Assembly (NCBI GenBank): GCA_951828515.1
Contig: OX639992.1
Coordinates: forward strand, 5,372,217-5,436,216
DNA length: 64,000 nt
Direction of reading: 5' to 3'
Source: an uncultured Poribacteria bacterium
GTDB taxonomy: Bacteria; Poribacteria; WGA-4E; WGA-3G
The position numbers and the translations under genes are program-made. The notes under the pieces were generated by a model. The model worked only from the letters and a program-made list of their open reading frames with translations, had not been told where the DNA came from and did no database searches. Shown here piece by piece: positions 1 to 64,000 of this stretch (the first letter of the stretch is position 1; the number at the start of each line of letters is the position of its first letter).

Positions 1-70
1 GGGCATGGATTGCTACCGGTGCACCACAGAAAGGTCCTAACGGGAATTAACTTCCAATGTAGAGGTTTAT

Positions 71-102
71 CTACATCTTCAATCTCCAGACTGAAGATGT
101 AG
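71..102. repeat. Inverted repeat with 11-bp arms
   Basis: Arms CTACATCTTCA (71-81) and TGAAGATGTAG (92-102) are perfect complements around a 10-nt loop. A hairpin at the edge of a gene-free stretch could be the subterminal hairpin of an IS200/IS605-type element whose body lies upstream of the window, but no transposase is visible, so this stays a description. Confidence 0.4.
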
Positions 103-189
103 GTGGTTAGACGCGCACACATAACCTCGCACGCTAATCTAACGGGCATCCCCTCACTTCAGAGAGGGCATATTCGCCTGTTTACAAGC

Positions 190-266
190 GGTCTGTTGGG
201 GCTCTTTCGAGCGAACCTTGCTTTGCAGGATGTGCAAGGCTCAGAAAAACATCCTGCTTTTGTTAA
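190..266 (+). repeat. Dispersed ~75-bp repeat, copy 1
   Basis: This segment matches 7329-7403 at roughly 84 percent by eye, with identical ends (GGTCTGTTGG at the left, CATCCTGCTTTTGTTA at the right). Small reading frames crossing it are not conserved between the copies, so it looks like a non-coding dispersed repeat. The rest of 1-481 holds only hairpins and no convincing gene. Confidence 0.55.
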
Positions 267-376
267 CTTTGGAGATAATAACTTGTGTCTGAAGGAATTA
301 CATCTTGACCGAAAGCAACCCACGTTATAACGGGATACCTCAATTACACAACTCCCGTTTTCGGACATTTGGTCAA

Positions 377-416
377 GAAAAAGGGGGAAGGTATTGCTAT
401 TTGCTTCCCTCTTTTC
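377..416 (+). terminator. Terminator-like hairpin
   Basis: A purine-rich arm (GAAAAAGGGGGAAG, 377-390) faces a pyrimidine-rich arm (CTTCCCTCTTTTC, 404-416) around a 13-nt loop, with one imperfect position. The 3' arm ends in a short T-rich run. It precedes the first small gene and could end transcription coming from outside the window. Confidence 0.35.
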
Positions 417-481
417 AAAACTTCAAGTAATAGTAGAAAAAGCAGAACAAGACACTTCTTTGAACTACAAAAGAAGAATAC

Positions 482-574
482 ATGAAACGCCAAGCAATAG
501 CAGAAGAAGCAGAACAGGACTTAAAGATACTCAAGATGTCCATGTTTCTCCTCTCTACGAAAGGAACGCCATGA
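482..574 (+). CDS. Possible 30-aa leader peptide, translationally coupled
   Basis: ATG at 482 opens a 30-codon frame that ends with TGA at 572-574, overlapping the ATG of the next gene (571) as ATGA. A purine-rich stretch (AAGAAGAA) lies just upstream. The first half is encoded by the second copy of a 67-bp tandem duplication (425-455 versus 492-522, about 80 percent alike). The product begins MKRQAIAEEAEQDLKILK and would be a short acidic helix. The exact stop/start overlap is the only positive evidence; it may be chance. Confidence 0.3.
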   Translation: MKRQAIAEEAEQDLKILKMSMFLLSTKGTP

Positions 575-783
575 AAATCCGCCTCGGTCCCATAACAATA
601 GACCCAAAACGCGTGCATCGCTGCAAGCGGATCGGGTCAAGAGTTTGCATACTCCAATTCATAACAGGAGAGTCTATAACCGTAGCATGTGGTGTAAAAA
701 CACCGGACCGCAATACTATATCATTCCCTGGAACTCCTGAAGACCTAAAAGAACTCTTGGCAAAATATATTCAAGCCAATTAG
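571..783 (+). CDS. Small conserved-looking hypothetical protein (70 aa)
   Basis: I choose ATG 571 (MKIRLGPITIDPKRVHRCKR) rather than the longer frame from 394 because AAAGGAA lies at a suitable distance upstream and the residues before it read like non-coding sequence. The 70-residue product has no signal peptide or membrane segment. It looks like a compact beta-rich fold (ILQFITGESITVACGV) followed by a C-terminal helix (PEDLKELLAKYI). Family not recognised. It lies 63 bp before the NtrC-type regulator and may be co-transcribed with it. Confidence 0.5.
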   Translation: MKIRLGPITIDPKRVHRCKRIGSRVCILQFITGESITVACGVKTPDRNTISFPGTPEDLKELLAKYIQAN

Positions 784-846
784 TCAGACAAAAGAATAAT
801 CGACAAAAGGGAAATCGTCTGTTTATGACAGCGAGCAGATATCATA

Positions 847-1953
847 ATGTTAACGCAACAACCCACATTCATTCAATTACCATCGCCTCCTATGCAGGCG
901 ATTTACAACACAATTCAGCAGGTTAAAGGGGCAAAAATTTCCTCCTTCATTACCGGCGAAAACGGTGTTGGGAAGAAGGGGGTCGCACGATACATCCACG
1001 AAAGTGGACCCCGGCGTGACCAAACTTTTATCACCGTCAACTGTGGTAGGTTCTCCTCAGAACTCCTGCAGAGTGAACTCTTTGGGCATGAGGCAGGAGC
1101 GTTTACAAGCGCAATCCGTCAGCGGCAGGGGGCATTTGAGGTTGCAAACGGAGGCACCCTTTTTTTAGAGGAGGTACTCGAAATGTCGTTGGACGCGCAG
1201 AAAATGCTCCTTCGTGTCTTGGACACAGCAACACTCACGCGTCTGGGAGGAAATGAGTCTTTGCGCGTAGATGTTCACATTATCTCTTCAACGAATAAGA
1301 ATATTCTAAAAGTCCTTAAAGAAAAGGAATTTCGTGAGGATCTGTATTACCGCCTGAAAGGTATGACGTTTCGCTTACCCCCGCTAAGGGAGCGTCCCGA
1401 GGATATCGCACCTTTAGTAGACGCATTTATCAATGAGTTCTCAGCCGAATACGGGAAAAGTGTTAAAGGGGTTACTCCAAAGGCACTTGCCCTTCTTGAG
1501 CAGATGGCGTGGCCCGGGAACATTCGTCAGTTGAGGAGTACAGTTCAGACGGCTGTCGCTCTCGCAACGACTAACAAGCTCGAACCTAAGGATTTCCCTG
1601 ATATTTATCCTGAATTCGTTCAGACCCTTATTGCTATATGGCACACACTTCCCCGGGAAATACAGAATGCAATATGGGAGACCCTCCTTCCGGAGACACA
1701 GTACACAATTAGGCATAAGCTTCCAAAGCAGACAGCAGGTTTTTGGGGTAATCTATCGGTTTCCAAAATGGAGAAAAACATAGAAAACGGGAAATTTCTG
1801 AATATAGAAAATATGAATCAGAATCAAATTCTACGTGCAGTTGCCCAGAAACGTATACAGCAATACGCTTCCCTGCGTGAGGCAGCTGAATCATTAAGCA
1901 TTGATACTCGCACGCTTCAGAGACACGCCCAATGGAAAGAACCAGACGAATAA
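847..1953 (+). CDS. NtrC-type AAA+ transcriptional regulator lacking a receiver domain
   Basis: The 368-residue protein starts directly with a sigma-54-activator-type AAA+ module: Walker A GENGVGKK (37-44), the loop that normally reads GAFTGA as GAFTSA (84-89), Walker B GGTLFLEE (102-109), sensor I STN (148-150), arginine-finger region FREDLYYRLKG and sensor II WPGNIRQLR. The C-terminus (about 325-365) looks like a Fis-type helix-turn-helix (LREAAESLSIDTRTLQRHA). There is no N-terminal receiver, GAF or PAS domain, so the input signal is unknown. The second Walker B acid is glutamate followed by glutamate instead of the usual DE, and the sigma-contact loop carries serine for glycine. Both could weaken ATPase or sigma-54 contact. 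The gene lies just before an HsdR-N-like membrane protein. Confidence 0.85.
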   Translation: MLTQQPTFIQLPSPPMQAIYNTIQQVKGAKISSFITGENGVGKKGVARYIHESGPRRDQTFITVNCGRFSSELLQSELFGHEAGAFTSAIRQRQGAFEVANGGTLFLEEVLEMSLDAQKMLLRVLDTATLTRLGGNESLRVDVHIISSTNKNILKVLKEKEFREDLYYRLKGMTFRLPPLRERPEDIAPLVDAFINEFSAEYGKSVKGVTPKALALLEQMAWPGNIRQLRSTVQTAVALATTNKLEPKDFPDIYPEFVQTLIAIWHTLPREIQNAIWETLLPETQYTIRHKLPKQTAGFWGNLSVSKMEKNIENGKFLNIENMNQNQILRAVAQKRIQQYASLREAAESLSIDTRTLQRHAQWKEPDE

Positions 1954-1994
1954 AGTATTTATTATCATAGCACCTACGATGCCCAAAAGAATTT

Positions 1995-2540
1995 ATGATG
2001 CCACGTGACCGTATACGGCAAGCCGTTGCTACTTACTTAGAGATACTACCGTTGTCAAACAAAGACATCGTCAAAGATATACCGCTTCGATTCGGCGTTT
2101 TCGGGGTCGAAGGTATGGCAGATCATGTAATTCGTGATGACAACCATTTCATTGCTATTATCGTCTGTGAAGTGCCCAATACGAGGAGCGTTGTGTTAGA
2201 GGCTCATGAATATCTGAAAGGTCTTCTCTCTGCGACCGACACGCACTTCGGTGTCCTTGCGACAGGCACGGATCCAGATGGGTGGTTTTTTGCTGAGAAC
2301 CGCCGCAATAACTGGTTCGTGGAGATCTCACGATCAGTTTTTGAAAGTCGAGTAGCACGTTGGCATCCTGATATGCGCCAGTCCTCATCGATGCTGAATT
2401 TACAAGAGGAGGTCAGAGTGTCGAACAATATAGCACATCAGCGGCTTAAAAAGCTGCGAAAGTGGCGATGGACCGCCATTGGTTTCGGAATAGGTCTCCT
2501 TAGTGCTAGCGCGGTGTTGATATGGTATATCCTCAAATAA
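1995..2540 (+). CDS. HsdR-N-like protein with C-terminal membrane anchor
   Basis: This 181-residue product resembles the N-terminal domain of type I restriction R subunits and stand-alone relatives: an early (MADHVIRDD) strand, the central strand FIAIIVCEVPN where active enzymes have ExK, then a helix (EAHEYLKGLL) and a GVLATG strand. The catalytic lysine position is occupied by proline, so nuclease activity is doubtful. A single hydrophobic helix at about 161-179 (GFGIGLLSASAVLIWYI) follows a basic linker (RLKKLRKWRW), giving a tail-anchored topology with the globular part in the cytoplasm. Two in-frame ATGs (1995 and 1998) are possible starts. No methylase or specificity subunit is nearby, so this is not a restriction operon. 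Confidence 0.55.
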   Translation: MMPRDRIRQAVATYLEILPLSNKDIVKDIPLRFGVFGVEGMADHVIRDDNHFIAIIVCEVPNTRSVVLEAHEYLKGLLSATDTHFGVLATGTDPDGWFFAENRRNNWFVEISRSVFESRVARWHPDMRQSSSMLNLQEEVRVSNNIAHQRLKKLRKWRWTAIGFGIGLLSASAVLIWYILK

Positions 2541-2712
2541 GACAAAGGAAATTTGCCTCATCGTCCACCCGGGCCCGATAGGGTTTTTGCTTGGGTGTTT
2601 CTTTGAAGGTTTCCTAACCGCACCGAGCATAACCAAAAGCGATAAGCTCTTTTAAGATGGTATTAGTTGTGCATATACGAAGATAATGAGGTCATTGTAA
2701 AAACGCCGAATT

Positions 2713-2825
2713 GAGCATTTTTTACAAATTTGGCTTAGCTTTTGCTGATTAGAATGCATAATTAAGTTGCATAAAGTCTTTAATATTATATAATATGTAT
2801 ATAAATATATTTGTCTAACATAACT
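2713..2825 (+). repeat. AT-rich direct repeat, copy 1
   Basis: From ACAAATTT (2724) onward this block aligns with 3018 onward: both run through a TAG(A/G)-rich segment, a TAATATTATA tract and a (T/A)TTG(T/A)CT box in the same order and spacing. Identity is clearly partial. The pair may be a duplicated promoter or operator. Confidence 0.45.
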
Positions 2826-2853
2826 TATTTGTCGCGCCTTTCAAATAAGTTAT
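2820..2853. repeat. Perfect 12-bp inverted repeat
   Basis: ATAACTTATTTG (2820-2831) and CAAATAAGTTAT (2842-2853) are perfect complements with a 10-nt loop. No T-run follows, so an operator or a mobile-element remnant is as likely as a terminator. Confidence 0.5.
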
Positions 2854-3004
2854 AGCGTTATAGTTTGTCTTGGATTTCTGACAGTGTTTGAGGATATAGG
2901 AAAATCGAGAGTGGTTTCACACCGTAAAGTTTCCGCATCGGGACGAAATGGGGTTTCACTTCATGGTAATGCCTCCCAAAATTGGTGTGAAGGGTATGTC
3001 AAAA

Positions 3005-3120
3005 GGTCGAAAAAATTACAAATTTAGTTTGACTTTTTGTTTGATTATAGGCACAATTGGGTTATAAAAGAACTATAATATTATAAAATATATTAAATAA
3101 TATATTGACTTATTATAACT
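3005..3120 (+). repeat. AT-rich direct repeat, copy 2
   Basis: Second copy of the block at 2713-2825, ending about 60 bases before the start codon at 3177. It carries TTGACT at about 3103-3108, which could serve as a -35 box for the downstream gene, although the spacing to a -10 is not clear. Confidence 0.45.
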
Positions 3121-3176
3121 TATAAGTAAACTATTTTTCAAGCAAATCGTTTCTATACCACAGGAGAGATAAAATT

Positions 3177-3875
3177 ATGAAATGTAATCTGTTTTTTTCA
3201 CGGAAGACTCGTCAGGCACTACTTATAGCGGCTCCATGTTCACCCCTATGGGCTTGCATTGCAATGCTCGTTTTTGTGCTGCCGGCGATCAATTGCGGTC
3301 CGCCGCCTCAAGGACAGTACCATATCCCTGAAACAGCACTCAAGGCTGCCGAGAAAAACGTAACACCGCCATCAACAGCGGGGAACCAATCCAGCTTACC
3401 CGAGAGCGCGACCGTCCGTTTGGCGGAGCAACCTTACCTGAGAAATACTTTCAAAAACGCTTTCACTGAACCGTTACCTGCCAGTAAAACTGGGCTTGAT
3501 GATTTTTTCGCAAGGACGCGCGGAAAAGTGCAGCACGCGGCTATTGTCTCTGGGGCATCGTTTGATGTGCTGAAAGCATTCATTGCCAATGGGTGGACTC
3601 CGATTGTAATGATCCAATTTCAAGGACGCACCCCGGAAATCTTGCCAGTCTCTGACTATAACGACCAGCTCAGCGAGGTATCTCTTCAAAATCCCACCAG
3701 TCTCAACAAGCGTCGGCTGACATATACGGAGTTTGAGGCAACTTGGAGCAAGAACTCGCGGAACAAATTTGTCTTAATCACGCCACAGCGACTCACTGAA
3801 GTCGACCTTGAGAAAGTCTTAAGCAAATATTTACCTGCGGAAGCGTTCCAGCAGGTTACCATCAGAAGCCGTTAG
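3177..3875 (+). CDS. Exported protein with degenerate C39-like peptidase fold
   Basis: The 232-residue product has an N-terminal export signal (hydrophobic stretch about 27-38) ending in PAINC (Cys40), which may be a weak lipobox although Asn precedes the Cys. The mature part from about residue 110 resembles C39-like papain-fold proteins: a VLKAFIANGWTPIVMI segment, then ILPVSDYND where catalytic proteins have H-x-V-x-x-x-G-Y-D, and YTEFEATWS near the end. The catalytic Cys and His positions are not preserved, so it would be a non-enzymatic envelope relative. ATG 3177 follows CAGGAGAG, a good ribosome site. Function unknown. Confidence 0.5.
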   Translation: MKCNLFFSRKTRQALLIAAPCSPLWACIAMLVFVLPAINCGPPPQGQYHIPETALKAAEKNVTPPSTAGNQSSLPESATVRLAEQPYLRNTFKNAFTEPLPASKTGLDDFFARTRGKVQHAAIVSGASFDVLKAFIANGWTPIVMIQFQGRTPEILPVSDYNDQLSEVSLQNPTSLNKRRLTYTEFEATWSKNSRNKFVLITPQRLTEVDLEKVLSKYLPAEAFQQVTIRSR

Positions 3876-3881
3876 CATAAT

Positions 3882-3922
3882 CCCGTCGAATCCCGTGCTT
3901 TCGCGTGCGGGATGTAGACGGG
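3882..3922 (+). terminator. Hairpin after the 3177-3875 gene
   Basis: Two nested stems, CCCGTC/GACGGG (3882-3887, 3917-3922) and ATCCCG/CGGGAT (3890-3895, 3908-3913), form a strong GC hairpin a few bases after the stop codon. No T-run follows, so it may act as a 3' stabiliser rather than a classical terminator. Confidence 0.45.
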
Positions 3923-4098
3923 AAACTATCATATCTATTCCGTGAAATTGACGCAGAAGATGGTTTCTAAAGGTCATATAAACTAGTAAATCGTTGTGAA
4001 ACAGATAAAAGCAATCACATGAAAACCGCAGGGCTACACCTTAGCATACAAATGATAGCGTCTCATACAAGACATATTTTTCAAAAAGGAGCACACTC

Positions 4099-4479
4099 AT
4101 GAAACCCATCCAGAGCATTCTTGCCTCAATCGCCATTGTATTAGTAAGCCTTATGAGCGGTTGTTCAGGCGGCGGGGACGAAGAATCGACAGTCCAACTT
4201 CCCCTGAGCGATACGTATGATAATATCCGAGCCGGGGCACATCTAATCATGTCCTATGATGCAACCACCAATTCCTTTAAAGGCACTGTTAAAAATACGA
4301 CAAATGGAACCTTGACGAGAGTCCGGGTCGAAATTCATTTATCAAACGGCACAGAACTCGGACCGACACCGCCAGTTGACCTCGCCCCCGGTGAAACACG
4401 ACCCATTGTACTCAAAGCATCAGGTACAGCCTTTGATACATGGACAGCGCACCCCGAAGTCGGCGGCAGCACCGCTTAA
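4099..4479 (+). CDS. Lipoprotein paralog 1 (FxLYD-like)
   Basis: First of three paralogs (4099, 4615, 6697). The 126-residue precursor has a lipoprotein signal (Cys22 in MSGC), the family block DTYDNIRAGAHLIM, and a small beta-sandwich resembling FxLYD domains: FKGTVKNTT, then a strand pair VRVEIHLSNG and a PGETRPIVL turn. It ends with the shared motif FDTWTAHPEVGG. It lacks the Gly/Glu/His-rich tail found in the other two copies. AAGGAG lies upstream of ATG 4099. Probably an envelope-anchored, periplasmic or surface protein; no function is known. Confidence 0.7.
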   Translation: MKPIQSILASIAIVLVSLMSGCSGGGDEESTVQLPLSDTYDNIRAGAHLIMSYDATTNSFKGTVKNTTNGTLTRVRVEIHLSNGTELGPTPPVDLAPGETRPIVLKASGTAFDTWTAHPEVGGSTA

Positions 4480-4520
4480 AAAGGTAGGACTCATACGAAA
4501 CCGAATCGAAACGTACACCA

Positions 4521-4547
4521 GTTGGCGGGGTTTGAAACCCCGTCAAC
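4521..4547. repeat. Intergenic hairpin repeat (REP-like)
   Basis: Thirteen-base arms GTTGGCGGGGTTT / AAACCCCGTCAAC with one mismatch around a single central base. Same design (G-rich arm, AAA-flanked turn, C-rich arm) as hairpins at 7648, 8542, 45051, 58887 and 51363. Confidence 0.55.
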
Positions 4548-4614
4548 AAACACAGCAAATTTACCTAATTCTTCATGAATTAACGTTTACCCGTAGATTA
4601 AAAGGAGCATACCC

Positions 4615-5157
4615 ATGAAACGCAGTTTTGGAATCCTCATAGCAATCGTTTCCGTATTGATAGCCAGTATTATCGGATGTTCAGGGAGCGGTGAAACGTC
4701 CGGTGATGCAGAAGAAAATCTCGTCACGACAAATCCAATCGCAGTTGACGCAGGTGACGAAGAATCAGCGGTGCAACTTGGTCTTACCGATACATACGAT
4801 AGTATCCGAGCCGGGGCACATCTCATTCTCGCTTATAATGCAGCCACCAATTCCTTTAAAGGCACTGTTAAAAATACAACGGGTGCGATTTTACCCCTGG
4901 TTCGTGTCGAAGTTCATTTATCAAACGGCGTGGAACTCGGTCCGACGACACCGCAAGACCTCGATCCCGGTGAACAAGTCCCTGTTGAGTTGATAGCAGA
5001 AGGCCCACCCTTTGACAAGTGGACGGCTCATCCCGAAGTCGGCGGCAGCTCTGATGGCGGTGAAGGCGGTGGCGAACACGGCGAAGGCGGTGGCGAACAC
5101 GGCGAAGGCGGCGGTGAAGGCGGTGGCGAACACGGCGAAGGCGGCGGTCATAATTAA
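4615..5157 (+). CDS. Lipoprotein paralog 2 with Gly/Glu/His repeat tail
   Basis: The 180-residue precursor has a lipoprotein signal (Cys22 in IIGC), an acidic linker, the family core (DTYDSIRAGAHLI, FKGTVKNTTGAILPLVRVE, PFDKWTAHPEVGG) and a tail of about 40 residues built from GEGGGEHGEGGG-type repeats. The tail is acidic and histidine-bearing and could bind metal ions; that is inference. A 57-bp stretch (4855-4911) is identical to 6907-6963 in paralog 3. AAAGGAG lies upstream of ATG 4615, and a 21-bp perfect hairpin follows the stop. Confidence 0.7.
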   Translation: MKRSFGILIAIVSVLIASIIGCSGSGETSGDAEENLVTTNPIAVDAGDEESAVQLGLTDTYDSIRAGAHLILAYNAATNSFKGTVKNTTGAILPLVRVEVHLSNGVELGPTTPQDLDPGEQVPVELIAEGPPFDKWTAHPEVGGSSDGGEGGGEHGEGGGEHGEGGGEGGGEHGEGGGHN

Positions 5158-5175
5158 TCGCAGTGTAATTGGAAC

Positions 5176-5226
5176 GCCTCTTTATCAAAAGCAATATACA
5201 TCAATTATTGCTTTTGATAAAGAGGC
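5176..5226 (+). terminator. Perfect 21-bp stem-loop after paralog 2
   Basis: The arm at 5176-5196 (starting GCCTCTTTATC) is a perfect complement of 5206-5226 with a 9-nt loop. It begins 19 bases after the stop codon at 5157. The stem is AT-rich in its centre and only a weak T-tract follows, but placement fits a terminator for the lipoprotein pair. Confidence 0.65.
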
Positions 5227-5258
5227 AAATCATATATTTCATTTTTCATTAACTCATA

Positions 5259-6657
5259 CTAAAGTTTGGACAATTTTAAGAATTAAGGTGTGGGAAAGCA
5301 GAAAAGCAGGTATCCTTTCATAAACATATCCGTGTTTTGAAAGGAAGAAAAAAATGAACCTGCTTCTCCACTTAGAAAGTATTCTATCGGATTTTCGATT
5401 TATGTTCAACTCCCAAAACTTTGCGCTTTTCCAAGCATTCATCTATGGGTTTATTACCCACACCCGCGAGGGCACCTTGACACAGCTTTACCAATCGAGT
5501 GCCTCACAGACGCGATATTGGTCTTTCCCCAAGTTCCTTTCCCGAGGGAAATGGGACCCCGATGCGGTGGCTGGACATCTCATGAAATATCTTCAAGCGA
5601 TATTTCCACAGTGGGTCTACGTTTATGATCAGACCCAAGCCTTGAAAACGGGTACCTCGCAATGGGGACTTCACTTTTTTCGCAACTTCAGTTATCAAAA
5701 GCATCGCGTCAATCAATCAAAGTTCCACTATGGACATGAGTTTGGTGCCCTCGGACTCTTATGTGCCACCCCTACCCAATGGCTGCTTTTTCCCGTTTGG
5801 GTGAAACTTATCGTCCCGCAGACGGTTGGCGATAAAGGCGATGCTATTCTCAAACGTATCTGTTCAAAGATCCCTCACGGACTGATTCTCTTTGATCGCG
5901 CCTTCGCTCGTCGAAAGGTCTTTGAAATGTTACTCGGATTCGGACATCACCTCTTGTGTCGCGCCAAGTCAAATGCGGTGTTCTATCGTTTACCCAACCC
6001 CCCGAAACACCCCAAACCCGGACGTCCCAAGAAATATGGAGACCGCTTGAATATCCGGCGACTCCGGTATAAAGCGATGTCAATCGGAAACAGAGACTAT
6101 CAGATCACTTCACACCTCGTGCGGACAAAGATGTGTCCTGTCGATGTCCGACTCGTCGTTATACGCACCCGCCCGAAACCTTCAAAACCGTATCGGTATT
6201 TCCTCGTCTTTACAACCGACTTGACCCTGGAAATACCCCAGATCGTTGAATACTATCAGCACCGATGGCACATTGAAACCGCATTTCGAGACCTCAAACA
6301 GGAGTTTGGATTCAGCGCGTATCGCGTGAAATCTCGAAAAAGCATCAATCGCTTCGTGCAACTGAGTTTCATCGCAGCAAGTCTGACGAAACTCATCTTC
6401 GAAATGCCACACCCAACACAGAAACCGATAAGTCCTCAGGAGGTTTGTGAGAAACTCGGCATTCATTGGTATCACCCCCGGAAACTCACACAAGGCCTTC
6501 GCGTCGCTTATCTGAAAGCACAAATCACAGACCACCGATTTTCTACGAGTTCCACTGAAAATACAAACTCACACAATATTACCACCCATGTTCAACAAGA
6601 TACCACGCTGCCTTTTGACAAGGCCGCTTGAAAATCATAATATTGTCCAAACTTTAG
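5259..6657 (+). mobile_element. IS4-type insertion sequence (~1.4 kb)
   Basis: The element is bounded by inverted repeats: left CTAAAGTTTGGACAAT (5259-5274), right ATTGTCCAAACTTTAG (6642-6657). The sequence TAACTCATA occurs directly outside both ends (5250-5258 and 6658-6666), as expected of a 9-bp target duplication. Because the target and the terminal repeats are partly self-complementary, the boundary could shift: 17-bp or 18-bp terminal repeats with 7-bp or 5-bp duplications fit equally. One intact transposase gene fills it. It split the leader of lipoprotein paralog 3 from its upstream sequence. Confidence 0.9.
5354..6631 (+). CDS. DDE transposase, IS4-like
   Basis: The 425-residue protein carries the catalytic acids in IS4-type context: Asp92 (VYVYDQTQALKTG), Asp181 (LILFDRAFARRK) and Glu308 within YQHRWHIETAFRDLK. 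That last motif matches the Y-(2)-R-(3)-E-(6)-K signature exactly (Tyr301, Arg304, Glu308, Lys315). It catalyses cut-and-paste transposition of the surrounding element. The reading frame is intact and no internal stop is seen, so the element may be active. GAAAGGAAG lies upstream of ATG 5354. The IS701 group is an alternative assignment. Confidence 0.9.
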   Translation: MNLLLHLESILSDFRFMFNSQNFALFQAFIYGFITHTREGTLTQLYQSSASQTRYWSFPKFLSRGKWDPDAVAGHLMKYLQAIFPQWVYVYDQTQALKTGTSQWGLHFFRNFSYQKHRVNQSKFHYGHEFGALGLLCATPTQWLLFPVWVKLIVPQTVGDKGDAILKRICSKIPHGLILFDRAFARRKVFEMLLGFGHHLLCRAKSNAVFYRLPNPPKHPKPGRPKKYGDRLNIRRLRYKAMSIGNRDYQITSHLVRTKMCPVDVRLVVIRTRPKPSKPYRYFLVFTTDLTLEIPQIVEYYQHRWHIETAFRDLKQEFGFSAYRVKSRKSINRFVQLSFIAASLTKLIFEMPHPTQKPISPQEVCEKLGIHWYHPRKLTQGLRVAYLKAQITDHRFSTSSTENTNSHNITTHVQQDTTLPFDKAA

Positions 6658-6696
6658 TAACTCATACAACACATACTTTTACAAAGGAGCATACCC

Positions 6697-7248
6697 ATGA
6701 AACGCAATTTTGTGACCCTCACCCTATTCTTGGTTGTCATATTGATGGCAGCAACTATAGGTTGTGAACGGACAAACCGGCAGATGATACCCGTGGGACC
6801 AGCAGATGACGAAGAATCGACAGTTCAACTCGCTCTAACCGATACGTATGATAATATCCGAGCCGGGGCACATCTGATTATGGCTTACGATCCAGTCAGT
6901 AACTCTTTTAAAGGCACTGTTAAAAATACAACGGGTGCGATTTTACCCCTGGTTCGTGTCGAAATTCACTTATCAAAAGGCGGAGTTACAACAGCAGAAC
7001 TCGGTCCGACAACCCCCACGGACCTTGCCCCCGGCGCAACACAGAACATTGTGCTGATGGCAGAGGGCCCACCCTTTGATATGTGGACGGCTCATCCTGA
7101 AGTCGGCCCAATGAGTGGCGGCGGTGAGGGCGGTGCTGAAGGACCCGAAGGCGGTGGTGAAGGCGGCGAAGGTGCCGGTGGCGGTGAAGGCGGTGGTGAA
7201 CACGGCGAAGGTGCCGGCGGTGAAGGACCTGAAGGCGGCGGGAATTAA
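6697..7248 (+). CDS. Lipoprotein paralog 3 with Gly/Glu/His repeat tail
   Basis: The 183-residue precursor has a lipoprotein signal (Cys23 in TIGC), the core shared with the copies at 4099 and 4615 and a long Gly/Glu/Pro/His tail (GGEGGGEHGEGAGG type). The DNA is a mosaic: the stretch around GATACGTATGATAATATC matches paralog 1, while 6907-6963 is identical to paralog 2, which suggests gene conversion among the copies. The IS ends 39 bp before the start; the remaining leader (CAAAGGAGCATACCC) still matches the leaders of the other two copies, so translation signals are intact but the native promoter has been displaced. Confidence 0.7.
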   Translation: MKRNFVTLTLFLVVILMAATIGCERTNRQMIPVGPADDEESTVQLALTDTYDNIRAGAHLIMAYDPVSNSFKGTVKNTTGAILPLVRVEIHLSKGGVTTAELGPTTPTDLAPGATQNIVLMAEGPPFDMWTAHPEVGPMSGGGEGGAEGPEGGGEGGEGAGGGEGGGEHGEGAGGEGPEGGGN

Positions 7249-7268
7249 GCCAAGCACTTCGGTTCGGA

Positions 7269-7299
7269 AAGGGAGCAATCTATAATTGCTCCCTTTTTT
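7269..7299 (+). terminator. Intrinsic terminator after lipoprotein paralog 3
   Basis: AAGGGAGCAAT (7269-7279) pairs with ATTGCTCCCTT (7285-7295) around a 5-nt loop and runs into six T residues. This is the clearest Rho-independent terminator of the window. Confidence 0.85.
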
Positions 7300-7328
7300 G
7301 TGGACCTACCTTCGTACGTTGATTTGGT

Positions 7329-7403
7329 GGTCTGTTGGAACTCTTTCAAAGAACCTTACTTTGCGGGGTGTGTAAGGCTCAAGAAACATCCTGCTTTTGT
7401 TAG
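7329..7403 (+). repeat. Dispersed ~75-bp repeat, copy 2
   Basis: Partner of 190-266, about 84 percent identical by eye. It lies between the paralog 3 terminator and the small membrane gene at 7431. Both copies lie outside genes. Confidence 0.55.
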
Positions 7404-7430
7404 GTTCAGGAAAAGTAAATAGTAATTATA

Positions 7431-7613
7431 TTATTGTCGTTTCTCAATGAGTCTTCCAACGAAAAAAACCAAAACGCCGAGCGTTAGGAAACCCATCTCA
7501 ACGCCCATTGCTTTGGATTCACTGTAGCCATACGGATTGACACAACCTAAGTAGAGTCCCGCCCCTAAGCAGGCTATGCCCATCAGTTCCAAAGTTTTAC
7601 CGATATAATACAC
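7431..7613 (-). CDS. Small two-helix membrane protein (60 aa)
   Basis: I place the start at GTG 7613 because GGAGA lies just upstream and because a hairpin repeat (7648-7685) occupies the longer frame. The 60-residue product has two hydrophobic helices (about TLELMGIACLGAGLYLG and MGFLTLGVLVFFVG) joined by a short loop with CVNPYGYSESKA. The C-terminus RLIEKRQ is basic. Family not recognised. It follows the CBM9-like gene on the same strand with only the hairpin between them. Confidence 0.55.
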   Translation of the reverse strand: MYYIGKTLELMGIACLGAGLYLGCVNPYGYSESKAMGVEMGFLTLGVLVFFVGRLIEKRQ

Positions 7614-7647
7614 GAATTCTCCAGTGCTATTTAGTGGTATTTTATTT

Positions 7648-7685
7648 AACCGTAAAGCGAGGTTTTGGTGCCTCGCCCTACGGTT
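7648..7685. repeat. Intergenic hairpin repeat (REP-like)
   Basis: Outer arms AACCGTA/TACGGTT (7648-7654, 7679-7685) enclose inner arms GCGAGG/CCTCGC (7657-7662, 7671-7676). It sits between two minus-strand genes and may cap the 3' end of the CBM9-like transcript. Confidence 0.55.
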
Positions 7686-7690
7686 GCGAA

Positions 7691-8401
7691 CTAATATAGA
7701 CTTTTGATGTGTCCCCACTGGATTAACTTTTGTTGCAGGGTTGGTTCAATCTTCGCGGTGAAAGCGAGATCAGGAAGGTCAATGTTTTCCTCAGTATAAC
7801 CCTCTGGCGCCCAAGCAATTTTATGTTGCAGGTGTCCACTATCGACATCGTTATAGGCGATAAAGAACCCGATACTATTCCCCTTCCTCGCGAGATTGTC
7901 AAGACGGAAACTTAACTCACAGGTCTGTCCATCGTTTCCCCATGCGACTCGCGTCAATGGCGATTTTAGCGTGCCCATCTTTTTTTGAATCGGAATGTCA
8001 AAACGGTAGAGGTCCTCCATTCTACCTGAATGATGTGGATCTACGTAAACAATAAGATGATCCTCGCGGAGCAGTTTCGTTTGGCGGTTTTCGAGTTGAT
8101 CGTCAACTAATTTAATAGCGACATAAAGAAAACCGTTTCGCCAAACAGCCCCGAAAGTTCCTGTAAAATCAGGAGATTCGCTCCAGCGTTTTCCACTTAG
8201 TAAATCTTGTTCCATCTTCCCGAGAGTCGCTCTATCCCATACGGGATCGTCAAGATATCCATCCACGATAGGTGCAACAGGTGCAAGTTCTGCGTTATAT
8301 TGGAAATTTTGAAGATTCCTGCCTGTGACATGTCCTAATGCATGAGACACCATAACCAGCAGGAGGATAAGTATCGCAAGTATTTGTTTGTTGAAATTCA
8401 T
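7691..8401 (-). CDS. Secreted CBM9-like (DOMON-type) protein
   Basis: The 236-residue precursor has a signal peptide (hydrophobic about 8-19, cleavage near SHALG). The mature protein matches the carbohydrate-binding family 9 pattern: PIVDGYLDDPVWDRAT, then FGAVWRNGFLYVAIKLVDD, the LIVYVDPHHSG strand and an amphipathic C-terminal sheet (ELSFRLDNL, IGFFIAYND). Related domains bind sugars or haem in secreted enzymes and dehydrogenases; here the domain stands alone, so its ligand is not known. AAGGAGGAG lies directly upstream of ATG 8401. Confidence 0.75.
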   Translation of the reverse strand: MNFNKQILAILILLLVMVSHALGHVTGRNLQNFQYNAELAPVAPIVDGYLDDPVWDRATLGKMEQDLLSGKRWSESPDFTGTFGAVWRNGFLYVAIKLVDDQLENRQTKLLREDHLIVYVDPHHSGRMEDLYRFDIPIQKKMGTLKSPLTRVAWGNDGQTCELSFRLDNLARKGNSIGFFIAYNDVDSGHLQHKIAWAPEGYTEENIDLPDLAFTAKIEPTLQQKLIQWGHIKSLY

Positions 8402-8541
8402 AAACTCCTCCTTTCCAGAGAACCTGTAGGGTTGGATTTTATGTTCGTTTGGATTTTAGAGACACGCTATCTTGATATTTGTATGCGGATTTTAATCCAC
8501 ACAAATATAGTGGATCCTATAATTACTTTTACACCAAACTC

Positions 8542-8562
8542 GGTGCGGTTAGAAACCGCACC
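8542..8562. repeat. Intergenic hairpin repeat (REP-like)
   Basis: GGTGCGGTT (8542-8550) and AACCGCACC (8554-8562) are perfect 9-bp arms around AGA. Apart from this hairpin and the ftsH promoter, nothing is recognised in the gene-free stretch 8402-8879. Confidence 0.55.
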
Positions 8563-8788
8563 TACCGGGGGTGTGCAGATATTTTCGGGCTTTACTATAT
8601 TAATGAACTTTGTTCCTTTTCCCACGCTGGCACATATCAACCGACCAACGCGAATTTAAACATTTTGTTGCACCTATTTCCTATTTCTTCACTAATATTA
8701 TAGTATACTTTAAACGCGATTATTTATCCAATTAAAATTGGCACTAACAGATTCGAGATGCGGAAATAGACGATTTTTTTAAATTCAG

Positions 8789-8817
8789 TTGAAATTTGGA
8801 AAAAAATCTGTTATACT
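8789..8817 (+). promoter_or_regulatory. Sigma-70-type promoter for ftsH operon
   Basis: TTGAAA (8789-8794), a 17-bp spacer and TATACT (8812-8817), about 70 bases upstream of the ftsH start codon. Confidence 0.7.
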
Positions 8818-8885
8818 TTTAAACTAAGCAGTTTTGAAATCAATTTTTTGTCAGCGCTCAGAAATTAACAGAGAGGCAATTGGTT

Positions 8886-10802
8886 GTGAATAAAAGTACC
8901 AGAAGCATGGTGATTTGGTGGGTAGTTGTTGCTGGACTCGTCGTCCTTGGCATTTATCAATTATTCAACCGCAGAGATCCAGTTTATCAACTCGCGACCT
9001 CTGATTTTCATCAATACATAACGCGCGGTTCATCCCTATTCGAAGGATACCTGGTTTTAGACGAAGAATGGGTAGAAGGACAGTTTAATTATAACATACT
9101 CAATGAAATCCGCACCGAAATTCTGCAGAGCGTGGATCCTGAGGAGCAAGAAACCCATCTCCCGCCAAAATGGCAAGGCGAATTTAGAGCGAGCCGCGAT
9201 GCGATCGATGATTATGACATCCAGGCAAAACTTGACGATAACGGTATTCACTATAACGTCAAGCCACCATCTAAATTCCCACAAGGTTTGCTTATTTTCG
9301 GGACAACGGTTGTGCCGCTACTTATTTTCTTGGGTTTGATGATCTTCCTGTCGCGCCAGATGCAAGGAAGCGGGAACCGAGCCCTATCTTTTGGCAAAAG
9401 CCGAGCTAGACTCCATTCCGAAAACCAAACTAAAGTGACATTTGAAGATGTTGCGGGTGTCGATGAAGCGAAAGAAGCCCTTGAAGAAGTTATTGAATTT
9501 CTAAAGGCACCGAAAAAGTTTGAACGACTCGGTGGTAAAATTCCTAAAGGTGTCCTCCTTATGGGACCTCCAGGGACGGGTAAAACAATGCTTGCCCAGG
9601 CTGTTGCGGGTGAGGCAGATGTCCCGTTCTATAGTATCAGCGGTTCCGATTTCGTTGAGATGTTTGTCGGTGTAGGCGCGTCCCGTGTTCGAGACCTGTT
9701 TGAGACCGGTAAAAAGAATGCCCCGTGTATCATTTTTATTGATGAATTGGATGCTGTCGGTAGACACCGTGGTGCAGGTATCGGTGGTGGACATGATGAA
9801 CGTGAGCAGACCTTAAACCAGCTCCTCGTTGAGATGCAAGGTTTTGAGGCATCCGAAGGTGTGATACTCATCGCGGCGACGAACCGCCCTGATGTTTTAG
9901 ATCCGGCTCTCCTTCGTCCCGGCAGATTCGACCGGCAGATTGTTGTTGACTTACCAGATGTTCGCGGTAGAGAAGCGATACTCAGAGTCCATACAAAAAC
10001 CCCTTATAAGCTTGCTGATAACGTCAATTTGGAAATCTTAGCAAGGGCGACACCAGGGTTCTCAGGAGCAGACCTTGAGAATATGGCAAACGAAGCGGCA
10101 CTGCTTGCCGCACGATGTGACAGAGAAGAAATCGATATGATGTGCTTCGACGAAGCCAAAGACCGCGTACTTATGGGACCCGAACGGCGTAGCCTCGTTA
10201 TTAGCGACGAAGAAAGACGTGTTACGGCTTATCACGAAGCCGGACATGCCCTCATGCTACACTTCGTACCGGAAAGCGATCCAAACTACAAATGTACCAT
10301 TGTTCCACGCGGTAGAGCTCTCGGTGTGACAGCAAAACTCCCTCTCGAAGAACGGCATAATATGAGCAAAAACCGTCTACTCGCTCATATCATTTTTGCC
10401 CTCGGAGGCAGAGTTGCTGAGGAAATTATATTTGGTGAACAAACTACCGGCGCACAAAACGATTTTGAGCAAGCGACAAGCCTCGCACGCCGCATGGTTA
10501 CACAATGGGGTATGAGCCACATGGGACCCCTCACCTACGGTAAACGCGACGAACAGGTCTTCCTCGGTAAAGAATTAAGTGTCCATCAAGATTACAGTGA
10601 AAAAACTGCCATTGAAATCGACAAGGCGGTCCATGATATTGTAACAGAGTGCTATAATAAGGCACGCGAAATCTTGGAAACGAATCTTGAAGGATTAAAG
10701 TTGCTCGCGGACGCACTCTTAGAACGGGAGACGCTTGTTACCGAAGATATTGACGAGATTCTCGGACCCCGGCCACAACTACCAGCAAAACCAGTCGTAT
10801 GA
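8886..10802 (+). CDS. ftsH: ATP-dependent zinc metalloprotease FtsH
   Basis: Membrane-bound AAA+ protease that extracts and degrades membrane and regulatory proteins. I use GTG 8886 (GAGAGG nine bases upstream) rather than TTG 8880, which lies too close to that site; the product is 638 residues, normal for the family. It has a membrane helix at about 8-24, a periplasmic loop, a second helix at about 135-155, Walker A GPPGTGKT (227-234), Walker B IIFIDELD (282-289), the AAA second region of homology ([20 protein letters not shown]) and the zinc motif HEAGH (450-454). It starts an operon with folP and acpS (ATGA overlap with folP). Confidence 0.97.
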
Positions 10803-11623
10803 ACTGTCGTGGTAAATCGCTCACTTTAGGTCGACAGACACACGTAATGGGCATCTTAAACGTCACACCCGACTCTTTTTCCGACGGCGGGTGTTATCTT
10901 GATGTTGAACGAGCGGTCGCACAAGCCGAACTGATGGTAGCGGAAGGTGCGACCCTTATTGATATTGGAGGAGAATCATCCCGCCCCGGGGCATCCGCAG
11001 TGTCCATCAGTGAAGAATTGGCGCGAATCCTACCCGTTATTCGTGCCGTTGTTGACACCGTTGATGTTCTTCTTTCCGTTGACACATATAAAGCTGAAGT
11101 GGCTCGGCACGCACTTGAAGCCGGGGCACATCTTATCAATGACATCACAGCGTTGCACGGGGACACGGCAATGGCGGCGGTTGTATCAGAAATGGAAGCG
11201 GGGCTGATTCTGATGCACATGAAAGGCACACCGCGCACGATGCAACAGGCACCTCAGTATGCCGATGTCGTTAGCGATATTTGTGAGTTGCTTCAGAAGA
11301 GTATCAAGACTGCCGAATCGCAAGGTATTCCCGCCGATCGTATCATTATCGACCCAGGGATCGGATTTGGCAAGACGATACAACACAACCTTGAAATCCT
11401 AAAACGCCTTACGGAGTTCCGAGGGTTACACAAACCTCTGCTCGTTGGGACTTCACGGAAATCATTTATCGGTAACATATTAGATCTCCCTGTAACAGCG
11501 CGCGTTGAAGGAACGACCGCTACAGTGTGTTGGGCTATCGCACACGGCGCAGACATTGTGCGGGTCCATGATGTCAAAGCAAACGTTCGTGCTGCCCGAA
11601 TGACGGATGCACTCTATAGATAA
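10799..11623 (+). CDS. folP: Dihydropteroate synthase
   Basis: Condenses p-aminobenzoate with 6-hydroxymethyl-dihydropterin pyrophosphate in folate synthesis, in the cytoplasm. The 274-residue TIM-barrel protein shows the two family signatures: MGILNVTPDSFSDGG near the N-terminus and LIDIGGESSRPGA about 35 residues later, plus the pterin-binding end strand (LLVGTSRKSFIG). The ATG overlaps the ftsH stop (ATGA), a common ftsH-folP arrangement across bacteria, so translation is probably coupled. Confidence 0.95.
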   Translation: MNCRGKSLTLGRQTHVMGILNVTPDSFSDGGCYLDVERAVAQAELMVAEGATLIDIGGESSRPGASAVSISEELARILPVIRAVVDTVDVLLSVDTYKAEVARHALEAGAHLINDITALHGDTAMAAVVSEMEAGLILMHMKGTPRTMQQAPQYADVVSDICELLQKSIKTAESQGIPADRIIIDPGIGFGKTIQHNLEILKRLTEFRGLHKPLLVGTSRKSFIGNILDLPVTARVEGTTATVCWAIAHGADIVRVHDVKANVRAARMTDALYR

Positions 11624-12020
11624 ACCAATGCACCAGCAAAAAATTCAGGGAATTGGCATTGATATTGTTGAAGTTGAACGGATCCGAGACGCATCCCGTC
11701 GATGGGGATCACGGTTTGAAGAACGCGTCTATACACAGCAAGAACTTGCTTATTGTGGAGATACTCCCTCTCGCTACTGGCGACTCGCCGCTCGTTTTGC
11801 TGCTAAGGAAGCCACACTCAAGGCTCTCGGCACAGGCTTGACTACAGGTATGCGCTGGCAAGATGTAGAAGTTCGGGCGAATACTATCGGGAAACCGGAA
11901 CTCATCCTACACGGTGAAGTTCAACGCTATGCCCAGGAACGCAATATCAGTGCATCCTTTGTCTCTATGTCCCATACAAATGACTATGCTGTCGCACAAG
12001 TTACACTCTGTTCCATATAG
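11607..12020 (+). CDS. acpS: Holo-[acyl-carrier-protein] synthase
   Basis: Transfers 4'-phosphopantetheine from CoA to acyl carrier protein, activating fatty-acid synthesis. The product (137 residues from ATG 11607, or 130 from ATG 11628) shows the family motifs GIGIDIVEVERI with the metal-binding Asp, and RFAAKEATLKALGTG with the catalytic Glu. The closing strand ASFVSMSHTNDYAVAQV is typical. Starting at 11607 gives a 17-bp overlap with folP; starting at 11628 gives a short gap. Either way it is the third gene of the ftsH operon. Confidence 0.93.
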   Translation: MHSIDKPMHQQKIQGIGIDIVEVERIRDASRRWGSRFEERVYTQQELAYCGDTPSRYWRLAARFAAKEATLKALGTGLTTGMRWQDVEVRANTIGKPELILHGEVQRYAQERNISASFVSMSHTNDYAVAQVTLCSI

Positions 12021-12098
12021 TTTTCAGTTAGCAGTTATCGATTGCCAATAATCTTTCATGGAACGTTACTGAAACTGATAATGACAAAGAGGTAAGAA

Positions 12099-13211
12099 GT
12101 GAAATACGTCCAAAATTGTGTTCTGACTCTCCTGCCCCGTCTGGTAATTCTCTTTTTTGTTATGAGTAGCACTACTTCAATAGCAAATATGAGAGCATCA
12201 GCAGATGGATTCCTCAAACAGTTACTCGGTGCCGAACATTATGGGATGGGTGGGAGTTTCGCTGGTGCAACCCGTGGTGCGAATGCCTTAGGGAGCAATC
12301 CAGCCGGTATGAGCGCAATAGAGGGAAACCGATTCGTTATTCACGCGACCCGTTTTCCACACACTGTCGCTCTACTTTCCAAACCGAACTCAAATGCCAA
12401 TTATGAAGATTATAGTCGGTATGAGCAGCACTCGTCCGGTGTTGAAACTTTAAATTGGGCACTCCCAGTAGGCAAATTCGGCACGTTTGGATTAGCACTG
12501 GCATTTGAACAAGCCGGTGCGTTTCGGCGAGTCAATTATCTTGGAAAGGCACTTAACAGTTTTCCCGAAAATAACCTTGCGTTCGGTCTCAGTTACGGGG
12601 TAAATCTATTCGGTGGCACAGTTGTCGGTGTAGACACGAAATGGCTTCGATCCAAGGCAGTCGGTATTGACGGCAACGAAGATCTCGGGCACGGATATGC
12701 CTATAATGTAGGCGTTATTCAGCAAGTTGGAGAGGCAATTCAGATTGGTGCTGTCGCCCGAAATTTGAGTAATGGACTCTCCTTTTCTGATACCTCTATC
12801 CCGAATATGATGGAACGCACGATTGTAGCCGGTATCGCATACCAGCGTGAAATATCGGACGTTGCTTTGAGATTCGGCTTAGACGCACATCCGCCTTTCC
12901 GGGATGGTGTGCGAGCAAATATAGGGGTTGAAACGTGGTATCGCCACCAAATTGGGATTCGAATTGGATACCTGAGAGATACACAAAAGCGTTACACACC
13001 TGTATTTCTCTTACAAGATGGCTCATTTGAAACCGAAGAACGGCTCTGGACAGCAGAAGGCATCTGCTTCGGGGTCGGCTTCAGATTCGGAAACCTCATT
13101 CTCAATGCCGCATATACACCGCAATTTACACCTGTCGTGGTAGACGAAGAACGTATCCACATTGTGCAGGGGAAAGCGGTGTATGCTTTTTCAGTCGGTC
13201 AAACCTTTTAG
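12099..13211 (+). CDS. PorV/FadL-like outer-membrane beta-barrel protein
   Basis: The 370-residue precursor starts at GTG 12099 (AAGAGGTAAG upstream) and has a signal peptide ending near SIA. Just after it comes the family block LGAEHYGMGGSFAGATRGANALGSNPAG, cut here into its typical parts: a GMGG-AFxA turn and a NPAGM turn. The rest alternates short amphipathic strands, as expected of a barrel, and ends with a terminal phenylalanine (FSVGQTF) suited to outer-membrane insertion. Related proteins (PorV, PorQ, UPF0164) assist type IX-type secretion or transport hydrophobic substrates. A second such protein begins at 62858. Confidence 0.75.
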   Translation: MKYVQNCVLTLLPRLVILFFVMSSTTSIANMRASADGFLKQLLGAEHYGMGGSFAGATRGANALGSNPAGMSAIEGNRFVIHATRFPHTVALLSKPNSNANYEDYSRYEQHSSGVETLNWALPVGKFGTFGLALAFEQAGAFRRVNYLGKALNSFPENNLAFGLSYGVNLFGGTVVGVDTKWLRSKAVGIDGNEDLGHGYAYNVGVIQQVGEAIQIGAVARNLSNGLSFSDTSIPNMMERTIVAGIAYQREISDVALRFGLDAHPPFRDGVRANIGVETWYRHQIGIRIGYLRDTQKRYTPVFLLQDGSFETEERLWTAEGICFGVGFRFGNLILNAAYTPQFTPVVVDEERIHIVQGKAVYAFSVGQTF

Positions 13212-13416
13212 CAATTAGGACTACAATCGTGACGTATGTCTGACCAGTATAGAACGATAGTGGGAATCGCCCACGCGTCCCACGTTGTAAAGAAATCTCG
13301 ATTTTTGGGAGTCAGATTCAGATTCGGCAAAACGCGCTCGAACCCTTCCAAGCACAACTTCAAGGTCTTGGGATCGCAAAGCCATAGGGCTCATCATGTA
13401 TAATAGGAGGAGGTTC

Positions 13417-13860
13417 ATGATGAAGAACGTTGAAATAAAGTACACACCAACACACGAATGGATTGAATTTCTCAATTCAAGGGAGTGTAATGTTGGGATC
13501 ACCGAACGGATTCAAGAAGTTTACGGTAGTATCATTTTTATAGAGTTACCAATTCCCGGTGAATACGAGCAGGGCGAAATTATTGGACGCGTTGAAACAT
13601 CAGATGGGAGGAATTTCTATATTTATGCCCCGGTAACAGGTGAAGTTTACGAAACCAATGCGGCTCTCGATGATGATATTGAACTCCTCAATCGTTTTCC
13701 AGAAGGTGATGGCTGGATTTGTAAATTCCGGCTTGAGAACCCGAATGAAGTAGACACGCTCCTGAACCGGAAAGAATACGAGGCACATGAAGAAGAAGAA
13801 GTCAATGAAGATGAGTACTTACCAGAAACGAATTTTTACGATAACATTGAGGACTATTGA
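13417..13860 (+). CDS. GcvH-like protein without the lipoyl-lysine
   Basis: The 147-residue product follows glycine cleavage H protein closely: YTPTHEWIEF, VGITERIQEVYGSIIFIELPIPGE and YAPVTGEVYETNAAL, then WICKFRLENPNE. In GcvH the modified lysine lies in ESVKA; here the same place reads ETSDGRN (60-66), with no lysine and an extra residue. It therefore cannot carry lipoate in the usual way. A long acidic tail (HEEEEVNEDEYLPE) is also unlike GcvH. ATG 13417 is chosen because GGAGGAGG (13406-13413) precedes it; the longer frame from 13396 includes that site. No gcvT or gcvP is nearby. Confidence 0.75.
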   Translation: MMKNVEIKYTPTHEWIEFLNSRECNVGITERIQEVYGSIIFIELPIPGEYEQGEIIGRVETSDGRNFYIYAPVTGEVYETNAALDDDIELLNRFPEGDGWICKFRLENPNEVDTLLNRKEYEAHEEEEVNEDEYLPETNFYDNIEDY

Positions 13861-13910
13861 GTCCAGGCGCGTCTCATTTGCGCAAGGGGATCCATACTAC
13901 AAGGACACTC

Positions 13911-14852
13911 TTATTCTGTTGCAGAGGTAATGAAAATACGCCGTACAATGCTCAACTTTGGTACTGGCAGAACAGCCTCAATCTGGTAACCAAGGTCGGT
14001 CAACGTTTTACTGATATCTCGGAGATCGATGAACGCAGCTTTCGGTGCAGATGTCCGTAAATTTGATAAAATCTCTATTTCTTGCGTGCTATCTCTAACG
14101 AGATTAATGCCGTAGGGCAGATCTGTCGCAATAGCGTCATACTGTCCATCAATGTGTCTCGCATCAGCCAGTGCTACGTCTGCTGAGAGTCCGAAATGCC
14201 GAAGATTTTTTGTCGTGGCACCTACCATGCGTGGATTGATGTCATAACCGGTTGCGTGGATACCGCTATGTGCGGCAGCCATCACAATAGTGCCGGTTCC
14301 ACAGCACGGATCAAGCAGTCGATCTCCTGCGGATGCCACTAAATTGACAAGCACACGCGCCAACCGAGCCGGTAGCGAACTCGACGTTACATGAGGACGT
14401 TGATTATGCGCAAGCCAAACGCCATCGGACTCGGAAAGGAGTGGACCGAACCACATTTTATCAGCCGTCACAACCGTTAGAAAAGTAGTCCGCGGCTGAC
14501 ACAGATTTGCGCTACCATCGATGACATTTCCAACGTCCCGCGCGAGCGTCATAGAATTTATTTTTAGGTTGCGGGGCTTTTTTACGACAGAAACCCGAAA
14601 TTCGTCCGCCTGTAAACCTATGGACTTGATCTTCGTGCGAAGTTCAGTGAGGCTGGTTGTTTCAAAAAGGATTTCGCTGCAACTTTTCAGATACGCACCT
14701 CGACATACATCAACGCACCTGTCTGAAATCGCGATACCCTCCGAATTCGGTGCAGATCCCGTCAGGGCAACACATTCCGCACTTACTAACTCTGTGAGTC
14801 TATGTGGCGTTGCTGTAAGATAAAGATATTTAGGTATTGCTTTCAAACTCAT
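13911..14852 (-). CDS. THUMP-type RNA/tRNA N2-guanine methyltransferase
   Basis: The 313-residue protein has an N-terminal half of about 160 residues that looks THUMP-like, then a Rossmann methyltransferase: RPHVTSSSLPARLARVLVNL, SAM motif I LLDPCCGTGTIVMAA, the acidic residue of motif II (GYDINPRMV) and the catalytic DLPYG motif. This order is typical of the Trm11/TrmG10 and UPF0020 group, which methylate the exocyclic amine of guanine in tRNA (position 10) or in 23S rRNA. The exact target cannot be told from sequence. The gene is convergent with the GcvH-like gene. Confidence 0.75.
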   Translation of the reverse strand: MSLKAIPKYLYLTATPHRLTELVSAECVALTGSAPNSEGIAISDRCVDVCRGAYLKSCSEILFETTSLTELRTKIKSIGLQADEFRVSVVKKPRNLKINSMTLARDVGNVIDGSANLCQPRTTFLTVVTADKMWFGPLLSESDGVWLAHNQRPHVTSSSLPARLARVLVNLVASAGDRLLDPCCGTGTIVMAAAHSGIHATGYDINPRMVGATTKNLRHFGLSADVALADARHIDGQYDAIATDLPYGINLVRDSTQEIEILSNLRTSAPKAAFIDLRDISKTLTDLGYQIEAVLPVPKLSIVRRIFITSATE

Positions 14853-14865
14853 TTATTTTTAGCGG

Positions 14866-15040
14866 TCAGCAGTTAGTGGTCAGTTATCAGTTAAGAGGCG
14901 TTTTGTAACAATCTTTCCCACTTTGGAATATTCCAAGGGTAGGTGAATTGTTACCAGAAATCTATTGTGGCTAACTGCTGAAAAGGTTGCGTAGCAACCT
15001 GGGAACCCCCCAAGCAAAAACACCTGATTGCTGATAGCCA
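14866..15040. repeat. MITE-like intergenic element with nested inverted repeats
   Basis: CAGCAGTTAG at about 14868-14877 is complemented by CTAACTGCTG at 14971-14980, and the interior holds GTCAGTTATCAGTTA-type repeats. A second hairpin, AGGTTGC/GCAACCT (14984-14990, 14994-15000), follows. Related CAGTTA/ATAACTG words occur at about 12024-12040 and 51409-51420. No coding frame is supported in 14853-15096. Confidence 0.5.
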
Positions 15041-15096
15041 ATTTGATTATATCACTATTTGAAGAAAACTACAATCCGATATAAAAAAGGAAGACT

Positions 15097-15936
15097 ATGT
15101 CACAGACAGAAAAAGTTCGGATTGGGCACAGCCCAGATTCCGACGATGCTTTCATGTTCTATGCTCTCGCCAAAGGTTTAATTCCGACTGATCCTTATGA
15201 GATTGTTCATGTGATTGAAGATATTGAGACCCTGAATCAACGCGCGTTGGCGGCTGAACTTGAAGTTACCGCAATCTCTGTTCACGCCTACGCTTACGTT
15301 GCGAAGGATTACGTGTTCATGCCTTGTGGCGCGAGCATTGGCGATCAGTACGGTCCCCTTGTCGTTTCCAAGTCCCCGATAGACACACTCGCGGGGAAGC
15401 GTATCGCTATTCCCGGCAAAATGACGACCGCCTATCTGACACTTAGCCTATTCCAACCAAATTTTGAGGCAGTCCCTCGCCCCTTTGACCAAATATTAGA
15501 CGCTGTCCAACAGGATGAAGTAGATGCCGGACTCATTATCCATGAAGGACAATTAACCTACGCACGCGAGGGTCTTCACAAAGTCATTGATTTAGGTGAG
15601 TGGTGGTATGAGGAAACAGGGCTACCATTACCGCTCGGTGCGAATGTAATTCGCCGAAACCTTGGCACCGAAAGAATCCGCGAGATAACAGCATTGCTCA
15701 AACAGAGCATCCAGTACTCACTCGAACATCGAGAACACGGTTTGGAGTATGCGATGACTTACGCACGCGACATGGAGACCTCGCTCGCGGATAAATTTGT
15801 GGGAATGTACGTCAATGACTACACGCTCGATTACGGGGAAAAAGGTAGAGCAGGCGTGCGAGAATTGCTCCAGCGCGGTAGCGCAGCGGGTATAATTCCG
15901 CATCGTGTAGAAGCAGAATTTGTCTCGCTTGGATAG
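15097..15936 (+). CDS. MqnD-like protein (futalosine menaquinone pathway)
   Basis: The 279-residue cytoplasmic protein resembles the MqnA/MqnD family with a periplasmic-binding-protein fold: GHSPDSDDAFMFYALAKG near the start, then ALAAELEVTAISVHAYAY, DAGLIIHEGQLTYA and LPLPLGANVI. MqnD cleaves cyclic de-hypoxanthine futalosine to 1,4-dihydroxy-6-naphthoate in menaquinone synthesis. The SPDSDDAF start resembles MqnD's SPCPNDTF motif rather than MqnA. No other mqn gene is in the window, so the assignment to the pathway is from family likeness alone. Confidence 0.78.
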   Translation: MSQTEKVRIGHSPDSDDAFMFYALAKGLIPTDPYEIVHVIEDIETLNQRALAAELEVTAISVHAYAYVAKDYVFMPCGASIGDQYGPLVVSKSPIDTLAGKRIAIPGKMTTAYLTLSLFQPNFEAVPRPFDQILDAVQQDEVDAGLIIHEGQLTYAREGLHKVIDLGEWWYEETGLPLPLGANVIRRNLGTERIREITALLKQSIQYSLEHREHGLEYAMTYARDMETSLADKFVGMYVNDYTLDYGEKGRAGVRELLQRGSAAGIIPHRVEAEFVSLG

Positions 15937-16004
15937 TATCTTCGGATTGTTTCTGTCAACGTGTGGTTTCCACACCTCACTATTTTGGTATACCTACGAA
16001 CATC

Positions 16005-16211
16005 ATGGATGCAAAACGCCGCAGAAATTTCCACTTAGAAAATGCTGATGGTAAGAAACTCGCCTCTGGAATTCTCTATGATGAAGGAAACGTACAAGTT
16101 CTGTGGCGAGACGATTGTGGCCATACAGCAGAACAGTACGCCTCCATCAATCTGGTATTAGATTTGGTCCCAGGGATCACCGTGCTGCGTCTCGAAGATG
16201 ACGAGACATAA
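16005..16211 (+). CDS. Small hypothetical protein (68 aa)
   Basis: ATG 16005 gives MDAKRRRNFHLENADGKKLA, a soluble 68-residue product with a predicted strand-rich centre (GILYDEGNVQVLWRDD) and an acidic end (RLEDDET). The frame is open further upstream to 15963, but the residues there are unconvincing. No strong ribosome site precedes either start. Family not recognised; placement 68 bp after the MqnD-like gene suggests co-transcription. Confidence 0.45.
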   Translation: MDAKRRRNFHLENADGKKLASGILYDEGNVQVLWRDDCGHTAEQYASINLVLDLVPGITVLRLEDDET

Positions 16212-16266
16212 AACGGCGATGACTCGAAAATCGAGTAGAAACAACAAGGAATAGAGGTATGTGCAT

Positions 16267-17142
16267 TCAACGAAGCCGCCGATCCGCCAATTTGATAATT
16301 GCTCCATTCTCTTGCGCAACGTACATGTAACCGAGTCCGTCTAACACAACCCCTTCCTGTTCGTCACCGGGTAAGAGGTATTGTCTTAGAATAGTGCCTT
16401 CCCGTTTGAGTTCCACCAAGAGGTTTGTTGTATCGCTGATTAATACCAGAAAATCGCCTTGTGCATCATAAGCCAAGCCTGAAATATCAATGAAGTTCAT
16501 TTTGTAAGCCTGGATGATCACGCCATCTGCCTGTTTCGCTGTTGTGGAACGCAGCGGTACAACAACTTCGCATACGACCGAGGGTTCATCTTTTGCTTTG
16601 AGACTGAAGGATTGATTACCGATCCAAAAAGTACCACCTTCCGGGTGCGAAGCATCTGGAACAAAAGCGATCGCTTCAATACCCATACCGCCTTTCCGCA
16701 GAAGTTGTTCACCTTTAAAGTTTCTGCCGATTCTGAATTCTCTTTGAATCGCCAAGTTTTCTGGTTCAAGCTCCAAGATCACTTCATCGTCTTCTACAGC
16801 CGCATAAAGTAAGCCTGTACTCGGATCCACTGTAATGCCTTCAATGTCCCGCTCGTTCAGTCCTTTCGACTGAATGAGCCTACCCTCCAAACTTACTTCA
16901 TGGACGCTCCCTGAATCATCCGCGAGAAACAGACTCCGTCGAGTCGGGTGGTAGGTGATACCAGAAGGTTCCGCTATCTGTTTTTGCGTGATATTTCCAA
17001 TCCAATTATACGGAAGCGCAACTGGACGTGATGCTCCCGTTTCTATCGTCGCCGATTGTTCCATTTGAACGAGAAAATATACTAAAGCGACACTGATAAT
17101 TATAATCGAAAAAATCAGAAGTCCTCTTTTGTAAGACATCAC
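16267..17142 (-). CDS. SdiA-regulated/YjiK-like beta-propeller protein
   Basis: The 291-residue protein has an N-terminal signal anchor (GLLIFSIIIISVALVYFLV, about 7-25) and an exported six-bladed propeller-like body. Blade motifs include EPSGITYHPTRRSLFLADD, DIEGITVDPSTGLLYAAVED, GIEAIAFVPDA and DISGLAYDAQGDFLVLISD. The pattern 'E/D-x-E-G-I/A' followed by 'a-V-x-E-D' matches the SdiA-regulated (YjiK) family, which is related to phytase-like propellers. Substrate unknown. It is divergently placed from the crystallin-domain gene, and their promoters share 17143-17333. Confidence 0.7.
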   Translation of the reverse strand: MMSYKRGLLIFSIIIISVALVYFLVQMEQSATIETGASRPVALPYNWIGNITQKQIAEPSGITYHPTRRSLFLADDSGSVHEVSLEGRLIQSKGLNERDIEGITVDPSTGLLYAAVEDDEVILELEPENLAIQREFRIGRNFKGEQLLRKGGMGIEAIAFVPDASHPEGGTFWIGNQSFSLKAKDEPSVVCEVVVPLRSTTAKQADGVIIQAYKMNFIDISGLAYDAQGDFLVLISDTTNLLVELKREGTILRQYLLPGDEQEGVVLDGLGYMYVAQENGAIIKLADRRLR

Positions 17143-17250
17143 ATTTCCTCCATCTTACATTCCAAAAGAGTTCTGTCCAAGATTCTACCTATACTTTATC
17201 ATATCCTTTCCAGATATTCAAGAAAAATGACAAGTTCTTGATGTTTTCCC

Positions 17251-17280
17251 TTGACAAACCGATTCTGCTAATGGTATCTT
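17251..17280 (+). promoter_or_regulatory. Sigma-70-type promoter for the crystallin-domain gene
   Basis: TTGACA (17251-17256), an 18-bp spacer and TATCTT (17275-17280), 54 bases before the start codon at 17334. Confidence 0.65.
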
Positions 17281-17333
17281 AATTTCACTTGCAATTTCAT
17301 TTGTAAGTTACGCCTGAAAATAAGGAGCGGGTT

Positions 17334-18749
17334 ATGACCAACATGCCGAGGCTCGTCGTTGAAGTCTTTGAACACGTGAATTTTCATGGACGCAAGGTTA
17401 CACTTGTTGAATCGATCCCGAACACTGGAGAGATCGGTGCACAAGACATCATCTCTTCAATTAAAATCTACAAGGGACCAGGCTTTAACGCGTCTCCTAA
17501 CTACAAAGCCGTCTTTCATGAGCATGATAACTATAAGGGACGCCGGCTGGTCCTTGCTCCAGGGTTCTATCCAAATATCCATGACATCCCCTACAACTTT
17601 GGGGACGCAATTACAGCTATCAGTTTCAGTCCATCAGCGCATCCAACACCACCGGAGTACGGAGCAGTCCCGGTCATCATCGAGGTGTTCCGTGATGTAG
17701 ATTATACCGGTCAACGGAGTGTTGTCATGCGCGATGTCAGTTCAATGTTCGACATCGGCATGAACGATACCGTTTCATCAATTCGAATCCAGCGCGGTCC
17801 GAGTTTTCCGTTCAGCGGATGTCATATTATTTTCTACGAGCACGTTAACTTTGAAGGGCGACGGTTGAACCTAAACCTAAGCTCACAAGAGTTTCAGTTA
17901 GCACTCCGGAACCTTAGATCACTTCCACATTCGCAATCATTTTCAGATATTATCTCTTCCATAAAAATTGTGCCCTTAGGTGTATTTCGCGTGCTGATTG
18001 TTGTTGGCGATAATTCGACGGGGGAACCAGCTATATTGGAGTCTCTTACCACGGTCGAAGGGTTAGAATTCCAATTTACGACCGTGCATATCAATGACAA
18101 TCCCGATAATCGCGGGGATCCCAACAATGCCATCAAACTCTCAAGTATTACGCTTTCAGAATATGACATTATCTGGTTTACATGGTTTGCTACTGGGCAT
18201 GACGGTGAATATTTCGTTGAAGATGCCGATCAGGCGATTCAGGATTTTGTCCGCAAGGGCGGGATTGTTTGGGCTTCTGCGATGGACAATAATATCACAC
18301 CCCCCGATGGTGTCCATACGACTGAACCTGCATGGCGTGGCGACTGGCTACCGGTGAATCGTCACCCAATTCGTGTGATTAATTCCAACGATGGAAACGT
18401 GAAAATCACTGATGACGGTGAAAAAACGGGTATGTTTACCTGGCCCCATAAGGTGAATGTAGATACACTCGTAACCGACGATCATTGGGTGACAAACGAC
18501 AGAAGTTACCGAAAATTGGCTGTTAGAGAGGATAACGGAGATCCGATTAGTGTGCAGTTACAATGGGGAGACGGGTATTATGTCGCTTTTGCGGTTGATA
18601 CCCGTGACGCATTTCGGACGACTATAGCGAAACCCCTCGTCGAGAATGCCCTCTGTTACTTAGCAAATCTGGCGTGGCAGACTTCCCCACGTCAACCGCT
18701 CAAAGGGCGATATCGGACACACCTGAGCAGCGAGAGAATCTTCCGCTAA
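17334..18749 (+). CDS. Beta/gamma-crystallin protein fused to a ThuA/GATase-like domain
   Basis: The first 220 residues of this 471-residue protein hold four Greek-key motifs, each starting with a strand such as VVEVFEHVNFHGRK, AVFHEHDNYKGRR, IIEVFRDVDYTGQR or IIFYEHVNFEGRR and ending in a calcium-type (D/N)x(I/V/A)(S/T)(S/A)I signature (AQDIISSIKI, FGDAITAISF, MNDTVSSIRI, FSDIISSIKI). That makes two beta/gamma-crystallin domains. The remainder (about 220-450) begins VFRVLIVVGDNSTG and has DIIWFTW and GGIVWASAMDN strands, resembling a ThuA-like class I amidotransferase fold. No signal peptide is seen. AAGGAGCGGG precedes ATG 17334. Confidence 0.7.
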   Translation: MTNMPRLVVEVFEHVNFHGRKVTLVESIPNTGEIGAQDIISSIKIYKGPGFNASPNYKAVFHEHDNYKGRRLVLAPGFYPNIHDIPYNFGDAITAISFSPSAHPTPPEYGAVPVIIEVFRDVDYTGQRSVVMRDVSSMFDIGMNDTVSSIRIQRGPSFPFSGCHIIFYEHVNFEGRRLNLNLSSQEFQLALRNLRSLPHSQSFSDIISSIKIVPLGVFRVLIVVGDNSTGEPAILESLTTVEGLEFQFTTVHINDNPDNRGDPNNAIKLSSITLSEYDIIWFTWFATGHDGEYFVEDADQAIQDFVRKGGIVWASAMDNNITPPDGVHTTEPAWRGDWLPVNRHPIRVINSNDGNVKITDDGEKTGMFTWPHKVNVDTLVTDDHWVTNDRSYRKLAVREDNGDPISVQLQWGDGYYVAFAVDTRDAFRTTIAKPLVENALCYLANLAWQTSPRQPLKGRYRTHLSSERIFR

Positions 18750-18831
18750 AATTGCCCAATTTGTCTTTGCTTTACATTTGGAACGATGCCCAGATTCTAA
18801 TAGTTAGAAAATCATTCTATAGGAGAATTGA

Positions 18832-21132
18832 ATGCGTTTCATTGCTGCTATCATTTTCTTAATAGCTGTAGCAGTCGCTGTTGGCTGGTTTGCCTATCAA
18901 AACCTTGACCGTTTTGGACAGAACCAAGTCATACGGTGGTTAACAGTTATTCTCTTCGTATTATTTGCGAGTCTGGCTACCTTTGCCGCGACAGTTATTC
19001 GCTATCGTATACCGAAAGCCGACATTGCACTCGTGCGAACTGGGGGTGCCAGAGAGAAAATTCGTATCACTGGTGGTCTCTGGGTTAACACCATTATCCA
19101 TGAAATCAAAGAAATATCTCTGAATACCATGCGTATTGAGGTTATACGAGAGGGCCCGGAGGCTTTGATTACGTATGACTTTAACCGCGGTGATGTTGAA
19201 GTTGTTTTCTACCTTAAAGTCAAACCTGAAGAAAATGATATTCTACGCGCGGCGCAAGCACTCGGCGATAAGTCTATGACTCCAGAAACGGTCCGAGAGT
19301 TAATTGAACCAAAACTCGAGGGCGCGTTACGAAGTGTTGCAGCCGAAAGTCACATTCAGGATCTCCTCCAAAAACGCCAAGAGTTTGCTGAAAAGGTGCA
19401 ATCCGCATGCGGTGAAGATCTCGAAATACAAAACGGATTAACCCTTGAAACGGTATCAATTATTCGGGTGGATCAGACCCCCGTTGAAACACTCGATGCG
19501 GAAAACCGATTCGATGCAGTCGGTATCCGTGAAATTACTGAAATTACGGCTGAGCAGGAACGAGAAAAAGAACGGATTGTACAGGAAAAAGAGGTCGCGA
19601 TTGTTCAAATTGAGGTCGATGCCCGAATACAGAAACTCGAAGCTGAACAACAACAGGCATGGGCAGAATCCGACCAACAGAAAAATATTGCTATCTATGC
19701 GGCTGAGCGGGAAGCGGAGACCCTCAAATTCCAGTTTGAGATGGAACAGGGTGTGCAAGAACGTGAATACGAGATGAAGCAGGAGGTTGAGCGCGCACGT
19801 ATTACACAGGAACAGGTCATCCAAGAACGCGAAATTGAGATGAACCGTGACATCGAAGTTGCTCGCGTCCAACAGGAACAGATTGTTGCTGAACGTGAAA
19901 TCGAGAAAAACCTCATTGTTGAAACACAACAGATTGAGCAATCCAAAGTTGTCCAGCTCGCCGAAATTGAACAACATCTCGTTGTTCAAATGCAGAGAAT
20001 TGCCCAGGAACAGGCAATTACTGTTCGTGAAATAGAGAAAGTATTGACGGTCGAGAAAGCCCGTATTGCCCAAGAAGAAGGGGTTATGCTACGGGATATT
20101 GCGCGTGAGTTGGCAGTGCAAACGACACGTTTCAGTCAAGAGCAACAGGTCCAACAGCGTGAAATCGAGAAGAATCTCGTCGTCGAAACCGCACAGATTG
20201 ACCAGATGCGACAAGTTGAACTCGCCGAGATTGCTAAAACATTAGCAGTAGACATAACCCGAATTGCGAGAGATCAACAGGTTGAAACGCGAGAAATTGA
20301 AAAACAACTCGTTGTGGAGAGAGCCCGTATTGCCCAAGAAGAAGGCGTATCCTTGCGGGATATTGCGCGCGACTTAACAGTCGAGACGACTCGTTTCAGT
20401 CAGGAGCAACAGGTCCAACAGCGTGAGATCGAGAAAAACCTCGTCGTCGAAACCGCACAGATTGACCAGATGCGTCAGGTTTCACTCGCCGAGATTGCTA
20501 AAACCTTGACGGTGGAGCAGACCCGTATCAATCAGGAATTACAGGTTGCCTTAACCGACGAGGATCGGAAGATTGATATCGCCAATAAACAGCAGGTAAC
20601 GGCACTTGCAGAGAAAGAGCAGTTAGTTGCGGAAGCTGAACGTATGGGTGCGGAAGTGGGTGTGATGGCAACAGAACAGGTGAAAGAAGCCGAATGGCAG
20701 CGTGAGGTGGCAATCATTGGTGCTGAAGCACAAGCACAACCGATTGAACGTCTTGCCGATGCTGTCCTTGCCGAGGCGCGTGCGAAGGCACAAGGCGAGA
20801 TGGCAGAGTATGAAGCTCGAAATGTTGCTGAACAACGCGTCCTTGTGCAAGAGGCAATCTTAGAGCTCATTGATGAAGCCTCTGATATTGTTGAGGAACT
20901 CATGAAACCTGTTGAGAAAATCGATAGCATCAAGATACTGGATATGGGAAATAACGATGGGCAAGGCGGTCTCAACCGAAGCAATATGGGTAGGCTCGCA
21001 AATGCCTTGCTTGATACGGGTGCTATCTCCCCCATGCTTAAGGAACTGTTTAACTTTGCGGATGTAGACGCCCAGCAGATTACAGACAAAATTGCCGAAT
21101 ATCTATCTGACCTCGTCAATCGTCCGAGTTAA
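18832..21132 (+). CDS. Flotillin-like SPFH protein with twelve 22-residue repeats
   Basis: The 766-residue protein has two N-terminal membrane helices (about 4-21 and 36-57), an SPFH/band-7 domain (about 60-240, starting IRYRIPKADIALVRTGGAREK) and a very long helical arm. Residues 310-573 are exactly twelve 22-residue repeats with no insertion, of the form EREIEKxLxVExxRIxQEQxV. This two-times-11 (hendecad) pattern implies an almost straight coiled coil. A four-repeat block (264 bp) is itself duplicated at DNA level (20061 and 20325). The YqiK/flotillin family organises membrane microdomains as large oligomers. AGGAG precedes ATG 18832. Confidence 0.85.
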   Translation: MRFIAAIIFLIAVAVAVGWFAYQNLDRFGQNQVIRWLTVILFVLFASLATFAATVIRYRIPKADIALVRTGGAREKIRITGGLWVNTIIHEIKEISLNTMRIEVIREGPEALITYDFNRGDVEVVFYLKVKPEENDILRAAQALGDKSMTPETVRELIEPKLEGALRSVAAESHIQDLLQKRQEFAEKVQSACGEDLEIQNGLTLETVSIIRVDQTPVETLDAENRFDAVGIREITEITAEQEREKERIVQEKEVAIVQIEVDARIQKLEAEQQQAWAESDQQKNIAIYAAEREAETLKFQFEMEQGVQEREYEMKQEVERARITQEQVIQEREIEMNRDIEVARVQQEQIVAEREIEKNLIVETQQIEQSKVVQLAEIEQHLVVQMQRIAQEQAITVREIEKVLTVEKARIAQEEGVMLRDIARELAVQTTRFSQEQQVQQREIEKNLVVETAQIDQMRQVELAEIAKTLAVDITRIARDQQVETREIEKQLVVERARIAQEEGVSLRDIARDLTVETTRFSQEQQVQQREIEKNLVVETAQIDQMRQVSLAEIAKTLTVEQTRINQELQVALTDEDRKIDIANKQQVTALAEKEQLVAEAERMGAEVGVMATEQVKEAEWQREVAIIGAEAQAQPIERLADAVLAEARAKAQGEMAEYEARNVAEQRVLVQEAILELIDEASDIVEELMKPVEKIDSIKILDMGNNDGQGGLNRSNMGRLANALLDTGAISPMLKELFNFADVDAQQITDKIAEYLSDLVNRPS
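20052..20510 (+). repeat. 264-bp tandem duplication inside the SPFH gene
   Basis: Segments beginning at 20061 and 20325 (both CCGTATTGCCCAAGAAGAAG) align for nearly 200 bases with an exact 264-bp offset, equal to four 22-codon repeats. The high DNA similarity implies recent expansion of the coiled-coil arm. Confidence 0.85.
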
Positions 21133-21242
21133 TCTCCTTCGTTACGGGTAAGCCTTTATATTTAACCAAGGCGTATTTTCATATAATTCCTTGTAGAATT
21201 TTTGGTAATATCTCTACCCACATTACCCGTTTTGGAAGAAAT

Positions 21243-22538
21243 ATGCAACATCAGCGATACCAAACCTCAAAAAGAAGGCCTAAACGCCAACGATGTCGAA
21301 CGTGTCGCTCAGATAATGGCAAGCGGATCTGTCCGGCACTCAACGGTATGTTAATTTGCCCGGACTGTTGTAGAGCCAAACGTGCCAAGATTCCCGGATG
21401 TGATGAAAAATGCCGATACTACTCACCTCTCATTGTCTCAAGCAGAACGCATAAAGCACCTGATTTTCCATTGCATCGGTGCTTAGTCAGTCGTTCTAAG
21501 GATACCGGTATGTTAATCGTGGTTGGTACCCGCAAACGTCCCGATGGCAACCTGCAGGCGATGTTCCTACTCCTCGACCTCTGGAAGAAAGGTATCCGAG
21601 ATTGCTTTTTTGACGCGAAACTTTCTGAAAAACAGTTTGAGAAGGTATCACAAAGGATTGCGAAGAACTATGATCTTATGGAACCCACAGAACCCGACGA
21701 TGACGAACCTAAAGAACTCATTCGTTTGCCAAAGGACACACTCGTTATCGAAGCAGATACCGCGATCCATCTCGATAAGGGTGTAAGAATGGTTGAGCAT
21801 GAAGAAGCCTCCGGCGGACGAGCTATCGACAGTTTGAAAGGGGCACGTGCGATACACGAAATTTATATCCCTAAAACAGGGAAGTGGTACCTCTGGGCTC
21901 GTGCTTTCTTTGAATGGAGTAAAGATTCGTATTGGATCGGTATGGATGACGCGCTCGCAAAACCGTGGGATAAGGACGGGGGTCCAGGTGCTATCCGAAT
22001 TTGTCCCGACCCTGATGATACCTCCAAGTGGCATCGCTGGTTATGGAATACCGGACCCGACAGTGTTGTCAACACCAAACAGGGCATCAATCCAGCTTTT
22101 TTCCAGATTAAACGGACAGGCTACTATCGTCTCTGGTCAAAAGGCAGAGAAGCCGGCTCACGCTTGGACCAGATTTTGCTTACCCGGACGCGCGATTTCA
22201 ACACGCAAACTGAGACTGGAGGGAAACCGCTCCCGATTAAGCATTCACCGCATCCCTACGAACCCGCCTCCATCCATGAATGCCAAAAACTCATTCGTCA
22301 TGCTGTCCAGATCGCAACCGCTGTCAACACCGAACTACCTTGGGAATTTAAATACTGGCTTCAGGATATATGGGGAGATATTACGCAATTCCCAGAAACG
22401 AAAGGTTCGCTCTACAAATGCCCCAAATGTACCGCGGATCTGCCGCGACAAGCAGTTGACCTCATGATACAACATGCCCAATCCGATGATATTCAGTTCT
22501 ATATCCTGTGCCGGAAGTGCGGAGGGGAGTTTGATTAA
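21243..22538 (+). CDS. Cys-rich zinc-binding protein with central CBM-like domain
   Basis: A 431-residue protein with three visible parts. The basic N-terminus has eight cysteines (18, 21, 30, 39, 42, 43, 53, 57), consistent with two zinc knuckles. The centre (about 195-335) reads like a jelly-roll ligand-binding domain: IYIPKTGKWYLWARAFFEW, DSYWIGMDD, WHRWLWNT and GYYRLWSKGREAGSRLDQILL. The C-terminus has a zinc ribbon (YKCPKC ... LCRKCGGEFD). No signal peptide is present, so a sugar-binding-type module lies in the cytoplasm between zinc fingers. Function unknown. It slightly precedes the M6 protease gene, possibly coupled to it. Confidence 0.6.
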   Translation: MQHQRYQTSKRRPKRQRCRTCRSDNGKRICPALNGMLICPDCCRAKRAKIPGCDEKCRYYSPLIVSSRTHKAPDFPLHRCLVSRSKDTGMLIVVGTRKRPDGNLQAMFLLLDLWKKGIRDCFFDAKLSEKQFEKVSQRIAKNYDLMEPTEPDDDEPKELIRLPKDTLVIEADTAIHLDKGVRMVEHEEASGGRAIDSLKGARAIHEIYIPKTGKWYLWARAFFEWSKDSYWIGMDDALAKPWDKDGGPGAIRICPDPDDTSKWHRWLWNTGPDSVVNTKQGINPAFFQIKRTGYYRLWSKGREAGSRLDQILLTRTRDFNTQTETGGKPLPIKHSPHPYEPASIHECQKLIRHAVQIATAVNTELPWEFKYWLQDIWGDITQFPETKGSLYKCPKCTADLPRQAVDLMIQHAQSDDIQFYILCRKCGGEFD

Positions 22539-22572
22539 GCCTATTTTAGTTCTATATTGCTCCTCTGCGTCC

Positions 22573-24690
22573 ATGCGGATAGCCTTGCAGAGTTTGACTA
22601 TTGGTATCATCATCCTTGCCCTCTTTCCTCCATTAAGCATCGCGGCACCACCGAACCCGTATCTCTATTTTAACGAAGATTCAGCAAGTGGCAAGTTCGT
22701 GCCTAAAACACCTCAAAGTCGGGTAGATTTTCTCGAAGCACTTGAAGAGTGTTGCCTCGCCAGAGAGCAAGGGGTCTTACAATCAGATGGCATAGAATAT
22801 GTTCTCGCTTTGAAAATAGATTTTGCTGACATACCAGGGCGCAGGGAAGGGGCAGCGTTCGATAAATATCTCTTCGCGACGCAGGGGATTTCCCTCAAAA
22901 CATATTACCGTGAAAATTCTTATGGGCAAATGGATGTCCAGCCCGGTCCGATGGGCGGAGTTATCCCGAAAGGGAACGCATGGCTTCGTGCCAAAAAACC
23001 GATGACCTATTACGGAGAAGGCAGAAGAATCCTTGAACGTTATCGGGAATTAGCGCGCGAAGCGTGTGAAGCTGCGGATGCAACCGTAGACTTCTCACAA
23101 TATGACAGAGACAACGATGGAATTGTCGATCACGTCTTTCTCATCCATTCAGGTAATGACCAAGCCTCTACAGGTATAATTGATGACATTCAGTCGCTTC
23201 TAATATCCGCTGTGAATGTCGTTCACGATGGCGTACGCGTCAATACCGTTGTTCTTGTCGCTGAGGAACCGGACTTTGAACACCCGCACTTGGGAATCTA
23301 TTTCCACGAGTTCTTCCACGACTTTGGTGCCCCAGATGTTTATGGATTCGATTTCACAGATGCCCGCGATCACAAATGGGGATTGATGAGCCAATTTGGT
23401 CCCTACCAAGGTCCGGCAGAATTAGGGGTCGGAAACGGTTTACAGCCGAGCCATATTATTGGATACCTCAAATGGGATTTTGACGCGCGACCTCAAAATG
23501 GTCGTCTCGGTTGGATTCAACCCGTCCAGATAACGCAAAACCAAAAGATTGATATACCCAGCTTCGAGCTTGGACCCAAAACCAATAAACTATTCAAAAT
23601 CGATATTCATTCGTCAGCTACCCCCATTCATGGAGAAGCAATAGAATTCTTCCTCATAGAGAATCGAAACAGAACGTCAGGTGCGACTTTTGATACCTAT
23701 CTGCCTGAATCAGGTATACTGATTTGGCATATTGACGAGACAAATCCTTACCCGCTTGGAACGTTTGATGCCTCTCAACAGATTTGGCTTGAAGACCCAG
23801 CGGATCCCGAACATCTCGGCATCTATCTACAGGAGGATGTTGAACTTATAGACGTACGAACGGTAACCGATGGTGCTGCTTACTCGATGGACGATGAGCA
23901 AACCGCTTTCACACCCGGGACGGTGCCAAATAGTAACGCTAACGATGGCACTGTAACCGGTATTTCTATCACGAATATCGGACCAGAAGGTCAGACGATT
24001 CCTATTCTCGTGTCGTTCGGTGACACTTACGAACCAAATGATACATTTGCGACTGCGTTCCGTATCACATACGCACAAACGTATGAATCCTTCCTTTTCA
24101 ACTTGTCTGATATACGCGATGTTTACGCATTGGAAGCAACCCGTGGTATCACGATTCTGGTGACATTGGCTGACATCCCGCCAGGCAAAAACTACCGACT
24201 GTCCCTCCACACAGCAACCGGTGCAATAGTCGCTACTGGTGAAAATGCGACTGACATCGGCGGATTGAAGATCATCTATCAACCCGATAGGACAGATATA
24301 TTCTATATTATCGTGGAATCAGATGGCGGCTTTAGCAGTGTTGACTCTTATCGTTTGCGTGTAGAGCAACTTCAGGCAGAAGATTTCGCACTTGAGGAAA
24401 TAAAAGTATATCCAAATCCGTTCTTTACGGGTGATTCAGCAGTGACATTCGCCTATCAGTTGTCTGCTTCGCAGATCGCCGATAATATTTGCCTTGAGAT
24501 TTTTTTGACCACGGGGGATCTTGTCTATAGTGAAACGCGAGAAACGGTAGGTACGCAAGGTAAATTTGAATGGCACGCTGTAACACGCAACGGTGCGTCC
24601 CTTGCCCCGGGTATTTATATTTACCGTATTTCTGCAATGCGAGCGGACGTACTTGTTCAAGAAATTGGGAAGTTAAGCATTATAAAATGA
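22573..24690 (+). CDS. Secreted M6-family metalloprotease with PPC and sorting-like C-terminal domain
   Basis: ATG 22573 gives a clean signal peptide (MRIALQSLTIGIIILALF, cleavage near SIAA); TTG 22531 after GGAGGGGAG is an alternative. The 705-residue precursor has the zinc site HEFFHDFGAPDVYG (His245, Glu246, His249), typical of immune-inhibitor-A-like M6 peptidases. A pre-peptidase C-terminal domain starts at YEPNDTFATAF. The last 85 residues (VYPNPFFTGDSAVTF ... LAPGIYIYRISA) form an FlgD/type IX sorting-like Ig domain. It is therefore likely exported and attached to or released from the surface. The M28 peptidase at 30587 has the same tail. Confidence 0.85.
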   Translation: MRIALQSLTIGIIILALFPPLSIAAPPNPYLYFNEDSASGKFVPKTPQSRVDFLEALEECCLAREQGVLQSDGIEYVLALKIDFADIPGRREGAAFDKYLFATQGISLKTYYRENSYGQMDVQPGPMGGVIPKGNAWLRAKKPMTYYGEGRRILERYRELAREACEAADATVDFSQYDRDNDGIVDHVFLIHSGNDQASTGIIDDIQSLLISAVNVVHDGVRVNTVVLVAEEPDFEHPHLGIYFHEFFHDFGAPDVYGFDFTDARDHKWGLMSQFGPYQGPAELGVGNGLQPSHIIGYLKWDFDARPQNGRLGWIQPVQITQNQKIDIPSFELGPKTNKLFKIDIHSSATPIHGEAIEFFLIENRNRTSGATFDTYLPESGILIWHIDETNPYPLGTFDASQQIWLEDPADPEHLGIYLQEDVELIDVRTVTDGAAYSMDDEQTAFTPGTVPNSNANDGTVTGISITNIGPEGQTIPILVSFGDTYEPNDTFATAFRITYAQTYESFLFNLSDIRDVYALEATRGITILVTLADIPPGKNYRLSLHTATGAIVATGENATDIGGLKIIYQPDRTDIFYIIVESDGGFSSVDSYRLRVEQLQAEDFALEEIKVYPNPFFTGDSAVTFAYQLSASQIADNICLEIFLTTGDLVYSETRETVGTQGKFEWHAVTRNGASLAPGIYIYRISAMRADVLVQEIGKLSIIK

Positions 24691-24717
24691 GTACAACAAA
24701 TTCTTCTTACTTATTTC

Positions 24718-24746
24718 TTGACTAAAAATTGTAGTTATGCTATTTT
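24718..24746 (+). promoter_or_regulatory. Candidate sigma-70-type promoter
   Basis: TTGACT (24718-24723), 17-bp spacer, TATTTT (24741-24746). It lies between the M6 protease and the lipoprotein at 24908 and would serve the latter. Confidence 0.5.
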
Positions 24747-24907
24747 AAGATCATAAAATCAGTTTTAGACGCACCATTTTATTTTACTCTGGCTTTCTCA
24801 AAGCCATCCGTAGACGCTCGCTTATGGATCATTTGAGTATCTCTGGAGTGGAAACCGAAAAACGAATTGCCATTCAGAGAATGGTAACCAAGGAGGCAAT
24901 ATTATCA

Positions 24908-25960
24908 ATGAAATGGTTGAATAAATTCACAGCACTCAATCTTGGGCTGCTATTCGTACTGACCGTTAGCGTTGCGGGTTGTGGAACAGCACTCGGCAAC
25001 TTGTCACCAATTCAACCCGTGCATAATATAGCGGTAGTATTGGAGTTACAGAGTGAAAATCCGACTGAAGAGGTAGTTATTCCGGCTATCCCTTCTGAGA
25101 CACTCGCGAAACCGGTGCTGGACAAATACGGGATGAGTACTGTCGGATTCCGAATTGGGAAAGCGCGTAATGCCAACATGGAAGCGATAACCTATATAGT
25201 CGCGTTCAACGAATATGCACATGCCGACGACCAGTGGAGCGAATTCCTCAACGAATGGACGGATACGCGAACTCAGATTGAAACTGGGAGTGGTGAGGAT
25301 CGAAAAGTTGTTGATGTTATCATGATGTCTGATCATCCAAAACTTTTTGACGTTCAGTCAAGACAGCCAATTCTAACGAAGACTGAGGATGAAGTCACTG
25401 TTTCCATCGCGTATTGGCGACGACCGGACCTTGACAGGAAGTACAATCGTGGAAACGCTTTTTCACCCTTTTATGAGACTGAAGCACTCCACCAAGGCGA
25501 TAAAACCGATGTGTTTTATGTGAAAATTACTAACAACCGGAGTGAAAACATCATCTTCAATGTGAAAAAATGCCAAATCGTTGACCAAGATGAGAATATC
25601 TATAACGGTATGGATTTTGATGATTTAAAGGAGCGTTTCACATACATGGCGCGCGCCACAGGGCTGTATGTCACAAATGGGCTCGAAACTGCGCGACGGA
25701 TTCTCATCGAGAAACGGATGCCTATCGTTGAAAAGCAGGTAGGCACACGCCGTACAGGGATACGTCCGGGTGAGAGTGCCGAAGGTTTCCTGCCATTCAT
25801 ACAGACGAAACTGAATGCGACTGAACTCAAGGTTGTGCTACCGATCGAAAAGGCTCCACCACCAGGGGCAGCACAACGTTATCGAACGATAACATTTGAA
25901 TTCCCCTTCACGCATGATAGAGGAATTCGCGTTGCACAGCCTTCACCGAAACGTTATTAA
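24908..25960 (+). CDS. Putative lipoprotein, function unknown (350 aa)
   Basis: ATG 24908 is preferred over the longer frame from 24824 because AAGGAGG (24890-24896) precedes it and the product then begins with a lipoprotein signal (MKWLNKFTALNLGLLF..., lipobox VAGC, Cys25). The mature part has no recognised domain. It contains a strand-rich central stretch (VTVSIAYWRRPDLD, VFYVKITNNRSENIIFNVKKC) resembling an Ig-like fold and a basic stretch near the C-terminus. It stands alone between two independent transcription units and is followed by a strong terminator. Confidence 0.65.
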   Translation: MKWLNKFTALNLGLLFVLTVSVAGCGTALGNLSPIQPVHNIAVVLELQSENPTEEVVIPAIPSETLAKPVLDKYGMSTVGFRIGKARNANMEAITYIVAFNEYAHADDQWSEFLNEWTDTRTQIETGSGEDRKVVDVIMMSDHPKLFDVQSRQPILTKTEDEVTVSIAYWRRPDLDRKYNRGNAFSPFYETEALHQGDKTDVFYVKITNNRSENIIFNVKKCQIVDQDENIYNGMDFDDLKERFTYMARATGLYVTNGLETARRILIEKRMPIVEKQVGTRRTGIRPGESAEGFLPFIQTKLNATELKVVLPIEKAPPPGAAQRYRTITFEFPFTHDRGIRVAQPSPKRY

Positions 25961-26013
25961 TCACAGTAGCGTTCGCGCGAAAGCAATGGCACGCTGTGCT
26001 ATTCATACGTATC

Positions 26014-26053
26014 AAGATGCTCGTGGGTTATATACCACGGGCATCTTTTTTTA
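26014..26053 (+). terminator. Intrinsic terminator between convergent genes
   Basis: AAGATGCTCGTGG (26014-26026) pairs with CCACGGGCATCTT (26035-26047) with one wobble, followed by a run of T. Because the helicase gene on the other strand ends at 26094, the hairpin may work in both directions. Confidence 0.8.
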
Positions 26054-26093
26054 TCTATTCCCCGCCAAGCCCTTATACTTTGGCAATCGGGTA

Positions 26094-28085
26094 TCATGAC
26101 GTCTCTACAATCTCACAGTCAGGTAGTGATTCTAAAAATTGTTTTCCGTAGTTCGCTGTTCTAATCCGCGGGTCGAGAATTACGACAATTCCCTTATCCG
26201 TCTGCGTCCGGATAAGCCGTCCGAATCCTTGTTTTAAGCGCAATATCGCTTCCGGCAAACTAAATTCAAAAAACTCGTTTCCGCCCTCTTCTTTAATCTG
26301 TTTCACACGCGCTTCCATCACTGGATGTGTCGGCACTTCAAAGGGGAGTCTTGTAATAATAACATTACTGAGTGATGCACCGCGCACGTCAACGCCTTCC
26401 CAGAAACTGGAGGTTCCAAATAGCACTGAGTCTGTATCCTCACGAAACGCCTGAAGCATTGCTGTTCGCGAAAGTTCGCCTCCTTGTTTGAAAGTATCAA
26501 TCCCTATTTCCTCCAAATCAGGTGCGACAGCGTCGTAAACTTCGTCCATCATTTTGTAACTTGTGAAAAGGACAAACGCTTTACCATGGGTCAGTTTGAG
26601 GTAGTGTTTAATCTTTTCAATCGCCGCTGGCACGAATCCATTACTGTTCGGATGCGGCATATCCCGCGGGATATGGATCTGGACTTGCCGCTTAAAGTCA
26701 AACGGTGAATGGACAAGCAGCTCACGACACCCACTTATACCTACCCGATTTTTGAAGTAAGTGAAGTTGCGATTTGTAGAAAGCGTAGCACTCGTCATCA
26801 CAACGCTATTCTTTACTGTAAACAGATGATCTTGCAGCATCTGATTCACATTCGCTGGGGTGGCGTTGAGAAGGATGCGTGGGGTTCGTCCCCGCGTCGA
26901 TATTTCAGCCCAATAAACGTAATCCGGATCGCTCTGCCGAATGATCATATCCAATTCACCACGGAGGCGTTGGCAATAGTGTTGATGCGCTGTAATTTCT
27001 TGTTCGTCATCGTCCGTCATAGCATCGTCGCGGAGGCGTTTCAAGGTTTTTTCAATATCGGCAAGCGGAGCATCCAGTACATTTTTGACGAAATTGCTCG
27101 TATGGATGCGTGGTGTCAAAGGGTTACCGTTCCCTCCGCTATCGATCTCGTCCTGCATAGTCTCGATAATCGTTCTAAAGAGGATATTTGCCTCTTCGCG
27201 TGCTGTCTCGACCTGAGTTTCGAGTTGTGATGAAGCGAACCGTTTCGCTAAGCCTTCTCTGTTTCGTTCATTGTACAGAGAATCAAGTAGCCATTTGACG
27301 CGAGTATTGCTGAAGTCGATGCTGGCGTGGTTTGTGGCAGTTGCTTCTAAGTGGTGCGCCTCATCAATGATGAGATAATCGTAATCAGGTAACACGCTTA
27401 TAGCCGACTCACTCACCTTACGGATTGCGAGATCGCTAAAGAGTAAATGATGATTCACAATAAGTAAGTCGGCGTTGTACATTTCTCTTCGGGCTTTGAA
27501 ATAGAAACAAATATCATAGGTTTCACAATTACGACCAAGACAATTATCTCTATCAGAAACGACCTTATCCCAAACCTGCGGTTGAGGTTGCCAAGGCAGG
27601 TCAGCCCTACTACCATCGACTGTCCGATCCACCCATTCTGCGATCTCTGCGACGTCCTCCACTTCTTCACGCGTATCAAACAATCCTCGTTCATAATTCA
27701 TCAAATTTTTGAGTCTTCTTCGCGAGAGATAATTACGCCGTCCTTTCGTCAAAACCGCATTGAATTCGCGTGGAAGTACACGCTGAAGAAAAGGAATATC
27801 TTTCGTGACGAGCTGTTCCTGCAGACTGATAGTATTCGTCGAAATGACGACTTTCTGTTCCGACTTTAGCGCGAGGGAAATTGCTGGAATCAGATATGCG
27901 AAGCTTTTACCAACGCCTGTTCCAGCTTCAACAATCAAATGCTCAGATGCCGTAAAGGCACGAGCCACCTCATGTGCCATCTGTAATTGTTCTTGGCGGA
28001 ACTCATATTCCTCAAGTTGTTGAGCAATGAGACCACCAGGACTAAAAATTTCTCTGAGGGTAACGCTTTGTGATGTATCTGCCAT
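26094..28085 (-). CDS. DinG-like (XPD-type) ATP-dependent helicase with altered Fe-S site
   Basis: Superfamily 2 helicase of the DinG group, expected to unwind damaged or structured DNA 5'-3'. I start at the second Met, 28085 (MADTSQ; 663 residues). Motif I is EAGTGVGKSFAYL, motif II DEAHH, and motif VI QGFGRLIRTQTDKG. The Fe-S domain keeps three cysteines (NCLGRNCETYDIC) but the first one, normally in KGRxNYLC, is serine here (KGRRNYLSRRRL, Ser121). Either the cluster has a non-Cys ligand or is absent, as in some Firmicute DinG proteins. Convergent with the lipoprotein gene. Confidence 0.88.
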   Translation of the reverse strand: MADTSQSVTLREIFSPGGLIAQQLEEYEFRQEQLQMAHEVARAFTASEHLIVEAGTGVGKSFAYLIPAISLALKSEQKVVISTNTISLQEQLVTKDIPFLQRVLPREFNAVLTKGRRNYLSRRRLKNLMNYERGLFDTREEVEDVAEIAEWVDRTVDGSRADLPWQPQPQVWDKVVSDRDNCLGRNCETYDICFYFKARREMYNADLLIVNHHLLFSDLAIRKVSESAISVLPDYDYLIIDEAHHLEATATNHASIDFSNTRVKWLLDSLYNERNREGLAKRFASSQLETQVETAREEANILFRTIIETMQDEIDSGGNGNPLTPRIHTSNFVKNVLDAPLADIEKTLKRLRDDAMTDDDEQEITAHQHYCQRLRGELDMIIRQSDPDYVYWAEISTRGRTPRILLNATPANVNQMLQDHLFTVKNSVVMTSATLSTNRNFTYFKNRVGISGCRELLVHSPFDFKRQVQIHIPRDMPHPNSNGFVPAAIEKIKHYLKLTHGKAFVLFTSYKMMDEVYDAVAPDLEEIGIDTFKQGGELSRTAMLQAFREDTDSVLFGTSSFWEGVDVRGASLSNVIITRLPFEVPTHPVMEARVKQIKEEGGNEFFEFSLPEAILRLKQGFGRLIRTQTDKGIVVILDPRIRTANYGKQFLESLPDCEIVETS

Positions 28086-28113
28086 AATTCGATCCACTAT
28101 TCCCTGCGTATCT

Positions 28114-29466
28114 CTATTTTCTGAGGTTAACAGTTATCCTCTCTGTCCCATGACTGCTTTTAACATTAAGTATTAATTCCTCGGCATCTTGATTCGCCTG
28201 AAGAAGTGCCTCGAAAGTCCGCACGTCCATAACTTTATGGTCATTAATCGCGACGATAAGTGCCCCGTTGGGTATCTTTGCCTCGTATCCGGGTGCCTGT
28301 TCCTTAACCCTTTCAACAATAACCCCCTGATCTCTATTCGTCAGGTACGTATACCTCTCAAAATCCCCGGTTTGTAATTTCCTCACCGACAAACCAAGCA
28401 TTTCCCAAGCTACAGACTTAATTTCAACAGGCTGTCCCGCCAAATGGGGTGGCAATTCTCCAATCGTCACATTGAATGTTCTCTCATGTCCCTGTCTTAG
28501 AACCCTGATGACAGACCGCTCACCTACTTGTGATTCTGCGACGAGCAATTGGAGATCGACAGATTTTTTCACTTTTTTGCCATTGTATTCATAAATAATA
28601 TCATTGCGCCGTAAACCTCCGAGATATGCCGGTGTATTCGTGCCGCCGGGCCTGACCCGAATGCCCTCTTTTACCTCCCGCATAAAGACTCCAAGATAAC
28701 CACGGATAACACGTCCATTCGCGATAAGTTGATCTCCAACAGTCTTTACGAGATTAATTGGAATAGCGAACCCCGCGCCTGCCATCGCCGGAGCCGGTGT
28801 ATTTTCACTTTTATCACGGCGTCGTATTAATGCGTTGATCCCGATAACTTCCCCGCGGATATTCAGCAACGGTCCGCCGCTACTACCGGTATTAATCCAA
28901 GCATCTGTTTGGATAAAGTCTTGGTATCGAATAAAACCAAAACCCCCTTGGAGAATCGAGCGACTCTTACCACTCACAACACCTGTTGTCACCGTGTGAT
29001 TGAGTTGAAATGGATTCCCGATAGCAATAGCAAATTGTCCTACTCGAACCCTTGAGGAATCAGCCAACGGAATAACAGGAAACGCTTCGTCTCGCTCAAT
29101 CTTAAGAACCGCGACATCAGTGTTTAGATCCGTTCCGATGAGTTCTGCCTCAAACCTACTACCATCTAACAACTTTACTGTGATAAACCGTGGATCGCGA
29201 ACAACATGATGGTTCGTAAGAATGTAACCCTCTTTACGAAAAATAAAGCCTGACCCGACGCGATCTTGAGGTTGAGAACCTTCGATACCTCTGACGAAAA
29301 CGCTAACAATTGCGGGCTTACTTCGAGTTACGACATTCACAAGTGCATTTTCAATCGAAGTCAACAGTTCAAGGTCGCGGCGTTGGTCAATCGGTTGGGC
29401 ACAAGAAGAGACCAAGACTACAATAGATAACAAGAGAATACAGAAATCTATACTTTTTCTCATCAA
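28114..29466 (-). CDS. HtrA/Deg-like serine protease, lipoprotein type
   Basis: The 450-residue precursor carries a lipoprotein signal (VSSC, Cys22), so it should be tethered in the envelope. The trypsin-like domain keeps the triad: His87 (TNHHVV), Asp117 (NTDVAVLKIE) and Ser196 (GSSGGPLLN). Two PDZ domains follow (about 255-345, containing GYLGVFMREV, and 355-445, containing GVIVERVKEQAPG). HtrA family members degrade or refold misfolded envelope proteins. The gene precedes the helicase gene on the same strand with a 16-bp gap, so both may share one transcript. Confidence 0.92.
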   Translation of the reverse strand: MMRKSIDFCILLLSIVVLVSSCAQPIDQRRDLELLTSIENALVNVVTRSKPAIVSVFVRGIEGSQPQDRVGSGFIFRKEGYILTNHHVVRDPRFITVKLLDGSRFEAELIGTDLNTDVAVLKIERDEAFPVIPLADSSRVRVGQFAIAIGNPFQLNHTVTTGVVSGKSRSILQGGFGFIRYQDFIQTDAWINTGSSGGPLLNIRGEVIGINALIRRRDKSENTPAPAMAGAGFAIPINLVKTVGDQLIANGRVIRGYLGVFMREVKEGIRVRPGGTNTPAYLGGLRRNDIIYEYNGKKVKKSVDLQLLVAESQVGERSVIRVLRQGHERTFNVTIGELPPHLAGQPVEIKSVAWEMLGLSVRKLQTGDFERYTYLTNRDQGVIVERVKEQAPGYEAKIPNGALIVAINDHKVMDVRTFEALLQANQDAEELILNVKSSHGTERITVNLRK

Positions 29467-29564
29467 ATCCCTCCTTAAGCAATATTAAGAAACAAATTTC
29501 AGGTTTTGAGGAAGGGTGGAAGCAGAGGAAGGGCGGAATCCATGCCGAGTGTAATTGCGAGCCA

Positions 29565-30485
29565 TTAATCCACCGCTTCATCCGGGTTGTCCGCGGACAG
29601 GTCGTCCCCTCGGTGTAAACGGAGTGCGAGGTTCGCCGTCTGTCGGCGTGCCCGTGCCGTCGGTGCATGCGCCGCGAGATAGCGTGATGCTGCTACGAGC
29701 GTCATCTGCGCGCGTGCTTCGTCCAATTCCTCTGCTTGTTGAAAGGCTGCCTCCAGCATCTGGAAATAGCGGAACCATGTTTTCAACTGCGCTAACGAAT
29801 GGGTATCGGTTTCGAGTTTTGCCAAAGCAATTCGCGGTGCTGAGGATGAAGTCTCATCGGAAACATGGAGTAAGCCTTGATAGAGTGCGAGTACCTTGTC
29901 GGGGTCAGATAGTTTCCCTGCAACGTTTGCCATGCAGGTAAGAATGGTCATGGCGGGTCCCCATCCTACCCGTCTACCGCGTGCTCCGTAAAGTGCACCA
30001 ACTTCAACGATGGCGTCGGGTGCTGTGTCGAGTGCCCGGAGTGCGATAACTGACTTTGCGAGGATAAGATTAATGCTCTGCTCAAGCCCTTCACGGAGTC
30101 GAACCTTCCACCTCTCAATAGCACTTGCGCCATTGGCACTGACATCGATATAGACCTTACCCTCCCGGATTTCAATGGGATAGGGTTGAACGTCATCCGC
30201 AAACGGGTGAAAGGTGCACCCACTTGCCAGATCAAACATAGCGTGATGCCAATGGCATATCAGGATGCCATCATGGACACTCCCACGGTTAAGTGGATAG
30301 CCCATGTGCGGACAACGATTGTCCACTGCGAAAATTTTGCCATCGCTTTTTGCCAACGCAATGGGTTGTCCCGCAACATTGACAGCTATAACACCTTCGT
30401 CAGGGATCTCTGATACCTCAGCACATTCAATGAGTTCTGCCCCACTGTGATGGGTGTTCAGTTCATGTCGTGTCTGTTCAGCCAT
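29565..30485 (-). CDS. Rieske [2Fe-2S] protein with helical C-terminal extension
   Basis: Residues 15-115 of the 306-residue product form a Rieske domain of the ferredoxin/dioxygenase type, with cluster ligands Cys58 and His60 (CPHMG) and Cys77 and His80 (CHWHH). No signal or membrane anchor is seen, so it is cytoplasmic. The following ~185 residues are mostly helical, without recognised catalytic motif; a partner oxygenase is not encoded nearby. GGAGGA precedes ATG 30485, and a 24-bp tandem repeat lies just upstream. Probable electron-transfer or oxygenase-related role, unresolved. Confidence 0.75.
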   Translation of the reverse strand: MAEQTRHELNTHHSGAELIECAEVSEIPDEGVIAVNVAGQPIALAKSDGKIFAVDNRCPHMGYPLNRGSVHDGILICHWHHAMFDLASGCTFHPFADDVQPYPIEIREGKVYIDVSANGASAIERWKVRLREGLEQSINLILAKSVIALRALDTAPDAIVEVGALYGARGRRVGWGPAMTILTCMANVAGKLSDPDKVLALYQGLLHVSDETSSSAPRIALAKLETDTHSLAQLKTWFRYFQMLEAAFQQAEELDEARAQMTLVAASRYLAAHAPTARARRQTANLALRLHRGDDLSADNPDEAVD

Positions 30486-30500
30486 CGTTCGTCCTCCTTC

Positions 30501-30548
30501 ATTTCCACGTTTGTTTCGTCTATCATTTCCACGTTTGTTTCGTCTATT
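30501..30548. repeat. 24-bp perfect tandem repeat
   Basis: Unit ATTTCCACGTTTGTTTCGTC plus TAT(C/T) occurs twice in a row (30501-30524, 30525-30548), differing only at the last base. It lies in the leader/promoter of the Rieske gene, ending about 15 bases from its start codon. Confidence 0.85.
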
Positions 30549-30586
30549 TTAACACAGCATTGCAGTATTTGTCAAAGTGTTCTTCA

Positions 30587-32194
30587 CTACCGAAAAATAG
30601 CCAATTTCTCCAGATATGCATACGTCTCTCCTTTTGAAACAACCGAGATACGACAGACATAAACACCTGGAGACACCGCCAATCCGTAGGAGGTTTGTTG
30701 ATTCCACCACGTCCGCCAGATACGTCGATCCAGCCTGTCAGCGACCCCTTCGATCCGCTTTATCAGGTTACCGCCTGCATCATAGATAAATACCTGCATG
30801 TCTGTTATATCCACATTTGCGGCGACTCGAAATTCGGTCAAGCCATCTGAACGTGCCGGGTTAGGGAACACGATCACATCTTGCCAAGCAAATGCCTGCG
30901 TCAAAATAACGGACTTCGCGACGGAGAGGGCACCAAGCGGATATCGCACCGTCACGCGGAGTGTGTTCTTCCCAGGATGTAATGGTACTGTTGCAGTATA
31001 GGTTTGTGTCTCTCGATCCAAAACCGCCAGTGCTCGACTCGGATAGACAATAACATCGACTGGAAAATCTGAACGAAACGTCCCCTTAATTTCCAATTTA
31101 TCCTCTTTGGTGGTCTCGGGAACCTCCATTGTTACATGTGGAATCTGTCGCGTTGGATGGAACATAGACGTTAGAAGACTATCTACCGTAACGAGCACAA
31201 GTTGCGTCGTTTTTCTCACCAGACCGAAATTAACTTTATCCGTGGTATCGTTAGATGTATGATAGAAGGGATTGGCATCGTAGTTTTGAGAATCTCGCCA
31301 CGGCGTAGAACTTTCAGTCAGAGTGACGGCATCATAACCGCCATCCCAGAACGATTTGTGAGAGGAAATATCAACAAATTCATCTTGGGTTCGGCGAATT
31401 TTTAAACCGATGTTATACCATGTGTTCGCAATTATGAGTGCACGGCTCAGCCAAGCAGAGTCGTTGTTGGTAATAATTTCAACAAGGTCGGTTTTCCAAT
31501 TGAAACCCAACATGTCCAGATTAAAAACACCAACGATCTTCTCGGGAACAGGGTCAGTCTCACCACTCACGCCTATAGCGGAAGCTTCCCGAACATAGTG
31601 CCGACTCCCAAGGAAACCGAGTTCCTCACCTCCGAACGCGATAAACCGTATCTCGTGTTCGTATTCATATCGACTTAGAAGGTAAGCAATTTCCAGCATC
31701 GCTGCGACCCCTGTCCCATTATCATTTGCTCCCGGTGCGGTGGACGTTAATGGGTTCCAATTCGGCTCACGCACAGCCTGTGTGTCATAATGTGCACAGA
31801 TGATAAAGATACGGTTGCTGGACGAAGTGGAGCGCGCTGGTAGGACAGCGGTTACGTTTCTGATACCCCCAAACACCTGCTCACTGATTTTCAAACGGGG
31901 AGAACGGCTAAACTGACGCGTAATGTAATGCACAATGTCATCTGTCGCCTCGCGATGGTGTGCACTGCGTGTGCGATGGGCTCGCAAGTTACGCCCAGAT
32001 GCAAAGTTTTCCTGCAACGCTTTGACCTGTGCTTCAAGAGCATCGGATTGCACTAACGTGAGTAGTTCATCACCACGACTTAAGGGCTGATTACCCTCTT
32101 CCGCCATGACAGGAAAGGTAATAAATACAATAAGGAGGGAAATTATGTATTTTTTTAGAGCAGCGTGTAGGCTTCGTCTTAATTGCCTTGACAT
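30587..32194 (-). CDS. Secreted M28-family aminopeptidase with sorting-like C-terminal domain
   Basis: The 535-residue precursor has a signal peptide (KKYIISLLIVFITFPVMAEE). The M28 zinc-peptidase core shows its ligands: CAHYDTQ, PGANDNGTGVAAML, FGGEELGFLGS with the catalytic Glu, FNLDMLG and a later FYHTSNDT. It should remove N-terminal residues from peptides in the periplasm or outside. The last 90 residues (VIVFPNPARSDG ... VSPGVYVCRISV) are an FlgD/type IX sorting-like Ig domain, like that of the M6 protease. It is divergent from the GTPase gene at 32333. Confidence 0.85.
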   Translation of the reverse strand: MSRQLRRSLHAALKKYIISLLIVFITFPVMAEEGNQPLSRGDELLTLVQSDALEAQVKALQENFASGRNLRAHRTRSAHHREATDDIVHYITRQFSRSPRLKISEQVFGGIRNVTAVLPARSTSSSNRIFIICAHYDTQAVREPNWNPLTSTAPGANDNGTGVAAMLEIAYLLSRYEYEHEIRFIAFGGEELGFLGSRHYVREASAIGVSGETDPVPEKIVGVFNLDMLGFNWKTDLVEIITNNDSAWLSRALIIANTWYNIGLKIRRTQDEFVDISSHKSFWDGGYDAVTLTESSTPWRDSQNYDANPFYHTSNDTTDKVNFGLVRKTTQLVLVTVDSLLTSMFHPTRQIPHVTMEVPETTKEDKLEIKGTFRSDFPVDVIVYPSRALAVLDRETQTYTATVPLHPGKNTLRVTVRYPLGALSVAKSVILTQAFAWQDVIVFPNPARSDGLTEFRVAANVDITDMQVFIYDAGGNLIKRIEGVADRLDRRIWRTWWNQQTSYGLAVSPGVYVCRISVVSKGETYAYLEKLAIFR

Positions 32195-32332
32195 AAGAAC
32201 GAAAATTGTATATCCTATTGTAAGAGTTGCTTCACAGTATAACAGATTCTACGGTGATTGTAAATAGAGCGTTCATTCCTCCAGAATTAACCTCTGTTGA
32301 ACCTGTATACATGACAATGGAAGTAGACAAAA

Positions 32333-33286
32333 ATGCCAGCAAATCTACCCCCGACCTACTATAAACTCAAGCACCAGCACGAAGCCGCTAAAACGGATGA
32401 AGAGCGGCTGAGTCTGTTAGAGGAAATGTTACGGATCATTCCGAAACACAAAGGCTCAGAAAAGGTGGTCTCTGACATTCGCAGTCGTATCGCCAGCCAC
32501 AAAAGAGGTCCTTCAGAAAAGAGAGGCAAGGGAGCCAGTAAAAGAAGCCACAGCGAACACATTCCAAAGCAGGGAGCCGGGCAGATCGTCCTCATAGGAC
32601 CCCCGAACGGCGGTAAATCACAAATCCTATCAAGCTTTACGAATGCCAAAATAGAGGTCTCGCCAACCCCTTATACGACGACTCTGCCAACTGTCGGAAT
32701 GCTACGCTATGAAAACATCCAATTCCAACTCATTGATACGCCTTCTATTCTGCTGGACTTCATTTCATCAACGCTCCTGACGCTCACCCGCAACGCTGAT
32801 CTTGTCCTGCCGATTGTGAGCCTTGCGAGCGATAACCTACTGGACGATCTTGATATGGTGGTAGCGTTTCTTAAAGAGGCAGACTGCGACACACCAGAGA
32901 ATGGACATCTCGTTGTCGCCAATCAACTCGATGCGGCAGGCGCAGAAGAGCGATTGGAAATTCTTAAAGAATTCTACGACGAAACGTTTCAAATTTATCC
33001 GATTTCTGCCGAGACCGGTGCCGGTAAAGAGACTTTATCTCAGGCGATCTATACGGAATTAGATATTTTGCGCATTTATCCCAAGGCACCCGGCAAAGCC
33101 ACAGAACGCGATGATCCCATCGTTCTCCCTATAGGCTCAACCGTGCTTGACGCCGCTATGGAATTACACAAAGATTTTGCTGAGTTCAGGTTCGCACGGA
33201 TATGGGGACCCCAATGGCACGATGGACAATCTGTCAGTCGCAATGATGTCATTTACGATGGCGATGTGGTTGAATTTCATTTGTAG
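32333..33286 (+). CDS. Obg/DRG-like GTPase with TGS domain, degenerate switch II
   Basis: A 317-residue relative of the DRG branch of Obg GTPases. After a basic N-terminal helix region come G1 GPPNGGKS (89-96), G2 region YTTTLPTVG, G3 as LIDTPS where DTPG is expected (Asp135-Ser138), G4 NQLD (197-200, usually NKxD) and G5 SAETGAG. A TGS domain fills the C-terminus (VLPIGSTVLDAAMELHKDFA ... DGDVVEFHL). Loss of the switch II glycine suggests weak or altered hydrolysis. Family members bind ribosomes or translation factors. The MazEF pair follows 15 bp downstream. Confidence 0.8.
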   Translation: MPANLPPTYYKLKHQHEAAKTDEERLSLLEEMLRIIPKHKGSEKVVSDIRSRIASHKRGPSEKRGKGASKRSHSEHIPKQGAGQIVLIGPPNGGKSQILSSFTNAKIEVSPTPYTTTLPTVGMLRYENIQFQLIDTPSILLDFISSTLLTLTRNADLVLPIVSLASDNLLDDLDMVVAFLKEADCDTPENGHLVVANQLDAAGAEERLEILKEFYDETFQIYPISAETGAGKETLSQAIYTELDILRIYPKAPGKATERDDPIVLPIGSTVLDAAMELHKDFAEFRFARIWGPQWHDGQSVSRNDVIYDGDVVEFHL

Positions 33287-33301
33287 TTACGGAGGTAAAC
33301 T

Positions 33302-33550
33302 ATGTTAATCAAAATTCAAAAATCAGAAAATAGTGCCGGAATTTCCTTTACGAAGAATATTTTAGAAGCAGCCCAGATAAACGTAGGTGATGAAGTACAG
33401 GTAACGATTCAGAACGGACGAATTATCATTGAAACGGCAATCAGAACACGTAGACGTGCTGATTTGAAAGCACTCCTTGCTCAAATGCCAGAGGACTACC
33501 AGCCAGAAGAATTCGACTGGGGCAAACCTGTAGGAAAAGAGGAATGGTAG
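33302..33550 (+). CDS. MazE-like antitoxin (AbrB fold)
   Basis: The 82-residue protein begins with a swapped-hairpin DNA-binding domain (MLIKIQKSENSAGISFTKN, GDEVQVTIQNGRIIIETA) and ends with an acidic toxin-neutralising tail (PEDYQPEEFDWGKPVG). It should bind both the operon promoter and the toxin encoded directly downstream, with no gap (33550/33551). CGGAGGT lies upstream of ATG 33302. Confidence 0.88.
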   Translation: MLIKIQKSENSAGISFTKNILEAAQINVGDEVQVTIQNGRIIIETAIRTRRRADLKALLAQMPEDYQPEEFDWGKPVGKEEW

Positions 33551-33886
33551 ATGCCCAATTATATTCCACAGGCAGGGGATTTCGTGCGGCTCACCTTCGA
33601 CCCACAATCAGGATATGAACAAAGAGGTAGGCGCCCCGCGCTGGTAGTCAGCAATACCTTATTTAATGCCCGGACTCAACTTGCCATGGTATGTCCGATA
33701 ACCAACACCTTTAGGAATGTTCCATTCCATGTTAAAGTTCCCAGTGATTCTTCACTGACTGGGTACATCATGGTAGAGCAGATTAAATCTGTTGATTACG
33801 TTAGCCGCCAGGTGCAGTTCCTTGAAAAAGCATCCAATTGGGTACTTGACGAGGTACTAAGCATTTTGGAGGCGTGTCTATATTAG
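33551..33886 (+). CDS. MazF-like mRNA endoribonuclease toxin
   Basis: The 111-residue toxin shows the MazF/ChpB pattern: AGDFVRLTFDPQSGYEQRGRRPALVVS, then MVCPITNT, VMVEQIKSVDYVSRQ-like strand (IMVEQIKSVDY) and a terminal helix. Members cut mRNA at short motifs and slow growth when the antitoxin is degraded. Residues of the active loop (Arg in RGRRPAL) are present, so it is likely functional. It abuts mazE. Confidence 0.9.
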   Translation: MPNYIPQAGDFVRLTFDPQSGYEQRGRRPALVVSNTLFNARTQLAMVCPITNTFRNVPFHVKVPSDSSLTGYIMVEQIKSVDYVSRQVQFLEKASNWVLDEVLSILEACLY

Positions 33887-33933
33887 TTTTCCTAAGCACA
33901 TAGACTCATGAGGACAAGCCGTAGGTTGATGCA

Positions 33934-35505
33934 ATGAAAAATAGAAGAACGTCTCTATACCTAATATACTCACTCAACATCCACGTCATACTGTTATTCG
34001 TAATGTGGTGGGTGGCTCCCCAAGAAGTTCCTGTGCTACCGTTCTATGACGAGATAGAAGTTGCGATAACCCACGTTGAACGACCCCCACTCCCGATTAA
34101 ACAACTACCCTTTGTTGAACCTGCCGCACCTGCCGTAGTGGAAAAAGAGAAACCTAAACCACCACCGAAACCGAAAGCAGGTTTGAGTACAGCGTGGCAA
34201 TTGGGAACTCAAGACGAATCAGAGATATCAAAGCCCAAAACACGCAGGGAAGAAAACGCAACTCAAGCGCGACAGATCGGAGATGGATTATCACAATTGA
34301 GTCCTGTCGTGGGGAAACCAACTGGCTACACACCTGAAAGCCGATTAGCAGTGAAATCACTCGATCAGCCAACGGTGTCTTTACCCGCCACACCCGAAAC
34401 AGACTACGTTGCACCGCAAGGAGAAGCCACCCCAGTTTCTTTAGATGCCAACAAAACCTTGCTAACTGGCACCTCGCCAACTGTTGATGCGCCGAAGATT
34501 CACTACGGCAGTGAACGTGGAGACGCGCTCCGGGCTACTGGCATGGGCAATTCTTGGGGAGGCGGAGGCACCTCCGGGAGTGGCAATATCGGCGGCGTTT
34601 TCGTCTACATGATGAAAGACATTGCCCGAACCCTTGCGGAAGCAAGCACAACGAAAAAAGTTGACGTTGTTTTTGTTCTCGATGAAACAGCAAGTATGTC
34701 AGATAATATCCGCGGGATTCGCGCTTATGTCGATTTCCTATTTGAGGCATTCGAGCGGGAAGGACATGATGCCACTTTCGGATTGGTGACTTTCAGAGAT
34801 GAAACAAAAAAATATGGACGCACTGATGATCTCGGGACCTTCAAGAACTGGCTTTTTAAAATAGGTGTTGACGGCGGTGGTGACATCGCAGAAGCCGGTT
34901 TAGACGGACTCATGACAGCGGTAACAGAGACCAAATTCCGAAAAGGGGCACAACGGTTCATTGTTCTCGCAAGTGACGGTGCTTTTCACGATGCCGACTA
35001 CAATGGAAAATCTGTTTACAGTCTCGATCAGGTCATTGAAACCCTACAAAACGCACAAGTTCGTGTTGATGTCATCGGAATAGATTATTTACCGATCCGG
35101 CAGATCGCACTCGCAACAGGTGGCACATGGCGCGCTATTCCCGGTAGAGGCTATCTGGAATATGTGCCGCCGCTCACCTTGACAGTGAAATTGTTCTCCA
35201 AATTAGGCACGCTCAATCTTGAAAACGGGCAGATGGACGATAAAATTACCGTTTACATCAACAACCCACCCCGCCCTAAGCAACTCGCCTTAACATGGAA
35301 AGTCCTTAACCCTTTAGGCGAAAGGTGTTACGGTCCATTCACTGAGAAAAAAATTATCCCAGATGATGGTTCAACAGAAGTGGAATTGAGACCTGTCCTG
35401 GATAGAGCGGTTTTTCTGAGAATGCCCGGAGTTTATACTATTATTTATCGACTTGAAAACGAACAAGGACATCAAAGTATCCTGCGTCGGACACTCACGT
35501 TCTAA
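33934..35505 (+). CDS. TonB-like anchored protein with von Willebrand A domain
   Basis: The 523-residue protein has one N-terminal membrane helix (IYSLNIHVILLFVMWWV), then a proline/lysine-rich linker (EKEKPKPPPKPKAG) of TonB type, a flexible segment and a Gly-rich stretch (WGGGGTSGSGNIGG). A VWA domain follows with MIDAS-like DETASMS (250-256), FGLVTFRDE and RFIVLASDGAFHD. The C-terminal ~120 residues look like an Ig-like beta domain. Topology places the VWA part in the periplasm. The membrane anchor plus linker suggest energised or envelope-spanning work, but no ExbB/ExbD is present. Confidence 0.7.
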   Translation: MKNRRTSLYLIYSLNIHVILLFVMWWVAPQEVPVLPFYDEIEVAITHVERPPLPIKQLPFVEPAAPAVVEKEKPKPPPKPKAGLSTAWQLGTQDESEISKPKTRREENATQARQIGDGLSQLSPVVGKPTGYTPESRLAVKSLDQPTVSLPATPETDYVAPQGEATPVSLDANKTLLTGTSPTVDAPKIHYGSERGDALRATGMGNSWGGGGTSGSGNIGGVFVYMMKDIARTLAEASTTKKVDVVFVLDETASMSDNIRGIRAYVDFLFEAFEREGHDATFGLVTFRDETKKYGRTDDLGTFKNWLFKIGVDGGGDIAEAGLDGLMTAVTETKFRKGAQRFIVLASDGAFHDADYNGKSVYSLDQVIETLQNAQVRVDVIGIDYLPIRQIALATGGTWRAIPGRGYLEYVPPLTLTVKLFSKLGTLNLENGQMDDKITVYINNPPRPKQLALTWKVLNPLGERCYGPFTEKKIIPDDGSTEVELRPVLDRAVFLRMPGVYTIIYRLENEQGHQSILRRTLTF

Positions 35506-35570
35506 CCTACATACGGATTTGTACGGTTTATTAGGGGTCGCTTCATAGTCCCCTGATCCAACCTAAACGA

Positions 35571-35657
35571 GTAGCCTGCAACAACGGCGCAGGCAAGTAT
35601 TTGAAACGCACGTAAGCGTCTTAACGCACGTGTTCCCCCGCAAGGTAAATTAAAAAT
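35571..35657 (+). repeat. Shared leader repeat, copy 1
   Basis: Starts with a hairpin (GCCTGC ... GCAGGC) and ends CCCGCAAGGTAAATTAAAAAT, directly followed by ATG 35658. The same 87-90 bp layout occurs at 59814-59903, and its 3' part at 47620-47659 on the other strand. GCAAGG may act as the ribosome site. Confidence 0.75.
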
Positions 35658-36854
35658 ATGAAAGAGCAAATTCTTGAACAGTGTCACCGCCATTTCAATA
35701 ACATTGTTGCCATCCGACGAGACATTCATCAGTATCCTGAATTGGGGTTTGATGTCCATCGGACAGCAGGTATCGCCGCAGATGCCCTGCAAGCCCTCGA
35801 AATCCCCGTCAAGACGGGTATCGGTAGGACAGGGGTCGTCGGAGATTTAGAGGTACCGGGAGCTACAAGACGTATCGCCTTACGCGCGGATATGGATGCC
35901 CTCCCGATTCAAGAGCTTACCGATGTTCCCTACAAATCTAAGATTGATGGGAAAGCACACCTCTGTGGACACGATGCACATACGGCGATGCTTATCGGCA
36001 CAGCCCGAATCCTTTCAGAGTTTCAAGGTAGCCTTAAATCACATATCAGATTTATCTTTCAACCGAGCGAAGAGGCATTACCGGGTGGCGCGCCCGCGAT
36101 GATTGCAGACGGTGCACTGGAAGACGTAGATGAAATCTACGGGATACACGTCTTTCCACTCTTTGCTGTCGGGGAATACGCTACGTGTTCTGGTCCAATG
36201 CTCGCACAGTCTGATACTTTTCACATCACACTCACTGGCAGAGGCGGACATGCAGCGTTTCCGCACCTCACTGTCGATCCAATTATGATAAGTGCCCAGT
36301 TCGTAACAGCACTCCAGTCTATCATTGCGAGAAACGTGAATCCACTGGACTCGGCGGTGGTCAGCGTCACACAACTCCACGGAGGTGATGCCAACTTGCA
36401 AAACGGACTTACGGGTGCCGCACTTAACGTTATTCCCCCTAAAGTTCTAATAGGTGGGACGGTACGCACACTCCAAAAAGCGGTGCAGACACGCGTCCGA
36501 GAACAATTAGAGAGCCTGCTCGCGGGATTAGCCAATGCACACAACGCGACGTATACATTCGATTACCGAGAAGGGTATCCGGTAACCTACAATCACGAAC
36601 CTTGCGTTGACACAGCCGTATCCACAGCAGGCGGATTAGTTGGAGAGGACAATCTCGTATTCCCAATGTCGCCGATACTTGGGGGCGAGGATTTCGGGTA
36701 CTACTCACAGGAAATTCCGGCGTGTTTCGTGATGGTAGGTGCAGGGAACGAAGAAAAAGGTATTGTGAATATGTGTCATCATCCACAGTTCGACATTGAC
36801 GAAACCTGTATGATTTACGGCATGGCATTGCTCACAAGTCTCGCGATGCTCTAA
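35658..36854 (+). CDS. M20-family N-acyl-amino-acid amidohydrolase
   Basis: A 398-residue cytoplasmic metallo-amidohydrolase. Metal-binding motifs are RADMDALPI, CGHDAHTAM, QPSEEALPGG (with the catalytic Glu), GIHVFP and the closing GGEDFGYY and HHPQFDID. A dimerisation domain (GRGGHAAFPH) sits between. Members of this group (AbgB/HipO/IAA-amino-acid hydrolase type) remove acyl groups from amino-acid conjugates. Its leader is the shared repeat at 35571. Confidence 0.9.
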   Translation: MKEQILEQCHRHFNNIVAIRRDIHQYPELGFDVHRTAGIAADALQALEIPVKTGIGRTGVVGDLEVPGATRRIALRADMDALPIQELTDVPYKSKIDGKAHLCGHDAHTAMLIGTARILSEFQGSLKSHIRFIFQPSEEALPGGAPAMIADGALEDVDEIYGIHVFPLFAVGEYATCSGPMLAQSDTFHITLTGRGGHAAFPHLTVDPIMISAQFVTALQSIIARNVNPLDSAVVSVTQLHGGDANLQNGLTGAALNVIPPKVLIGGTVRTLQKAVQTRVREQLESLLAGLANAHNATYTFDYREGYPVTYNHEPCVDTAVSTAGGLVGEDNLVFPMSPILGGEDFGYYSQEIPACFVMVGAGNEEKGIVNMCHHPQFDIDETCMIYGMALLTSLAML

Positions 36855-36883
36855 TACTCGGAGCCTTTGGAAAATCTGGAACA

Positions 36884-39868
36884 ATGGAATTGAAGAAAGA
36901 TAATTCTGTATCAACACACAATCCACAGCCACATTCGTCAGTCGGCACTCTTACCTTGATGTTTACTGATATCGAAGGTTCAACACTACTTTGGGAGGCG
37001 CATGGCAATGAGATTATGGCAGAGGTTATCAATGCCCACAACACGATTTTGCGGACTGTAAATTCGGCGTGGGGTGGCACAGAGATAAGCAATGAAGGCG
37101 ATGCCTTTTTCTTTGTTTTTCCTACGGCAAGTGCCGCCGTTATGTGTGCGCTTGAGATACAGTTAGCACTCAAGGCATATCAGTGGCATGAAAACATCGA
37201 GACGTTACGCGTCCGGATCGGTATTCACACGGGTGATATGATCCTATTAGATGACAAATATCACGGCATGCCCGCGAATCTTGCGAAACGAATTACAGAC
37301 GCTGGACACGGTGGTCAGATCCTGCTCTCCGCTGTGACACATGAACTCGTTAAAACGCAATTTCCACCGGGGAGTTTTGTTGCACTTGGCGAACATCGAC
37401 TGAAAAACATTCAACATCCTGAAGCGATTTTCCAATTGCTTGCACCGCGGGCTTCTATTTTAAAAATCACTGGTGAAGAACGGTGGCAAGAAGTCTTCAG
37501 CAAGTCGGCACGGGGAGACACACTGCAGGATCGGACACCCGCAGATTCCGACCCTATTCCTGAACTACAAACCGAGTTCCCGCCTCTAAAAACCCTCAAC
37601 AATTTGCCTAATAACCTACCAGCACCTATGAACAGTTTTATCGGTAGAGAAGTCGAAGTCCGCCGTATTGTGGAGTATTTCACCGATGGACAGGCACGAC
37701 TGGTAACACTGACTGGACCTGGAGGTATCGGTAAAACGCGTCTCAGTCTACAGGTTGCGACAGAACTCCTGGACACTTATCCTGATGGTGTATGGTTCAT
37801 TGCGTTAGCTGATTTGAGGCAACCTGCCCATGTCATTACGGAAATCGCAAAGGCTCTCGATCTTCCATTGGAATCGGCACAAGATGTCATGGAACAGGTC
37901 ATTTCATATCTTTTAGGAAAAACACTTCTATTGGTGCTGGACAATTTTGAGCACTTAATGGAAGCGTCCGAAGATGTCAATACCCTGTTGCTCAGATGCC
38001 CAACGTTACGTTGTCTAACCACATCGCGGGAACCCTTAAAGATCGCAGGTGAGCAGCGGTTCGTGGTACCCCCGCTATCCACTCCATCTGAAGATGTGAA
38101 CTCCGAAACGCTTCACGAGTTTGAAAGCGTTAAACTCTTTTTAGCGCGAGCCGAAGCAGTCGCACCCGACTTTCAATTAACGACTGACAATGCCGAAATT
38201 ATCGGCGCGATTTGCCGTATAGTTGACGGGCTTTCCCTCGCGATTGAACTTACCGCAGCGCGCGTTCGAGCGATGACACCACAAAACATTCTCGCTCGCT
38301 TAAAGGTCCTACTTGACAGCTCACCATCAAGTAAGTCATCTACACTTCTTTCGACAAACAATCGAGACGTGCCAGCGAGACACCAGACCCTTAATGCGGT
38401 GATTGACTGGTCCTACGATCTTTTAGAAATAGAGGAACAACGCCTGCTTTGTCAACTCTCGCTTTTTTCAGGTGGATTTTTCTTGGAAGCCGCAGAAACT
38501 ATCTGTAGTTCAGCTTGTGTTCATGAAGAACAGGATTCTCCCTATACAGAAACAATCGACCTCATCTTTAATTTACACGATAAATCGTTACTCATCACTG
38601 AAGAATATCTGACGCAAACCCGCTACCGACTCCCTGTTCCGGTACAACTGTATCTCCGGGAGAAGCAACAGCCCACTGGATTCAGAGAGGCGCATGCACA
38701 CTATTACCTCACGTTAGCACAAGAACAGGATAGAAAGTTAGAGGGTCCTGAACAGAGCGACACACTCTCAGAGATGGCAATTGAACTCGATAACTTTCGT
38801 GCTGTTTTTGGGTTTGCGCAGGAGAATAATGAATGGCTACTGTTCGGGCAACTTGCTGTCGCACTCTCGAAATTTTTCTATATTCACGGGTTATGGACTG
38901 AAGGATTGGGATGGTTGGAACAAGCAGAGGCCGAATTGCACCAACGACTCGGCGAACATCAAGGACCAGAGGACACGTCTGAAACGAACGAAGCATCGGT
39001 CCAGCTGACAATAGCGGGACTCCGAGTGGCTCTCGCAACACTCTATAACGAACAACAGGAATGTGAAACTGCTCGGCAATTATGCGAAAACGCCTTACAA
39101 GTTTTCAGAACGATAGGGCAGCAGCTTGGTATCGTCAAGGCATTAAATTGTCTTGGCATCATCGCAAGGTATGAAAAAAAACTTAAAGAGGCGGATACAC
39201 ACTTTACCGAAGCTTTAGAAATAGCGAAGGTATTAGGCAACAAATGGCATACCGTTACTGTACTAAACAATCTGGGACTCACGGCGTATAATCGTCGCCA
39301 TTTTGAAGCAGCGAAACTGCACTATACCGAAAGCCTTCGCCTCGTTCGCGAACTTGGAAATAAACTGAGTATCGCCTACGCGCTCAATAATCTCGGGAAA
39401 ACCGCGAACCAGCAAGGTCTACGAGAGGAAGCGCAACGCTACTATACAGAAAGTCTACGTCTCACCCGTGACCTCTCTACTTCCAACGTGGGGTTTCCTT
39501 ATCTACTGGACAGCCTTGGGAAGGTAGCACTTCGTCACGGTAAACACGAGGAAGCGAGGGACTACTATACAGCAAGTCTGGAGTACCGCAAAGAGAACGG
39601 AACCCCCCATGAGATCGCAGACTCGCTCTATCAATTCGGACAGTTAGCGCACGCGGAAGGCGAATTTGACGAGAGTTTGTGTCTCTTTCTTAAGGTCGCG
39701 TCAATCTACGCGGAAACAGATGCGACAACTCCGTTTTATGTAAATGCAGTGAATAACGCTATCAAGACATTAGAGGTGGAACTCGGTGGTGAAAAAGTTG
39801 AGAGACTCAAATTAGAGATGGAAACGCGAACACTTGAGGAGATAGTTAACACGTGTCTATCTCGATAA
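36884..39868 (+). CDS. Class III cyclase + NB-ARC-type ATPase + TPR signalling protein
   Basis: The 994-residue cytoplasmic protein joins three parts. First, a class III nucleotide cyclase (about 20-195) with metal Asp29 (LMFTDIEGST), Asp73 (NEGDAFFF) and RVRIGIHTGD. Second, an STAND/NB-ARC ATPase with Walker A GPGGIGKT (278-285), Walker B LLVLDNFEHL and an LxxLTTSREPL-type sensor (RCLTTSREPL). Third, a helical domain with TPR-like repeats (about 670-960; LGNKWHTVTVLNNLG, LGNKLSIAYALNNLG). This layout is used by large signal transducers that make cAMP or cGMP on ligand-driven oligomerisation. Whether the cyclase core is active is not settled by sequence. Confidence 0.85.
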   Translation: MELKKDNSVSTHNPQPHSSVGTLTLMFTDIEGSTLLWEAHGNEIMAEVINAHNTILRTVNSAWGGTEISNEGDAFFFVFPTASAAVMCALEIQLALKAYQWHENIETLRVRIGIHTGDMILLDDKYHGMPANLAKRITDAGHGGQILLSAVTHELVKTQFPPGSFVALGEHRLKNIQHPEAIFQLLAPRASILKITGEERWQEVFSKSARGDTLQDRTPADSDPIPELQTEFPPLKTLNNLPNNLPAPMNSFIGREVEVRRIVEYFTDGQARLVTLTGPGGIGKTRLSLQVATELLDTYPDGVWFIALADLRQPAHVITEIAKALDLPLESAQDVMEQVISYLLGKTLLLVLDNFEHLMEASEDVNTLLLRCPTLRCLTTSREPLKIAGEQRFVVPPLSTPSEDVNSETLHEFESVKLFLARAEAVAPDFQLTTDNAEIIGAICRIVDGLSLAIELTAARVRAMTPQNILARLKVLLDSSPSSKSSTLLSTNNRDVPARHQTLNAVIDWSYDLLEIEEQRLLCQLSLFSGGFFLEAAETICSSACVHEEQDSPYTETIDLIFNLHDKSLLITEEYLTQTRYRLPVPVQLYLREKQQPTGFREAHAHYYLTLAQEQDRKLEGPEQSDTLSEMAIELDNFRAVFGFAQENNEWLLFGQLAVALSKFFYIHGLWTEGLGWLEQAEAELHQRLGEHQGPEDTSETNEASVQLTIAGLRVALATLYNEQQECETARQLCENALQVFRTIGQQLGIVKALNCLGIIARYEKKLKEADTHFTEALEIAKVLGNKWHTVTVLNNLGLTAYNRRHFEAAKLHYTESLRLVRELGNKLSIAYALNNLGKTANQQGLREEAQRYYTESLRLTRDLSTSNVGFPYLLDSLGKVALRHGKHEEARDYYTASLEYRKENGTPHEIADSLYQFGQLAHAEGEFDESLCLFLKVASIYAETDATTPFYVNAVNNAIKTLEVELGGEKVERLKLEMETRTLEEIVNTCLSR

Positions 39869-39920
39869 GAATGGGCAAGGCACAGGATCTTGCGGATCGA
39901 GATATGACCCCCAATAAAAA

Positions 39921-42242
39921 ATGGAAACCACAATGCAACAACGAATCACCTTTCTTGCGATTCTATGCCTATTCTCTCTTATGACACTTGGAGATAGTTT
40001 ACAGACTTTCGCTCAAGTCGAAGTTACCCCGATTACTCCGAGCGTGAATCCTGTGTCAGACCCAGTAGAAACCGCGCATGACCATTACCACGAACGACGG
40101 TATGCGCAAGCGATTAAAGCGTACGAAGACCTGATTGAAAAGGGTATACCGAAGCGGGACGGGACTTATATCCCACTTCGACAGAGTCAAAAAGACTCGA
40201 TTCGGTTGATGTTAGGGCAAAGTTACACCAAGGTCGGTGAGGATCCCGCCGCACAGCGAGTCTTTAAAGAAATTGTTGACGAAAATCCTAACGGTTCTTA
40301 TGCGACACAGGCTGTTCATCGGTTGGGAAACCTTTACTGGCAACGCTATCAATTCAAAGAGGCTATTAGGCAGTGCAAGCAGATTCTCAATCAACACCCG
40401 AATACAACTTCCGCGGCGACAGCCGCCTATCTCCTCGGAAAATACCAGCAATCAGAAGGTAAATCCGACGAAGCCATGGATAGCTACAAGTATTTCCTTG
40501 ATAACTTTCCGAGTTCACCCTATCGCGTGAGCACGTTCAACAGCCTAACTGAGCTTTACATAACCCACCAACGCTACGCAGAGGCTGAAAAACTGATTCA
40601 AGAACGAATGCGACGCTACCCTGACGACATTACGCTGTTGGAGCAATTGGCGGAAATCTACCAACACCAAGACGCTTATCCGAAGGCACTCGCACTCTAT
40701 CGTAAAGCGATTGAACGAGACCCTAACAATACAGCACTCCGTAGGAAATTGGGGACTCTCTACGCCGAAATTGGTAAAACGACACAAGCCGTAGCCGAAT
40801 GGAAAAAAGGGACCGCAGACGAGGCAAATCAAGTCGATCAACAGAAACAACTGGGTGCAATCTATCTCTCCCATAAGATGTATCCGGAAGCGATCGACGC
40901 ATACCGGCAAGCTATACGCTTAAGTCCAAAAGACAGTTACCTCTACGCGCAGTTGGCAGCGGCGTACAAAATCCAAGGACAAATTGAACAAGCCGCCGAA
41001 GTCTATATTGAGGCTTTGCAACAGGTTGGGCTTGCGAGGAACCAACGTGAAACCATCTGGAATGCAATGCTGGAAATTTATGAAGGTGATCACCACAAAC
41101 CAATCCATGATAAACTCGTTGCCCAACTTGAGAAACGACGGGCACAAAATCCAGATAACGGCAGTACCGTCATGACCTTGGGAGAACTCTATTTCCATGC
41201 TGGAGAGGTGTCGCAAGCACTCAAAACGTTTACACAACTTTACCGAAACTATCCGACGCATACCGATATAGCGTTAGAAACATACGCGCGAATATTAGAG
41301 CGCAACGAAAAGCCACAAGCCATAGATTTCTATAAGGCGTTGATAGCGGGTTCTACAGACAACACACGCATAAGAAACACCCGTTCTCAACTTGCTGCGC
41401 TCTATCAAAAAATGGAGCAGTGGAACGATGCAATCGCACTTTTAGAAGAACTGGTTTCCAACCGCGAGGCTTCTGTGAAAAATAGATTGTTACTCGGACA
41501 GTTGCAGCTACGCGGTGTCCACGCGCCGAAAATCGCTCAGAAAACATTCCAATCGTTGCTTACACAACGTTCGGTCACTACCCAATTGGTAGAAGCGCAA
41601 CTCGGTCTCGCAGAATGTCATGTCCTCCTGAAACGCTATACGCTTGCGCGAGAAATCCTCGAACCGATTGCCAATCGTCCGCACCGTTTCCGTGCCGTTG
41701 CCCGCAAACTGATTGGTGATTCCTACTTCTTTTCCGCCGATTTCGACCAAGCAGCCAAAGAATACAACGAAGTTATCCGAATCTCAAAATACGATAGGCT
41801 CACAAATAATGCGCTTGAACGGATTGTCCTCATCCAGAATCACTCCGACTACCTCAAAATTCCGCTCACGGATTATGCGACTGCTGTGCAGCTCTATCTA
41901 AACGGAGAGACAGCGGCGGCACTACAACAGTGCAAACGGAGCCTTGAAACCTATCCGCAAGCGACTATCGTTGATGCGGTATGGCTTCTCATCGGGGACA
42001 TCTATCGCGAAGACGCGAAAGACACTGAGGCGATCGACGCATACGAACAGGTAGTTGCCCGGGAGAGTCTTGCCGTCCCGAAGGCACTCGTAAACATTGC
42101 TGAAATTTATCGACAAAAAGCCGATTTCGCCAACGCCGCGGCTACCTATACCACGCTCATTACCGACTATCCTGAAAACGTTATTGTCGTTCATGCCCGC
42201 CAGCAACTCAATGAAATTATGAGACTCCAAGAAAAAAGATAA
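39921..42242 (+). CDS. Exported TPR-repeat protein
   Basis: The 773-residue precursor has an N-terminal signal peptide (ITFLAILCLFSLMTLGDSL, cleavage near TFAQ). It may start at Met1 (39921) or Met5 (39933). Most of the protein is tetratricopeptide-type helical repeat, such as AQRVFKEIVDENPNGSYATQ, AIEAYRQAIRLSPKD-like stretches and a BamD/YbgF-like spacing of P-x-S/T after each repeat (PSSPYRV, PNTTSAA). It is a likely periplasmic or outer-membrane-associated scaffold for envelope assembly. No catalytic domain is seen. Starts 52 bp after the cyclase gene. Confidence 0.75.
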   Translation: METTMQQRITFLAILCLFSLMTLGDSLQTFAQVEVTPITPSVNPVSDPVETAHDHYHERRYAQAIKAYEDLIEKGIPKRDGTYIPLRQSQKDSIRLMLGQSYTKVGEDPAAQRVFKEIVDENPNGSYATQAVHRLGNLYWQRYQFKEAIRQCKQILNQHPNTTSAATAAYLLGKYQQSEGKSDEAMDSYKYFLDNFPSSPYRVSTFNSLTELYITHQRYAEAEKLIQERMRRYPDDITLLEQLAEIYQHQDAYPKALALYRKAIERDPNNTALRRKLGTLYAEIGKTTQAVAEWKKGTADEANQVDQQKQLGAIYLSHKMYPEAIDAYRQAIRLSPKDSYLYAQLAAAYKIQGQIEQAAEVYIEALQQVGLARNQRETIWNAMLEIYEGDHHKPIHDKLVAQLEKRRAQNPDNGSTVMTLGELYFHAGEVSQALKTFTQLYRNYPTHTDIALETYARILERNEKPQAIDFYKALIAGSTDNTRIRNTRSQLAALYQKMEQWNDAIALLEELVSNREASVKNRLLLGQLQLRGVHAPKIAQKTFQSLLTQRSVTTQLVEAQLGLAECHVLLKRYTLAREILEPIANRPHRFRAVARKLIGDSYFFSADFDQAAKEYNEVIRISKYDRLTNNALERIVLIQNHSDYLKIPLTDYATAVQLYLNGETAAALQQCKRSLETYPQATIVDAVWLLIGDIYREDAKDTEAIDAYEQVVARESLAVPKALVNIAEIYRQKADFANAAATYTTLITDYPENVIVVHARQQLNEIMRLQEKR

Positions 42243-42291
42243 AAGATGGATTGGCGTATCCGCCAACTATGCCCAACCGTTTCCAAAACAA

Positions 42292-42321
42292 TTGAAATGT
42301 AGCATCGAGATATGATAAAAT
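42292..42321 (+). promoter_or_regulatory. Candidate promoter for aconitase
   Basis: TTGAAA (42292-42297), 18-bp spacer, TAAAAT (42316-42321), about 35 bases upstream of the aconitase start. A small stem (TTGGCG/CGCCAA, 42251-42266) lies just before and may end the TPR transcript. Confidence 0.45.
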
Positions 42322-42357
42322 AACAAGAAACAACGTACAATACAAAGGAGTTAGTAG

Positions 42358-45030
42358 ATGTCCCAACCTGCTCACAATTTATTTAATACACACCGAACCC
42401 TTGAAAGCGATGGGTTTGCGTGCACCTATTATTCACTCCCCGCCTTAGAAGAAGCCGGTATCGCGTCAACAACCGCCTTGCCCGTCAGTCTCCGCATTTT
42501 ACTCGAATCATTACTGAGAAATTACGATGGACACCAAATTACAGAAGAGGATATTGTAAATTTGGCAAACTGGGACGCGCAATCCCCAAAAGCTTTGGAG
42601 ATTCCGTTCAAACCGGCACGCGTGGTCGCACAGGACTTTACAGGTGTTCCCCTCGTTGTTGATATTGCTGCGATGCGTTCCGCTGTGGCAGAACTTGGCG
42701 GCGATGCTGGCATGATAGAACCTCTCGTCCCTGTTGATTTAGTCATCGATCACTCCATTCAAGTCGATGCCTACGGCTCGGAGAACGCATTTCAATTTAA
42801 CACCGAACGGGAATTTGAGCGTAACAAGGAACGTTATGAGTTCCTCAAATGGGGACAACAAGCGTTTGAAAAATTCAATATCATCCCACCCTCCATTGGC
42901 ATTGTACATCAAGTGAATCTGGAATACCTTGCTAAAGTGGTTATGACAGAGGATTCACTCGCCTACCCGGATACCGTTGTCGGCACCGACTCGCATACCA
43001 CAATGATCAACGGCTTAGGTATCGTCGGATGGGGTGTAGGTGGCATAGAAGCGGAAGCCGCGATGTTAGGGCAACCCGTTTATATTTTGACCCCCGAAGT
43101 CCTTGGTGTTCACTTGAAAGGCGAACTTCGCGAGGGTGTAACCGCAACAGACTTGGTTCTGACTGTGACGCAACGCCTCAGAGCCGCGGCAGTCGTTGAC
43201 AAGTTTGTGGAATTCTTTGGGGCAGGCGTAGAAGCACTCTCTCTACCGGATCGGGCGACGCTCTCTAATATGTGTCCAGAATATGGTGCGACTGTCGGGT
43301 TCTTCCCACCGGATGCAGAGACAATGCGATATCTCCGTCTCACCGGACGCGACGAAACTCACGTTGACATGGTAGAAGCTTATCTCAAAGCCCAAGGCAT
43401 TTTCGGTATTCCACGCCTCGGAGATGTTGAATACTCCGATGTCCTTGAAATTGATCTCGCTGACATTGAACCGAGTATCGCCGGTCCGAAACGACCACAA
43501 GATCGGATCGCCTTGTCGGATGTCAAAAACACCTTTACTGAACTCCTTACACGCCCTGTAGCGGAAGATGGGTTTGGTGTACCAGAGGACGCAGAAGACA
43601 GCGACGGCATCACCCACGGATCGGTTGTTATCTCGGCAATTACCAGCTGCACAAACACAAGTAATCCTTCCGTGATGATTGGCGCGGGATTGCTCGCGAA
43701 AAAGGCTGTTGAAAAAGGGTTGCGTGTTCCCGACTACGTTAAGACCAGCTTAGCTCCTGGTTCGCGCGTCGTCACGGAGTATTTACAGAATACCGGTCTA
43801 CTGCCGTATTTAGAAGAGCTTGGCTACAACGTCGTAGGTTATGGCTGCACGACCTGTATCGGTAACAGTGGACCGCTCAACGATGTGGTTCAAGATGCAA
43901 TCGACGCAGAGAACCTCGTCACCGCAAGCGTTCTCAGTGGCAACAGGAACTTTGAGGCACGCGTGCATCCAGAAATAAAAGCCAATTTCCTCATGTCCCC
44001 GCCACTCGTCGTCGCTTATGGTGTCGCCGGGCGGATTGACATTGATTTCGTTACTGAACCGCTTGGACACACCGATGGCGGCGAGGCTGTCTACCTGAAG
44101 GACATCTGGCCCACTCGACAAGAGATCGCTGAGATGATCGCTGCCGCAGTTGATCGACGGACGTTCCGAGAGATGTATGAGTCCATCGGTAATCAGGCAC
44201 CGGAATGGGAAGAACTCTCAGGTGCGACGGGAGTCCTTTATCCGTGGAACGAGAGAAGCACCTATGTCCAGCATCCCCCGTTCTTTGAAGGGTTTGCACG
44301 CGAACCTGTTCCAATTTCAGATATTGTGGATGCCCGTATTCTCGGTATCTTTGGGGATTCTGTCACTACCGACCATATATCCCCAGCGGGTGCGATCGCA
44401 GCAGCGAGTCCAGCAGGGGAATATCTCCAAGAACATGGGGTTGAAACACGAGATTTCAATACCTACGGATCCAGACGCGGGAACGACCGTGTGATGAGCC
44501 GCGGCACGTTTGCGAATCGACGTGTCCGTAACTTGATGACCCCCGATGTTGAGGGCGGATATACGCTTCAGTATCCCGATGGCACACAAACGACTATCTA
44601 CGAAGCGGCACTCCAGTATAGCGCAAATGAAGTGCCAACCGTTATTTTCGCTGGACAGGACTACGGTATGGGAAGTTCTCGCGATTGGGCGGCGAAGGGA
44701 CCCAAACTTTTAGGGGTCAAGGCTGTCGTTGTAGAGAGTTTCGAGCGTATCCACCGTAGTAACCTCATCGGGATGGGGGTCTTGCCATTACAGTTCCAGT
44801 CGGGTGAGAATGTCCAAACGCTTAACCTTGACGGAAGCGAGATTATCAGTATTACAGGCTTTGCCGAAGACCTTCAACCCGGACAGATGGCGACGATGAA
44901 CATTGTCCGCGCAAACGGTGAGACCCAGACGACGGAATTGTTAATCAGGATTGACTCCCCTGTGGAGGTAGAGTACTATAAACACGGTGGGATTTTGGAT
45001 TACGTCATTCGGAATTTCTTATCCTCCTAA
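42358..45030 (+). CDS. acnA: Aconitate hydratase A (aconitase)
   Basis: Converts citrate to isocitrate via cis-aconitate in the TCA cycle. The 890-residue length and order of domains fit the AcnA/IRP type. The [4Fe-4S] ligands are Cys431 ([10 protein letters not shown]) and Cys497/Cys500 ([10 protein letters not shown]). The substrate-binding motifs [14 protein letters not shown] and, in the swivel domain, [11 protein letters not shown] and [12 protein letters not shown] are intact. AAAGGAG precedes ATG 42358. An REP-like hairpin follows the stop. Confidence 0.97.
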
Positions 45031-45050
45031 TCGGCTTTCCCAACTCTGGT

Positions 45051-45074
45051 AGGTGCGGTTTCCCAACCGCACCT
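45051..45074. repeat. Intergenic hairpin repeat (REP-like)
   Basis: AGGTGCGGTT (45051-45060) and AACCGCACCT (45065-45074) are perfect 10-bp arms, 20 bases after the aconitase stop. Same arms as the hairpin at 8542-8562. Confidence 0.6.
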
Positions 45075-45106
45075 CAGAAAGAGATTTGACTTAAAGGAGC
45101 AGCACG

Positions 45107-45379
45107 ATGCCTTATTCGGATTATCCCCACGGAAGTATTGCAGCCCGCGGCGAAGAGATATATTATCATCGGCTCCGTGAAAAAGTTGAATCAAAGCATA
45201 AAGGCAAATTTCTGACTATTGACATCGAGACAGGAGCCTATGAGATTGACGCTGATGAGGTGGCATCCTCCATGCGTCTTCTTGAAAGGCATCCTGAGGC
45301 TGTTCTTTACTGTGTGCGAATAGGGTTTCCGGCAGCTCATCGCATTGGTTTTAAGATTTCGGACCGGTACAATGATTAA
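45107..45379 (+). CDS. Hypothetical protein of the type paired with clan AA aspartic proteases
   Basis: The 90-residue product (IAARGEEIYYHRLREKVESK, FLTIDIETGAYEID, RLLERHPEAVLYCVRIGFPA) belongs to a small conserved type that I know chiefly as the upstream partner of short clan AA (retropepsin-like) aspartic proteases starting MIKGxVTA. Here the next frame begins MIKGEITAYQ at 45372, overlapping this stop, but breaks off after about 16 codons. AAAGGAG precedes ATG 45107. Molecular function is not established. Confidence 0.6.
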   Translation: MPYSDYPHGSIAARGEEIYYHRLREKVESKHKGKFLTIDIETGAYEIDADEVASSMRLLERHPEAVLYCVRIGFPAAHRIGFKISDRYND

Positions 45380-45866
45380 AGGGGAAATTACAGCATACCA
45401 AGAAGTTATTTCCGTACTATGGGAAAATCTGCTCAAGCCTCTATCGCCAATGTGCTCAAATTGATGCGGATGAGTTTGACATAGAATCGATCCAAGGAGA
45501 AATTCTCAAGGAGGCGAAAGCGTATAGCCACGAAACGGACGATCCGCTTGAAATCCTAACACTGCTTCAGCACCACGGTGGCAAGACTAATCTAATAGAT
45601 TTTACGACTGATCACCTTATCGCTCTCTTCTTTGCTTGTGATCGCTCAGCCTCTCTTAAAGAGGATGGCAGGCTGATTCTTTTGGAAAAGAACGAGGAGC
45701 GAAAAAATCAGATTTTGCGCCTCAAAATCCGCGAAATCGCGTTATTGCCCAGAAAAGTATATTCTTGCGGCATCCAGACGGCTTTCTCAATCCTGATAAT
45801 GTGGCGATAATCACGATCAAAGCCTATTTTGCCTTAAAAACGGATTTTTCCCGCCCTACTGATTAA
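45372..45866 (+). pseudogene. Decayed FRG-domain gene (with remnant of a clan AA protease start)
   Basis: From 45412 one frame reads PYYGKICSSLYRQ and continues through the FRG core LLQHHGGKTNLIDFTTDHLI then ALFFACDRS, up to about 45707. The FRG end, RVIAQKSIFLRHPDGFLN, continues in another frame from about 45699 to TAA at 45866. The switch lies at an A6 run (45702-45707). The 5' end is also broken: the ATG at 45372 opens another frame (MIKGEITAYQEVISV) that looks like a clan AA protease start and stops early. FRG proteins are often linked to phage defence or toxin-like roles. No intact frame remains. Confidence 0.7.
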
Positions 45867-46028
45867 CATTAAGAGAATTTTTTGACGTAATTCCAGCAAA
45901 ACACGGAATAACTGACAGTTAAACATTACACAAAACTGCAAATCCGTCCCCAAAACAGCGTTTGTTTATATGGATTTCTTGAGAAAAATAGGTTCTGGTA
46001 GACATCTATTGTTTGTCAAGGGAAAGGT

Positions 46029-46057
46029 TTGACTTTATTGTGGAAGTATTGTATATT
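46029..46057 (+). promoter_or_regulatory. Sigma-70-type promoter of the HicB/RelE-like pair
   Basis: TTGACT (46029-46034), exactly 17 bp, TATATT (46052-46057). Transcription would begin near 46064, placing the structured leader at the RNA 5' end. Confidence 0.75.
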
Positions 46058-46063
46058 ATATAG

Positions 46064-46145
46064 AACTTGCTGGACAGGGGTTCCACCTCGGCACATACCA
46101 AGTGCCGAGTCCTGTCCGTACCTGTGGAACGGTAGCGTGCAAGTT
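46064..46145 (+). ncRNA. Structured, pseudoknot-capable leader
   Basis: Four perfect complementary pairs are packed in 82 bases: AACTTGC/GCAAGTT (46064-46070 with 46139-46145), GGACAGG/CCTGTCC (46072-46078 with 46111-46117), GTTCCAC/GTGGAAC (46080-46086 with 46124-46130) and CTCGGCAC/GTGCCGAG (46087-46094 with 46102-46109). The second and third pairs cross, so together they form a pseudoknot closed by the first. The element starts at the predicted transcription start and ends 60 bases before the antitoxin gene. It may be a regulatory RNA leader; a DNA-level palindrome of a mobile element is the alternative. Confidence 0.45.
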
Positions 46146-46157
46146 GCAGGTAATCCC

Positions 46158-46208
46158 ATGTTTATAGCAAATGAAGAGTTCTCCATCTTTGGGAGGGACT
46201 ATATATGA
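46158..46208 (+). CDS. Possible 16-aa leader peptide
   Basis: ATG 46158 opens MFIANEEFSIFGRDYI and stops at 46206-46208, overlapping the antitoxin ATG (46205) as ATGA. Short and possibly fortuitous; AGG at 46148-46150 could be its ribosome site. Confidence 0.2.
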   Translation: MFIANEEFSIFGRDYI

Positions 46209-46567
46209 CCCGTATCGTAAGCGATCAGGTTACTGCTGATGGCATGCCAGACCAACCCGTTGGAGAGGCGAAAATTCAGTCTGTCGAAATAGTGGATCCT
46301 GTCTATGAGGAGCCCTATGCTGCTTGTATAACAAAAAAGTCTAGTGGATGGCGAGGTTGGATACCAGATATTCCAGAGGTGAAGTGCGAGGCGAAGACAA
46401 GATCGCAATTGTTAGAGACCCTTGCGACCAAGCTTCGTGAAGCGTTAGCGTCTCGTGAAGAGGCTTGGGATCAGCAGCTTGAGGCAGATATAGAATCTGG
46501 GAAGCTTGAGCGTCTACGCGAAGAAGCCCTTGAAGATATAAAGGCTGGACGGGTGATTGATTTATAA
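46205..46567 (+). CDS. HicB-like antitoxin
   Basis: The 120-residue product contains a HicB-type domain (PYAACITKKSSGWRGWIPDI, then TRSQLLETLATKLREAL) and a C-terminal helix of the kind seen in antitoxins paired with RelE toxins (WDQQLEADIESGKLERLREEALEDIKAG). GGGAGGG (46191-46197) precedes ATG 46205. It overlaps the toxin frame by 11 bp and sits behind its own promoter and structured leader. Likely neutralises the toxin and represses the operon. Confidence 0.8.
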   Translation: MTRIVSDQVTADGMPDQPVGEAKIQSVEIVDPVYEEPYAACITKKSSGWRGWIPDIPEVKCEAKTRSQLLETLATKLREALASREEAWDQQLEADIESGKLERLREEALEDIKAGRVIDL

Positions 46568-46925
46568 GACGACGCATAAGTTCTGGGATTACTATCGGAG
46601 GCTTCCACAAGAAATTCAAAATCGTGCGGATAAGCAATTTGAACTTCTAAAGCAAAATCCGGAGCATCCTTCTCTGCAGTTAAAGAAGACGCAGCGTGGC
46701 ACGTATTGGTCTGCGAGAGTTACCGACGATTATCGTGCATTGGCAATTGAGAACGATGGCATTATGACGTGGGTCTGGATCGGATGGAAAGTGTTGCCTA
46801 CCTCCCATAAATCGCTCGCAGATCTAATCTTGCATCGACATTATCGGAGACAGCGTTTGTCCAATCCACATCATCAACGCTTTGCAGGCTCATCAGGGCA
46901 ACGTTCACCATCGGGTTCGAGATAG
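46557..46925 (+). CDS. RelE/ParE-like toxin, C-terminus uncertain
   Basis: TTG 46557 starts a 122-residue frame. Its first ~80 residues match RelE-family toxins (HKFWDYYRRLPQEIQNRADKQ, LLKQNPEHPSLQLKKTQRG, YWSARVTDDYRALAIEN, TWVWIG). Family members end shortly after with an IGxHxxYDxL-type motif; here the frame reads WKVLPTSHKSLADLI and continues ~30 residues, overlapping the 3' end of the convergent aldo/keto reductase gene by 128 bp. A recent frameshift or loss of the native stop is likely. It may cleave ribosome-bound mRNA if the core folds. Confidence 0.7.
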   Translation: MIYKTTHKFWDYYRRLPQEIQNRADKQFELLKQNPEHPSLQLKKTQRGTYWSARVTDDYRALAIENDGIMTWVWIGWKVLPTSHKSLADLILHRHYRRQRLSNPHHQRFAGSSGQRSPSGSR

Positions 46926-47619
46926 AATAGTTGAGTAAAAAACTGTCCACATCAACATTCGCCATCTCATTGGGGAAGCAGTGCTTCATGAGATTCTGGA
47001 ACGCATTGCTGGTGGTAGAGCGCATCAGCACAATCCCCATCTCCTGTGCAACAGCGTCAGGAATGACCCCACGTCTACCAAACGCATCACAAGTACTCTG
47101 ATACATCAGGTTGTAGTGGATTTGCATCATGTCAAACTCACCAGTGGCAATCAGCTGCTCTGTACCACCGGAGGGACCGTCTGCCGAGAATCCGATAAAT
47201 CGGACTTTTCCTTCCTCCTTGAGTTTGAGATAGGCTGCCAACCCACCACCGTTCAGCATTATTTCTGTGTCGTCCGCGTAGAACCATCCACCGTGAAATT
47301 GCAGGACATCAATATAATCGGTGCCGAGCCGTTGGAGGCTTCCCTCTACATCAGTAGCGATGCCATCTGGATCATAGGCTTCCGTCTTGGTCGCGACGAT
47401 ACACGATTCCCGCCGCCCAGCGATTGCCTTCCCGATAATTGTTTCGCTGTAGCCGCCACCATAGTCGGGTGCGGTATCGAGATAGTTGAGTCCGGAATCC
47501 ATCGCGTAATGGAGCATATTAACGAGCGACGTTTCATCGTGCTCTGGGCGGACCCTACCCCCACCATATCCAATCTCTGATACACTGAGTCCTGTTTTAC
47601 CGAGTGTGCGATATTGCAT
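46798..47619 (-). CDS. Aldo/keto reductase
   Basis: The 273-residue TIM-barrel NAD(P)H-dependent oxidoreductase begins with the family start YRTLGKTGLSVSEIGYGGG and keeps the catalytic tetrad: Asp (NYLDTAPDYGGG), Tyr in the same motif, Lys (CIVATKTEA) and His (LQFHGG). Substrate not known. The leader just upstream is the shared repeat (47620-47659). Its 3' end overlaps the toxin frame on the other strand. Confidence 0.88.
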   Translation of the reverse strand: MQYRTLGKTGLSVSEIGYGGGRVRPEHDETSLVNMLHYAMDSGLNYLDTAPDYGGGYSETIIGKAIAGRRESCIVATKTEAYDPDGIATDVEGSLQRLGTDYIDVLQFHGGWFYADDTEIMLNGGGLAAYLKLKEEGKVRFIGFSADGPSGGTEQLIATGEFDMMQIHYNLMYQSTCDAFGRRGVIPDAVAQEMGIVLMRSTTSNAFQNLMKHCFPNEMANVDVDSFLLNYSISNPMVNVALMSLQSVDDVDWTNAVSDNVDARLDLRAIYGR

Positions 47620-47659
47620 ATTTTTAATTTTTCCTTGCGGGAGAACAATGTGAACTTGA
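47620..47659 (-). repeat. Shared leader repeat, partial copy 3
   Basis: On the minus strand this reads TTCTCCCGCAAGG followed by AAAAATTAAAAAT, ending at ATG 47619, the same arrangement as at 35657 and 59903. Only the 3' half of the repeat is present; it fills most of the gap after the dnaE stop. Confidence 0.7.
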
Positions 47660-47673
47660 GTCTTTGACGGAAA

Positions 47674-50600
47674 TTACACAAAATCCATCTGTGAAGTGCG
47701 ACTTTTATTTCCGCGTATCGTGCGGTTGCTCGGTTTGACACAATTTTCTCCAAATAGCCTCTCGACCTGCTCAATAACCTGTGGTTCATTTGCCAAACTA
47801 TACTTTTGAGCACACCGTGCGATAACTTCACCATAACGAGGGCTCGTGAGACGTAGTATCAGATCCAAATCCCCTTTGTTAGCACGGGCAATTTCTTGAA
47901 GTTTTTCCAATTTCTCGACGTTCTCGACATCAGACTCTGGAATCGTAACCTCAAGCGCGGATGTCTGTTGTTCGCTGACAAACTCAATATCTATCACCCG
48001 ATCTGCCTGTATCTGGCGTTCTTCCCTCTCGGTGTCACCGTTTTCAGACCTCCGATTCCTACTATTCTGATTGACATTGACTTTCCCTCGAATCCAAATT
48101 ACCCTACCTTCAACAAGGTCTCCGGCTGTTTTGTATGCCTCTGGAAAAATAACGACCTCTATCGCGCCTTCCAAATCCTCCAATCCAATCACCGCCATAG
48201 GGTCCCCTTTTCTGGTAGTGATATTCTTAACATCCGTTATCATCCCTGCCACATCGACCTCGGAATCAATACGATGCTCAACGAGGGTTTGGGTACTTGC
48301 GCTCGTGTAATTTTCAATGATGTCACTATATTCTTCAAGCGGGTGTCCGGAAACATAGAAACCGAGTTGTTCCTTTTCATGCTTAAGCCGTTCCAATGGC
48401 TCATATTTCGGAGCATCAGTAAGTGTTACCGTCGCTGTTGGCATTTCTTCTCCGCTGCCAAAGAGACTCATCTGTCCACGGTCCCGTTCTGCCTGCGCGT
48501 TTTGTGCCACCCTCATAATATTATCTAAGTTGATGGCATGTTGTGCGCGGTGTCCTTGAAGTGAATCGAACGCGCCGCTGAGAATTAAGCTTTCGACAGC
48601 ACGCTTATTCACCTGTTTCATATCCACGCGTTCGCAGAAATCCTCTAACGATGTGAATGAACCGCTTTGTTCTCGTGCTTCGACGATTGCATCTATCGCG
48701 TTATCCCCAACACCTTTGACTGCAACAAGTCCGAAACAAATATCATTATCATCCACCGTGAATTCTCTCCGACTGCTATTGACGTCCGGCGGTAAAAGAT
48801 TGATTCCTATTTCCAGAAATTCAGCAAGTTTCTTACATTCGGTACGGTATCGGGTAATTTTCGATGAATCGCCTGCCTCCCCAGTCATCATTGCCGCCAT
48901 GAATTCGTGTGGATAGTGCGTTTTCAGATATGCCATGCGGTAGGCTAACATCGAATAAGCAACGGTGTGCGACTTATTGAAGGCATAGCCAGCGAAAGGT
49001 TCCAACTGTGTAAATACATTCTCTGCTTCTTGTTGCGCGATCCCCTTTTCGACTGCGCCTGTAACAAATTTCTCCCGTTGGGCTTTGAGTAATTCAGGGC
49101 TTTTCTTCCCCATAGCGGAACGGAGTATATCCGCTTCACCGAGGGTAAAGCCCGCCATGTCGCGTGCGATTTGCATGACCTGTTCCTGATAGACACACAC
49201 ACCGTAAGTGTTTTGAAGTGCGTCTTCAAGAGATGGATGGATGTATTGCACTGGCTTCAATCGGTTTTTTCGATCGATGAATTCCTGCATCGTCCCGCTT
49301 TCAAGTGGGCCGGGTCGATAAAGTGCAGGAATCGTAGTGAACTCTTCAAAGTTATCCGGCTTCATCTGTGTAACAACCCGATACATGCCGGAGGAGGTTT
49401 CGAGTTGAAACAAACCTGCAATTAAGCCTTTGCTGATGAGGGAATAGGTTTTTTCATCATCAAAGGGGATATCCTCTAACTTAATGAGTTTACCGTGGTT
49501 TGCCTTAATCATCTGAAGACAGTCGTATGTCTCCGTAAGGCTGCGTAGCCCAAGGGAATCGAATTTAACGATACCGACATCTTCAACGATTTTGCCATCA
49601 AACTGCGCTGCAACCTGGTCATGTTTATCCTTGAAGAGTGGGACGTAGTTCGTCAGTGGACCGTTTGAAACAACGATTGCGGAGGCGTGACAAGAGACGT
49701 GCCGTTTCATACCTTCAACCGACTTGCTAAGACCCATCAATTCCCGATATTGAGGACTGTCAGCGAGTTTCTGGAAGTCAGGCACCTGGTCCAAGACTTC
49801 ATCGAGCGTTATTCCAGGCGTGGATGGAATAAGTTCTGTCAACTTTTCAACATCTTCGAGAGGCACTTCAAGTGCCCGCCCAACATCCTTGATCGCGGCT
49901 TTGGCACCCAATGTAGCAAAAGTTGCGACTTTGCCGACAGAATCTTCACCGTATTTTTTTACAAGGTAATTGATAACATGCTCACGAGCACGGTCGGCGA
50001 AATCAATATCGATATCCGGGGGACTGATACGCTCAAGGTTTAAGAACCGTTCAAAGAGACAATCGTAATCCATCGGATTGAAGGTAATCACATCGAGGGC
50101 GTAAAGCACGAGACTGCTGGCGGCTGAGCCACGTGCGGAAAGTGGATAGCCCTGACTGTGTGCATATTTCACGTAATCCCACACGATGAGGAAATAACCG
50201 GAGTAGTCGGTTTTGCTAATAGTATCCAACTCGTAATCGAGTCTCTGCCGAATTGGCTCAGAGAGTTCACCACCATATTTTTCTCGCAAGCCTTGGTAGC
50301 AGAGCTCTTTGAGGTAACTATCATTTGTGTGGCCTTCGGGGACCCCGTATTCCGGCATCACATTTTTGCCATAATCGAGTTCGAGATTACACCGATTCGC
50401 AATCTCAAGCGTGTTTGCGAGGGCTTCGGGTGGATACTCCTTAAGTGCTTCCCGCATTTCATCAACACTTTTAAAGTAGAAATGATTATCGAACCGCAGT
50501 CGATTTTGCTCTTTAACAGTTTTTTTCGTCTGTATACAAAGAAGCACATCGTGCATTTCGTGGTCGGATTTGCGGAGGTAGTGGCAATCGTTTGTGGCGA

Positions 50601-51204
50601 CGAGCGGAAGATTGTATTCTTTCGCCAATTGAACCATCACCGGGTACGCTTCAAGTTCTTTATCAATGTAGTGGTTTTGTACCTCAACGTAGAGGTTATC
50701 TTTCCCCATTATCTCCATCAGCGTTTTGAAGTTTTGGATACCTTCTTCTCGCCGGTTTGAGCAAAGGAGTTGCGGTACCTGCCCTTGAATACACCCCGTC
50801 AATGCAATAATTCCGGCGTGGTATTCACGTAGGATTTCCATGTCGATGCGGGGTCTGCTGTAAAAGCCCTCTGTGTACCCAAGCGATATTAATTTTAGGA
50901 GATTCTGGTAACCGGTTGCATCTTGGGCAAGAAGCGTGAGGTGGTAGGGAGAACCCTGTTCCTTTCCGCGCGTCAATCGACTGCCGGGAGCAACATATAC
51001 TTCGCACCCAACAATTGGGTTAACTCCCGCCTTTGTCGCTTTACTGTATAATTCCCAGGCACCGAACATGTTGCCGTGGTCAGTGAGTGCGACAGCCGGC
51101 GCGCCATTTTTGACTGCCCAATCGACCATGTCCTGAATACGGCACGCGCCATCCAACATACTATATTCGCTATGATTGTGTAAGTGAATAAATTCGGTTG
51201 CCAT
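47674..51204 (-). CDS. dnaE: DNA polymerase III subunit alpha
   Basis: Replicative polymerase catalytic subunit. I start at ATG 51204 (MATEFIHLHNHSEYS) because GGAGGAAAG lies directly upstream; 1176 residues is normal. The N-terminal PHP domain (HLHNHSEYSMLDGA, VALTDHGNMFG) is followed by the polymerase active site PPDIDIDFAD (395-404), the fingers and KSHTVAYSMLAYRMAYLKTHYP motif, helix-hairpin-helix region and an OB-fold (VAGMITDVKNITTRKGDPMA). It is the DnaE type without an exonuclease domain. The C-terminus is long enough for tau contact. Confidence 0.97.
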   Translation of the reverse strand: MATEFIHLHNHSEYSMLDGACRIQDMVDWAVKNGAPAVALTDHGNMFGAWELYSKATKAGVNPIVGCEVYVAPGSRLTRGKEQGSPYHLTLLAQDATGYQNLLKLISLGYTEGFYSRPRIDMEILREYHAGIIALTGCIQGQVPQLLCSNRREEGIQNFKTLMEIMGKDNLYVEVQNHYIDKELEAYPVMVQLAKEYNLPLVATNDCHYLRKSDHEMHDVLLCIQTKKTVKEQNRLRFDNHFYFKSVDEMREALKEYPPEALANTLEIANRCNLELDYGKNVMPEYGVPEGHTNDSYLKELCYQGLREKYGGELSEPIRQRLDYELDTISKTDYSGYFLIVWDYVKYAHSQGYPLSARGSAASSLVLYALDVITFNPMDYDCLFERFLNLERISPPDIDIDFADRAREHVINYLVKKYGEDSVGKVATFATLGAKAAIKDVGRALEVPLEDVEKLTELIPSTPGITLDEVLDQVPDFQKLADSPQYRELMGLSKSVEGMKRHVSCHASAIVVSNGPLTNYVPLFKDKHDQVAAQFDGKIVEDVGIVKFDSLGLRSLTETYDCLQMIKANHGKLIKLEDIPFDDEKTYSLISKGLIAGLFQLETSSGMYRVVTQMKPDNFEEFTTIPALYRPGPLESGTMQEFIDRKNRLKPVQYIHPSLEDALQNTYGVCVYQEQVMQIARDMAGFTLGEADILRSAMGKKSPELLKAQREKFVTGAVEKGIAQQEAENVFTQLEPFAGYAFNKSHTVAYSMLAYRMAYLKTHYPHEFMAAMMTGEAGDSSKITRYRTECKKLAEFLEIGINLLPPDVNSSRREFTVDDNDICFGLVAVKGVGDNAIDAIVEAREQSGSFTSLEDFCERVDMKQVNKRAVESLILSGAFDSLQGHRAQHAINLDNIMRVAQNAQAERDRGQMSLFGSGEEMPTATVTLTDAPKYEPLERLKHEKEQLGFYVSGHPLEEYSDIIENYTSASTQTLVEHRIDSEVDVAGMITDVKNITTRKGDPMAVIGLEDLEGAIEVVIFPEAYKTAGDLVEGRVIWIRGKVNVNQNSRNRRSENGDTEREERQIQADRVIDIEFVSEQQTSALEVTIPESDVENVEKLEKLQEIARANKGDLDLILRLTSPRYGEVIARCAQKYSLANEPQVIEQVERLFGENCVKPSNRTIRGNKSRTSQMDFV

Positions 51205-51231
51205 CTTTCCTCCACTGTTTAATAAGTTCAA

Positions 51232-51578
51232 TTATTGTGTATATTAAGAACTATGAAACCAATTTTATAATACCAAAAACGGCCGAAAATTTCCACAATA
51301 AATTTTCTGGTCGATGCGCCTTCAATAGTACTTTCCCGCGAAAAAAATCTACCATTTAACGCGGTGAGGTTGCAAACCTACCAACCAAAGGTTCAAGCAA
51401 AATCTCACAACTGATAACTGAATCCTTCCTCTTTTTATGTTGATACGCTTTCCTGAAACCTGTTATAATATAATGATATTATATTTACAGAACTGCTCCG
51501 GGATCTTATCGTCAGCACGTATTCCACTGGAGCGGAAAAGGTATGTGTTCTTCGTCGCGGATTTTCGCGTTCAATTAG
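51232..51578. other. Divergent intergenic region between dnaE and the MFS gene
   Basis: These 347 bases hold a degenerate REP-like hairpin (GGTGAGGTT/AACCTACC, 51363-51382), a copy of the ATAACTG repeat word (51409-51420) and a promoter for the MFS gene. No gene is supported. Confidence 0.5.
51440..51468 (+). promoter_or_regulatory. Sigma-70-type promoter of the MFS gene
   Basis: TTGATA (51440-51445), 17-bp spacer, TATAAT (51463-51468), about 110 bases before ATG 51579. Confidence 0.65.
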
Positions 51579-52751
51579 ATGGAAAAATCAAGACTTCTCC
51601 TCCTGTTCTTAACCCTATTCTTCGTGATGCTCGGGTTTGGCATCATCATTCCGAATCTCGCTTATTACGCTAAAGATACCGGGGCAACCACCACTGAAAT
51701 CGCTATATTGATGTCTATCTACTCTGGGATGCAACTGTTGTTCGCGCCTCTCTGGGGTAGGCTCTCGGACAAGTACGGCAGAAAACCTGCAATTTTACTT
51801 GGATTGCTTGGGAATGCTGCTGCCTTAGTCGGTTTCGGATTGGCGAAAGACTACGTTTGGCTTCTCATCGCACGTAGCGCAGCGGGTATCGCTTCAGCAG
51901 CCGTGCTACCGAGTGTAATGGCTTACGTCGCTGATATAACCACATCAGAAGAACGTGGTAAAGGGATGGGGTTAATGGGTGCCGCGATGGGACTCGGTTT
52001 CATCCTCGGACCGGCGATCGGTGGTGTCATGGGTAGCCACAATATGCCGTTCTTTGTCGCAGGGGGCTTGTCCATACTCAACTTCATCTTCGCGCTTATG
52101 CTACTGCCAGAATCCCTACAGAAAGACATCGCTGATGAAACAGGTGGAGACCACCACGAATGGGTCTCTCCACGCGAAATATTTCGTCAGACGACCTTGA
52201 AATCACCTCTCACGCCTCTTTTCCTTGTTGCATTTTTCTCAACTTTCAGCTTCGCAGGATTGGAGATGACGTTCCCTCTGTTTATTGAGGATCGTTGGAA
52301 CTACGGCGAGAAAGAAATGGGATGGATGTTCATGTTTATGGGTGCGATTGCAGTGCCACTACAGGGTGGCTTGCTCGGAAGATTAATAAACAGCTTGGGG
52401 GAACGGCGTATCATCCTTATCGGGTTACTCCTCAGCGCGATAGGCATGGCGCTTTTGCTCAACGCCTACTCTTTCGTAACACTCACCCTATATCTCACTA
52501 TTGCAGGTGTTGGCAATCAACTCATCCGTCCAACGAATGCCTCGTGGATTTCTAAACAGACGCGGATTGGTCAAGGTGCGGCTATCGGTATTATGGATGC
52601 CTTCTTAAGCTTGGGACGCATCTTGGGACCGCTCCTCGGTGGTTGGCTCTACACAAAAGAGGCGTATCCTTATGCGGTGCTGGCGGGGATTTTAGTTCTT
52701 ACAACGTTCTGCTTGTATATCCCTTTGCGACGCATTAAGGAGCGAGATTAG
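51579..52751 (+). CDS. MFS drug/proton antiporter (DHA1-like)
   Basis: The 390-residue membrane protein has the 12-helix layout of the major facilitator superfamily. Motif A is GRLSDKYGRKP after the second helix, and antiporter motif C is seen as MGLGFILGPAIGG in helix five. This points to proton-driven export of small hydrophobic compounds, as in TetA/Bmr-like transporters. Substrate cannot be told. A promoter precedes it but no good ribosome site lies before ATG 51579. It is convergent with the FG-GAP gene. Confidence 0.88.
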   Translation: MEKSRLLLLFLTLFFVMLGFGIIIPNLAYYAKDTGATTTEIAILMSIYSGMQLLFAPLWGRLSDKYGRKPAILLGLLGNAAALVGFGLAKDYVWLLIARSAAGIASAAVLPSVMAYVADITTSEERGKGMGLMGAAMGLGFILGPAIGGVMGSHNMPFFVAGGLSILNFIFALMLLPESLQKDIADETGGDHHEWVSPREIFRQTTLKSPLTPLFLVAFFSTFSFAGLEMTFPLFIEDRWNYGEKEMGWMFMFMGAIAVPLQGGLLGRLINSLGERRIILIGLLLSAIGMALLLNAYSFVTLTLYLTIAGVGNQLIRPTNASWISKQTRIGQGAAIGIMDAFLSLGRILGPLLGGWLYTKEAYPYAVLAGILVLTTFCLYIPLRRIKERD

Positions 52752-52784
52752 AATCTTATCGAGCCGGATGTGGAGTCCACTATT

Positions 52785-55700
52785 CTATTCTTCTGTCCGA
52801 GTATCTAAAGGCGGCAATAGGTGTTCGATGCGACGCGTGTTATATTCACGCCGATACTGCCGATGCACTTCATCGTTGGGATAGTGTTCAGTCTCTGGGT
52901 ACGGGTAACTGGACATCCCGTGAAAGGGTAAGGGTTCAACCGTTTGCGATGTGAGCGTATTGATGTCGCCGTCTTTGTCCCATCCGTCGCTATAGAGAAT
53001 AAAATCGCGCACCCATCCTGCTTTTAATATTGGCAAGCGTGAGGCTTCAAATTCCACGGTGATCTCGTCCCCCGCATTGAGGATAACGTACATGTCGTCA
53101 ACCTCCTGCAATAACGGAGCGACATCACCGTAACGGGTATAATACCCTGCCAAGTCTCGCCACTGCGCAGCTTCTGTAACCTTTTGGTAGTCAAACAGGT
53201 GTGGAGCATGTGGGTTCGGACGATACATCTCAGAAAAGCCGCGGTAGTGTAAATCTGCGCTATCCGGGTTCAAGGTTGTTACTTCCATCGGGACTGACTG
53301 CGTGTCCATAGTGAAAAACGCTGTATCCCAGTAAATCTGCATATCGGTTTCAATCCGAACGCGTCGATCCTCCGACAGAAATTTACCCGTCAGGTCAACG
53401 GTGATCGTCTTATTTTTGCCCGCGGGGAGTCCAATCATATCAATTACGGTTTTCCATTCTCCTGTCTTATCTTTCACAGCGACCGAAGGAAAACGCGGAT
53501 TGATTGCCGGATTCTGGAATAGGGCAACATTGATGCTGGTATCCGTCGGGAAGATCCACCCACCGAGGAAGAGCGTCAGCGGTGTATTCTTTGGGACATC
53601 ACCGAAGTCGAGGATTATGGCATGCGGTTCAACAACGCCTTGGTAGGCACCGGGTGCGTGTTCAACGGCGTAGCGGTAATCAAACGCCTTCAAAGCATCG
53701 GATACATCTTTACCGTTATGATCAACAGCAGATTCTGGGAACCGTTTTTCTGCGACACCATAGATTTTGAACGCTGCAAAGGGTGGCGGTGTATACTGCT
53801 CATTCACGAAGATATCAGTACCTGCGGGGTGATCGACCACTATCAGCTTAACCTCATCAAAATAGGCGGTTTCCCACAACTCCTCCGTAATCTGAATGGA
53901 ATATTTGCCGGACTTCGGTTGTATTTGCGTTCCCGAAATCTTCACAAAATCCTTTGTTTCATCGGGCGCGACGAACCCCATTGACGTAACGAGCCCCAAC
54001 GGTGCACGCCAGAGCAGATCCGTAATGAATTGATACTGTTCACCATCGTAAACATACAGAAACGGACAAGAGCCTTTTAATACCTGTTTTTCCAAAATTC
54101 GCTGCTTCGCCTGTGGTTTCACAACGTTCTGTGGTACACCGTTGGTCCAGACGACGCGAACGACATCTGCGGCATCATAAGCCCCCAATCCGAAATGGGA
54201 TATCCGTTCTGTTACATATTGCAGCTGATACAGATCCCCGACCTTCACTTCCAGTTTTGAACCGATGCCGTCTCTATTAACTTTGTTGTTTCCCGCAGTG
54301 ATACCTTCCAACCGCACCTGTATCCAGTTGTTTTGATTTCCACCATCGTTTTGCAACGCGCGTAGTTGTCCGTCAGTATTGATGAAAAAGAGATCGAGAT
54401 CGCCATCGTTGTCATAATCACCGACTGCACCAGCAGTTGCACTATATAAAATCGGATCACCCATCGGTGTGACCGATTCTATCAAGGGGTAGGGTTCCAT
54501 AAAAGTCCCAGTCCCATCGTTCCGAAACAGGAACATCCCTTTATCTCCACCAACCCAGATATCAACAGCTCCATCGTTATCATAATCCAAATTTTTCAAT
54601 AGAGCAGGCGGCGAGTCAAGGACACTCGTCTCTGAACTCGGTGCGTTAACAAAACTCCCATCCCCTCTATTACGATAGAGATAGATATAACCTACGGTAG
54701 CCAAGAAGAGGTCAACGTCCCCATCGTTGTCATAATCACCGGCAGCAGCTGCGAAATAATGCGCATCCTGAGGAATTCCTGTTTCCCTGGAAACTGCCCG
54801 GAGCTTCCCTTGGCGGAGATTATCGTAAAGCGTGCATCCCAATCCTTTATGTGTTGTAAAGATGTCTATATCCCCGTCATCATCAAAATCGGCGGATACT
54901 ACCGCAGCAGGTGCACGCTGGACGGGAGGCATGTTATCCGCATCTGTTGTTACAAAGGTTTGCTCGCTAACATCGGTGAAGGTTACATTTCCTTTATCGT
55001 CGCCGTTATTGCGATATATTGTGGCATTGGCTCGACCAGAAAAGAGGTCCAAATCGCCGTCGTGGTCAAAATCAACAGGAAAAAGGATACCGGTTTCGTC
55101 TGATGTCTGTTCGTTTTCAATGAGTGGAGATGTCTCCCAACTGCCATCTGCCTCCATTTGCAGGTATGTTATCGCGTCGTGAGGTGGCAATAGGAAGTTT
55201 TGTATCCCATCTTTATTGAGATCTGCGAACGCAACAACGTGTTGACCGAGATCACTTTCAAACTCTTGGACAGGCACGAACTTCTCACCCGTGTTCCGAA
55301 GGAGCTGACCCGTCGATGCAATATACAGATCCAAATTCCCATCATTATCGTAATCAATCAAAGATATAGCGGTAGATATTCCTACCGGTATGCTCACGTT
55401 GACAAGTCCAAGTTGTTCGGTAACATCCACAAATTCCACATCAATCGGTGTACTCCCTTTGGCTACAACCCGCGCCTTAAATCCTGGGCTAAAGGTCTCT
55501 ATCGGATGTCCAAGGATGTCGGTCACAAGTTCACCGATGCCCTGTTGATAACGTGGGCTCGCTCGTTGCACGTTCTCAAAAATTCGCATGTTGCGTATAG
55601 CAATCTTTAAGTCGCTTTGTTGTATCGCGGTTATCGCTTGTGTTAGATATTTCAGTTTCTCTGGTTCGGTATCGCCTAAAAGGAGCATCAATTCCTGACA

Positions 55701-56315
55701 AAGATTTTCGGCATCTTCAAGTTTCTCCTGTGCCAAAACCCCCTGCGTCAATTTCAACAGCACGACAACATTCACCGGGGAACGGGTGTGGAGTTCCCGC
55801 AAATGTCGAACTGCTTCCAGTTGTGCTTCTGGATCGTTGCGTTGTCCCAGATAATGGCGGACCAGCTTATAACGGAACTCCAACTCATCGGGTGCCAACC
55901 GCACGGCTTCCTTCATCGCCTCCACGGCTAATTCACTCTGTCCTTGTAATTGATAGACCTCAGACAGGATAAAGTGTAACTGGCTGTCCATTGGTGCGAC
56001 AGCGATCCCACGTTTAACCCATTCTTTAGCGGCATCCGCCTGCTGTAGACGTAGATGCGCGACAGCGAGGTTTCCGTAACCGATTGCTTCATCGGGGAGC
56101 AGTTCAATAAGTGCTGTAAACGCCTCGACCGCTTTCGAGGGTTGTGATTCTTCGAGATATGCCAACCCTAAATTCTGATGCCGTATCGCCTCTTCAATAA
56201 TCTGCGGACCGTCCATCTCCTGTGCATTTACTGCCCAAGCCGCGAAGAGCCACGTTAGTAGCAGTACACACATCACTTGTTTTCTCGTATCAGGAGCAGT
56301 GAATCTCAATATCAT
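52785..56315 (-). CDS. Giant exported TPR + FG-GAP/ASPIC-UnbV-type protein
   Basis: ATG 56315 overlaps the stop of the preceding coiled-coil gene (ATGA) and starts a product with a signal peptide (QVMCVLLLTWLFAAWAVNAQ). The 1176-residue protein has TPR-like helices (about 30-240), then FG-GAP-type calcium-loop repeats (DYDNDGNLDLYIA, DFDHDGDLDLFSG, DFDDDGDIDIFTT, DYDNDGDVDLFLA, DYDNDGAVDIWVG, DYDNDGDLDLFFI) forming a propeller, an ASPIC/UnbV segment (GIGSKLEVKVGDLYQLQYVT, SHFGLGAYDAADVVRVVW) and a ~400-residue C-terminal domain. It is extracellular or surface-linked, probably for adhesion or polymer binding. Confidence 0.85.
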   Translation of the reverse strand: MILRFTAPDTRKQVMCVLLLTWLFAAWAVNAQEMDGPQIIEEAIRHQNLGLAYLEESQPSKAVEAFTALIELLPDEAIGYGNLAVAHLRLQQADAAKEWVKRGIAVAPMDSQLHFILSEVYQLQGQSELAVEAMKEAVRLAPDELEFRYKLVRHYLGQRNDPEAQLEAVRHLRELHTRSPVNVVVLLKLTQGVLAQEKLEDAENLCQELMLLLGDTEPEKLKYLTQAITAIQQSDLKIAIRNMRIFENVQRASPRYQQGIGELVTDILGHPIETFSPGFKARVVAKGSTPIDVEFVDVTEQLGLVNVSIPVGISTAISLIDYDNDGNLDLYIASTGQLLRNTGEKFVPVQEFESDLGQHVVAFADLNKDGIQNFLLPPHDAITYLQMEADGSWETSPLIENEQTSDETGILFPVDFDHDGDLDLFSGRANATIYRNNGDDKGNVTFTDVSEQTFVTTDADNMPPVQRAPAAVVSADFDDDGDIDIFTTHKGLGCTLYDNLRQGKLRAVSRETGIPQDAHYFAAAAGDYDNDGDVDLFLATVGYIYLYRNRGDGSFVNAPSSETSVLDSPPALLKNLDYDNDGAVDIWVGGDKGMFLFRNDGTGTFMEPYPLIESVTPMGDPILYSATAGAVGDYDNDGDLDLFFINTDGQLRALQNDGGNQNNWIQVRLEGITAGNNKVNRDGIGSKLEVKVGDLYQLQYVTERISHFGLGAYDAADVVRVVWTNGVPQNVVKPQAKQRILEKQVLKGSCPFLYVYDGEQYQFITDLLWRAPLGLVTSMGFVAPDETKDFVKISGTQIQPKSGKYSIQITEELWETAYFDEVKLIVVDHPAGTDIFVNEQYTPPPFAAFKIYGVAEKRFPESAVDHNGKDVSDALKAFDYRYAVEHAPGAYQGVVEPHAIILDFGDVPKNTPLTLFLGGWIFPTDTSINVALFQNPAINPRFPSVAVKDKTGEWKTVIDMIGLPAGKNKTITVDLTGKFLSEDRRVRIETDMQIYWDTAFFTMDTQSVPMEVTTLNPDSADLHYRGFSEMYRPNPHAPHLFDYQKVTEAAQWRDLAGYYTRYGDVAPLLQEVDDMYVILNAGDEITVEFEASRLPILKAGWVRDFILYSDGWDKDGDINTLTSQTVEPLPFHGMSSYPYPETEHYPNDEVHRQYRREYNTRRIEHLLPPLDTRTEE

Positions 56316-56575
56316 GCGCTTTCCTCTTTCTGAATATCTTCTGCGGTTTGTTGAATTGCCTGTCGTATGCTGTTCCGGCGGAGTGTGAGGGAGTCTTCCA
56401 GCTGCTTGAGGTGCAGCAGCCACGATTCTTTAGAATCACCTTCCTCTGCGCCAAACCCGTTTGTCATAGAGAGTCGAATATATTTTAGCCGTTCTGTCTG
56501 TAGGACCTTCAACTGAGCATCATAGTCCTCAATTCCGGATTCTAACAGAGAGATCAATTCACGAATCTTTTCCAA
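56312..56575 (-). CDS. Small coiled-coil protein upstream of the FG-GAP protein
   Basis: A strong ribosome site AAAAGGAG (56582-56589) precedes TTG 56575, which I take as the start (87 residues; the longer frame from 56620 contains that site). The product is almost entirely helical (KIRELISLLESGIEDYDAQL, then LKQLEDSLTLRRNSIRQAIQ) and acidic at the end. No signal peptide is seen. The ATGA overlap with the FG-GAP gene implies coupling; it may be a cytosolic partner or chaperone. Function unknown. Confidence 0.65.
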   Translation of the reverse strand: MEKIRELISLLESGIEDYDAQLKVLQTERLKYIRLSMTNGFGAEEGDSKESWLLHLKQLEDSLTLRRNSIRQAIQQTAEDIQKEESA

Positions 56576-56709
56576 TGTCCGTCTCCTTTTCGTTGTGTTT
56601 TTGGTAATGTGGCACATCAACGGAAGATACAGAAAGTAGTGTACCTTATTTTATGTTTGCAATCAAATAAAAATGGGTGTGTAAGGGCGCGGTGTTGATA
56701 GTCTGAATC

Positions 56710-56744
56710 GCGGATTCTCGCGGATGATGCGGATTCTCGCGGAT
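56710..56744. repeat. Duplicated 16-bp GCGGATT repeat
   Basis: GCGGATTCTCGCGGAT occurs at 56710-56725 and again at 56729-56744. A shorter relative (CGCGGATTTTCGCG) lies at about 51557. Part of the gene-free stretch 56621-56896. Confidence 0.6.
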
Positions 56745-56896
56745 TTTAAAGAGTATCTCCCCTAAATTCGTGTGCCCTTGCGTCTTAGGAATTGCTCCCA
56801 CGCGGCACAACCTAACAGGTTATGCTACAAGGGGTTTCCCTTCTCTTCATCGCGTCTCAAAAACTTTACATGCTCTCTTTGCGGTTTGGATTTGCC

Positions 56897-56925
56897 TTGA
56901 ATTCCTTCGAGAAACTCCGTATAAT
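56897..56925 (+). promoter_or_regulatory. Sigma-70-type promoter of the ATPase/PIN module
   Basis: TTGAAT (56897-56902), exactly 17 bp, TATAAT (56920-56925), only 21 bases before ATG 56947. This gives a very short leader containing TGGAGG. Confidence 0.8.
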
Positions 56926-56946
56926 AGGGTTACATGGAGGCAGAAA

Positions 56947-58239
56947 ATGATTACACATATCCGGGTAAAAAACTTTAAATCTTGGCAAGATAGCGGTGAG
57001 GTGAAACTTGCACCACTGACTGGTTTCTTCGGAGCAAATAGTTCTGGGAAAAGTAGCCTGTTGCAGATGCTTTTGCTGCTCAAGCAGACTATTGGAAACG
57101 ACGAAGTTATCTTCTTTGGTGATGAAAATTCTCTCATCAATCTTGGTAATTTCCGCGAAGTAATTCATGGACATCAATTAATTAATGAATTGTATTTAGG
57201 AATTAGTTGCGAACTCACCCATTCCGCCTCTGATCTTTTTAAAATTCCCATCCAGTTCCTCCGCTTTGCTTTTGACACCATTATCCGAGAAGAAAAATCA
57301 ACACCAATAGTCAAACACATCCGATATATTAGTTTGCCTGACGGTGCAACAACTCTTTGGGAAAATAGCCGACTCTCCAAGGACAACCAGGACTCAGGCA
57401 CGATTGATATCCAAAACTGTTACGGCTTATCTCGACAACCATCTATAAATTTTACGGGTCCTACAGACAGTCTACCCCAATTTTCGTTTGTGTTTGAAGA
57501 AGTATTTTCTCATGTTTATTACCTTGGTCCTACCCGTGTTCATCCACAACGCTTTTACCATTGGGAAGGGACACATCCAAAGGAAATAGATCTATGGGGC
57601 GATAAAGCAATTGATGCTCTCCTTTCAGCAGGTGTGCGGAAGCTGAAAAGCTCAACTAAAGAAAATGGAGTGTTAATTGAGGAGCGGATTTCCGAATGGC
57701 TTCAAAAGATGGAACTCGCCCACTCCTTTCAACTTATTCCGACCGGCTCTCTGGAGAATAAAAATTACGAGGTACGTATCCAAAAGAGTCTGAACAGTAC
57801 AGAAGTCACATTAGCGGATCTCGGTCACGGAGTTGCAGATTTGTTTCCTCTGTTGGTTCATTGCTACTATGTGCCGGTGGGCTCAACCCTGATCCTGGAA
57901 CAACCCGGCATCCATCTGCATCCGAAAGCACAAGCCGATCTTGCGGACCTACTGATCGAAGTTATTACCGAACGAAACCTCCAGATTTTGATAGAGAGCC
58001 ACAGCGAACATCTACTAAATCGGTTGCAACGGCGTATTGCTGAGGAAAAGATTAGTGTTGATAAAACTGCTCTCTATTTTTGCAGGAACAATGAGGGTGT
58101 TTCTAATATTGACCGGTTAAAAATGGATGAATTCGGCAATATAACGAACTGGCCAGAAAACTTTTTTGGTGACGAGATGAAAGACTTGTTTGCTATGACA
58201 AAGGCACAAAGAGAACGTCAAAAGAAAGCAGAGGGTTAA
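56947..58239 (+). CDS. OLD/AbiEii-style AAA ATPase (DUF3696-like)
   Basis: I start at ATG 56947 (MITHIRVKNFKSWQDSGEV), with TGGAGG six bases upstream and the promoter just before. The 430-residue protein has an ABC/SMC-like ATPase head: Walker A GANSSGKSS (29-37), a signature-type segment ADLGHGVADLFPLL, Walker B ILEQPGIHLHPKAQADLADL and the switch IESHSEHLLNRL. The layout matches DUF3696-type ATPases of defence-linked gene pairs. It overlaps the PIN gene by one base and probably senses or regulates it. No TOPRIM nuclease is fused to it. Confidence 0.88.
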   Translation: MITHIRVKNFKSWQDSGEVKLAPLTGFFGANSSGKSSLLQMLLLLKQTIGNDEVIFFGDENSLINLGNFREVIHGHQLINELYLGISCELTHSASDLFKIPIQFLRFAFDTIIREEKSTPIVKHIRYISLPDGATTLWENSRLSKDNQDSGTIDIQNCYGLSRQPSINFTGPTDSLPQFSFVFEEVFSHVYYLGPTRVHPQRFYHWEGTHPKEIDLWGDKAIDALLSAGVRKLKSSTKENGVLIEERISEWLQKMELAHSFQLIPTGSLENKNYEVRIQKSLNSTEVTLADLGHGVADLFPLLVHCYYVPVGSTLILEQPGIHLHPKAQADLADLLIEVITERNLQILIESHSEHLLNRLQRRIAEEKISVDKTALYFCRNNEGVSNIDRLKMDEFGNITNWPENFFGDEMKDLFAMTKAQRERQKKAEG

Positions 58240-58769
58240 TGGACGCTGTTATCGTGGATACGAACGTTATCGTCATTGCAAATGATACGGATGACGAGAG
58301 GGCTGATTGTAGAGACCTATGCCAAGATCGACTTGAGCAGATTCTCTTTCAAGGTGAAACGGTGGTTATTGACGATAACTGGCGAATTTTGGGAGAGTAT
58401 GAGGATAATGTGAACCCAAACGCTAGAAAAAAAGGAGTTGGCGATATCTTTGTAAAAACGTTGCTGCAGAATCTGAAGAATCCAGAGATTTGCACAATGG
58501 TATCAATCACGCTATCGGCTGGAAATGGAACAGGTTTTGAGGAGTTTCCAGATGACCCAGCACTTAGTAATTTTGATCCAGATGACCGAAAATTTATTGC
58601 CGTAGCCCTCGTGTACGAGAATGTTCATCAGCAGAAGGCAACTCTTTTGCAAGCATCCGATAGCCAGTGGTACGGGTTTCGAGAAGAACTCGTTAGAAAC
58701 GGATTGGAAGTTGAATTTGTCTGTGAAGAGTATATTCGCGATCTGTATGAAAGACGACAAGGAAACTGA
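58239..58769 (+). CDS. PIN-like nuclease partner of the ATPase
   Basis: The 176-residue product begins MDAVIVDTNVIVIANDTDDE with the first PIN acid at Asp7. Other candidate metal ligands are Glu53/Glu55 (LGEYEDNV), Asp113/Asp116 (FDPDDRKF) and Asp141 (LLQASDSQW), in the family order. PIN domains cut RNA or single-stranded DNA with divalent metal. Sharing one base (58239) with the ATPase stop implies coupled translation and a complex. It could be the effector of a defence or toxin-antitoxin-like system. Confidence 0.82.
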   Translation: MDAVIVDTNVIVIANDTDDERADCRDLCQDRLEQILFQGETVVIDDNWRILGEYEDNVNPNARKKGVGDIFVKTLLQNLKNPEICTMVSITLSAGNGTGFEEFPDDPALSNFDPDDRKFIAVALVYENVHQQKATLLQASDSQWYGFREELVRNGLEVEFVCEEYIRDLYERRQGN

Positions 58770-58886
58770 AATCTAATGTGCCTTCTTGATTTTTCCCGCA
58801 ATTTTAAGTCTAAATTAATTCTGGACTATTATATTCTGCGTCGATAACTACAATAAAACCTACTATTACTTAAGCATTGTAGATAA

Positions 58887-58905
58887 GCGAGGTTAGAAAC
58901 CTCGC
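58887..58905. repeat. Intergenic hairpin repeat (REP-like)
   Basis: GCGAGGTT (58887-58894), loop AGA, AACCTCGC (58898-58905). Lies between the PIN gene and the PotB-like permease. Confidence 0.55.
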
Positions 58906-58944
58906 CAGCGGCAGTGCAGGTTTTGCTTCCCATCCCAAAAGAAT

Positions 58945-59802
58945 ATGCGTCGTAATTACCACCTCCTTATCCTTCTTTTCCCCGTTGTTTTTTGGCTCAT
59001 CTGCTTCTTTCTGCTTCCACTCGTATCCGTATTCATTTACAGTTTCATAGAACGTGGAACTTATGGTGGGGTGGTATGGAATTTCACACCGGAAAACTAC
59101 CAACGTCTTTTCGATGGACTCTATCTCGGTATCCTCTGGCGTTCGGTATCGACTGCGTTGGTGTGCACTGCTATCTGTCTACTGCTCGGCTATCCCTTCG
59201 CTTACTATCTGGCGCGCTACAAACCGAAACATAGAAATGTCTTATTGCTACTTGTCGTCGTTCCCTTTTGGACGAACTTCCTCATTCGGACATACGCGTG
59301 GATACTGATATTGCGGACGGAAGGACTCCTGAACAGTCTCTTGGGAGCAGTCATTCCTAATTGGAGTCCGTTAGAACTATTGAACACGCCACTCGCTGTC
59401 CAAATAGGGCTCGTTTATGGCTACCTACCCTTTATGATACTCCCCCTGTATGCCGCTTTGGAGCAATTAGATGTGTCGCTGTTAGAAGCCGCACAAGACT
59501 TAGGCGCGTCGCCGAGGCGCGCGTTCTGGCATGTAACTGTGCCGCTCAGCCTTCCGGGGATTCTTGCTGGCTCAATGCTGGTTTTTATTCCGACGGTAGG
59601 TGCGTTTCTAACACCGGATCTTCTCGGGGGTGGAAAAGTGAGTTATATCGGTAACGTTATCGAGAGACAGTTCAAAACGGCGCGAGATTGGCCTTTCGGT
59701 TCGGCACTCTCATTTATGCTGATGGGCATCGTGCTGGTCGGGACTGTGCTCTATTTCCGCGCTCTACAACAGAATGAGGGGCAACCTGACAGTCCCCCGT
59801 AG
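58945..59802 (+). CDS. PotB-like ABC transporter permease
   Basis: The 285-residue protein has six membrane helices (first LLILLFPVVFWLICFFLLPL) and the ABC-permease EAA loop LLEAAQDLGASPRRAFWHVTVPLSLPG, which contacts the ATPase. Spacing and content fit the PotB subunit of spermidine/putrescine or related polyamine importers. The PotC-like gene follows. No PotA ATPase or PotD binding protein is in this window, so both must be elsewhere or outside. Confidence 0.85.
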   Translation: MRRNYHLLILLFPVVFWLICFFLLPLVSVFIYSFIERGTYGGVVWNFTPENYQRLFDGLYLGILWRSVSTALVCTAICLLLGYPFAYYLARYKPKHRNVLLLLVVVPFWTNFLIRTYAWILILRTEGLLNSLLGAVIPNWSPLELLNTPLAVQIGLVYGYLPFMILPLYAALEQLDVSLLEAAQDLGASPRRAFWHVTVPLSLPGILAGSMLVFIPTVGAFLTPDLLGGGKVSYIGNVIERQFKTARDWPFGSALSFMLMGIVLVGTVLYFRALQQNEGQPDSPP

Positions 59803-59813
59803 TGAAAAATTAA

Positions 59814-59903
59814 GTAGCCTGCAACAACGGCGCAGGCGGATTTAAGGAAGGCACGTCAAGTGTCCAAATTCATGCTGTTCTCCCGCAAGGTAAAATTAAA
59901 AAT
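59814..59903 (+). repeat. Shared leader repeat, copy 2
   Basis: Full-length copy of the repeat at 35571-35657, from the GCCTGC/GCAGGC hairpin to CCCGCAAGGTAAAATTAAAAAT. It overlaps the predicted beginning of the PotC-like gene. Confidence 0.75.
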
Positions 59904-60678
59904 TCTTGAAGCCAACATAGGGTTGGTTTACCTCTTTTTATATATGCCGATCTTCGCGGTTGTAGTGTTCTCATTCAACAGCGGGGAACATATCTCCGTT
60001 TGGGAAGGCTTCACGTTTGGTTGGTACGCGAAACTGTTCGAGGATGCAGCACTGTGGCGTGCGTGTCGAAATAGTTTGATGGTGGCGGGCGTTGCCACTG
60101 TCATTGCTACCGTTATCGGCACAGCAGCGGCACTCGCTATAGAACGACATCGCTTCCGTTTCCGAACCGTCCTTGTTAGAGTACTCTATCTCCCGATTAT
60201 TATTCCAGACATCGTGTTAGCGATCGCATTGTTGACCTTTTACGTGCAAGTCCGCATCCCGCTGGGATTAATCACTGTAATCATCGCACACGCCGTTTTC
60301 AACATCGCTTATGTTACGATCGTTGTGCGGGCACGCCTACAAGGCTACGATCACACTTTAGAAGAAGCCGCCCGTGACCTCGGTGCGAACGAATGGCAGA
60401 CTTTTTGGCGGATAACACTCCCCCTGATTGCACCGGGAATTATCGGCGGTGCTTTGCTTGCCTTTACGCTCTCTATTGATGACTTCGTTATCACGTTCTT
60501 TACCGCTGGCGTTGGTTATACGACGCTGTCGGTGCACATCTATTCGCTGCTGAAATTCGGGATTACGCCGAAGATTAATGCTATCTCTACGATGTTGTTG
60601 GCAAACTCAATTGTATTTATCCTGTTATTCTTGTGGTTCCAAGGAGGCACTTCCTCCTCCCAAAAACAGGACGCTTGA
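59860..60678 (+). CDS. PotC-like ABC transporter permease
   Basis: The 272-residue frame is a six-helix permease with the EAA loop LEEAARDLGANEWQTFWRITLPLIAPG, the usual pair of PotB. Its start is unclear: GTG 59860 and ATG 59872 lie inside the shared leader repeat, and the first ~14 residues (SKFMLFSRKVKLK) would be repeat-encoded. In the other two copies the repeat ends right at ATG; here that position is ATT (59902). The true N-terminus may begin near LEANIGLVYLF. Function as for PotB. Confidence 0.83.
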   Translation: MSKFMLFSRKVKLKILEANIGLVYLFLYMPIFAVVVFSFNSGEHISVWEGFTFGWYAKLFEDAALWRACRNSLMVAGVATVIATVIGTAAALAIERHRFRFRTVLVRVLYLPIIIPDIVLAIALLTFYVQVRIPLGLITVIIAHAVFNIAYVTIVVRARLQGYDHTLEEAARDLGANEWQTFWRITLPLIAPGIIGGALLAFTLSIDDFVITFFTAGVGYTTLSVHIYSLLKFGITPKINAISTMLLANSIVFILLFLWFQGGTSSSQKQDA

Positions 60679-60769
60679 TAGCATGGTTATGGTGAGGATA
60701 TAGGGTCATTCAGCGTAAAAAATTTATCAGATCTTCAGAATGAAACCACTCGTAAATTTGTGTAAATTG

Positions 60770-60778
60770 TGGTATAAT
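60770..60778 (+). promoter_or_regulatory. Extended -10 promoter for alanine racemase
   Basis: TGGTATAAT (60770-60778) is a TGn-extended -10, 32 bases before ATG 60811. No good -35 box is visible. Confidence 0.5.
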
Positions 60779-60810
60779 TTTCGTGTGGACCCAACAAGGT
60801 TAAAAACAAC

Positions 60811-61917
60811 ATGTCTGATTTCCGAACACACACAGAGATCAATCTGTTAGCAATCCGACAAAATGCTGAAACGATAAAGAGACACACGGGCAAGCAGTTG
60901 ATCGCCGTTGTGAAAGCAGATGCTTATGGTCATGGAGCAGTGCCTGTAGCAACAACGTTACACCCAGTCGCTGATATGTTTGCGGTCGCGACGGTTGAAG
61001 AAGGAATTGAACTGCGCAAAGCGGGCATACGTAAACCGATCCTTATTCTCTTTAGTTGCTTACCTGTGCAGGTCGAACAAATCGTTGAATTCAATCTTAC
61101 ACCATCAATAGGGGACTGGAAATTCGCAAACGCATTGAATGAGATCGCATCGGAGAGCACACCTACAAAGGTTCATGTCAATATCAACACCGGAATGAAT
61201 CGAAGTGGCGTGTGCTATACAGAAGCACAGCCGTTTCTGAGTAGATTAGAGACCCTGCCGCGTCTTAAAGTTGAGGGACTTTTCACACATCTCGCTACTG
61301 CGGATGAGGTTGATAAAAGTTTTGTTTCCGTTCAGTTAAAGCGATTTTCGCCTGTAGTTGCGAACAATAACGGGAAAATGGTGCATGTAGCGAACAGTGC
61401 CGCGACACTCGCGGTTCCAGAATCTCACTTTGATGCAGTCCGTCCGGGTTTGAACTTGTACGGTATCTACCCCGCAATCGAAAAACCTATCCCACTAACA
61501 CCGGCACTTACATGGAAGGCGCGTATTGGTTGGACAGCCACAATTGCAGAAGGGGACGGTGTAAGCTACGGGCTGACCTACAAAGCCCTCTATCAAACCC
61601 GCGTAGCAATGGTACAGATAGGTTACGGTGATGGATATCCACGCTCGCTGTCCGGTACCGGCGAGGTGTTAATCAATGGGCTGCGCCGTCCGGTTATCGG
61701 AAGGGTTTGCATGGATGTGAGCGTGGTGCAGTTGGAATCAGAAGACAAGGTATCCATCGGGGACGAAGTTGTCCTGATCGGAAAACAGGGGGATGCGGAA
61801 ATCACGGTTGATGAAATTGCCCAGCGCGCTGGAACAATTTCTTACGAAATCTTAACGCAAATCGGTACACGTGTAGTACGAACCTTTCGTCCCACTGTTT
61901 CTAACAACGAATATTAA
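60811..61917 (+). CDS. alr: Alanine racemase
   Basis: Interconverts L- and D-alanine for peptidoglycan, using PLP. The 368-residue protein has the PLP lysine Lys35 (VVKADAYGHG), the TIM-barrel strand VHVNINTGMNRSG and the second-domain tyrosine region GVSYGLTY and GYGDGYPRSLSG. Length is typical. It has its own promoter-like -10 and is followed 33 bp later by an ABC ATPase. Confidence 0.95.
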   Translation: MSDFRTHTEINLLAIRQNAETIKRHTGKQLIAVVKADAYGHGAVPVATTLHPVADMFAVATVEEGIELRKAGIRKPILILFSCLPVQVEQIVEFNLTPSIGDWKFANALNEIASESTPTKVHVNINTGMNRSGVCYTEAQPFLSRLETLPRLKVEGLFTHLATADEVDKSFVSVQLKRFSPVVANNNGKMVHVANSAATLAVPESHFDAVRPGLNLYGIYPAIEKPIPLTPALTWKARIGWTATIAEGDGVSYGLTYKALYQTRVAMVQIGYGDGYPRSLSGTGEVLINGLRRPVIGRVCMDVSVVQLESEDKVSIGDEVVLIGKQGDAEITVDEIAQRAGTISYEILTQIGTRVVRTFRPTVSNNEY

Positions 61918-61950
61918 AGTCAATCTGCGCGGGGCACAATAATTTAAAAA

Positions 61951-62874
61951 ATGTTGATTGAAGTAAAGAATGTCTCACTTTCATTTGGCACTACAACTGC
62001 TTTAGACAACCTATCTCTGCAAGTACAAGGTGGTGCTGTCGGGTTACTGGGACCGAATGGTGCGGGGAAAAGCACACTGATTAAGACTCTCCTCGGCTTT
62101 GTTAAACCGAATCAAGGCACAGCGACTGTGTTTGGTTTAGATGTGCAGGCGAATCCATTAGAAATTCGGAAACAGGTTGGGTACATGCCGGAGGATGAAT
62201 GTCTAATACTGGGTATGAACGCCGTCCAACTCGTCTCTTATGCCGGAGAACTCTGTGGCATGCCGAGACGAGATGCGTTGCAACGTGCACACGAGGTACT
62301 CTATTACGTCGGTTTAGATGAAGAACGGTATCGACCCGTGGACGGATACTCTACCGGTATGAAACAGCGTGTAAAGTTAGCACAAGCACTGGCACATGAT
62401 CCGAAACTGCTACTCCTTGACGAACCAACAAACGGGATGGATACAAGCGGTAGAGAAGAGATGCTCGAACTCGTCAAAGACATAGCAATCGACAAAAATA
62501 TCAACGTCATTTTGTCCTCACATCTACTCCCCGATGTGGAGTTCGCATGTCAAGAAATTGTCGCCCTATCACATGGTAGTGTCGCTATTCAGGGACAGAT
62601 ACAAGACCTCAAAGAGAACAGAGGACAATCTTTCGATCTCAAGATCGTCGGTGACAGTGAAACTTATATCACGGCATTGGAACGTCACAACTTTCAGGTC
62701 GAACTGCATCCCGATAAACGTCTGAGGGTTACGTCTGCAAGTCCGGAACAGACAGAAACAACATTCTTCTTCAAACTCGCTCACGACACAGGTGTCCAGC
62801 TTCGCCAACTCCGTGGGGTGAAACATACATTAGAGGATATTTTCGCTGAGGTGATGAGTGTGGATTCACAATAG
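61951..62874 (+). CDS. ABC transporter ATP-binding protein (CcmA/NatA-like)
   Basis: The 307-residue ATPase has Walker A GPNGAGKST (34-42), signature YSTGMKQRVKLAQAL, Walker B LLLLDEPTN and an H-loop (ILSSHLLPDVE). The YSTGM form and the ~80-residue C-terminal extension fit exporter-type CcmA/NatA/GldA ATPases. No cognate permease is visible in the window; it may lie beyond the next gene. It overlaps the start of the PorV-like gene by about 17 bases. Confidence 0.9.
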   Translation: MLIEVKNVSLSFGTTTALDNLSLQVQGGAVGLLGPNGAGKSTLIKTLLGFVKPNQGTATVFGLDVQANPLEIRKQVGYMPEDECLILGMNAVQLVSYAGELCGMPRRDALQRAHEVLYYVGLDEERYRPVDGYSTGMKQRVKLAQALAHDPKLLLLDEPTNGMDTSGREEMLELVKDIAIDKNINVILSSHLLPDVEFACQEIVALSHGSVAIQGQIQDLKENRGQSFDLKIVGDSETYITALERHNFQVELHPDKRLRVTSASPEQTETTFFFKLAHDTGVQLRQLRGVKHTLEDIFAEVMSVDSQ

Positions 62875-64000
62875 AACACGCAGGTACCACTTCAGTACTA
62901 TCTTAGCACTTTGCATCTTAACCGCGGTGATACCACCACTGAGTATAGCAAATGAGATGCTCCGTATTGCTGGGATGGGCGGCACTCGTATCGCAACGTC
63001 GGCAGAGGACACAGGTATCTTTGGGAATCCGGCATCGCTGGTGCATGTAAAACACCACACCCTCGCGTTTGGGGCAACTGCTGAAAATATTCACTGGACA
63101 GAACTACCGAAACAGGGAACGACACAATTTGTCGCCGAAGCCAATATCGACATTTCGCCAGCACTCTACTATTCACAAGCGTTTGGTAAGTTTGGCGTGA
63201 GTGCTGGGTACACCGCAAGATTTACAAATTTTGCGAACTTCACACTTGAAAGCACACGTGCTGAATATCACCGAAACGCTCGTCAATTTTCTGCCACAAC
63301 GGATCTGTTTACACATTATGACTTACTTCAAGAGAGGAGTTGGGTAATAGGGCTCAGCCGTGAATTCGGTAAAGCGGCGGTGGGTACGCGTCTTAGATTC
63401 TTGAGGCAAGTTGTAAACCGAGGAACAGCGATCTCGACTTTAAATTTGGAAGCACGCCACGGACCCGAAGTAGATGTAGAGGCATCTGAGGAACTGATTG
63501 AGGCAATCGTTGAAGAGCTGCAATTCGGGGACAGAGTCCGGGATATCGACCATGAACGACAGCCGACGCTTGAAAGAAGAGTCAACCGATTAGAATTGGA
63601 CTTCGGGTTCCAACGTCCAGTATGGTTTGCCCCAAAGCAGACGAACCCGCCGTTGTTGGTAGGTATCCTTTTTGAAAATCTCCTGCGCGCCGACTTGGTG
63701 GAACCTCTCCCTTTCCGAGTCGGTATCGGGGTCGCTTATGAACCTAAGCAATGGGCGACAGTCGCAGCAGATCTTTGGCGCGACTTTGGGCAGAAAGGAG
63801 TGAGTTTTGCTGTTGGCAGCGAATTTCAGAAAACATGGAAAAACGGTTATGCTATTGCGTTCCGAATCGGGATCCGGCATACGACTGCTCACACGCATTT
63901 CACTACTGGTATCGCCTTGGCACTCGGCACACTATCTACAGAGTACACCTTGGTTCATCCGTTGACACGCCTAACTATAGGAGAAGCGCGTCACCTCTTG
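62858..64000 (+). CDS. PorV/FadL-like outer-membrane protein, cut by window end
   Basis: GTG 62858 opens a frame without stop to position 64000 (381 codons). It starts with a signal peptide (FSTILALCILTAVIPPLSIA) and then the family block MLRIAGMGGTRIATSAEDTG with IFGNPASL directly after. Amphipathic strands follow (VGIGVAYEPKQWATVAADL, FRIGIRHTTAHTHF). It resembles the protein at 12099. Overlap with the ABC ATPase stop suggests a shared transcript. The real C-terminus is outside the window. Confidence 0.75.
   Translation, partial: MWIHNRTRRYHFSTILALCILTAVIPPLSIANEMLRIAGMGGTRIATSAEDTGIFGNPASLVHVKHHTLAFGATAENIHWTELPKQGTTQFVAEANIDISPALYYSQAFGKFGVSAGYTARFTNFANFTLESTRAEYHRNARQFSATTDLFTHYDLLQERSWVIGLSREFGKAAVGTRLRFLRQVVNRGTAISTLNLEARHGPEVDVEASEELIEAIVEELQFGDRVRDIDHERQPTLERRVNRLELDFGFQRPVWFAPKQTNPPLLVGILFENLLRADLVEPLPFRVGIGVAYEPKQWATVAADLWRDFGQKGVSFAVGSEFQKTWKNGYAIAFRIGIRHTTAHTHFTTGIALALGTLSTEYTLVHPLTRLTIGEARHLL

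Follow-up and report, generated by a model that had tools for sequence, protein, structure and literature searches.

What does a compact pair of genes, encoding an ATPase and a small nuclease, do in an uncultured Poribacteria bacterium, and is the combination a new one? The pair lies within a window of 64,000 nucleotides (the whole stretch of DNA that was analysed, G000:C1:5372217-5436216). The first gene (HEC-03B, 56947..58239, + strand) encodes an ATPase of 430 aa, and the second (HEC-03A, 58239..58769, + strand) a PIN-fold nuclease of 176 aa. Both open reading frames are found where an earlier note on this DNA had placed them; they have one base in common, at the junction TAATG, and the sequence places both proteins on one overlapping message. 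The same note had described a near-consensus promoter and unrelated flanking genes, and both descriptions hold: the neighbours are an FG-GAP/TPR gene on one side and a PotB-like permease gene on the other, and the promoter (TTGAAT-17-TATAAT, 56897..56925, + strand, 10/12 in pattern match) ends 21 nt before the ATG of the ATPase gene. A ribosome-binding site (GGAGG, 56936..56940, + strand) follows, as it does upstream of nearly all orthologous genes that stand first in an array. Taken as a lone pattern, TTGAAT-17-TATAAT is not above chance (2 found vs 6.4 expected). A chance promoter is ruled out by conservation across the genus, where an exact TATAAT stands 21-25 nt 5' of the ATG in 20/21 first-in-array ATPase genes, usually with GGAGG after it, and precedes none of the eight internal array copies. 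Because TATAAT is found before the first copies and not before the internal ones, the promoter is, on this comparison, real, and tandem arrays of ATPase-PIN pairs look like single operons.

The identity of the pair can be settled with PADLOC. The window PIN protein matches HEC-03A (E 6.8e-25 over residues 4-164), the sole model that it matches. The ATPase matches HEC-03B (E 1e-103), the next-best models being Menshen NsnB (5e-62) and PDC-M55A, while the AriA model (E 1.6e-26) comes far below HEC-03B and NsnB. HEC-03 is reportedly an Hma-embedded candidate system, put forward in a 2024 preprint by Payne et al. Both homologues are present in the window, adjacent, on the same strand, and overlapping by one base, and because of the two PADLOC matches the pair is, by profile comparison, a HEC-03 unit. 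HEC-03 relatives adjoin HmaA/B/C and RM genes; the window copy has no adjacent RM gene.

The claim that no named system combines this ATPase type with a PIN effector falls, since PADLOC v2 holds HEC-03A and HEC-03B, and pairs of this kind already appear in a 2026 survey, in which OLD-ABC ATPases paired with PIN endoRNases are described from BREX-like loci and given the role of suicidal backup effectors (PMC12839542). Of the candidate undescribed defence or toxin-antitoxin-like module proposed in the earlier note, the two-gene module stands as a candidate for defence, with its recurrent placement by defence genes and its single operon, and neither of the findings that the note named as refuting it has come up, since the pair is conserved outside this genome and the second protein has a predicted PIN fold; the status of undescribed system is ruled out by PADLOC HEC-03. 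The name of the pair and the description of OLD-ABC and PIN dyads as backup effectors are, in short, already known. Literature on DUF3696 and HEC-03 amounts to almost nothing, and neither anti-phage activity nor a mechanism is reported for HEC-03 in searchable papers; in the same papers, we found no description of three features discussed below, namely the mosaic segment that may act as a sensor, the RNA ligase, and the Poribacteria hotspot.

Two other DUF3696 ATPase types occur in the window genome. In the G000:C1:3122301 region (L115:893-1423 and 1420-2721; L173), a DUF3696 ATPase with 28% identity to the window ATPase overlaps the gene of a 176-aa protein. This small protein matches PIN_12 weakly (E 0.024), does not resemble the window PIN in sequence, and is fitted by no PADLOC model. 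This second pair is present in 50/85 genomes of the phylum, and the small protein adjoins the ATPase in all 12 loci checked; it may be the truly unnamed one. A third type (518 aa) is found at L114 (G000:C1:5664781), followed by a 340-aa protein without clear family.

The nuclease assignment relies on fold and active-site residues, because three kinds of sequence search give no support: Pfam and NCBIfam have no match for the window PIN protein, phmmer against PDB sequences returns chance matches only, and a profile built from 72 PIN sequences finds no match among PDB sequences. Structure prediction, proposed earlier as a check on the PIN-like nuclease, returns a PIN fold (single-chain model, pLDDT 95.4). 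The best Foldseek matches are the PIN domains of SMG6, VapC20, and Rrp44. VIA-align places VapC21 at the top (Z 9.7, rmsd 3.1, 124 residues aligned), most of its top rows being VapC or other PIN proteins. VapC toxins are the nearest solved structures. The acidic residues D7, E53, D116, and D141 are invariant in the 72 PIN sequences and in five further ones, D7 being the aspartate already named from the sequence. A PIN fold with an intact acidic tetrad is, thus, supported by the model.

The ATPase had been described as DUF3696/OLD-like, in agreement with its Pfam matches (AAA_15, AAA_21, and DUF3696) and with the ABC/OLD-type head seen in its model (single-chain prediction, pLDDT 90.3). The DUF3696 segment (PF12476, E 5.5e-12) covers residues 369-415 (58051..58191, + strand). 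The model matches SMC/Rad50 heads and the PtuA of retrons and Septu, with Z about 20-22, and structure comparison also places GajA close to it. Walker A (GANSSGKSS, residues 29-37, 57031..57057, + strand) is intact, and its Lys35, the lysine picked out in advance for mutation, is invariant across an alignment of 79 ATPases. Walker B (TLILEQP, residues 314-320, 57886..57906, + strand) contains LEQP; Gln occupies the position of the catalytic Glu in 76/79 ATPases, and because of this replacement ordinary ATP hydrolysis by the HEC-03 ATPase cannot be assumed. In other ABC heads, Gln at this position slows hydrolysis, so ATP binding may serve here more as a clamp or gauge than as a motor.

Between Walker A and the second lobe lies a hypervariable segment, mainly beta-strand in the model (residues ~88-180, 57208..57486, + strand). 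Mean pairwise identity of the ATPases is 0.61 over residues 1-80, 0.17 over 88-180, 0.41 over 181-290, and 0.65 over 291-415. Even among the 187 sequence pairs that are alike at both ATPase ends (>=0.78), 161 have an identity below 0.5 in the segment. At the DNA level, L064/L066 and L070/L072 go from about 85-95% identity to mostly 40-60% in the segment and back up in sharp steps. The operons of L017 and L020 match at both ends and differ in the middle; in L014/L028, the ATPase gene is mostly above 90% identity, and the PIN gene is down to near 50-60% over much of its length. Because DNA identity steps sharply at the mosaic edges, segment replacement or recombination, and not slow drift alone, fits this pattern. 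Residues ~88-180 are, from this pattern, the candidate trigger-sensing part of the ATPase, although hypervariability could instead reflect escape from phage inhibitors. PIN identity that tracks the ATPase C-terminus was considered as a sign of contact between the two proteins and set aside, as physical linkage explains it equally well.

The main reading, to which a probability of about 0.6 is given, is that the window pair constitutes a HEC-03 defence operon, in which the ATPase acts as a sensor that keeps a PIN RNase in check until infection sets it free. Its elements can be weighed separately. The HEC-03 pair quite probably acts in defence. PARIS offers a precedent for the control step: AriA restrains AriB and frees it on binding Ocr, and AriB then cuts tRNA (PMC12409363). 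By analogy with AriA-AriB, the ATPase is proposed to restrain the PIN protein, and a restraint and release of this type has about even odds. In the proposed sequence of events, the PIN protein would be kept inactive by ATP-bound ATPase oligomers, a phage-made trigger would be recognised by the hypervariable segment, which is possibly an anti-restriction protein, and trigger binding would free the PIN protein. The freed enzyme would then cut cellular RNA, translation would stop, and the phage could not multiply. Within this scheme tRNA is the likeliest substrate, which is put forward only tentatively.

Genomic placement bears on what the trigger could be. In the window, the operon occupies a defence hotspot (56621..58944), defined by its occupancy in 36 genomes of the genus and bordered on the left by a 102-aa gene (56312-56620, - strand), next to the FG-GAP/TPR gene, and on the right by the PotB-like permease gene (58945-59802, + strand). 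Depending on the genome, the hotspot contains no pair, one or two HEC-03 pairs, or one to three pairs by type III mod/res genes. The site of the close relative G054 is pair-free and only about 260 bp long, G060 has two pairs, and the window genome and about ten relatives have a single pair with no RM genes beside it. In several genus genomes, the one to three pairs by type III RM genes mostly lie between the methylase (MTase_III 4e-260) and the ResIII gene. One pair of a second Poribacteria clade is embedded in a type I locus that encodes HsdM, HsdS, and HsdR (L061). In other phyla, Hma, BREX/DISARM/Dpd-type helicases, and RM genes are among the neighbours, and plasmid copies adjoin AbiE, Hok/Gef, methylase, and IS genes. 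Placement near defence genes, for which an enrichment test had been suggested, is, thus, recurrent; it is a context and not a measured enrichment, because the comparison has no matched random-neighbourhood control. Other elements recur at the hotspot. A 388-aa gene of unclear family (L052:10705-11871 and relatives), without PADLOC match, turns up there in many genomes of the genus, either by itself or next to HEC-03, and a 246-aa gene (L051:10549-11289 and relatives) weakly matches the single-gene candidate PDC-S03 (2.6e-09). Short CGCGGATTCTCGCGGAT-type repeats are located at window positions 56705-56745, immediately left of the operon, and a related motif is present at the G054 site.

These neighbourhoods could also be taken to mean that the ATPase guards restriction systems: it would not sense the phage itself but would respond to phage inhibition of an adjacent type I or type III restriction enzyme, with the PIN protein as a fallback suicide enzyme. 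The pairs beside or between mod and res genes, the hsdM-hsdS-hsdR setting of L061, and the Hma, BREX, or RM neighbours found elsewhere are all consistent with this, as are the parallel with PARIS sensing Ocr and the proposal of such a role for OLD-ABC modules (PMC12839542). Nevertheless, the window copy and its roughly ten counterparts occupy the hotspot without RM genes beside them, and a single conserved trigger would not need a hypervariable ATPase segment. Guarding of restriction enzymes is, for these reasons, considered rather unlikely.

The nature of the PIN substrate is illuminated by relatives outside Poribacteria. In five plasmid loci, a third gene annotated as RNA ligase starts from a few to about 70 bases from the PIN gene, and the four of these ligases that were scanned match PF09414 (RNA_ligase) at E 1e-30 or better. 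Overall, an RNA ligase adjoins 26/36 non-Poribacterial PIN hits, a count restricted to loci with room to see a ligase and in which a few loci are counted twice, and none of 107 Poribacteria PIN hits; a PF09414 search of the window genome gives no match at all. The adjacent ligases conserve the KxDG motif and further EG and K motifs, and PADLOC has no model for them. Three changes are required to account for the ligase label on the PIN tree, whose ligase-bearing rows come from Planctomycetota, Verrucomicrobiota, and Pseudomonadota. In one plasmid, from Acinetobacter soli, the position of the RNA ligase is occupied by a gene for an HNH endonuclease (L119:10538-11296), and the ATPase at this locus is split between two frames. 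No mention of an RNA ligase beside HEC-03 was found in searchable papers.

PIN proteins can act on DNA or on RNA. The RNA ligase adjoining the PIN gene hints at RNA as the target and at a cut that is open to repair, and action of the HEC-03 PIN protein on RNA is considered likely. The opposite view, in which it cuts invader DNA while the ATPase senses DNA by clamping it, in the manner of Gabija, OLD, or Septu, relies on the closeness of the ATPase fold to Rad50/SMC, PtuA, and GajA. It is improbable, as the solved PIN structures closest to it are for the most part VapC-type RNase toxins and PIN proteins of RNA processing, and as the ligase found in most non-Poribacterial pairs points to RNA. 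Within the preferred reading of a releasable PIN RNase, the ligase of ligase-bearing relatives would probably reseal the cut RNA, so that the response could be reversed or would leak less; such a ligase is absent from the window genome. A broader and doubtful extension is that HEC-03 is at root a cut-and-reseal system, in which the ATPase unleashes the PIN protein on host RNA, a dedicated RNA ligase of the same operon repairs the damage, and the cell pauses instead of dying, the Poribacteria being ligase-free branches with tandem, diversified, and sensor-shuffled copies.

How widely the two genes are kept together was determined by matching PIN and ATPase coordinates over 85 Poribacteria genomes. 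The closest relatives of the window pair are found in Candidatus Poribacteria MAGs, and the PIN protein is present in 56/85 genomes of the phylum. Each of the 88 uninterrupted PIN genes stands immediately behind a HEC-03 ATPase gene, as does each of the seven PIN genes with a stop, and the five hits without ATPase are fragments. Ten ATPases have no PIN gene, which is not counted as an asymmetry because several of them look like another DUF3696 subtype or lie at contig ends. Of the 97 non-redundant pairs collected, 84 overlap by 1 or 4 nt. Uninterrupted copies occur in 51 genomes (one copy in 26, two in 17, three in 4, and four in 4), and some pairs are arranged in tandem, two or three to an array. 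Outside Poribacteria, HEC-03 is found in 6/369 genomes of the class of a Halomonas strain, in 7/297 genomes of the phylum of a Geobacter MAG, and on 12 plasmids, conjugative ones included. Phage records searched for relatives yielded none, a scan of viral contigs with the PIN protein gave five pattern hits with no relative among them, and a search of E. coli genomes with the three-gene DNA of Aeromonas found none. The pair is, thus, kept far beyond the window genome: it is near-obligate, often multi-copy, and patchy outside Poribacteria. One exception to the pairing is a Burkholderiales locus (L110, 9899-11193), with an intact PIN gene and RNA ligase and no ATPase in front, because of which restraint of the PIN protein by the ATPase may not be absolute.

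Strict pairing, with no uninterrupted PIN gene lacking an ATPase in the 85 genomes, and the presence of the pair on conjugative plasmids would also fit a selfish module of the toxin-antitoxin or addiction kind, in which the ATPase serves as antitoxin and phage defence plays no part. Stable use of one chromosomal hotspot common to RM genes, a hypervariable sensor-like segment, and tandem diversified arrays speak against this interpretation, which has little probability. A housekeeping unit for RNA processing or repair is very improbable: PIN and ligase enzymes are known in RNA maturation and an RNA ligase partner exists, but the distribution is patchy (the 6/369 and 7/297 above), copy number varies, and a close relative has a pair-free site.

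A HEC-03 defence operon with a releasable PIN RNase would have several implications. HEC-03 is listed as a candidate, and it now offers testable handles, i.e., the intact PIN active site, the hypervariable ATPase segment, the hotspot, and the RNA ligase. The hypervariable segment may set phage specificity. With the ligase partner, RNA becomes the likely target, and reversibility can be put to the test; a dedicated repair ligase in a phage-defence operon, if true, would bear on how cells stay protected from their own suicidal RNases. Poribacteria are represented here almost entirely by MAGs, and roughly two thirds of their genomes carry the ATPase-PIN unit, with a maximum of four uninterrupted copies per genome.

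Comparison with known systems delineates what the pair shares with each. With VapBC, it shares the VapC fold and acidic residues; however, VapBC has a small DNA-binding antitoxin before the toxin, whereas the gene in front here encodes a 430-aa ATPase. Gabija combines GajA, which has a Toprim domain, with the GajB helicase, while the window ATPase ends after DUF3696 and is followed by the PIN gene and then the permease gene, with no GajB helicase there. The PtuA of Septu and retrons is close in fold to the window ATPase, but PtuB is an HNH nuclease and the window partner is a PIN protein. Menshen NsnB is the second-best PADLOC match of the window ATPase; the other Menshen genes are not adjacent, the partner matches HEC-03A, and the neighbours are the permease and the FG-GAP/TPR gene. 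The OLD-ABC and PIN dyads of BREX/BR systems follow the same pairing idea in an RM-like setting, and the main text of that survey mentions no RNA ligase, DUF3696, or HEC name (PMC12839542). PARIS likewise combines, in one operon, an OLD-type ABC ATPase (AriA) and a small nuclease (AriB), and it is the source of the restraint and release proposed for HEC-03; AriB, however, is a Toprim effector, where the window has a PIN protein (by fold, and matching HEC-03A only), and the window ATPase scores far better on HEC-03B than on AriA. HEC-03 itself is matched by both window genes, as HEC-03A and HEC-03B, and, unlike the Hma-embedded HEC-03, the window copy resides at a Poribacteria hotspot.
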